Assembly (NCBI RefSeq): GCF_949628265.1
Contig: NC_088788.1
Location: 21,190,335 to 21,254,334, forward strand
Source: Cloeon dipterum
Taxonomy: Eukaryota > Arthropoda > Insecta > Ephemeroptera > Baetidae
Reading direction: 5' to 3'
DNA length: 64,000 nucleotides
The position numbers and the translations under genes are program-made. This document shows, piece by piece, positions 1 to 64,000 of this stretch. The notes below the pieces were generated by a model. The model was given only the letters and a program-made list of their open reading frames with translations, was not told the DNA's origin and did not search any database. Positions within the stretch are counted from its first letter, which is position 1. Each line of letters opens with the position of its first letter.

Positions 1-1
1 G

Positions 2-278
2 ATTCAAACACCCCTTTTAATTGCAGACGTCGACCGTCCAATTTTAGGGGCTGATTTTCTAGCCAAGCACAAAAAGGCCGAGCAGTTGAATTCACCCTGT
101 TGTGAAAACGGTTGATATGTTGAAGGACGTCCTTGAACTATTCAAACCACAGGACCTCAACAAACCTGTGAAAAACAAAGCAATGCCTACCACAGAAAGT
201 CCTCCACATCACAAAAAGTTTTGTCGCCTCATCCCAGACAAAATCGCACATCAGCTCTTCGAGGAAATGGAGCAGTGA
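2..278 (+). mobile_element. Degenerate Ty3/gypsy-type retroelement pol fragment
   Basis: Frame 2 from base 2 translates to a stretch containing IADVDRPILGADFL, the motif near the C-terminal end of the aspartic protease of Ty3/gypsy-class LTR retroelements. A second block in another frame (about 192-278) reads CRLIPDKIAHQLFEEMEQ, resembling the linker and start of the reverse transcriptase. A frameshift and stop codons separate the blocks, so this is a dead fragment cut by the window edge. No LTR is visible. The family call rests on short motifs. Confidence 0.6.
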
Positions 279-1091
279 GAAGTTCAGCGAGGTTAGAGTG
301 ACTAAAAGTTCCCTGCATCTTGTCTTAAAACAAGGACGGAATCGCGGCTACAACCTCTTAGATCATAAATTAATTGGAAATCAGAACGATAAATCGTTAT
401 CTTCTGACACTAACTGACAGTTCCCCAATACTAAAAATTAATTCAAAATATCCAATTATCTTATGTAATGCTTAAAATGACACAGTTTGGTTCAATTAAG
501 AAATTCAACAGTTTTATTTGGCCGTAACAGTATAAAACTTCAACAACGATTTGAAAGCATCCTACGCAAGTTTTCATCTAAGGCAGTAAAATTTGGTTTG
601 TTAAATTCTCTTGAGGACGCTTATCTAAGTAAGTACAAAAATCAGTGGGATTCTAATCACTCAAGTGAAGCAGCAGGCTTATAGGAAGACCCGACCCAGA
701 CGCGCTCGCGTTGGGAATGTCCCGATTTGGAGATTGCGAGATTTCCCGCTCGCAAAAGACAAAGTCATCAATGCAAAAATCGTCTCGCACCAAAAGAAAT
801 GTGAAAGGATCATTATCATTCAAGGCACCTCGTTCCTTTCACTCAATAATTCATATTAACAAAGATAATATTAAAAATATCATAGAAAAAAGCGCTAAAA
901 CGTATTTTTCTGAACTAAGAACCAAAATGATATTGAGCAAAATGTGGAACCAAAAACGTTCCAATACATCATAATATACTTTTTCTTTCAAAATCAAGAA
1001 ATCAAATTGATTACTTGAGATTAATGCATTAATTTGATTGAACCTGCGATTCAATTTAGTCTCTAAAGGAGATGGAACTAGCAAAAATTAC
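279..1091. other. Intergenic, no gene recognised
   Basis: Between the retroelement scrap and the tafazzin stop codon I see only short overlapping reading frames of up to 87 codons with no recognisable motif. Part of it may be further decayed retroelement sequence, but I cannot show this. Confidence 0.4.
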
Positions 1092-2147
1092 TTAACTACG
1101 TCCATACGTCCATTCCAAGTGCAGCTTCTCAGTGATCGGTTGTAACGCTAAAAGCTTATCTTGGATTTCGTCAGTGATTGCCTTTCTGGCACTGACCATG
1201 TCAGTCTGCGAATTCCGTAGAGAATGCAGCAGTCCGCTTAGCTGAATGGGATCTCCAACATTAATCGTCACCTACAATCAACTCTCTCATCAAACCAAAG
1301 TTCAGTTAAATCAAGTCTGTCCGAATTGTCACCTTCTGGCCAGTTCTTGGACGGTATGGAGGTGTGTTGGGCAGAATCTTCTCCATTCCCACGTGCCAAA
1401 GTGGGATTACTATGGGCTCGATCGGGGAGTCCCAAACCAGCTTTCCGACGCCCCACTTGATCCTCATTGGCTCCTGAGTCATGTTCACCAGTCCTTCAGG
1501 AAATACGTGCACCCACTGACCTTCGCACAACTTTTCCGAGCAAAATTTGAGAGCCTCCTAAATGATTTTTTAAACATTATTTTAATTTTCGGTCACTATT
1601 CGTTTTTAAACCTGTTCAACGCCAGCACCCCTTACAACAGGAATGCATTTGCCCATCATGAAAAAGTATGAGTGAATTTTGTTGGTGAAACAAATGTCGT
1701 GGGCAGCCAAACTCCACCGCATCACTTTCCTGTCGCACAAATGACGCCAGCCTTTGAGCATTGCTACAATAGACCAGTTTAAAAAAATAACTTAGAGATA
1801 GATTAAAAAAAAATTAAAATACACACCTCCCCACAGACCAGGGTCATCGACGCAAGAATGGTGATTAGACACAGTGATGAGAGGTACATTTTTTGGCCTG
1901 CCTTCCAGAGCCGCAATAAGTTTGTCTTTGTTAAATATTTTTCGAGTATTCAGAGCACCTTGAAAAAATTAATAAGATAAAACTACAATTAAATATGTAC
2001 CTCATAAAAGCAATATAACTCACCGATAAGAACTTTGCTGATGAGTCCAACAGAAGAAAGAGTGAGGGTGCTGAACGGTTTCCAATATTGTGGCGGCTGC
2101 CGAAGAATTGGAAACATCCAGTCAGTGCTAATGTTGTTGTTACTCAT
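1092..2147 (-). CDS. Taz: Tafazzin, cardiolipin-remodelling acyltransferase
   Basis: Five exons on the minus strand (2147-2024, 1958-1827, 1763-1612, 1557-1333, 1271-1092) join in frame to 270 aa, the usual size for tafazzin. Seen: the acyltransferase HX4D motif (H75 to D80, context SNHHSCVDDPGLWG), the tafazzin block KVMRWSLAAHDICFT, and WVHVFPEG around residues 151-158 followed by a PIVIPLWHVGM segment. Known: tafazzin is a mitochondrial-membrane transacylase that moves acyl chains between phospholipids to mature cardiolipin. The start at 2147 gives MSNNNISTDWMFPILR, which aligns with other tafazzins; an in-frame codon 16 residues upstream (2195) is less likely. All introns are 54-65 bp with GT..AG ends. 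It is head-to-head with DPP3. Confidence 0.95.
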
Positions 2148-3062
2148 TTTTAAAATAAGACCAGCGTGCAGTTCTTCCTCTTTGATAAGTGACAACAGCT
2201 AATGGTCCTCTAAAATTTGGGTCAGTGAGCGCTAGCTTCTGGTCAGTCTTGTGATTCTGACCAGATTGCCTGTGCACAGCCTTTGGGAATCCATGTGCTG
2301 ACTAGGAATAAAATAAGTCGCGGACACGGTAAAGCGTTTTGCTGTTTGTCGGGAAGTGACGGATCGATATTATCAAACCCGCAACTTGATGACCTCCCAT
2401 TAATAAAACGTGTTAAGTGAACGGAAGAAATCCTTCATACGGTGTGTGTGGATTGTGGTTGGTTTGATGTCATATGGTTAAATCTCAAAGGTTTTTTTGC
2501 AGTTGTACCGAAAATGGATAACCGGTATCACGCCCCGTTACTTATGTACATTGTAAAAAATGATTATTCTTTGGCCACAGGCAATTAACCGGTTTAAAAT
2601 TTCAATTTTCAAGTTTACTTCATGTTGCAAAATCCCTTTTCTAGCTAGTATTTTAGAACGTTGTTAAAATATTTAAATATGCATCTTTGCGCGAAATATT
2701 TAGGGAACATTTTATTTAAATTTTATAATGATTTTGCATTTTTGCTGACTTAATCGTAAAGGATTCGGTATTTTGGCAAGTGGCTGAAGTTCGAAGATTC
2801 GTGCCATCTGCCGGTGTCCAATCGCGCAATTGGATTGGTCGAAATTTTTCGATCAACCAATAAGATTCGTTCATTATTATGCCAGCTGGACTCGAGCTCA
2901 ACGCATCTCTCGGTAAACATTCCCAAATATTAATTTATCCCTCTGCCTAATCTAGTTTTACAAACTTACGTTCGAGAAAATTAAGTAAATTGCACCTACA
3001 AGTTAAACTCAACTTCATTTTATACATTTTCAATAATTGAATTCAGAGTTAGTCGTTCAAGA
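2148..3062. promoter_or_regulatory. Head-to-head intergenic region, tafazzin/DPP3
   Basis: About 0.9 kb separates the divergent start codons of tafazzin and the long DPP3 form, so promoters for both should lie here. No TATA box is convincing at either side and no further gene is seen. The assignment follows from gene arrangement only. Confidence 0.45.
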
Positions 3063-6000
3063 ATGCAAAGTCATTTCTGGCGAAAGATACGCTGTGCGGG
3101 CTCATCTTCTGCAGTGCTGCTTGCGAATCGCACTAATTTATTGCACAGAGCAATAAAACTAGACCTACTCTCGAAAAATATTTCTTATCTCCCTCTGCAA
3201 TACTTGAGCTGGCGTAATTGTGATAGCAAAAATATTTTGCTATCGAAAAATCATTCACTGCTCCCTTTATCATCATTGCAAACTCATATTAATCACAGCT
3301 TTGTGTAAGTTAAAAGCAACCTCAAGCCATACAGCCACATCCTTTCTGAGTACATAATATATTTGTTTAAAAATTATTTCAAGTTTTTATTCCATATTTT
3401 CAGAAGACGGAAAGGTATATTAGCTATGGCGGATATTTCCCAGTTTGTGCTGCCAAACGACCAGCCTGTTGTGTCCCTCGACTGTGAAGAGGCCTTCAAT
3501 GCCTTGACAGACCAGGAAAAGAAATATGCCCACCACCTAAGCCAAGCCTCTTGGAATGGAGGACTTATTGTCTTTGTCCAGGTAATCTAGAGGTTTGTTC
3601 ACAAAATGCCTAATTAATGCTTAAAATGACATTTCTCAGACTTCTCCGGAGTCTCCACTGATTTTCTCCTTGCTGCATAGACTGTTTTTATCGCAGCCCA
3701 TCAAAGAGCTTCAAAAGGTTGCCACCGAGCAGTGCAAATTCACAGAAGATGAATTCAAGGTAATACAAGAGATTTGTGCATGGTGATTTGACATTTTTCT
3801 CTTCTAGGCTGTTCTTATCTACACTTGTGGAATTTTGACCAATGCTGGCAACTACAAAGGATTTGGTGACAGTAAAATTGTACCCAACCTAAGTGCCGAG
3901 CGGTTTGAAAGTCTGGTACTGGCTAGCGCTGCCTTCAAAAAGGAGCCTGAAAAAGTCAAGTATTTGTGGGAAAATGTGAAAAATGGCATTTACTCTCTTG
4001 ACACCAAACAAAAGAGCCTTGGTTTAGGCGATAAGGTAGTAATTAGCTGTAAATTCTCCCCTTATAATATTGAACAGCGACCTCTCAGGGTATTAGCACC
4101 TACTTCTCAAGCAACTGCACCATGGAAGACGCTGATGTGATTACAGAATACATGAAAAAGAAAAACATCGAGGGGTACAACAATCGACTTTTCAAAACTG
4201 TCCAGAATGGTGTCACAATCTATGAGGTGAGTAAGCATATATCTTGGTTGAGTAGGAGTAAATTTCCATTTTGAATACCAGATAAGAATGGCCTCAAGTC
4301 TCAGCGGGGACGCAGATGGTATCACCCATGGCGAAGAAGAGTTTCAAGGGTGCAAAATTAAGATCACCAGAGGTGATTATGGTGGTCTCATTGGAAAGGT
4401 CGCTGCACACTTGGAGCAAGCCAAGGTATATCAATCTTTTTGGTTTGGTGTAAAATCAAATTGGCCAAAAAATATCAAAAAGAGTGTATAAGATTTCTCT
4501 GCAACTGTTTCACTTGAGCCATCCTCTTTCAACAAATCATGTTTGATTTCATTTTTCCATTGGTAAACGTTCTCACATAGTCGCTCTTCTAGGGTATACA
4601 TTGAAAACACAATCAGAGAACTATAAAAACTGAATTGATCAAAAGTAAAATCAATTTTTATTAATAAAAAATCTTGATGGATGGTGTATTGAAAATTAAA
4701 ATCGCCATCTGCCTAGAACACCTTGACTGGTGTAGCTTTTTCAGTAACAACAATAACATCAAAAATTGATGGGAAACACGTGCATATTTATATTAACCAT
4801 CAGGCTTTTGAGAAGTAGTTAGCAAAGGAAAAAAATGTTTTTACTCATGAAATTACGGGGCAAATAATATCATTGGTTCAGAAATAATTATGTGAAGATG
4901 TCATCAACTTATCAACAAAAATTTTCTCTTTTATCTTCAGGCTGTTGCTGCAAATGAGAATGAGGTACAGATGATTGACAATTACATCAAGAGTTTCACC
5001 CAGGGGTCGTTGGATGCGCACAAAGATGGTTCCAGATACTGGATCAAGGACAAGGGTCCAGTCATTGAAACGTAAGGATATCCTCCTTTTTAGAAATTTC
5101 CAGATGATAACTCAATGACTCTACAGGTACATCGGTTTCATTGAAACGTACCGTGACCCTGCTGGGATGCGAGGCGAGTTTGAAGGATTTGTGGCTATGG
5201 TCAACAAGGAAATGTCGGCAAAGTTTACTGAGCTTGTTGACAAGGCTGAAAATTTCCTGACGCTCTTGCCCTGGCCGAAAGAATTCGAGAAGGACACTTT
5301 CTTACGTCCTGACTTCACCTCTTTGGACGTCTTGACCTTCTCAGGGAGTGGAATTCCAGCTGGAATCAATATTCCTAACTGTATGAAGTTTAAAATTTAG
5401 AAAATTATTTTGATAATTGTCTTGAATTTTTAGACGATGAGATCCGTCAAAGTGAGGGCTTCAAAAATGTGTCCCTGGGCAACGTCATTCCTGCCAACTA
5501 CCAGCAGACAGTCACCCCATTCTTGTCAGAGGAAGACCAAGCGCTTCTCGGCAAATATCGTGTGCCTTCTTTTGAAGTGATTTTCATCCTCTGCTTACCA
5601 ATCTATATTAATGACTTCTAAAAAGGTTCAAGTTGGTCTTCACGAGTTGCTTGGTCATGGCAGTGGAAAATTGTTCCGCAGAGAGGAGGGTGGAAAGTTT
5701 AATTTCCCTCCTGAAACCTTGGACCCACTTACAGGCCAAAAGGTAATTTTATTATTTTCATTCATTCAGCAAAGTGATAATTCCGCTTTGTTAAATAGAT
5801 CAGCACTTGGTTTGAAATTGGTGAGACGTACGATTCAAAATTCTCCACCATGGGATCAACTTATGAGGAGTGCAGAGCTGAGTGCGTTGGTCTGTACCTT
5901 AGTCTGGACAAAAATGTTCTCAGGTAAATGGAATATCAAATAAATTTGACTCATTGAGTTGTTATCTTAATTTAGAAGATCAACATTAAAAAAGAAGCAA

Positions 6001-6884
6001 CGGAATCAATCTGCAGCCCTTAAACTTAAAATGACACGCCCTTTTTAAGAAAAAAATCAAATCAAACCTCTTAAAGAATTAGTTGTAATAAAAATAATTA
6101 CTAACTAATTTGAACACTCGTTTATCCCCAGAATTTTCGGCCACGAGGGAGAGACTGCAAATGACGTGCTGTACGTCAACTGGATGAGTATGATTTGGAA
6201 TGGCGTAGGCAAAGCAATGGAAATGTACCAACCGGAAACAAAATCATGGCTGCAGGTACCAATCAAGGTTAAATAAGTGGACAGATGCGTTCAGTTTCTC
6301 CTGTAGGCTCACTCCCAAGCGAGGTTTGTGATCATGAAGGTGCTGGTTGAAGCCGGAGAAGGCTTGGTGACTATCAAGGAAACCGACAATGGCACTAACC
6401 TGCTTGTCACTGTTGACAAGGATAAAATCGAAACTGTCGGTAAAGCAGCGATTGGCACCTTCCTTCAAAAACTGCAGGTTAAATTTAAATGAGTGGCTCT
6501 GAGACCTCGCAGAGTTAACTGACGTGTTACAACAGATTTACAAATCTACATGCAACGTGAAGGCTGCCAAGGAAATGTATGACAAGTATTCTGAGGTTAG
6601 TGACTCTGGCGTCCATCCTTGGGCTAAGTGGAGGGCCATCGTGATGGCCCACAAGCAGCCAAGAAAGATGTTTGTGCAGGCTAACACTTTCCTTAGTGGT
6701 AAGTTTGGACATATTCCAATTTGATTTTCACCAATTTGACCATTGAGCAGGAGACAAGGTGGTGCTGAAGAAATACGATCCTTCTCCGGAGGGGTTGATC
6801 AGCTCTTGGATGGAGAGATTCCCTTCCACGGATGTTGATGATTTGTTGGAAGAGTTGTGGAAAAAAGACGCACACCATTTCTAA
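3063..6884 (+). CDS. DppIII: Dipeptidyl peptidase III (M49 zinc peptidase)
   Basis: Main product 715 aa from ATG 3426. Exons: 3404-3581 (coding from 3426), 3640-3759, 3808-4035, 4089-4226, 4282-4425, 4941-5071, 5127-5380, 5434-5576, 5626-5742, 5799-5923, 6132-6255, 6307-6477, 6536-6698, 6751-6884. Zinc-site motifs of family M49 are intact: HELLGH at 444-449 and EECRAE at 500-505. [20 protein letters not shown] and [19 protein letters not shown] are family hallmarks. Known: a mainly cytosolic metallopeptidase that removes dipeptides from the N terminus of oligopeptides. An upstream exon (3063-3304) splices in frame to 3404 and adds 88 residues, giving an 803 aa form; that leader is basic and nearly free of acidic residues at its start, like a mitochondrial presequence. 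AATAAA follows at 6951. Confidence 0.97.
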
Positions 6885-6950
6885 ACTAAATATCTGAAGT
6901 TCACAGCTTATGTTTTAAAGTTCAAGCAAGTTCAGCATTTTCTTTCTCGC

Positions 6951-6956
6951 AATAAA
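6951..6956 (+). promoter_or_regulatory. Polyadenylation signal of DPP3
   Basis: AATAAA 67 bp past the DPP3 stop codon. The stretch from here to 7630 shows no gene and is the tail-to-tail spacer between DPP3 and POLA2. Confidence 0.6.
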
Positions 6957-7630
6957 TAACCTTTTAATATGAAGAAATTTTGTTGGCATTGAATTTCCAA
7001 TTTCAGCTAATGGTGCAGCACCTATGCTGAAATCCAATATTTAGTCAATATAATTTTCTCTTGAGAATTACTTTTCAATCAGCTAGTCTCCTATTTTTAA
7101 TTTCTAAATGTTGAGTGCAATTTCCAATGCTCTTTTGAAAGACTTAGCAGTGGAGCACCCAACCCAAAGAATCGGGGCCTTGCAAACTAGTATCAAATTT
7201 CAAGTACAATGCTGGTAGCTTTGTATTCTGATAGCAAAAGCACCTCTTGAATGGAGATCAAGTAATAGTTACATCATCATTAAATTCAATCCCTTTGTTC
7301 AAAAGTAAAATGAATTATTCCAAAAATTTCTAATTTTTGCATAACAGCTGCTGTATTAACCAGTTTCAAAATTTAATATCAATTAAATAATGTAATACAT
7401 TATTATTAACGTCCCCAATAATGCCTTAATGTTTTTAAATATTTTATTGCAGGTATCAGAAATTTAAAAAAATATTCAGTGCAGGAATAAGACAATAAGG
7501 AAGAGCAATGCTGCACGCTACTGCTTGCTTTGCTTTCACTTGACCTTGCCCCAAATTTCACTTTCTCTTTCCCTAGAGACCTACAATGAGTCACTAAAAA
7601 ATAGAACGCAATGTATTGAGTTGCAAAATC

Positions 7631-7636
7631 TTTATT
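7631..7636 (-). promoter_or_regulatory. Polyadenylation signal of POLA2
   Basis: Minus-strand AATAAA (TTTATT on plus) lies 14 bp beyond the POLA2 stop codon, implying a very short 3' untranslated region. Confidence 0.55.
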
Positions 7637-7649
7637 CACTTATCCATTT

Positions 7650-10600
7650 TTAAATTTTAACGATTTGAGCTCGGACATTCTCAGGGAAAGGTTTATCCTC
7701 AGCAGGTTTGGCGAGCTCCAATCTGGCAAAAGTGCCACCACCTACCCCTTTGGCGAGCCTTTCTGGGTTCACTACCAGAGAGCCATCAACATTCTGTTAC
7801 AAATGCAATGTCAGTTAAAATATTGAGTTTGATAATCTTAACACCACCTTAATGAAAAATCTCAAGTCTGAGGGCAGAACGAGCACGTGTGGTTTGACAG
7901 GCATCTGTGCATACTTCTCCCACGCCTCCAAAGCAATGCTGGTTTGAGCGGGATGCAGGGGGTAAAAGCAAGCCTGCTGCAGCAGGTGATTAGCAAGGCG
8001 GCCCAGTCTGTCGGAGCTTTGGCTAAAATCGAATGGTTATTGGCTTGTTTTCAAGAGGAGACGAGTCAAAGCGCACCTTGAAATCTCACAAGGTCCTATA
8101 TGCTTCAAAATATCCGTTGAAGTGACTCCAATGATCAACCCGTCGACGTCAAGCAAACATGGATCAGATACCAAAGTCACGTTGTCAGGCAAGGCCTTCT
8201 TGTCTGCAGCAGAGAGGCTGTATGGCGGTGAAGGGTAGATTGGCAGATGATGCGCATCCCGGCTTGAAGCAACTACGACGATCCTCGTGTGCTGACTAGA
8301 AATTTAAATAAGCATCTGTCGATTGAAATCATACTGACATGAATTACCCTGCTAAAGGTCCCAGGGCATCTATCAGGAGTCTCATAAAGAATTGCTCGTA
8401 AGATCCCTCCATCATGGAGTCTTGGACATGCTGCTGATGCGAGTCCACAAAAGGGCCGCACAAGATCACCAAATGGGGCTTATTTTCTATGATGTATTTG
8501 GTCAGTGCCTGCAGAGGTTCGTAAGTCAGGGCGTCTGAGAAAGTGTAAGGACCAGCAGCGACAACTATCTCCATAGGCCCTGCAAGAGTATGCAATATTG
8601 AGCTACAAAGCAAACCCAGTTAAAAACCGCATTACCAGTGGAAAAATCAAAGGAAAGCGGATTTTCTGATGACTTGAGGCCAACATCAGTGAAAACCTTA
8701 GAGGGGACCAGCTTGCCTCCTGCATGATGCGCCAGGAGAGCAACCACCTGACCAGTGAAGTGCGAGTAGTTTTCCACTTTCTGCAAATTCAGAGGCATTT
8801 CGGCGTCTTTATCTGAGGCGCTGGTGATGACCACAGAGTTTGCCGTCAGTTTCAAATCTTCAGCGCAACAGCTGATTCGACCAACAAACACAGCGTCGTC
8901 CTGTTACATATAACACTGAATGATCAAATGAAATTTCTTTAATCAATTAATTATTACGGCATGTTGTTCTTCCAGGGAAGAAAACTCGGGCAAGTCATTT
9001 TGCTTGCGCAGCTGTTCGCCCAAGAAGTCGATCCTGTCGCTGAGAATGGCTCTAGTCAGGTGGGCTGGTTCAAACATGTGCTTGTACTGGCTGGTGAGGA
9101 CGCCGCTGCCAGTTGCCAAGGACTCAACGGACACTCTCCGCACATTGCTTGCCTTCCAAGTGGCTTCATTGGAGCTTCCAAACTCAGAGACAATTTTGCC
9201 AGAATTTTCAGACGCGCTTTTCTTGCCAGAAGGGGTGAATCTGGTTTTCAAAAAAATGAACTCTTATGTCATCTGTTTTGAAATCAGTTATAAGGTATGA
9301 CACAGTCATGTATTATATTTAGTTAAGAAAGTGTAAAAAATCTTGCGACGCGTTGCTCAGTGGCCAAGACTGCTGCAGTACTTTCATCAAAATCTATTGA
9401 GAAAATTTGTGGGATAACCTCTATAAAAGCATTTTGCTGTTCACTCTCTAACAATTTAATGTAATTGCAACATCTAGAGCGACATTTTGTGAATCACGAA
9501 TTTCTTAAGAATACTTTCAAATATGTTTGTCTACCAACAGCAATCATCTTTTTTTAAATATAATTTTACTAGAACAGTTTCGTTTTAAATATTTTAACTG
9601 AACTAAGTCTTCATGTCTCTAGAATGAATCAGTCTTACGGGCTTAACAAATAACAAGATCCATCTTCAAAATTTAAATCTTGACTTTATTGCAGTCACTT
9701 CCTCATTGTTTTAACTTGTCACAAAAAATATGCACTTGTTCTCAAAATCCACTTAATCTGTTCTGCATATTGGGACTATCAATTTTAATCAGGTTTTACT
9801 TTATTAACGTGTTAATTTTGTAGATTTTAAACGACTAATTTGCCTGTTATCTTTCATTGCAATAGTGGTGGTGTAGCGTTGGCTTCCAGTAAATTATCTA
9901 TCTAAAACGACTGTTAGAAATCCTTAAGAATGACTAGAAAAGCTTACTTCGACATTCAAAACAACAAAATTTTAAAGCAATTATTGACTGTCAAGATCTC
10001 TCAAGACAAATATTAGGCGGCAAAGCAAACAATAAAAACTCCTTACATGGCAGGCGAATAGCTTGCTGGGGAAAAGTCGGCAAGGGTTGAATCATGTTCA
10101 GAGCTGATTCGGCTCACAGGTTTGGCCTGTTGAAACAGGAAAGTTTATTTTTAGCTAGATCCGATTAATGAAAAACACAAACGAGCCAAATAACTAAGGA
10201 ATTTATGGCTTTTTGTAGCTGCATGAAAAGAAATCTCACGATATAAGGTGAACATAAAAAATAAAACACACACATGTCAGAATGGGAACAAAACAGATTA
10301 GAATATTGTCAACAGCGAAAATGAGCAATTCAAGTACAACTCAAACAAATAGCATTCAAGAATTGATATTCTATAAATAAAAACATTCACATACGACCAA
10401 AGAACACAAGTCAAGAGCCACGGTCGTGTACTATTGATGAGTATGGATCTAGTCATGGGTTCAACAGTCAGCACGCACTAGACCCGTACCCATCCATAGG
10501 CTACAACCTGCCCGTGCGAATTTAGGTCGGTCAGGTCAAACAGAACAAAGGATTCGCTGGCTGCAGGGAGAGACGAACTGGCGAGTCTGGCTGCCTAATT

Positions 10601-13320
10601 GGTGCGGTGCTTTCTTCAAGGCCAGCCAATGATGAGTGTAGATCTAGTCACATATTAATGGTTCGTGTGCTCTAGACCACCACTCACCACTGGACAGCCC
10701 GGGGACACGTGGCAACAGCGCCTCCGGCTCGCTCGCCGGCCGCTCTGATGCAGCAGTGGCAGCGACGGCGGTGGCTGCCTTGATGCATGACATGGCATTG
10801 ACACTTCTCGCAGCCGCCGTGACCCTTAATCAAGCATCAGAGCGCGCGTCACACAATCCAACTCGGAATATTTCGCACGTTTTGCATTATTCATGTGAAT
10901 AACATGCATCTCATTCCGAGCAGCCGGCGCTTTTTTGAATCGATTTCTGAAATTATCGGCGGCGAGGAAGCTGCCTGCTTACCGGATAAAACGAAGTGAA
11001 AGTTCTCTCAGGTGATATTACCTCACTTGCGGCAAGGAGCGTGCTTTTCCCGGGCGAGCCTAACAAAGAATGAGCAGGGGGAAATCGCCGACCGGGTGAG
11101 CGTCAGGTATTTGGCGGCAATGCACGCGGCAGGTGGAAAGGTGGAATCACGCACCCCCCAAAGGGGAGAGGGTAGGGAGGACGCGTTCGGTGGACGCTTC
11201 TGACGAGAGGCTAGGGCCCCCCAACCACCCTTCCACAAATCACGACAAAGGAATTCGGCTATCGACAAAATGGACACTGAAAATTCCACTCATCAGGTCG
11301 CTAACTAATAAAATAGGGAGGGCGAATTACGGCCGAATGAGTCTTGGACAGCGGAAATTGCGCGATTCGGCGAAGCGAATGAGGAAAAATAAAAGAGAAA
11401 TTTGCCACGAAATTCTCACCGACGGCAGCAGGCGCGTGGAGTGAAACTATCTTGCACAGGCGGTGCGCTCACTTTCACTGGCCGCACGATTCGCGCTGGC
11501 TCGGCGGCGGCGATAAGAAAATCGCTCAGCAGGACAGAGAGGCAGCGATTTCGTGCGAAAATGCATCTTGGTGGAAGCGGCGGCCGTGATGGAAGATTTG
11601 GACGCCTGCGAGCGAGCCAACGCGCTAGCTTGTGGTGGCTGCGGCTGGCAAGCGTCATTTAGTGGCCTTGAGAAAAATCCCTTCTTCTCAGGCAGGCGGC
11701 AGCGCAGGTAAAGAGAAAGGAGAACCTGCGGCAGGTCGAACCGCCGAGGCCTCCCCTCCAACCCCGCCTGAGCTGTGCTGCCTCTGCTTCCATCTATCCA
11801 TCTCCCGCCCCCACAAGAGCAGGAGAGCGACAAAAAATCACATATTTTCCACGCAGGTATGTGTGCAAAGCGGCGAAAAGAGGCAAGCAGCCAGGCAGGC
11901 GAGCAAGCGAGCAGGTATCCCAACACAAGATGCATTAGGTTCCCACCAAAATGTGGCAACCCCGCCTGTTATATTCCAATTTTCTTTGTAGTGCTCCCCT
12001 CTTTTTCAATTTCAAGGAGTATTATTATTCCTGTTGCTGCGGTGCCTCTCTTCGCCAGCTTCTTTTGAGATTTCTTTTCGTTGCTACAAAAAGCCAGCCT
12101 CTACTATACTTCCGAGAGCATGCACACGAGAAAAAAAATAACAAGAGCGTGCAAAGAAAATTGCACAGAGCACTCACCCTCTGTGGTGTCACGTATCCAG
12201 ATGGGATGCTTGCGCTTCTGAGAAAAAAAGTTAAGGAAACACTTGTGGAAATTGAGGTTGCATTTAAAATTAGAGCCATAAAATAGTTTTAATAAAAAAA
12301 GAGCACAACACCAACAATAGCAAACAATTGTGATTCATTTGATAAAAACAAACATAATTGTGATTTCACAATTGAAGTTAACAGCGAATGAATGTAATTT
12401 TGAGCTTCAATGAAAGATTGAGACCCGCATATAATAAGGAAATAAGCATGAACTAAATACTTGCTGCAAAACTGAGTCAAAACAGCGGAAAATTATTGGT
12501 ACAAGACCTGTAGTCTCCAAAAAACTTAAAAAATTACCAAAGATAGTGATTTAGTGCTTTGAAAAGCAAAGTTCTGTAAAGATTAACGATTCTATGGAAT
12601 ACAGTATATATGTATTTAATGTGTACACTCCTCGCCCGCCACTTTTAGTTATCGGTACTAAGTTATTTTTATGGGGAAAAAACGAAATGAGTATGTGTGC
12701 GAGAAGTGTAGTGTATGAAGTGTACATTCGACGTGTTATCCAATCAAGAAAAGGATACAAATTTGATTTGGCTAGACTGCTAACCCTCGGCTTGGCTATG
12801 CTTTTCGCCTTATTTTTCTCCCTCTCCATCTCGGCTACCATGCGGGCTAAAATGTCTTCGTCCACCTTGTTGTGCCATCCCAAATGAGACGCGCTGAAAG
12901 CCACCCACTGCTCGGCCAATTCCTCCTCATCTAGCTCATACTGATCGCAAATGTCCAGGCCTGCAAGAATGTCGGCGTCGAGCCGTCGAGACGTACAATT
13001 ATCAAAGAAGCAATAATAAAGTTAAACCATATGCAATAGAATCTGTATATCATTGCAAACGAAGCTAATTTGATCGAATTTCACTCCGAAAAAGCTAACA
13101 GGGCCCGGAAAATGCACCCAAGCGGCCCCATACAGAGAGCAACAAGTTGTCGCAGAGCGAGACACTACTCACGCTCACAATGGGAACCTCGATTCAAATT
13201 AACAGTTGAAATGCGAATGAAAATGATTTAGCGCTACTCACACTTGGAAATAGTGCCGTCGGAGAGTTTAGAAACACCGACATTCTCGAATTCGGCGATT
13301 ATAGCGTCTTTCTTCACCAT
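7650..13320 (-). CDS. POLA2: DNA polymerase alpha subunit B
   Basis: Ten exons: 13320-13242, 12960-12759, 12217-12178, 10126-10047, 9240-8958, 8900-8636, 8579-8348, 8295-8077, 8022-7848, 7793-7650; they join in frame to 572 aa. Seen: an N-terminal domain (CLDICDQYELDEEELAEQWV), a linker with SPASYSPAIFTPSG, then the OB-fold and inactive calcineurin-like phosphoesterase core with VVAAGPYTFSD and LVILCGPFVDS, and a C-terminal block with GGTFARLEL. Known: POLA2 is the non-catalytic B subunit of the polymerase alpha-primase complex, tethering polymerase and primase at replication origins. Least certain are the donor after 12759 (GTATCC, weak) and the 40 bp third exon; both were chosen because they keep frame and give SASIPSGYVTPQR. 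The third intron carries two miRNA hairpins. Confidence 0.93.
10419..10518 (-). ncRNA. mir-279: microRNA hairpin, miR-279 family (copy A)
   Basis: Read on the minus strand this folds into a hairpin whose 3' arm (10455 down to 10434) begins UGACUAGAUCCAUACUCAUC, matching the miR-279 family (seed GACUAGA at positions 2-8). The 5' arm (about 10493-10471) reads GGGUACGGGUCUAGUGCG and pairs with it, with a short loop near 10456-10468. The stem continues outward (CACGG at its base against CCGUG). It lies in intron 3 of POLA2 in the same orientation, so it could be processed from the POLA2 pre-mRNA or its own transcript. Known: miR-279 acts in Drosophila on nerfin-1 and JAK/STAT components. The family call is from recognition of the mature sequence. 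Confidence 0.88.
10615..10708 (-). ncRNA. mir-279: microRNA hairpin, miR-279 family (copy B)
   Basis: A second minus-strand hairpin about 195 bp upstream in transcript sense. Its 3' arm (10650 down to 10629) starts UGACUAGAUCUACACUCAUC, with the same seed GACUAGA, differing from copy A at positions 11, 13 and 22. The 5' arm (about 10688-10668) reads GAGUGGUGGUCUAGAGCACA and pairs almost completely, with a loop around 10652-10666. The lower stem extends through CCA/TGG and GGC/GCC pairs. Paralogous tandem copies with the mature strand on the 3' arm are typical of the miR-279/996/286 family. It shares the POLA2 intron with copy A and they are likely co-transcribed. Confidence 0.87.
10741..10844. 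repeat. Inverted repeat / candidate structured RNA
   Basis: An 11 bp perfect inverted repeat (CGCTCTGATGC at 10741-10751 and GCATCAGAGCG at 10834-10844) encloses a second pair, ACGGCGG at 10765-10771 with CCGCCGT at 10814-10820. The two stems are separated by a symmetric internal loop of about 13 bases per side. It lies 33 bp from miR-279 copy B. It is not a canonical miRNA precursor; function unknown. Confidence 0.4.
10845..12000. other. GC-rich part of POLA2 intron 3
   Basis: This 1.1 kb stretch is visibly richer in G, C and CpG than the rest of the intron and is open in several frames on both strands, none with a recognisable domain. In transcript sense it lies just upstream of the two miR-279 hairpins, so an independent pri-miRNA promoter is a reasonable guess, but no core promoter element identifies it. 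Confidence 0.4.
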
Positions 13321-14051
13321 CTTGGCTGCCAAATGAGAAAAAGCGCGAAAACAGTCCGGTGGAAAAAGGTGACACGTGACCTTGACGTATGTCGGAATAG
13401 CTCGGTTTCCGAAGTTGTCTATCAAAATAACGCGCGTGCAGCCCATGCAACGTGCCGAAGAAACCCATAACAATAAAAATGGCTAAATTACCAGAAAATC
13501 TGCCTGCAGTTGGGTCGGCGAACTACATTTTAGCTAAATTCGGCTGAAATTCGTCGGCTGTCTGCAGCAGTACTGTAAATGGCGTCTGCGCGACCAGCAC
13601 CCGAAACTAATGTTTTCAGCCGTTATCAAGTTTCCGCTTAGACCACAGTGTCGCTAGCAGCTAACTAGGCTCGATGGTGGATGCAAGCTTCGCGAGAAAA
13701 ATACCTCTACCCAACACAAGTGGCGCTGCGAATATCCTCAGTCGCAGGTCGCAGTACCGCTACTTTTTGAAATTTCGAGAATCGTATGATCACACTGATC
13801 ACATCCCAGCATCTCTAAGGACCAAGGATCAACAAGAAGTATTTATTAACTCTATCCTGAGTACCAAGCAGCAATAAGAAGAAACTAGTCCAATCAAAGT
13901 ACGAGCCTACCATAATAACGAAAAATATTCGTGCTTTGTTTGGAAAGTGGAAAGCAGAAAGGGATAAACAGCACGTTGACCAGCTAACAAAACTCTCGAA
14001 ACAATTAATAAACTTCTGAGTATTGTCCATTTATTCTCAAGTAGCTGGGTC

Positions 14052-14604
14052 ATGGCTGAAATTCTCTATGTATTCGGTGAGGAAAGGAGGGCTCAGATGT
14101 TGTTTGGTTGTCAAGTCAGCAGAGACACGGATCACACGGACAACAAAGACACCAAAACCGCGATGAGGATGCCTGAGGATTGCTTCGGCTGCAGAATGGT
14201 ATCTGGAGGTGGACTCATTGGCGCAGGACTCTATATTGCATTCCAAAGCAAAAGAGCAAATAACCTCTCAGTTAAAGTTGCAATGAATACTATTGCATTA
14301 GGTAAGCATGAAATCTGTGATGAGTGATTATCAAATAATTGTTCAGCCAGGGTGAGATCCTGATAAATCAAATTCATCCGAGTGAATCAATCACACCAAG
14401 ATAGAAGTTTGGAAGGCAGGCTTGATTGTCTTTTAATGAGACAAGATTTTGTTTCACAACAGATAATCAAATTAAAATTTTGAATTTTCAGGTGCTGCAG
14501 GTCTTGGCTGTGCAAGGATCTTGAACCTTCCTCCATTTAACAACATTCACAAGGCAAACAAGGAAACCCCCACTTCTCTTCAAAGCACAACAGAAACAAA
14601 TTAG
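14052..14604 (+). CDS. DMAC1-like (DUF4536) mitochondrial membrane protein
   Basis: Two exons (14052-14301 and 14492-14604) join in frame to 120 aa, close to the 112 aa of human DMAC1/TMEM261. The core DCFGCRMVSGGGLIGAGLYI has the CxxC followed by a Gly-rich membrane helix seen in that family, and a second hydrophobic stretch spans the exon junction (ALGAAGLGCARIL). Known: DMAC1 assists assembly of the distal membrane arm of respiratory complex I. The start is uncertain; in-frame ATGs also occur at 14097 and 14163. AATAAA at 14711. The gene is divergent from POLA2 and converges on RTRAF. The family call rests on one short conserved block, so it could be another small membrane protein. Confidence 0.62.
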
Positions 14605-14710
14605 CGAACATTAGCAGAGTACTGTTCCCACTACATAAGACTGGGTATCAATGCGATTTATGCTTGTTAAAGCAGTTTCTGCTACAATCACGCTAGTTGC
14701 GGCTTGGTAC

Positions 14711-14716
14711 AATAAA
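14711..14716 (+). promoter_or_regulatory. Polyadenylation signal of the DMAC1-like gene
   Basis: AATAAA about 107 bp after the stop codon, followed by a T-rich stretch. Confidence 0.55.
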
Positions 14717-14910
14717 CGCTTTCAATAATCTAGCCATCATCCTTTGCTTTCAATTATCCCAGAAGGAAAACAAATTATTTAACCACAGCAATTCGAAGTA
14801 TTTGTATTACCATCATAAGCGACCAAGTTATGTGAAAAATGAAAAATTACCGTAGCAAATTAATTTTAAAGGTATGTATTTTTACAAATATAAAAAATCA
14901 AGAGGAAATC

Positions 14911-14916
14911 TTTATT
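14911..14916 (-). promoter_or_regulatory. Polyadenylation signal of RTRAF
   Basis: Minus-strand AATAAA 35 bp beyond the RTRAF stop. Together with the signal at 14711 it defines a compact tail-to-tail spacer of about 200 bp. Confidence 0.55.
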
Positions 14917-14950
14917 TAAGTAACGAATGTTTTATGGGCTTAGGCAATTT

Positions 14951-16002
14951 TTAGTAGCCAACTTTACCCATGGCAATGTTAGTCTTTGGATCTGCTGTAA
15001 ATCCTTGAAGGGCAACTATTGTTTCATTGATGCTGGTCTGAAGGTGTCGAAGGTCTTTTAGATATAGCAACCTCATTATTTGGACAGCCTGCCCGATTGT
15101 TGGGTCACCAATCTCCTCCAACCCAATGTCTGCGTGATTTAAAGGACATTCAACGCCCTGCAATGAACATACAAGTTAAATATAAAATCAATGGTCAAGA
15201 GCTCAAAATTAGGATTACACCGGGAAAGCAAAAATATACCTTGATAATGACGGTTTCTGGATTTGAGATTGCGTCTGGGTTTAGCCTAGAAATAACTAAC
15301 TTGCTGATTGCACTCAGAGTCAAAAGATGGTCGGGATGAGAAGCGACATTCAGCATTTTCGCCAATTTAAAGACTCCTCCTTTAAAGTCTTCAGAATTGA
15401 CTAAAATTATGGAAATATTTTATTATATTATCAATAAACTTAAATTCTTTAAAAATATATTTCTTTACTTACTATCAATTGACTCTAGTGGATTGGATTG
15501 ACTAGTGGGAGTCTTCTTCACATCCTTGTATTTCTCAACTAAACAAATTATTGCTTTCAGATTCCATTTAGTTTCGTGATTGAAATAAAAAACCTTCATC
15601 TGCGTATTCAAGGCGGATAGCATAGGAGAGCAGCCAATCCACCTCTTCCTTTCGTTTGCCTGAGCTAATTGGGCATCCTAGGTTATTCTTGTACTGCTGA
15701 TAGCCCTTTTCCCACTCTGGCGAATGAGTAACCCTCAACGGATCACGATCCTCAATTCTGAAGTGCCTTATTTTTTGTTCTTCCAACCAAAGCACCAGTG
15801 TCCGGAACTGCTTCTCGTCTTCATGAACAAGAAAAAGAATTCAAAATTATGAACTGGAATCGAAATAAGGAAAAGTAGGGTTACAAAAGCGATGAAGAAA
15901 ATACATATGGACAATCATCCACCTTCTGGATATATTTTTACCTTCACAGTCAAAGGGTTCCTCAGATTGATAATCCAATGCAGCAAGTTTCCTTTTGAAC
16001 AT
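14951..16002 (-). CDS. RTRAF: RTRAF / C14orf166 (hCLE) RNA-binding factor
   Basis: Five exons (16002-15942, 15818-15594, 15538-15473, 15400-15240, 15157-14951) join in frame to 239 aa; the human protein has 244. Start MFKRKLAALDY, then LWLEEQKIRHFRIEDRDPLR and VDWLLSYAIRLEY in the N-terminal calponin-like fold, a short variable linker, and a helical C-terminal part with RLLYLKDLRHLQTSINETIV and ADPKTNIAMGKVG. All are recognisable family blocks. Known: RTRAF belongs to the tRNA ligase complex (RTCB, DDX1, FAM98, ASHWIN) and binds RNA polymerase II; it moves between nucleus and cytoplasm. All splice sites are canonical. Confidence 0.94.
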
Positions 16003-16279
16003 TTTCCTTCCTCCTATTGATTATCTTATCAGTATGTATGTAGTTGTTGTATTTATACGTTTGGAAAGCACTCCTGATTGTGAGCACTTCTTGGCCTTTT
16101 GGCAATCCTCACTCCTTTTCGCTTCGTGATTTTTTAGCAGACTGGACAAGGCAGAGCAGAGAATAAAGAATGAGTGTCATGAGTGAAACCGGCGGAACAG
16201 CAAAGTAGGCGTCTCCGCACGTCTCCGCCTCTCTGCTTGTGCAATTGTGCATTGACTTTAATTATTCTTGATTCTTGCC

Positions 16280-17675
16280 TAGAGACCTGCGCGGTTGCGG
16301 TTTTGGAAAAAAATACCGCAAACCGCACTCCAAAACCGCGGTTTTGGAGTTCTTTTTCAGTTGCGGTGCGGTAGTGGTGCGGTTGCGGTTTTATTTTTGC
16401 GGTTTTGGTCATCCAAAAATAACCGTATTACCTACGACACGACCCCTTCCCTGGCCGATGACTGACAATGAGTCATATCACGAGTTCATGTTCACCAATT
16501 TTGAAAAGTCGGAACTTTCCGAAAAATTCTTAAAATTTTAAAAACTCCACAACTATTTTAAACATGCTCCAATTTTATAAAACCTTTATGACGACTATGA
16601 CGAGTCTAAAAATGTGCAAATTTATTGTTTTTGGATACAAACATTCGAATTTATCGGGTTTTCCAGGCGGACACTTGGGATATTGCATATGCAACCCGAT
16701 ATCGGCGTTCATGAATGTTTTTACTTTTCATGATATGTTGATGAAGATCCCCAGCAAAATTTTAGTCACCTGCTTAAACAATTTTTCTCGAATTTTTCTT
16801 TTTCTCATTAAGTTAAGTGAACATTTGAGTAATTTACCAGAAAATTTGATGGTGCTGGAAAATACATTTTTATTTCCACTTATATAAGATTTCAAATTTC
16901 ATCAGCTTTGCAGAATCTATTCTTATTTTTTCTTTGGACCAAAATTTTTCAGGATTAACTTGCCATTTTCTAGCCTTATATCGAATTTCAAATTTTTATT
17001 AACAAGATTATTTGCCCCCACAGTTTTTCCTCGAGCTGAACTTTCCGACACAGTTTTCAAATTTTCACCGATTTTCATGAAAAATCATATTTTTTCCGAT
17101 TGTTATTTAACACCATTGGCTTCGCCGGAAATTTTCACCCAGATTCCATATATGGTGCATCGCACCACGTTTGCTGAGAAAATTTGAAAAAGCCTTAATT
17201 TTGGCTGAATTTGGATTCTCTTTCCCCACATCCAAAGTGTATGCCACGGTAGGAATTTTTCGGATCGGGCTCCGGGGCCCCGAGCTAGAGCCCCGGAAAC
17301 AGTGAATTGAATAAACAATAATAAATATTAAAGTCCAGTCCACGATTATGATATATTTTTTTAATTTAAATATACATCCAAAATGAACCGCAATTATCTC
17401 AAATCGGAGCCTAAATTTGGAGGAATCAATTTGTATTACGACCGCTATACGGTATTTATTATGTACAAAAAAATTTAGAAAAGAAAAAAAATACCATAAC
17501 AATACTTCACTAAAAAAAACGGAATTTTTGTATTAGTATATTTTCGTTGCGGTTTTTGCGGTTAACCGCAACCGCGGTTATGTCATTGGAGTTGCGGTTT
17601 TGCTGCGGTTGTGGTTAATATTTTGATGGTATTGGTAACAACGGTTGTTAAAAAATAAAACCGCGCAGGTCTCTA
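16280..17675. mobile_element. Non-autonomous DNA transposon with 17 bp TIRs, hAT-like
   Basis: The ends are a perfect 17 bp inverted repeat, TAGAGACCTGCGCGGTT at 16280-16296 and its complement at 17659-17675. Inside both ends the 8-mer GCGGTTTT and the shorter TTGCGGTT recur many times in both orientations, a subterminal repeat array like those bound by hAT transposases. Flanks read TTCTTGCC on the left and GTCTTGCC one base outside the right end, a near-match 8 bp target duplication, the size hAT elements make. The 1.4 kb interior is AT-rich and has no reading frame resembling a transposase (longest 131 codons, unrecognised), so it looks non-autonomous. A TA-duplicating (mariner-type) reading is also possible because TA borders both ends. 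Confidence 0.72.
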
Positions 17676-19440
17676 TGTCTTGCCCTGCACTACCTAGAGC
17701 AAAAGCAGAAACAGAAATCCGAGAAATCCTGAGATTTTCCAGCGTGTACTTTGCGTTCAGCTTTTTGCCTTGTTTATTAGTTTGCCTCTTGCCTACCTAA
17801 TGCCTGCCTGGTCCAGGCCTGGTCTTTGGATGATGATGATCTGGACGAGAGACAATATGATGACTTCTTGTTTGCTTATGGCGTTGAAACGGGTTGAAAT
17901 ATGGAAATTATGAATTATAACAAATAATATATTCATCTTCTTCTCTACATTGCAATTTGAATACAGATTTAATTTTAGTCTATCGTCAAAACTGGTCTAT
18001 GGACATTCCAAATATTTTATTTAAATTAATGTTCTCGATGAAATTTTTTTAATCATTTAATGTACTACTTCTATGTATTAATTCACACCACGAAAATATT
18101 TCTATTTTATAACTCATGCAGCGCATTTCAGTAAAAATGTTATTAAGATAATTGATGTAGTAAAATTCAAAACATTTTTTATTCGATATATTAAGAGGTG
18201 TGATTTTGGTATTGTGCACTGCAAATTATTTTGGCAAGGAAATATTTTCGAATACATATATTCATAAGGTTCATCTTCTATAATAATTATGAAAATGAGA
18301 ATAAACATATTTATATAATTAATACAGTTCTACAAAATATTTTTGCATTTTGGGCCATACAAATAAAGTGAAATAAAAGTGATAATCTTTTGATGACTCG
18401 AATAATAATATATTTTCCTCGTTCTCATTTCTCATATTACGTCAACATTACTTTAAAGTTTAAAGAGACGGATAATTATACTTTTTTGAGATTATTACAT
18501 ATTTATTTAATCAACTCAGGACTTTCAGTTTAAGACTGTCCTTCATGCCTTCATGGTTTCCAAGCTTGAATAAAATGTGAAGAATTAAGAATATTTTGAT
18601 TAGTGGAAGAAATAATACTCAAAAGTGTTATTCAGTTGGTGTGTCCCTCTACCCTGCCCACAGTGCCCACTGCCTTTGATGACGTTTAAAATTTACCGCT
18701 CACGGGCTCTTTAACTTCCTATCATAGCGGCTGTAATAATGCAACCAAGATGAAAAAATTTATTCGATGCATAAACGTTGATAAAGACTTGGATATTGTT
18801 AATCAAATCAAAATATTTTTTAAATTATGAATTTGCGTACAGTATTAATGCATAAAATTTCACTCCTAAATAAGACTTCCCTTGTAAAAAATGTTTTTAA
18901 CTTTTCTGTCACGTTGGCAATTGTACACATTGTATCTGTGTTGAAGGGTAAGGGGAAAGGGAATCAAAACAGACGAACATTACAGGGAATGGCGATGTGT
19001 CAAAGTGAACTATATCATGAATGAAATCTCCCTGGATTCAGAGGCTTCGCTGATGAATAGACACCTACTTCGTAAAGTATGTCGAACATTCCAAGACGGG
19101 CAATAATTTTTGCTGAAAAATGCATCCGCTGTCAAAAGAGAGGCAATGCAAAATTGGGTCGCAATTGCGCGACCGGAATGTTCTATGCAGTCACGCCCCC
19201 TTATTTTGTTTACGCACTGTCACGTAATTCCTTTCTTTTCCGAAAACTTGTCCTGTTGTGACAAATTTTGCAACGTGGTGCCGTTACTGGATAAATACCT
19301 TGTTTTTCTAACGTGCTGACAAAGTCTCACATTTTATCAGAGCGATCCGCATATCTCTAGAAACGTCTGAAAATTTTCCCCCAACACGCAGTCTCGGAAG
19401 GGTCGGGCCAGGCAAAGCACTATCGCTACTTGTCAGTGTG
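17676..19440. other. AT-rich intergenic, nothing recognised
   Basis: Between the transposon and the Roquin 5' region the sequence is strongly AT-rich with only short random frames on both strands. I see no gene, RNA or repeat here. Confidence 0.5.
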
Positions 19441-19661
19441 AGCAGTGTGTATCGCGAGTTAGTGCGTATCAAAAGCGATTTATTCGGCTCGAGGGGCTCC
19501 AACGTTTTAATTCCTAATCATTATGTAAGCGCCTTAATTTTATTGACTCATTAGCGTTATTTTTCAGCACATTAAATTGCGCCAACGACAAAGTTCGTGA
19601 GGCGCTTGTTCAATAGAGGAATTTGCGAAATGTGTGTCAGCATTCATGAAATTTCAGGAGG

Positions 19662-22600
19662 ATGCCGATACAGGCGCCGCAGTGGACTGAATTCCTCACT
19701 TGCCCCGTGTGCTGCAATGAGTTTGACCCAGCAGCCAGGGGCCCCATCAGCCTGGGGTGTGGGCACACCGTGTGCAGGTCTTGCCTGTTCACCTTGCACA
19801 GAAAACAGTGCCCCTTCGATCAGGTCAGTCCGTCCAGTTCAGCTGTCTAGCAAATGAACCTAAATTCGTTCATGTTGGTTCCTGCCGTTGAACATGGCAA
19901 ATTCTCAAATTATGTTCTTTTGATTTTTCAGTACAACATAAGCTCTGAATTGGAGAATCTGCCCATCAACCATGCGATTCTCCAGTTACTTGGCACACCC
20001 TTGCCAGACAACGATGCCAATGGAAACGTTAAACACTTGACGCCAGAAGACCTTGGCTGTTACAGAAGAGCGAAAAAATGCATCGAGGATATGGCTCTCT
20101 ATTTAAAGCCATTTCCAGGTATTAAATTATTGTTCACTCTTAAATATACACTAATGTTGGTTCCATTTTATATTTCATTAGTGCTAAAATGTCAAAAATA
20201 TTTTGTTTCATTTTGTTTTGTTTGAAGAGCTATTGGTGATTAATTAATTAGTTAAGTTTTCCTGGGTGTGACTCACTTGTTGCTTTTTACATCACTCAAC
20301 GCAATGTTGCTGGAAATTGGATTGTCATACTGATTCATATTTTTTGTTCACAGGAGGCACAACAAATGCATTGTCCAGACCCATGCAAAAGAAGTTGGTT
20401 ACTTTAATCAACTGCCAATTATTCGAGGAGGAAGGCCGGTCGAGAGCAATGCGAGCTGCCCGATCGCTGGGAGAAAGATCAGTTACTGAATTGATACTGC
20501 ATCACCAGAACCCGCAACAACTGTCAGCAAATTTGTGGGCTGCTGTGAGAGCTAGAGGCTGTCAATTTCTTGGACCAGGTAAAAAATTAAGGAATTCCCA
20601 ATGTCCATGGAATATTGTGATAGATACCATTTTTAAGTGAGTTACATCATCGATTGAAGTTGTGTTATGTGTTAAGCTTTAAGTCATTCAATCTAAATCT
20701 GTTATTTTGGCAGTATTCATGAACTTAAAAATTTTACCACCAACCAGCCCGTTTGCTCGCATTGTTAAGGCATTCTCAGGAATGTCAAAGCAATGGGAGA
20801 TATTTGAGCAGCTCTGGGATCTAATGCTGGCCACCCAATGTCATAGGTGGCAATAGGTGGTTCATTTAGGGACTTCAAATGTTCAAATAGCTCTAAGGGC
20901 TGGGAGGTGCATCAATGCTGACTCGCCACTTGCTGGTTTGCGCACCTTTCCAGCGTCTTTATGGACAAATGTCTGGCGTTTCAATTAAAGACCTCGGTGC
21001 AGAGAGGCGAAAAGATGGCCATAATAGGCCCAAGCTCCTTTGCGGCCACTTGGGCCACTCTGGCACCATGTTATCCGCTCGGCGGTGTTATTGGGGCCTG
21101 GTACCCAGTGAGCTCATAGCCCACGGGGAGTGCTGTGCAGAGGGTCTTAAATAAAATAAATCGTATATTTATATTTGTTGAATCAGGGTATACCATTTTG
21201 ACATTTAATTGCATTTTACCCATGTATATTCTCGTTTTTCTGCAAATTTTGTAATGTTCTAACAACAACTTCTATGACTTGTTCAGCCATGCAAGAAGAA
21301 GTCCTACGGTTAGTTTTGCTCGCACTGGAAGATGGCTCTGCTCTTTCCAGAAAAGTTCTGGTCATGTTTGTGGTTCAGCGGCTTGAACCTCACTTCCCGC
21401 AAGCATCTAAAACAAGCATAGGGCATGTGGTGCAACTGCTCTATCGCGCTTCGTGTTTCAAAGTACGCAAATCACGAATCACTTGGCTGGCCATGTATTA
21501 ATCTCTTACATCGTCAGGTTTCCAAGCGTGAGGGTGACTCGTCGCTGATGCAATTAAAAGAAGAGTTCCGCAATTATGACGCGTTACGTCGAGAGCACGA
21601 TGCCCAAATCGTGCAAATCGCCACTGAGGCAGGTCTGAGAATAGCGCCTGACCAGTGGTCTTCGCTTTTGTATGGTGATGCTGCCCACAAGTCGCACATG
21701 CAAAGCATCATGGACAAGCTGCAGACGCCTCAGTCGTTCATCCAGTCAGTTCAGGAACTGATGATCGCGCTCCAACGAACCGGCGATCCGGGAGGTCTGC
21801 TCGGAGGACTGAGGGTCAGTTTAGAGCTCTTGGCAGCTATTGACCCATGCTGCAATCCAACTGGTAATTGAAATCTAACAAAATCATAAAATAATTCCGA
21901 TTTTGAAAGCTTTCTCACTGTCTAGATAATGCTTAGAAAGCAATCAAAATTTAATTTGTCCATTTGGAATGCTGTAAAGATAAGTAGTACTGAAAGTGAG
22001 TGTTTGACACTGTCTCACAAGTTATAATATTTCTAAAATTTCCTCCTTCAAATGTTAAATTGTAATTAAAATATTTTAAAACCCACTTAGTCAATCTGCA
22101 GTTATATGCAGTTTTAGTAATTACCTAATTCATTATAATTTTATCCTGTCTAAAACAATATTTAATTTTTGTTACAGAAACATCTGGAGCCCCGACATGG
22201 CCTGAATTGGCAGCTGCGTTGGAAGCTGCACGCACAGTCGGGGCTGGATTGGTTCGCTTCCTAGCGCAGCACGGGGGCGTCGCCCGAAAATCAAGTGATG
22301 GGGCTATGAATGTCGGTGCCAGGTACAAGGTCAGCATGTGCCGAGACCTGGTGACCCGTGGTGTGTGCCCACGCACCATAAATTGCACTTTCGCTCATTC
22401 TGAGGAAGAGCTTGAGAGGTATCGGGCAAAGAATCGAAAGTCTTCTCCTAGGGCTGCCGGACATAAAATGGATGGGATGAAGGAGAAGGGACTGGTTCAT
22501 GACAGGCTGTACCATTCGCCAGATAGCCACATGTATCCTGCACATTCTGCCAGAGAAGGTAAGTCACAGCTTACACAATTCAATTCTTAAACACAAAAAC

Positions 22601-24363
22601 CAAGCATTACAAAAGTTGCTGTTAATTCTTGCCGCCCCTTAATGTTGAATCTTGTAAGCTTAGCGATAAAGGGAAAAACGGATCCCAATAAATTCAAGTT
22701 AATTCACTATCATAACCCATGCTTTCTACCCATATGCAGCCAACGAAAAAATTAAGTCCTATTTCTAAAATCTGGCAATTTTAGTAATGACTCAGAATAA
22801 AAGCAACGTAATCAAATGTCTAATTGAACGATGTTTCCATACACTTTCTTATCTCTCACACATTGACAAGTCTAACCTGCTAATTCATTTCAAAAGGTAT
22901 AATGCCTTTGGCTGGTGTCGGATCATCTCTTGGGATCGCTGTTCCACGGCCTTCTGTCGAATGCGGTCCTTACAGTTCCACGTATCCCCCAGGACCCCAG
23001 CAGCAGTTTCAACCCAACGGCCAGGCATACCCGCAGAATGCCAAGTACCCCTATGACTTTAGCAGCACAAGCAGCATGCTCAGCTCGACCGGCCAAATGT
23101 ACACTCCAGGAGGACAGTCTGACTTCTTGCAAAGAAGCCCTGTGTCTGCAGACGTTGCTCCCTTGGATATTCCTAGCAAGCATTATCCTCCCAGATCAGA
23201 TTCGCGAATCAAGGTGAGTTCTATACTGGCACCGAAGCAATAATGAATTGAATTTTCTCGCCCTGTCGCTCCTCAGTTGGCTTCTTTGAAACAAAGGCGT
23301 CACGAAATTCTTTCTCAAATTGAGAAAATGATCGGTTGTGATAGTACCGACACACCCAGTCCCTCTATGGTATAGTTTTCCATGACTGATCTTGCGTTCA
23401 ACCTTGATTAACTCCTCTTTTCTCTTTCGCCGCACTTGCAGATGCCATTCTCGGCACAGACTAATTCCGAATTGACTGCTTTTTCGATTTGGGCCAATAA
23501 CAAGACTGGACAGGACTGTAGAGACAGCGTGAACCACTACGGCCCAATCTCTCCGAGCATCCATCGCCCACTGCAAGGCACGGCGTCGCTCGGAGACATG
23601 AAACGTGCCAGCCAGTGGTACTTTCAGCAGCCGGAAGGTACGGGACATCTCTTAATGGAACTTGATCTGCTCAACAAGAATTGCTTGCTCACAGAGGGAC
23701 TAGTTGGGGGCATTCAGCGTCATTCCATTTCTCCTGCTGAGAGTCAAATGATGCACAGCTACATTGACCCACTTTCCATCATGCTTCAAACTCAGAGTCC
23801 TGAACAACTCACCCCAGTGAAATCTGGGTAAGTTCTAAAAGAATGCAATATTATATTATTTTTTCTTGGTCGGCACATTTCTTGGAGATGCTTTATACAT
23901 TTTAGCTAATCAGGGTACATTTAACAATTTTTATGCTTGTAGGTTTATTGATGATCCTAGGAAAATGCATGAGCAAATCCGCTCACTAGAGAAGAAAATA
24001 AATGATCTGAAGTTTGCGTATGGTAATGAAGAGGGAGAACGTCTTGCTCAAGAACTCCGCCAAATTGAACACAACATTCTACAACAGGAGAGAGAACTGA
24101 AAATGGTAATTGAAATTTTCATTTGGTCGAACAATAACCATAAACCTCCCAAAATCAATTTAGAGGCCTAAAGATTTCTAAATTTTCTCATTTATGGCGT
24201 TAAACTTTTTATTTGCTTTGATGAGCAGAAGGAAGAGGAAGAAAGCTATGAGCGTCACTTGGTCGACGACATGAGAGAATTCGCCCTACGGTGGGAATCA
24301 GAGCTTGAGCAGGAGGAAAAACGGTGGAGCAGCGAGGAGGAGCACTCCGCCGGAAGACCTTGA
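19662..24363 (+). CDS. roq: Roquin, RING/ROQ/CCCH mRNA-decay factor
   Basis: Eleven coding exons (19662-19823, 19932-20118, 20354-20578, 21287-21462, 21518-21863, 22178-22558, 22897-23213, 23277-23369, 23442-23827, 23943-24105, 24229-24363) join in frame to 856 aa. Seen in order: an N-terminal RING finger (CPVC at 14-17, [15 protein letters not shown]), a ROQ domain with [32 protein letters not shown] and [14 protein letters not shown], a CCCH zinc finger (C420-x8-C429-x5-C435-x3-H439), a Pro/Gln-rich middle, and a C-terminal coiled coil rich in Glu/Lys. Known: Roquin binds stem-loop decay elements in 3' UTRs and recruits CCR4-NOT. A non-coding first exon probably ends near 19524 (ATTAT|GTAAGC). 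Start ATG lies four bases after an acceptor. Confidence 0.97.
20716..21166 (+). mobile_element. Possible non-LTR retrotransposon 3' fragment in Roquin intron 3
   Basis: Within the 708 bp third intron this block is more GC-rich than its borders, open for a stretch in frame (20915-21151), and ends in a simple A/T tail (AAATAAAATAAAT near 21150-21162), the usual 3' signature of LINE insertions. I recognise no reverse transcriptase motif, so this is only a suggestion. Confidence 0.28.
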
Positions 24364-25852
24364 TGGTAGTGTTTGGATAGATGTTTCACTTTATCCATTT
24401 TTCACTTTTCAACTTTAAGAAGAAATGTGTCAACTTACACAACTTTGCTTGTTTCAACACAATCATTCAACATTAGCAAGGTCAATTATTACTATTGTTA
24501 TTTTCTTAAGATTGCGGTAATGGCTGCAGCTGCTGTGCTTTTAATTTATAACCTCTGTCTCAAATCAGTCATAAAAGTAGGTGTGTATGTTTGCGCAAGA
24601 ACACCTCTAAAAATTATATGTTGATATTGATACTTAAGATCCAAGTAGATTGACATCATTTGGGTATGGTAAGTCCTTATTCGCCTAGGTAGTAGCATGT
24701 TTATAATTAATGTTGGTTATTGTTGTAAATATCAAGAATTACCCCCCCCCCCCCTCGAAAGATTAAGTGTTGGACCATTCGTTATTTCACTCCTAGAAGC
24801 GTGACAGGCTTCCTCGCTAATTTTAGTTAACTTTTATTTGGTGATCACATTGTGCTGTGTATTCAAAAATATGTGTATTTGAACACTGGTTACAGAGTCA
24901 TCTCTTATTATTGTAGCTTCATGTTGAAAAATGTACTGCTGTTTCTTTATGAAAAAAATTGATATCCTTGTTTTCTCCAGACGGGTGCAAATCTTTGGAA
25001 ATGGAACAGCTATCAGCCATCTATTTTTTGAAAGTTATTTTTATACTATCGACAAAATGATCAAGAAGCTTTTTGCACAATTTTGTAAATTTGCAAAAAA
25101 GGAATGTTCATTGTCAGTTTGGTTGCAAAATGAGATTTTGCAATCACCGACACCCTCACATACTAACTGAGTAGCTTGTCTTGCTGCGAATATTTTATTA
25201 TCGTTGATGTCCAACGCTGAGGCAGATAAATTCACACACACTCACACGCACGAAAAATCTAAATCATGGTAATCAAAAAAGTGAATCATGGGAAACAGAC
25301 TTGTCAAAATTTACGTCAATGCAATAACACGATTAGTGGCTTCGAACCCGTTAGCCTTATCTTTGTTGATTTGAGACTTGTATGTACATAGATGGCTGAG
25401 GCTTTTTGACGATTAGCCGAAACTTAGCAACATTACTAAATAATAGCAAGTAATATTTTACTACTTAGGAGAGTAATGTGGTTTCATTTTGAGACTGTAT
25501 TCTACACTAAATGAAGAATATACACTGGTAGACTGAAGCCTATTCAAATTGAATGTATGGTTAAATGGGACAATTTGTACATGCTGTAAAAACACAATGT
25601 GTGACACACTCAGTTATTTAATTTAAATTATTTCTATTCTTTGTAAAACTATTGTCAAACAGCGTATGTATACATAACAGGAAAACTACTGGAAGACTCA
25701 CTTATTCTTCTTTAATTTTTTTACTGTAACTTTAAACGAGCATGTTGCGCATGTTTATCAAGAAGAGAATTGTATCGATTATATTAATCTATATTTAAAT
25801 GTGTATTATTACTACGGTGGAATCGTGCAGAATTATCATGTAATTTAATAAA
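24364..25852 (+). promoter_or_regulatory. Roquin 3' untranslated region
   Basis: No gene is visible for 1.5 kb after the Roquin stop and the first good AATAAA is at 25847-25852, so this is probably 3' UTR. It holds a Pumilio-type element TGTAAATA at 24724-24731 and a run of 13 C at 24742-24754. The end is inferred, not proven; upstream non-canonical signals could be used. Confidence 0.5.
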
Positions 25853-25858
25853 TCTGTT

Positions 25859-25864
25859 TTTATT
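25859..25864 (-). promoter_or_regulatory. Polyadenylation signal of the serine protease homologue
   Basis: Minus-strand AATAAA 29 bp past the stop codon and only 6 bp from the plus-strand Roquin signal at 25847-25852, so the two transcripts should overlap tail-to-tail. Confidence 0.5.
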
Positions 25865-25892
25865 TATCAAAGAAAACACGATGGTTTTAATT

Positions 25893-27233
25893 TTAAACAA
25901 GCCCAGAGTTAGCCTTGATCCAATCTGTATAGTACGAGACTTGCGCGAAGACAGCAGGGAATCCTGGCTCTCCGCAAGGCACACGAGCCCAGCTAATGAT
26001 TCCCACTTGAATTCCGTCGACAATCAAAGGTCCGCCCGCGTCTCCCTGAGTGCAGTGATCCAGTGTTACAAATCCCATCTCTCTGGATAAAGATAATTTA
26101 ATTTATTACCCCGCAAATCCCCAATTGGCTGTCTGAGCCGATGGACATGCCGGCGCAAATCGATCGCTCGGTCGGGCCGTAAAAATACGCGTTCAGGCAC
26201 TCCTCGTCAGAGAACACGTCCAGTTCCACTTTCATGAGTTCATTTGGATAGTCACTGCCGCTCTGGAATTAATTTTTCAATTTATATAAATTAAATAACG
26301 GTCGACAGACTCACATAAATCATTCCCCAGCCCAAGGCAACCCCAGAAGCAGTGGTGTCGTTGATTTCCAACCCCTGGTCAATCAGGGTCACAGGCTGGA
26401 CGAACTCCCCAAACACAAATGGTGGGTTCACCTGTATTATGTTAGATTTGATTTATTAATTTTACTTAGGGTAACATAATATGATAACGAATAATAAAAA
26501 ACTGCTGACCTTCATGAGTCCTACATCGTTTGGTAGATTTTGCTGGAAAATGAATTCTTCGTGCTCTTTAGCTTCTGTGACCACGTGGATGTTAGCCTCT
26601 GACAGAAGATTGGAGCCAGAGAGGACTTCATAGTATTGCAAATCCAAGCTAATTATTATGATTCGTTTAAAATTGTTTTGGGCAATAATACACTGGAGAC
26701 TTACTTATGAATGCAGTGCGCGGCGGTTAGTATATAATTTTCATTCAGGATGGTTCCTCCGCACATTGTCCGATTTTTGAATAAAAGTGCCACCTGTTAA
26801 AGAATATGAGAAAAATATTAATTAAAATAATATGTGATATTGGCTACATTTAGAGAAAAAAATGTGTGGTGGTCTCGATCGCAAAGTTGCCATTATTATC
26901 AATAATAGTGGTTAAAACAAGTTATATAAAAATAAATTATATTTCATAAGAGAAATGCATGAAAATATATTATTTTAAATAGTAGAAAATATGATATTTT
27001 TTATTTCTTACCATATAGGGATATTCGCCTTGAAGAGCCACATTTTCTCCGCCGACAATTCTGGACTCAATTCCGATGTTCTTTGATGAAGCACCTGCAG
27101 ATATAATTAATTTACAAAGGTGATATTAATAACTGTAATAATTATATCAACTAATTTAAAAGCGCGCACCATGCAATAGAAATGGAAGAAATATTAGAGT
27201 TAAAATGGGTCCGTATTTTTCAGCAGTCATCAT
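25893..27233 (-). CDS. Secreted chymotrypsin-fold serine protease homologue (Ser to Ala)
   Basis: Exons: 27233-27170, 27094-27012, 26793-26705, 26648-26510, 26431-26315, then two 3' exons ending at 25893. Seen: a hydrophobic signal peptide ([20 protein letters not shown]), an activation site SR|IVGGEN, catalytic His in LTAAHC, catalytic Asp in PNDVGLMK, and ICAG. The serine motif reads [10 protein letters not shown], so the nucleophile is Ala (codon GCG) and the protein cannot be a normal protease. Known: such clip-less homologues can act as cofactors or binding proteins in arthropod haemolymph or gut. The last junction is unresolved: donor 26109 with acceptor before 26078 leaves a 31 bp intron (276 aa), whereas donor 26146 with acceptor before 26082 gives 64 bp and normal Cys spacing (265 aa) but a poor GTCCAT donor. 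Confidence 0.9.
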
Positions 27234-28152
27234 TGTTGATATTTAAAATTTAAACAATGAAAGCGCTCAAAATCACTGCCTCCCTATTTATTTTACTCTT
27301 TTGAAGTAATCTCGCAACTGTCTCGCAGAATGTGCTCTTTTCTTATCTTGAAGGCGAACACAAAAAAGACACATGATATGATTAAAAAATTTCCCCAAAA
27401 GTACTTTTGAAACGATGTTAAAATATGATAAATACTTTCAAGTGCGTGTTATTGATGTTTTCTTCTTATCTCAACAGCACCTTTTTATCAATGCTAGAAG
27501 TTATACAATAAAATTATAATCGATATAATCAACGCTTACTTATTTTGGCCTCTTACAAAAGTTAAGTAACTGGAATATTTTGTATTCAATAAATGACAAA
27601 AAAATTCTAATACACATTCTCTTCCCTCTATTTTAATTTTTTGTAATGATTTCACTGGAAGAAATCTTCTGTGAAGACAATTTACCAGAGAGACACACGA
27701 GATGAAGATAATCACGTTAATCGCTTAGACCTTGATTTCTACTTTTTTGCCTTTTTGCCCTTCGGTATTACACAAGAACATCCGAAGATTAGCGCGTGCT
27801 TTTCCCGCGTATTGAGGTCAAATTGAGGAATGACTAACCTACAGGTGATTTACTTAGACAAGTTACTCTTGTGTTAGTTTCTCAGCAGCATAATTTCAGT
27901 TTTTTTAATATTAAAGTTTTGAAATCAATTTTTTAACTGTCTAAATAATGAAGTCGACGTGAAATTCAGCTCATTTCTTTTAGACTAAAGTTGCCACCGC
28001 GATTGGCATACCTGCTGGAGCAGCTGACGCATTGCGGAAATCCTCGGAAGCAGCGCAGGAGAGCAACAAAAATTTGCGGGCTCGGCAAGTTCGGGAGCTC
28101 GTGATTCGCGTCGGTCAATTAATCGGAGAATGAGAGCCGACTGAGTGCCGAA
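27234..28152. promoter_or_regulatory. Head-to-head intergenic, protease homologue / SCaMC
   Basis: About 0.9 kb without coding sequence. On the minus side AAAATAAATAGGG near 27290 could be a TATA-like element about 60 bp before the protease start codon. The plus side becomes GC-rich just before the SCaMC ATG, consistent with a TATA-less promoter. Confidence 0.35.
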
Positions 28153-44607
<16,455 letters not shown>

Positions 44608-47600
44608 GCATACGGTACGCACCACCCTCTCTCTGCTGAACGTTGCTGCTTTGAGTTAAATTATTGGCAAGAGTGCTGGTTGTGATAATTAGAAGAAGTG
44701 GTGAGGAGGCTACAAGTAGACTTTTGCAGGACCTCTATTATTAATTTTGCTCTCCGTCGCTTCCACTTTGGGACCAGGGTTTTTTTAAACACTAATAGCA
44801 AGTGAAATTGATCTTTGTTGAATTTGAAAAATTCGCTTCTTGTTAGATCTGGATTCTTTGATTTTTATGTGGACGAAATGCTCCCAAAGTGGAAAGTATC
44901 GTCCTTCAAACAAAGACTGAATACATAGTTTGGAGGACTCCATGGTCACCCTGATACTATTAGTAAAATTCTGGTATCAAATTTGCAAATGAGCCTTGGC
45001 CTACCCTGAGAATGTGAATATCCGCGATGAATCAAATTTTTATAGCACACCACCTCTGCGCTAGATATACTCACTTCCTTCTGCCCTTAGTTGAGTTAGC
45101 AAGTGTGAAACACTTGAGCAGAGTTTGCCAATTTTATTTTTGTACGACTCTGACGGCACCACACACATTTTTTCCACGACTAACTAAGAAAGCTACTCCT
45201 GCTCTTCCAAGTCACGTGAAAGGGGAAAATAGTTATTGTTCGCTCTCGCGCCACCACTGCTCTATTTTTTACTATTGCTTACTTTCTTTGTAAACAGTAT
45301 TTTAAGCAATAACTCTTGAATGAGGAAATGGAGGGTGCTCCGTTCACTACTACTTGATCATGTTCCCGCAATCTCTGAATTCACTTGGATCACACAAATC
45401 AATGCTTGCTGGCAGGTGTGAAATCTGATCCGAGTGGCTGCAGTTAATTTATTATTAATTTATACTTGAAATGAGGGTGTCAGTTAGTTAGCCAACTTGT
45501 CCAGGTTGAAACAAGCCGCCCATCCAGGGCGCCATGGTCTGTACTGAGAATCGAGAGTGCTCTTGTAGATAATGAGAAATTACGCTCTTTTTCAATATTA
45601 TTGTGATCGAAAGACAGTTGCTTATCGATAAAATACCAGATTGTTTGTAGCGAATGGGGCAAGCGAGCACAAACTCGGTGCTGGCGGTGAAGTTGACACA
45701 CATTCCATGCCTTGTTCTCTTTTGGGTGTCGTCTTTGGTCTTCTTGCTACGATTTTATCACAACCAAGAACGTTTTTTAAAATTAACTGATGCTTAAAAA
45801 GTGATTCAATTAGTTATATCGTCTGTGTACACACCATTTATATTCATTAACTAGATGTGGTTGATGTCCACCTTTGGCTTTTCTCACTTGTTACTGTTGA
45901 TCACACAAATAACGTGTTGTTGGTCTTTAAAATTAAAGTTGAAAAATCGCATAAAAAGCACGCTGAACCTTTAGTAGCTGCAGATTACTAAAACGTCTGT
46001 TCGCCTCCTAATACTCACACCGTTTCTTGCTGAAACGACACATTTTGAGTTTACCATGAGCCGTGAATTATATTGTTATCAAACTGACAAATGGGCATAT
46101 TATGTTGCTCATTTAAACCGATAGTTGAGAGTTGAAAAAGACACCTGTTTCCCGCTAAACATACACAAAGGTCAGCTTAATAATACAAACAAATAAACTA
46201 TGTATAATAAAAGTGTATATATATGAATGAATATTGGATGATCAATCACAGTGATTGCAGACATCATTTTGCTTGTATCACAGCTGAAGAAATGAATAAA
46301 TAAATGAATCTACCAATAAATGTTCTCATTTTATTAGTTCACCAACTACCTGTAACATGGATTTTGGTTAAAATGACAAGAAAATACATATATAAGTTGT
46401 ATTGGAATTACACACAACTTTATTTGTGCACTTTGCTGCATATTTACAATAATTAAAATATCGTTTAATCACGTTTCAGATATATATTTGTACCCAACAA
46501 ACTTCGTAAATGCATACAAACAATTTTTCGAAGAACTCTCGCATTTTTATTTTGATGAGAACCAACATCTGGTTTTTTCCAGAGTGAATGATAATTTATT
46601 TTTGTTTTTATGGACAATTAATACAATTAAAAAACGACCACCGACCCGCAGATCCGGTTTTCAGCTTCTTAACAATAATATAACAATCATCGGAGATCAT
46701 AATAATTTTGGAATACATGTATTACAAATTCATTAAATCACAAAATTAAAATTAGCACTCGTCACTTGCTCACACATTTCCTCCCGCAACAGGCACTCAT
46801 TTTCACTCTAAAGTCAGCTCAACCAAAGTGCAGCAAAATCAACTTCGTCGAAGCGGAATCAGCGACACTCAAAGCAGCTTTTCGGTACAAGGTAGATTTT
46901 CCTTATTTAAATGCACACATACACACTCACTTAATTGCGTCTGAATATACGTGTTTCAGCTTTTCGAATTACGAGAAATCGTGAGAAATCAGATCCGAAC
47001 TCAGAAACGTGTCGTGTAATGTTTATTTTTAAAACTCGCTTTTTATTTCTGCTCTTTAGCGCGGACCTGTTTATACCAATGCAACTCCAACGCGCGATCA
47101 AAAATTGCGTAAAGAGAGGGTCTCGAATGCTTGATTTCGCATCTCGACTGTGGCGCTAACGTGGAAAGACATGCGGCAGCCATGAATCTTTAAACTCAAC
47201 TCCAAAATTCAAATCATACACAGTTTTTTATTATCCTCTTCGTCGATCTCTGGATGTGCACGCCGGGACAGCGCGGCGGGATTGAAATTCAAAATCAGGT
47301 CCCTTTGTAGTTTTGTCTCGTGCTCATCCAGAAACCGACCTCTCAGAGTTTACAGCTATTTAATTACGTAATAATCAGAATAAATGTAGTCGAGTATTTT
47401 ATTATATAAAATCACACTGAAAATTGGATTATATTTACACCTGTTAACGTTGTCGTCATTAAATTCATCGATATTTTAGAAGCATGCAGATCGATTTCCT
47501 TACTTGGAAGTGGATAGTGACTTTAAAAACACTAAGAATTTATATGAATAATCGCAATCCAGTGATGAGCTTGTTGCAAAGTGTTGTGCATATTATAATA

Positions 47601-48600
47601 GTATTTTATTAAACGTTTTGTAAGATCGATTTCACTAGAAATGCGCCTTTTGCAAGATAAATATATAAGAAAATTATGCGTAGAGATTAAATAAAAAGCT
47701 AAGTGGTAGCAGTATTAGAATTAGTTGACGGATTAAATTATCATTTGTATATTCTCAGATTGAAATATTGATTGCTTTTAGTGAATTCCATAATTTCGGC
47801 AAGTGTAAATAAATCATTACCCTCGTAAGAGGCGAATTGGCAATGAACTTGTCTTGATTCGCAGAGTGAATTTTTCCAGGCCAATTAGCAAAACGTTCAC
47901 GCTTTTCAGTTGGGACAAATGGGCGAGTGGGCGGGAACTTCAACATTCACGCAATGGATTTAAGTGCATAATAGTTCACTGTAAACGTGCGCACACACAC
48001 ACACACACACACTCTGCACGATGCTTAATTAGCATAATTAAAATTCAACGCACGGTCAAACAGATTTTCCACTGGCAAATGGCTCTTTCGTGGCGATCCA
48101 CGCACTTTCAATTAACAAATCTGCTTTCTCTCTCTCTCATTAAAATCACTTGTCTTCATCTGCTGTGGAAAAACTACTGAAAAAGCTACTGATCTCAAAC
48201 TTTATTCTCCAGCTTTGTGTTTATAGCATTTTGTTTTTGTATATTACACTTTGGCAGTACACTTTATTAACTTGTAATTTAATGCGGTTTTTATAGCCTT
48301 GGCGTTTGACTCGGAAATCTGTGTTGTAGAAGTGCGCGCTAATTGCTTACTTTGCAACTCCGTGTTTGTGTATAGGCCGCAAAATTAATCTTCCCATGTT
48401 ATGATTGCTTTGGTATTACGCGACCAACTAAAGAAAAAATTTTCCCGATGCGATAGTGTGGAATTTTAATTTTCAACAGTGAGTGTGTGTTTCAGTGTGT
48501 GTTGTGAGAGAGAGATGAGTATAATTTAACTTGTTTTAATCTTTTTAGTAAATATATTTTGTAGTTTAATAATAATTTATCCATGCTTTTTACAATTAAA
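44608..48600. other. SCaMC 3' region and intergenic
   Basis: No gene is seen. AATAAA occurs at 46192-46197 and 46206-46211 and could end a long SCaMC 3' UTR, but which signal is used cannot be told. Contains an (AC)n microsatellite at 47992-48012. Confidence 0.4.
47992..48012. repeat. (CA)n microsatellite
   Basis: About ten uninterrupted CA units. Confidence 0.9.
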
Positions 48601-48620
48601 AATCTCAGTATGCGCGCATT

Positions 48621-48726
48621 ATGCAATATATATAATATAAGGAATGAAAATCACAATATTAGGTAAACTTGAGTCAATATTCGCGACGGCCGATGGTTCC
48701 GCTGGCCCAAGCGACGATTCTGCTCC
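48621..48726 (-). CDS. Candidate alternative terminal exon downstream of frequenin
   Basis: A minus-strand acceptor (TTTCCTGCATTTCAG) precedes an open frame of 35 codons starting GAESSLGPAEPSAV and ending at TAA. The first half is GC-rich in an AT-rich setting. Phase 0 matches the end of the frequenin exon at 49707, so skipping the normal last exon would replace the fourth EF hand with a short tail. It could equally be a spliced 3' UTR exon or chance. Confidence 0.25.
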
Positions 48727-49297
48727 CTGAAATGCAGGAAAAAATAAAGTCAACTCTTCCAGTCAAAATATTAAAGCTAATTGTCCTAATTATAATAAAT
48801 GAATACTAAATTGGTCACATATATTTTCCCTAAAAGAATAAAATAAGCACAGTCAGAGCAAATTAAATGTAAAACATTGTCTGAAAGAAGTTATATTTAG
48901 GTTGTAAGGTATGGATGCCAATGAAGGCTGATTCCCTTGAGGTGTATTCAATCTGTTTACACATTATGAAATAAAAAAGTCTCGCTAGATAAGGAGGTAG
49001 CTGCATTTAATGTCAATTGAAAATATTTTTAACTTTAAAGCTTTTAATGGTTTCATCAATTTAATTGAACTATTAACTTTTCGGATTAAATATAAGGCTC
49101 TACCATGAAGCCAAAACTTGTCTGCGTGAAAGATTTAAGGAAGAAAGATTTAAAGCAGCAAGGATGAAGTCCGTTTTATAATAATATGGAACAACCAATC
49201 TCAAGTGTCGACATATTGTTACTAAATACAGATTTTGCAATCATAATCATATTAAGTAATATAAAGATTGTGGTACCTTAGGCAAAATAAGTGTAGA

Positions 49298-51027
49298 TCA
49301 GTTGACATCGCCGAGCGAGAGCGCCTGCACTATACGCGGGTCCGCTTTGCTGCCTTCGCGGAACTCCTCGAGTGTGAGCTTATCGTCGTGGTTCTTGTCC
49401 ATTTGATTGAAGATCTTGTCCACTCGCTTCTGCGGCGTGTTTTCATCCTCGAACTGCGGCTGCTGACCCTGTACAATTTAAGTACGGCTTAACGAAATGC
49501 AATTTGCGAAATTTGCAGAAATACAGGGCTTAATTGGATTTTATTTCCAGCTCGAATCTCTTTCGAGAACCAAATTATCCAGTTAATTCTATGCGGAAAA
49601 TTGCCAAAAGAGGCTGTAAGAGGAAGTAGCGAGGAGAATTTGCTCCTTTCATAAAAAAAAACGATCCCGAGTAGGAGGAAAAAGCGAGAGCGACGGTGAC
49701 ACTTACCACCATTTGATAGATGGCATCCACTATGTTGTACATCTCTTCGCGCGTGATGTATCCATCATTGTCTACGTCATACAACCTAAACGCCCCTGCA
49801 ACACGCATACACAAAAGGATTAACAGTGCGGCGAACGGGCGCGTGTGCCTCTATTGTTTCTAAAAGTCACTCTGTCATCGTTGGTGAAATGTGAACATGT
49901 ATAAACGCGTTACCCGCGTTTTTGTATCAATTTGAGAATGGGCCTTTTTGGTTAAACAAACATCCCCTTATACAGTAATTTTGAAATCGATTCATCTAAA
50001 TAAGTAAGCATCTTTTTTAAATAATTGAATGAAAATCCAGTTAAATAAAAAAAAAATAGGAAACCCTTAATGGCTCTTATCTGCGTGGATTGGGATTGAT
50101 CATCAGTTAGGATGGGCGACTTTTTTCGAGTGAAATTTGGAAGAGACTATTTACATAGTTGAAATGGGAATATTTATTTCAAAGGTAATAATAAATTTTG
50201 CTCTAGTTTCTCTGCTTTTATGATTCGTTTGAGTACCAGGACACTCCTGATTGTGAGCGGCTTTTAAATTAAAATGAAAAGGAAACATTGGAGGTCATTT
50301 TGCGTGTTGAAAATTAAACCATCGAAATTATTTCAGCTGAGATATTTAGAACAGTCTGGTGTTTTTAAAAGAGCATGAAATGAAATAATGTTCCTCTATG
50401 AATTTTAAATTAAACCCCTATTTGATTTAGCATCTATTCAAAGCAACACGTCATCATTGTGCGTTTCCAACCCACAACGGGGGTACCCGTGTGAATTAAT
50501 AACTATCATCATCTGCCTGTACAAACGCCAACGCGTGCGGACTGAGTCGAAATTATTACGCTATCGTAATGGAATTTCAGAGTGCTCAGGCTGTGTGTCA
50601 TGCGCGTATGTTTGTGTGTACTCACAGTGCAATTTCTCGTCGAGGTTTCCTCTGGAGGTGATGGAGAGTGCTCTGATGAACTCCTCAAACTCTATCGAGC
50701 CGTCCTAAACAGAGCGGATGAATCAATTAGGACGGGTGGCTCGAGCCAAAGGCTTTTCCAGAGCACGCTCTTGCATTACGCACACCTGATTACAATTAGC
50801 GCTGCTCTCGTGCGTACGTAGATAGGTACGTACTCGAGACCGTAGCCAAAGTTAATTAGGTATCGAAATGAGAATTGCTGACGCTCACCTTGTTCTCGTC
50901 AAACACGCGGAACACCAGGGTGGCGAATTTGCTGGGGTCGCCTTGCGGGAAGAACTGCTTGTAGATTTTTATGAAGCCCTGCTCGGTCAGCAGGCCGTTC
51001 GGACAGTCCTTCAGGAATCCTTTGTGC
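49298..51027 (-). CDS. Frq: Frequenin / neuronal calcium sensor 1, last four coding exons
   Basis: Exons 51027-50889, 50704-50626, 49795-49707 and 49468-49298 encode the last 159 residues in frame. Seen: [20 protein letters not shown] (the degenerate first EF hand with CPNG, typical of the NCS family), a second EF hand split by an intron ([12 protein letters not shown]), a third ([12 protein letters not shown]), and a fourth reading [12 protein letters not shown], where loop position 6 is Asp, not the near-invariant Gly. The C terminus is [11 protein letters not shown]. The match to insect Frq is near full length. Known: frequenin is a myristoylated calcium sensor at synapses acting on PI4K and Ric8a. 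The N-terminal exon(s), about 30 residues with the myristoylation site, were not found up to 64000. Confidence 0.95.
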
Positions 51028-54000
51028 CTGCGAACAAACAAACGACACAATTGAATTCGGGCACTCGGCCGACTTACGGGGGACAGCTGGGGCTTGGCGG
51101 GACTCCACCTATTCTCTCCAAAGTTATATTTCATGTATGAGTACTGTGCAGACTGCCTACATTTTGATGGGCAAATCCCGACACAGTGCTCAGAATAAAG
51201 TTAGCCAAAATACAGTTTAAAGTTAAATGCGCTGTTAAACTGATGTTAACATAGCAGGAAAACCATTTGTTCTTTTAACTTCATACAAGATAAAAATGTG
51301 CGCATGTACGCCTGCAGTATTTGATATTACTTTACCTTTGTAAAAATTCTTAATAAGACCTTCAGAATTTCATTTAGGAAGCCGTAAGCCTTTGATACAT
51401 GATATAGCCGTCATGAAACAAAGTTAAATGGGTGCCTTATCAGATCAAACATGCAGCAGCTCTGTTTTTAAAACAAAGATTGAGTGAGCTGTTAACTCAG
51501 ATATGAATGCTCAGAAATTTATTATGCGGGCTTTCAATTTATGCGCATTATTCAACGATATATTAATTTGCTTGTATTTTATCTATGCGACACATTCTGA
51601 CACAAAAATTTAAATTTTAGCTCTCCAATATTTAACGTAAGATGTACCAAATCTGTCTAATTAAAATTCACATAAAGTGTCCGCAAAATTCCATTCAAAA
51701 TACTCTCGGGAAAATTGGAAAATAAGGTTAATAATTTCTAATTTCCCTGACCAACACAGATAAAGATATGGTCAATTTTCCCCTACTATATGCTCTTTAA
51801 TTTTGACCCAATGACCCAAAAGTTTTTAATTAAATGAGAGCATCAAAATTGAGAAACAGACCCGTGTTCTGGAGTCTTCTCTTAGTAAGAGTATCATAAG
51901 CAGTTATCAAAACCGCTTCCTCTTACTAAAGGCACCAAATGTCTTTGCTCCTCTCGGGTCTCTATTTGAATAATTAAGCCCCTGAGTGAAAAATAGCCGG
52001 GAATTACTGGGACCATAACTGAAAAGACGACTGAGGCGTGCGTGCTTTCGCGAGTTACGACCCAAGCAATAATTGCATTCCGGCGGCGCTTAAAACAGCG
52101 CAAACACGGCCGCGCTCACATAAAATTTCGCTCGAAACAGCCCTTGCGGGGCCGAGAAGGGGGAGAATCCCCCAAGACCGACGATATTTCAACATTTGCA
52201 AAAAGTGGCTGTATTTCAGAATTAAAACAGCAGCGGGCGACCGTGCAAACACAGACATACGCTTGTATATACTCTGCTCACGCGTAATGGCGCACAATTT
52301 TCACGGAAGAAAAATAATCCGGCAGCCGTGCATGAAAAAAGCCATTCGCGAGCGTGGCGAACGTAAAAACGGATACATACTGCCACCACTATTCCTTTTC
52401 CAGCAGCTTTCGTGCCGCTCCATAATCATATTAAGGCTCACTTGTCACTGCTGTGCGCCGCCGGTCGCCTATGTCGCAGGAAGGGCGGCCCAAGTATAAT
52501 TGCTCGCTCTGCCAAGTGGAGCCATTGAATTTTTTGTCTCGTGAATAATGCCACCCCTCCCTTCACCAGCTTGGTGACACTCGTGTTTCTGTTAATCAAA
52601 AGTCCTTTTCATGTTCCAATTGAGCCGGAATTTTTGATTAAAAAGTCGCTCTAAACGGAATACATATTTGACAGCTTTCAAACGACATTTCTAACTGTTT
52701 AGGCAACCGGCTCGTTACGGCTGTGAAGCGTGATGCATAATTCACTCCTTTGAAGGATGAAAGTATGGCTGTCAATGGAATACATTTTTTCCGGAAAACG
52801 TTTACTATTGTGCCCGTGCGCGCAACATCGATGCCCTGACGTGATACGGACACGCTTCAGTTTACCAAGGGAGTCGGGTCGAACCTCCGAAAATGCATAC
52901 TATTTTTTGGAGCAAGATAGTCAGTTTTAGAACATTCATAATATTCTTATTTGGACGGTTATTTCTGCATCTTTTGACCAAGATTTTTTCTGATATAAAA
53001 ATCTCTCAAACATAGTGTAAATTTAATAGACTGTCTGAGGATATAGCACTGTCGGGGTGTCGGGGCACGGATATTTTTTTAATTTGAAATTAGAAAACTT
53101 TTGACCTTTTGACAAAGCATCTTAACATTTAGTTTTCAGACTAAAATCCCACTGTGGTTAAAATTTTTGAATAAAACGAGTGGAACATACTAGCCACTTA
53201 TGCAAGAGAAAATAATGTGCTCATTGTTGACACACAGCAAATGATTTTTTAAATTGAAAGAGATAAATTAATTAAAAATACTAAGGCTGCAGCATTATAA
53301 TTTCTAAAATGTCTAGATATTTCCCTCGATGAATTAAAACGACTTAATAGTCTGAAAAGTGAGAGAGAAGCGACTATTTCAAAAATTTAATACTTTCTGG
53401 AAAACCAATCAAAAACATAATTTTATGAGCTATAAAATTCCTACAAAAAGTCAGTCATGGAAACCTTAGGGGAAACCAAGTTGTTTGCACGTGCACGATG
53501 TTGATGTTTTACCAGGGAATAAATATATAATCAACCTGTAATGATTTTCCTAACAAATATAATTTAAAAAAAAATATATATATAAAGTGTTTGTGTCGCA
53601 TTTCACGCACTACTAATCTCTACGCGACGGTTCAGATCGTTTCCATTTCAACCCATTTTGCTTTCCAAGGCACTTACCGGTGCTCCGACGGGCTATTTAG
53701 ATTTCTATGGCTTTTCCTATTCAAATGTACTTTGTAAATTATGCCTATAGGCTTAAGCTCTTAATGCTTGTAGCGCTGCGCAAAGGGGAAAATCTGATTT
53801 TAAACATTGGCCGAAAAAAAATTATTGAGAAAAAAAGCGTGTTTGGCGCGGAACAGGCATCACAGCCTATCCGTTTAAGCATAAAAATTGACAGAAAGAA
53901 AAGCGCAAATGTGGAAGTGAATAAGTAGCGCTCGACAAGCGAAAGGCTTTAATGAAAATTTCTTAGGCGCAAACATCGCTGGCAGAGCGAAATTGAAAAA

Positions 54001-57000
54001 CATCTCTCTCGGCGCTTGGGCAAAAATACATCGCTGACGCGCTGTGAGAGCAAGTCAGCCGGAAAGAAAAGCGGAGGAAAACGAGTTTCCCGGCGCGTGA
54101 AATATACACGGCGTGTCGGAAAAGGCGACAGGATTAAATTTGCGAGCGACGCGTGCACACGAGATTTCAATTAAGCAACGGCGGTGGCGGCTGCCGGGGA
54201 TAAAAAGAGCGAAAAATATCCTCGCTGCTCTGCGGACCGACGGACGAATCACCTTTTAAAAAATTACGCCGCCGCCGAGGTGACGTCATTGTTGGGCGGG
54301 TTGGCGCCACACACGCGGGGGTGGCACAGCCACTTTCTTTCTTTCTCTCTCTCGCCCAGACAATATTTGCTCCGAGCTGAGGAGTAGAGCACCGACGGGT
54401 CAGACAGACCATTTGTTCGGCCTGACGCGCTATGATTCCAACCCGACACTTTTTTACACTCTCGTACACAGCCACGTGCGAGAAATATGGCCCCAAATCG
54501 AGTGTTGTTCGAGTCGCAATCAAGGAAAACACGATTACTCGGCTTTTTGGGCGGAAATTGAAGCTTTTTGTGCGTCCTACGTGTGCGATAACTTAGCTAA
54601 CGAATGGAATTCGCGTAATCTTTTATCGTGCAAGCTCATGTAGGCAATAAATTTGAGCCAGCAGCGACGACACATGTATCGCGCACGAGCCGTTTGTTGA
54701 CACACATATTCACGGAAGCAAGAAGAGTACATTTGTACGCGTGTGCACATTTGCACACGAATTCGGGGCATGCGGCACATGTGTCGTTGTTTTCGCAGTG
54801 TGTTGTTATCGCCGACGTCGGTGCCGCTGTTTTGCTCCTCCGAATGGCAGCAGCAACAGCTATTGTCCGAGGCAAACGTGTGTGTCGAGGTATCATAAAA
54901 CACACGCCGAAGCTGTCTGCTGCCGAAGCTGCTGCCTCGTGCAGCTGACACTCGAGGGAGGAAGAGCACGAGGCAATATCAAAACCGAGCAGGAAAGATG
55001 AAAAATGGCAAAAAAAAGCTCGGCAGTAATTTGCATTCAATTACCGTCCATGCATATCTGCCAGTAAATTGAACAGATTTAATTTGACATAATGGAAGAG
55101 AGCAGGAAAGGATAAATTTCGAATACTTATTCAATCCTGCCCTGGTAATGATATTTTTGTAAATTACATTAGACCTTTTGAAAGGCATTTTAACATTTGA
55201 TACTCTTCCTCCTCAGTCAGTCCTTTTGACAGCGACGTTGTTCGCTGCTTGCAAATTAAGCCGGTAGCGAAAATATCATTTTCCTGCCCGCATCGCATTT
55301 CATGCTGTGCAACAAAAAATTCGGAAAAAAGCGTACGCAAAATGATCTAACACTGCCCCTCTATAAATTCGTCAATCTGTCTGCTCCAACTTTTCTCATT
55401 TATAGCCTTTTACAGGAAGTTTTGATGAGTGTTTTAGCTTTAAATTTTCAGCGCATCTGCGTCTTTCAGATTTTAATCATCTGCGCTGAATGGCGGGGGA
55501 ACGGATTGCGGGCTCAAGTCAAGAGGCTTCTCATTAGAACAGCGCCAAGTGAGATGCTCTTCTGGAGAATCTCTCAGCCGATCGCAATTATGTCGCTAGC
55601 GAGTTTCTCATTTCCCGGGTGCATAAAATTTGCATAGCTAAGCCAGCTCGCACCTCGAATTTTCCCACGCACCAAAGTTGGCACGCACTCGCGGAGCTTA
55701 TCATCTCCCTCGCGGCCCGATGCTGCGCAATCCGCCCAACAGATGCTTTGTTTTTACGCCGCAAAGTGGAAATTGGTGTGGAAATGCGCGTTTCCATATT
55801 GCGGGCGTGCGGCAAGCTGCTTAGACGCTTCTCATGTTAATTAAGGCTCTTTGCAGCCGAGCACAATTCGTGCCCGATGCGCGAGAGCCTCTTTTCAAAC
55901 GTTAATACGCGACATTCAAAATTGGAAAGGGGTAGATCCTGAGGAATGAGTTGCAAATTGCTTTCGGGGATGCTTTTCATTATCTTGTGAATTTGTAGGA
56001 TTTCGAATAGCGTGAAAAACCTCTCTGCAAGCGATAATCGGGCTATAACGGTTATTGAGGCATTCTGTTCATAGTTGTTATTCATTAATTTATTTTAGGA
56101 AATAATTTATTATTCCATAATTGTGTTTCATCGAGTGAATACAACTCTGGCTTTGTTCTCCTATTGACAAAGTTTAAGCATAAGTGTATTTTTTGCAAGC
56201 GGTGTCACCCTTTCTTTAATTTAATTTTCATACATTAATATATTTTCAAACTGCCAGAATATTTTTCTTTACATAAGACATATCATAATAAGTTATTTAA
56301 ATTACTAATTTAAATAAACTTCCTCTCCTTTAAATTTCAAAATTTTCACGCTTTGTGAATTAATACACCATGAAATATAGATAGACTTTCCCTCTCATTT
56401 CCAGATAAACGTCACTACATTTGAAAATGTTACATAAAGGAAGAAATGTATTTTCCTCAAAGATTTAGAACCATTTAAGTTACGCCTACTCAAGACTAAT
56501 TATTCTCTGCAGCCATTAATTTGAATTTTACCAGTGCCAGAGGGAGCGTGATTTCGTCAGCGGCGTCAGGAACAGACGGGCGGAATTGTGGGGCAAAGTT
56601 TGCCCGCTACAGCAGATGAGTGGCTAATGATGAGCGGGTGGGCGCGTTTCGCTGTTGCGCCTTTTTAATTTGCGTGTCTTCCATCAAATACTCATTAGCC
56701 TTTGTATGACGAACCGGCTGTGTGTGTATGTGCAATTAGGCTGTAAGTCGAATCCTTTGAACCAACGGCGGTGAGATCGTATTCACGCGCTAAACACCGC
56801 CTTCCAAATAAACACACGCAGCTGAGTTTGTACCTCTGTTAAGAATAATTAGTGTGACCTTTGCGCGGACCTGATTTTATCGAGTGTTTTGGCAAAATTG
56901 TTTGGTTTGCTCTTTTTGAAGCAGTGCTTTGTGCGTTTCAGTTTGTGATTAAGCTCGAAATTGACAATCGCTTGTGAAAGAGGACGCTTGGAGCAGCTTG

Positions 57001-59263
57001 CGCAAATTATTAATTATACAGTGCGTAGGATGTAATGACGTTGTATGGAAATTACAGCTTAGGGGACATTTCTACTCGGAAATCTGCTGGGAGGGGTGAA
57101 GGAGACGCATAGCAAGCCGAAAATAGCTGCATTACGTAACTTATATTAGATACATATATTCGCTGATGTCAGAAATGCCAATTTACTGTTAGTATTTGTT
57201 CTATGCAAATCTTTGCATTTTAACAATAAAGAATATTCTAGATTTATTAAAACTTGTGATTATATGTATTTATTCCCCTTTTAAATGCAAATGAACTTAA
57301 TAATTGCGGCTCAATGCGGCGTCAGATAACTTTTGTTTTCAAGCGTTTATGCAGTTTTCTGCTAACATATGTTTGCCCGTTCTTACCATGTCTTACAATT
57401 AATTTGACGCATTTAAACTTTGTAACTATGACAGTAGGAATAAACAAATTGACCATAATCGAGCACTCTTGGGAGAAAAATTTGTGATAAATAATATTTA
57501 TTCTAAAACGTACAAGAGATACTAAAACGTAAAAAACTTCTGATAGTTTTTATACCTTCCAGATGAAAACAATAATTATTTTATTTTACTTCCTCTCTCA
57601 ACTTAAATAGTTTGCAATGTAAATTTTTCAGCAAAGTTTGAATACGGAGGTGAATAATATTAAAGGAGAGAATTATAATAAACTACGAAACAATTCTGAA
57701 TGCTTGATTGTGAGAGTCGGAATTTCTCTTGCGCTCTGCCAGGCAAATGCCAAGTAAGTGGAGTGTTTATATCGCGGAGTAAATTATGCGGAACACGGCT
57801 GACTGTTATTTAGCATAAAAGTAGCGCCAGTGAGATAAAGGAACGCACGCACACACGTTTCACACACAATCCCCTCTCATTTGAATACAAGCAGGGATGC
57901 CGACTTGCTAATTGTCCTCATTAACATAGATTCGCCGGGCCGCCGCGATCACGGCGCCTCTTTGAAGCAGTCGGCGGCCGCTTTCGCTCCGTAGAGACCC
58001 TAGAGCGAGACGTTTTCAGGCCAGCAGGGAGTACTCGCTCCACTTCTTAAGAGTGGACGCGGCTAAAAGGCAGAGGCAAATACTGCGAGATGTGCGCCGA
58101 CGACAACTGCACAAGCTGCTTAAGAGCAAAACTCTGAGAATGAGAAAATGTACTTCCGCCCATGTTGTGTGATGCTGACGAGAGAACATCATTTGCCGCT
58201 GTGAAATGGATATGTTCAAGGGGAAAATGCATTACACTGAGCGACGCGAATTGTAACAAATTTGCAAGAAACAGTTTTTCAAAGTGCTTCTTGATGGGAA
58301 TGTTGTTGATTTTGTTTTTAAAAAATGGTCATTTCAAAAATAGAAAAGGTAAATAAAAAAGATATAAAAGTTAAGCAAAATATAAAAATTCAACTGGAGT
58401 TAAAGCGTAATATGGCACGCCGACTGATTAACTAATAAGGCTTTAATAAACAGAATAAATAGAAACGATTGCAAGCACATAAAATTTAACTACCGATGAA
58501 AGAAAATGGACAAGAAAATACTAACTCGCCAACTCCTGTACTGGACAGTAACTGTATCAGGTCAGCCCCTTAGGCCTAATCAGTACTAATTTACCTGCAA
58601 AGCGATATCCATACCCACTGAATAAACTGGAGAGGATTCTGAATCACCAGCCGCTGGAAATCGGGAGGGGCAACGAAACGCTAAGAAGTTTGCTCTTTGC
58701 AGAAGTGCAAAAAATTGAGGCGTGGGTGCAAACTTGAAAGGAGGCACAAGTTGCAGCATCGATTCTCGTGACTAGATTGAGCTCTTTGGAACTCGAGCAG
58801 CATGGCCAAGCACCAAGGATAAGGACGATCGCAATGTTAGCTGGTTGGTCTTCTTTGGCACGAGGACACGCGTCTGTTATGCAACAAGTTCATCGGCCTG
58901 ACGGTTGCATTAGCGGATATACCCAACGCGATCGGAATGCAATCGGCGAGCGACCCCCTTTTCTGTGCGCGGATTCACGCCGCTGAAAAGACGGCATTCA
59001 AATAAACGAAAGAGCGCGCATTGTTCGCGGCAAAAAGCGGGAATGCAGCTTTCAAGATGATGATTGATCCTTACGAGCAAGTGAGAGAACGAGAGAGATC
59101 ATTCACTATGGCTGCTCTGTGAATCACAATTTGCCCAGAGCTGCCGCATCGCTTGATCACTTGAGCCGAGTTTTATATTTTCAACGACGAGAAACGGGGC
59201 CGTGCATGATGCAGCTGAGAATGCAAAGCACTATTATGCACTTTGGGATTTGAGAGAGAGAGA

Positions 59264-59303
<40 letters not shown>

Positions 59304-62300
59304 GCATGCAACTTTCTGCATTCATATATGTAATCTGCAGATATGAAGCTCTTCCAATCTTTGACATAAAAATGCTTTCAAGCCAAAAACTTTCAAAGCG
59401 TATACTCTAGATTTCTAGAATGCAGTTTTCACAACTTGGTCAAAAACTTTTCTTTCAGAATGATCAGAACAAAGTCTTGTCGAAATGTGTCCTCTTTGCG
59501 AGGCAGAAGAATGATAATATTTTAAGTGCTGTATAATCTAGATAAATTAAATTTTGTCACCTCATATACTAACTTATTTCAAATCCACGAATCACATTTC
59601 AACCCTGGATATATTGTCAATGTAGACTTACCAAACTATTTTCTTTATCAGTCTTTCGCATTTCGGCTAAAAGAATATTAAGGCCAACAATATCAGGTTT
59701 GATTTTCCTTGTTCATCATATCTTTTTGCGAGAACTTATTTTCAAGGTTGGCCTAAATTTTCCGTCAGCACTCAAATCCAATGTGACCTCATACAATCAA
59801 TTCAAATTGCCTGAAGCTTGATCTTTTCAATCATGTACATTTTCCCCTCCAAAGCCATTTTAAGCTTAGTTTGTTTTACCTAAACACCCACCTCTTTAAA
59901 TTTCTGTCTGTCTTAAAAGAAAGAGTGAATGTTATATTTTTCTCTAGATAAAATAATTGTACTCTCATAATGCAGCAAAACCAAGAACAAAAAGAAAAAT
60001 CGGTCGAGTACCTTTTATAAGAATTCGAATTTATTTAAAATTGAAACAGACAATCTGCTGTTGCAAATTACAGAACTGACACTGCATTGATTGCATTGCA
60101 TTTTATTCTTTATTTTTGGAGGTGGGTAGGTACGAGGCAAAGTTGCTCTGCTGGTCCGTTCTAATAAAAAATGTTTGAAATTGAAAAGACAAAAGCCGCG
60201 TTTACATCTAAACTGCTTCAATTTATTTTGGTCACAAATACCTAATGCTTTTTTGAGAATTTTTTAGAGAGTGTCTCATTTTTCTTCTCTTCTCGCAACT
60301 AGCCGAAATAGCCTATAGCTCAACAGAACTTTTTGCTTTTGTTCATGTCCAATTCTCGGAGCTGAGATGCCTATTTCACCAGTGGCGAGGGCACAGCATC
60401 TAGACTGGCTCGGCAGAGGGGCGCACAGTGGTTAAGTCGGGTCTGGTCATTATTTCAACTACTCAGCAAAAGCCATCGCGCAGACAAGCGCGGGTAAGTT
60501 TCTCATTGGTGGGCAAAGAAGTGCAAATTTTGCACAAAGTTCGACCAACTGGAACAACATAAAAGGTCTGCGCGCGCGAGAGGATGAAAGTTAGGAGGCG
60601 GCACATACACAAATAGGAGCAAAGTGCTGACTCGGTTTGAGAGAACGGGCAAAGAGACCTAATTCGTTTTGCTCGAGTAGCACACAGAGCCCGAGACTAG
60701 GAAAAAACGCAAGTTTTATTACCCGAGTGTTTTTCATTCGCGGCCGAATTATTTATGGCGCATAATTCCACCGGCAGACGGGTGTATCGCTGTGGAAGTT
60801 AATAAAAAGATTTGTCCGGCTGCTTTATGGGCCGCTCATCCCCCATCCAATTACCACTTTTGCAAGATTGAATTTCTGCTTTATTGCATGTATGTGTCTC
60901 GCGCGCGCAGCAGCAGCAGCGACCGCTGTTTACTTATTTATCGCGTGGTGCGCGCCGCTTTTTACTGCTCCCCGATCGGCACCGCTCCAATTTATGGCCC
61001 CCCGAAAACGCGTACGCACGAGCCAAATTCCGCTGCCGCAGTCAACCCTTTGATCGCATGACATTAGGCTTCCGTGGGCCTCTCCCTCCCCGATAACAAT
61101 GCGGAAATCGCGTCGAAAGTTGAAGGCAAGCCTGGAAAAAAGCTTTTATTTTGATGCTTTATACGGGGGAAAAAGGGAAAGAAGTGCTCTCTCAAGTGGT
61201 CATTTCGTGCCTCATCTCTAATTTATTCTCCAATCTCGTGAACAAACAGAATTGGAAAGGAGTAGTTGAGCGCTTATTTGAATTTGTAATGAAAGTGCTG
61301 AATCTCGGCAGCACGAATCTCAAGGAGAACGCCCTTGAAAAACGAAAATTAAATTGTTTTCTAAAATTCTTTTCTAAACAAATATAATCCCAGCGCCAGA
61401 GGGAAATCATACCTTCGCCTCTGCCCTGCCGAGTCGAAGAATGAAAAACTTGTTATCAAAAAGCGCGCTGAAATTATTTGAAAGCAGAATCCCATCTGGC
61501 CGCTGTGGAGAGGAGAGCGTTAATTAAAAACTAAAACAAAAGCTTTCAGTGGGGCAAATTCAGCAGCGACCGCACGCAAAAACCACTCGGCAAAACGCGC
61601 ATCAAAAGAACCGTCTGCCGCGCCTAAACAGTCTGAATAATTAAAGCAGTGCCTGAGCGCGGGATGCGAGCGAGAGCAGAGAGGTGTCTATTTCGGTCAC
61701 GTCCGCAGCGAAATTAGTCCTTCTAATTTATATCTGGCGCATGTTAATTCCGCCCCGCACTCGCCAATTGGATCTCTCTCATCTCGTCGTAGCACATACA
61801 CACACGTTATTGCTGTCGCTACACGTACCATGCGCAAGTACGCGTGAGACGCGCACACAGAGAGCAGGACGACTCGTTCGTGACAAAAGGGCACCTGGAA
61901 CAATGCCTCTGCTAGACAAATAAGCCCTCAATTATCAAACAGCACATACCCACCCACTCTTTGTCAGTGTATAAAGGTGCCGCCACTGTGACTGGAACTC
62001 GATTTACCGGCTTAAGATTTCAAATTTATGGCGGCGATAACAAATTTTATCAATTAACTTCGCAAAAAGGATTACTCCACACAATTTCCAAATTCAAAAC
62101 ATTTCTTTAACCGCTATTGTGGCAATGGAAATAAAAGATACGTTTGGAGACTATGGTGCCGCGGAGATATTCAAATGAATGAGCTTGTTTATTTCCAGTG
62201 CACCATACTAGACCGCACAATATTTTTTTTAGAAGCAAAGATGGCTATTCAATCGTCAATCGGCTTCTAAGAATTGTTGACTGGATGCTATTTTCGTGCA

Positions 62301-64000
62301 TGGAAGCAAGGAAACCGCAGGCAAAGAAAAGCTGGAGCCTTTTGCAACATTTTGTACGAAATAGCAGAAAATAATAATAAAACATACTCTCAAATTATAA
62401 CAAATTTACTTGCTATTTTGAATTAGGTTGGGGCTCTACAGAAATTCTTATCAACAACTCTCATCATTTGAATTGAAATTACCGCTATAAAATTCATCCA
62501 GGGCAAAAAGCTTATCTATCAGCTTTAACGACATCCCGGCAGGGCTTAAAAAAGAGTGCGTCTCCCGACTCAAGACGAATGCGTGCCCCTGAAGGACGAG
62601 CGAAGAAAGAAAACGTCAAAACTGGAATGCTAATGAGCGGGGCTCATTTGGCAGGCAAGCAGTCAGGTGTCCTCAGCCGGCGAGAGCGGAGACAAAAGAC
62701 CCCTTGACCCTCCCGCCCGCACGCCCGCCCGTCGACTTCCTGCTGCCGCGCGCACTCTCTCTCCCGCCTTCTCGCAATTTAATTGCGAACGGGCCGCGGG
62801 CCGTTTTGCAACGAGCGCACCCTTTGCAACCTCTTTATCTCGCCCTTTGTTCCGGTTGGCGCGCGGAAACGACGCGCTGCCGCTTTCTCTGGCGCCAGCC
62901 GACGCTTCAAAAGCGGCCGGTTAAACGAAAGAAAAGAATACGATACCGCCTCCGCGAATATTTTTTATACATTTTTCATCCCTGCCATACACAAAGAAAG
63001 AGTAGAATAATTTAATTCAAAATTTCCTGGTTTGCAACCGCTCCAAAAATGAATAGAGTTTTGGATCTTATTGGATTGTTCGCGCGGAAGTCTCAAAGAC
63101 GGTTTTAAGTTGAAGTCAAATCCAGAAAACGCTTGATTAATAATTTTGATTTTATCAGTTTCTGCCATTGAAAGCAACACCAAACATTATTACTAAGTGA
63201 TAATGAAAACTATAAACACCAAACCTACCTGTGTGCTCTTTACATATCAATTAAAAATAAACCAATTAAGAAAGCGTATTATTTTTTTTAACCAAGTATT
63301 TACCGATGAGTATTCAGTTTGATGCAGCATTACCCAAATCAGCAATATATTCGCCAATGATTGCAGAGCTAGTCATGTTTACGCTATGCCGCTGTGAGTC
63401 CAACTTTTTTGCCGCTTTAGTTTGCAAACTGATCCACCTGCTTGTTGCTGTTGCAAATAATCGCGCTGCAAGCTATTTCCTGAGTGAGCCAATGAATCAT
63501 ATTTCATTGAAAGGAAATCAGGTCAGTGATAATTCCCAGTTCATTCAGAGTAGCAGCTTTTAACAATCTCTAACAATTTTCCGCGCAACTCCGAGAGAGC
63601 GAATTTTCTCGGGAGAGCTTGAAGCAAATTGCTTACACACGAATAACCCAACACATAAAAAATATTGGTTTCCGATGAAAAAGTATTGATTTGGTCGAAC
63701 AGCAAATAAAACGGAAAAACTCTTGCAACATATTTTTTTACAATAATTTAAATCTACATGGTGCGTATTTGTAAAAGGTTTTTAACAGTTATCATGGTAG
63801 ATTAATTTTCAGGTTTCAGGCTTAAACTCAAAATTGTTAGTTTTTTCAATTTCAGTTTAGTAATAAATCATTGAAACGAAATAGGAAGTTCAAACTTCAC
63901 CAATCAAGCAGTAACTAGTAATTAAAGAACTTGCATAATTTAGATAAATCCAACTCACACTTTTAAATTGGAAAGAACAATTTTTTTAACCTTATCAACA
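51028..64000. other. Probable long first intron / upstream region of frequenin
   Basis: Thirteen kilobases without a recognisable gene on either strand. GC- and CpG-rich blocks (about 52030-52500, 54040-54960, 57940-58100, 60880-61100, 62600-62900) alternate with AT-rich DNA, and frames up to 153 codons occur in them with no domain. The blocks could be alternative promoters or enhancers of frequenin. A missing frequenin 5' exon would need a minus-strand donor in phase 2 after a Trp codon start (TG|GT); I did not find a convincing one. Confidence 0.45.
59252..59300. repeat. (GA)n microsatellite
   Basis: About 24 GA units with one GG interruption near 59267. Uninterrupted GA tracts can bind GAGA-type factors, but nothing here shows that. 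Confidence 0.9.

Follow-up and report, generated by a model that had tools for sequence, protein, structure and literature searches.

Two microRNA hairpins of the miR-279 family are located in the second intron of the gene predicted to encode DNA polymerase alpha subunit B (POLA2) in the mayfly Cloeon dipterum. They lie in a window of 64,000 nucleotides from contig NC_088788.1, which is the whole stretch of DNA analysed here, and positions without a contig label refer to it. In the reading that we consider quite probable, they are genuine miR-279 genes at an inherited address in POLA2 intron 2 and would be made as one transcript, which would start, somewhat less surely, at a promoter of its own. 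Judged as sequence, both minus-strand hairpins are confirmed as members of this family lying in the POLA2 direction. They are biologically ordinary, that is, well-formed genes of a known insect family. The address in a POLA2 intron is already in print for the honey bee, and what is new here are the members of the known family.

The hairpins and their predicted mature strands

The downstream precursor hairpin (of the UCCAUACUC type) spans positions 10422-10508 of the minus strand, and the upstream hairpin (of the UCUACACUC type) spans positions 10617-10702 of the same strand. Both give full-length matches to the mir-279 family of Rfam (RF00754). Scored over the full precursor with the Rfam covariance model, the downstream hairpin reaches 59.9 bits against the mir-279 cut-off of 56, and it is the sole match above any family's gathering score in a scan of the whole 64-kb window. 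The upstream hairpin reaches 55.0 bits (E 1.6e-9, model positions 1-87), 1 bit below the gathering score; it is missing from the scan at the gathering threshold and was recovered with an E-value threshold on positions 8000-16000. The scores for the sense and antisense strands are 59.9 versus 32.4 bits for the downstream hairpin and 55.0 versus 26.3 bits for the upstream hairpin.

The folding energies are -36.5 kcal/mol (z -4.4) for the downstream and -40.5 kcal/mol (z -5.1) for the upstream hairpin, with loops of 16 and 15 nt, respectively. For each of them, none of 1000 dinucleotide shuffles folds as well. The first-pass annotation of this DNA had placed two minus-strand miR-279-family hairpins here, and both stand. 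It had also suggested folding the region 10400-10720, which gives -112.6 kcal/mol (z -2.71, with 0 of 100 shuffles as good). The motif GACUAGA occurs six times in the window. Local folding is strongest around the two occurrences in the hairpin pair (-33.9 and -40.5 kcal/mol); around the other four it gives -11.5 to -23.2 kcal/mol.

The predicted mature 3p miRNA of the downstream hairpin, UGACUAGAUCCAUACUCAUCAA, corresponds to positions 10434-10455 (minus strand), and that of the upstream hairpin, UGACUAGAUCUACACUCAUCAU, to positions 10629-10650 (minus strand). In both, the seed GACUAGA by which the mir-279 family is recognized lies on the 3' arm, at mature positions 2-8. A stable miRNA hairpin has at least 16 paired mature bases; here 20 of 22 bases are paired in the downstream and 19 of 22 in the upstream mature strand. 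The string UGACUAGA starts at 10455 and at 10650, with a spacing of 195 nt, and the seed positions agree with the mature 5' ends proposed earlier for these two positions, which are predicted ends. The two mature strands are mismatched at positions 11, 13 and 22, as was also noted before, and the pair are diverged copies, the hairpins being 50% identical to each other. The 5p star strands are predicted from the fold at 10472-10494 (downstream) and 10666-10688 (upstream), both on the minus strand; each is 23 nt long, with the 2-nt overhangs assumed by construction. A genome search with TGACTAGATC gave 101 places versus 89 for the control and is uninformative.

These strands can be compared with relatives in print, as given in excerpts of the papers cited. 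The prefix tcf is taken here to denote Triops cancriformis. The miRNA tcf-miR-279b agrees with the downstream mature strand over 20 nt, and the 3' ends differ (PMC10251896). The same relation holds over 19 nt between the upstream mature strand and tta-miR-279d of Thrips tabaci (PMC6053560). One string printed for both Thrips palmi and the nematode Bursaphelenchus equals the downstream mature strand over 18 nt and then diverges (PMC5042526, PMC2953492). In the open-licence literature, 24 papers print at least one of six mature strings compared, among them three moth papers with the 18-mer of the upstream mature strand.

The host gene and its second intron

The model of the host gene consists of eight minus-strand exons, running from 13320 to 7650 with GT/AG borders, and gives one open protein of 532 amino acids. 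The exon borders were read from sequence alone, and an extra small exon in intron 2 is possible and is unneeded for the reading frame. Exons 1 (13320-13242) and 2 (12960-12759), which together span 12759-13320 on the minus strand, hold the Pol_alpha_B_N domain (Pfam 3.5e-12). Exons 3 to 8, including the stop codon (7650-9240, minus strand), hold the OB and DNA_pol_E_B domains (Pfam 1.6e-15 and 1.1e-39). All three Pfam families, Pol_alpha_B_N, DPOA2_OB and DNA_pol_E_B, are found above the cut-off. The protein also matches solved POLA2 chains, the best being PDB 4y97_A (E 2.3e-85). From these matches the host gene is assigned as POLA2, DNA polymerase alpha subunit B. The model bears out the earlier claim that the hairpins lie in a POLA2 intron and on the strand of the host.

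Intron 2 (9241-12758, minus strand) is 3,518 nt long, has GT/AG borders with a matching reading frame and contains both hairpins. The lengths of the seven introns are, in order, 281, 3518, 57, 56, 52, 54 and 54 nt, so that intron 2 exceeds five of the others (52-57 nt) more than 60-fold in length. This suggests extra regulatory content; an intron of this size would leave space for a promoter and enhancers. The part of the intron that lies upstream of the hairpins and includes them (10400-12150) has a G+C content of 53%, compared with 33% in 9241-10350 and 34% in 12151-12758. We guess that the promoter of the primary miRNA transcript is located in this G+C-rich part. From 10300 to 12800, the minus strand has a single match to TATAWA, at 12610, about 1.9 kb upstream. 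This match falls outside the G+C-rich part, and the promoter is therefore not pinned down. Seven ORFs, a subset of those in the intron, were tested for a protein gene nested in the G+C-rich part, and none had a Pfam match at 0.01. No tandem repeats were found in intron 2 at a score of 50.

The surroundings of POLA2 were read by eye from open frames. An RTRAF-like gene lies upstream on the same strand (14951-15840, minus), and a DPP3-like gene is convergent with POLA2 (3309-6724, plus). Farther along the plus strand of the window, the open frame at 21422-22590 looks like a roquin-type CCCH zinc-finger protein and that at 42557-43096 like a mitochondrial carrier, also by eye.

The family in the genome and in other insects

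The mir-279 model was also searched against the 190-Mb assembly of 10 contigs. With the best candidates scored, 13 matches were obtained; two of these are opposite strands of a single hairpin, leaving at least 12 hairpins. Besides the POLA2 pair, eight hairpins lie at C2:27064735-27070191, and single ones at C2:2042225 and C5:2057641. Ten of the 12 retain an intact GACUAGA seed, and the two altered seeds belong to the C2 cluster. That cluster, in which eight mir-279-like hairpins occupy 5.5 kb of one strand and the changed seeds read UGACAAGA and UCACUAGA, is a local expansion of the family. At C2:2.04 Mb, a hairpin is accompanied 900 bp upstream by a decayed-looking copy with inserted bases (L010:2385, L010:3284), and the two together look like a piece displaced from the C2 cluster. 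No host could be assigned to the other mir-279 loci from the open frames in their surroundings. As a separate observation on this genome, 21 of its 31 matches to DUF1676 (Osiris-type) are clustered at C5:12.28-12.69 Mb; Osiris genes mark insects. The 23 exon matches to CSP in the genome likewise suggest an insect, and its 3 globin matches contrast with the tandem array of two-domain globins in Daphnia. For a 180-Mb assembly of Cloeon dipterum, 16 CSP genes and 191 OBP genes are reported (PMC7250882, excerpt); the single weak OBP match obtained here fits this number poorly, unless the genes are divided among many exons.

For 12 of 26 consensus base pairs, one or more of the 12 hairpins has changes on both sides with pairing kept; this count takes in the close C2 paralogues, and its events are not independent. 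In a tree of the 12 hairpins the POLA2 pair groups together, with weak support (0.58 in FastTree and 52 in IQ-TREE), and the two may be each other's closest paralogues.

The first-pass annotation had asked whether the relation of miR-279 to its host is conserved. The honey bee match answers this question: the relation is conserved, at least to the honey bee, according to a printed report found among the open-licence literature. PMC2394756 locates bee mir-279 in the third intron of its host gene, which the paper names only as "DNA polymerase-alpha primase". An excerpt of a second paper groups bee DNA polymerase alpha subunit B (POLA2), mir-996 and mir-279a with Err around one Mblk-1 binding peak (PMC9734179); the passage does not describe the miRNAs as intronic. 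Taken together, the two sources, the second as excerpted, point to POLA2 as the bee host. Because the bee has a like address, the location is most simply explained by inheritance from a common ancestor, and the POLA2-intron address would be an old shared arrangement.

The two arrangements differ in several details. The intron is numbered 3 in the bee and 2 in the mayfly. One bee copy is named mir-996; neither mayfly mature strand carries the presumed miR-996 string outside the seed. Err, which adjoins the locus in the bee, is without a counterpart here: the genome has 40 matches to zf-C4 (nuclear receptor), none of them near C3:21.2 Mb. With no nuclear receptor near the locus, the shared feature is the miRNA-host pair and not the wider neighbourhood.

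The Drosophila mir-279/mir-996 unit (CR31044), as described in an excerpt of PMC4456407, likewise consists of two tandem hairpins with a common seed. However, the fly hairpins are about 1.5 kb apart, compared with 195 nt here. The fly unit has its own transcript; the start site of this transcript adjoins a TATA box and precedes mir-279 by about 1 kb. The same excerpt mentions no POLA2 host for it, while the hairpins described here are POLA2-intronic.

Expression and origin of the pair

In the proposed mechanism, both hairpins would be made as one primary transcript, which would be cut by Drosha and Dicer into the 3p guides, and these would repress miR-279 targets through GACUAGA. The primary transcript probably starts at its own promoter in intron 2, within the G+C-rich stretch of this oversized intron. 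A start of its own is favoured because the fly unit has its own promoter and because intron 2 so greatly exceeds five of its fellow introns in length. Expression of the pair would then not be bound to the cell-cycle programme of POLA2. The first-pass annotation had suggested, with a hedge, a coupling to an S-phase transcript. This suggestion finds no support here, and the Drosophila unit has its own TATA promoter (PMC4456407, excerpt).

The coupling would be expected if these were classic intronic miRNAs, with the hairpins cut from the POLA2 pre-mRNA and their levels following those of POLA2, so that a replication gene drives a neuronal regulator. The shared strand and the position inside the intron agree with this, and intronic miRNAs are often co-transcribed with their hosts (PMC2394756). 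We regard it as rather unlikely, in view of the separate promoter of fly mir-279/996 (PMC4456407, excerpt) and of the length of intron 2, which suggests extra regulatory content. In addition, no miR-279 seed site (TCTAGTC or CTAGTCA) occurs in the POLA2 exons or in the sequence down to 7300, and hence no miRNA feedback on POLA2 is evident. Release of the hairpins by splicing instead of Drosha, as mirtrons, has nothing in its favour beyond the intronic location. The ends of a mirtron coincide with splice sites, whereas here 1,181 nt separate the pair from the acceptor end of intron 2 and 2,056 nt from its donor end. At these distances the hairpins are not mirtrons, unless unannotated short introns exist, and the probability of this origin is practically negligible. 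It is also very improbable that the pair represent copies of the larger mir-279 cluster elsewhere in the genome that have decayed or are not expressed. The genome does contain at least ten other hairpins of mir-279 type, and the seed is altered in two of these. However, the POLA2 pair keeps the seed, forms strong hairpins and has mature strings close to printed miR-279s. Its members are only 41-61% identical to the C2 copies, and the surrounding 1.8 kb (10400-12200) is single-copy, matching only itself in a genome search.

A different question is whether miR-996 has its ortholog or forerunner in the downstream hairpin, so that the pair would represent the ancestral mir-279/mir-996 unit. The downstream copy contains CAUACUC, which is similar to CAUGCUC, the motif that mature miR-996 presumably carries. 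The resemblance amounts to two or three bases, however, and the full presumed string is carried by neither mature strand. Its best occurrence in the genome, among the matches listed, has 2 mismatches. With up to 3 mismatches it is found in 218 places versus 86 for the reversed control, an excess that includes repeated strings, and it was not found in the open-licence literature. The grouping of bee mir-996 and mir-279a with POLA2 (PMC9734179, excerpt) and the tandem order in the fly, with mir-996 downstream (PMC4456407, excerpt), speak for the relationship. We consider it possible, at somewhat less than an even chance.

An equally tentative proposal combines these points. In insects, a two-gene mir-279 unit with a promoter of its own may originally have resided in the POLA2 intron, and the unit may have kept this one intron large while the rest of the gene stayed compact. 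The downstream member would have become miR-996 in holometabolous insects, and flies would later have lost the host and kept the unit.

If the host relation shared with the honey bee is also present in other insect orders, the POLA2 address would serve as a fixed landmark for sorting miR-279/996 paralogues by position. It would also provide an example of an intronic miRNA that some lineages have retained within its host and that has been separated from it in the fly.
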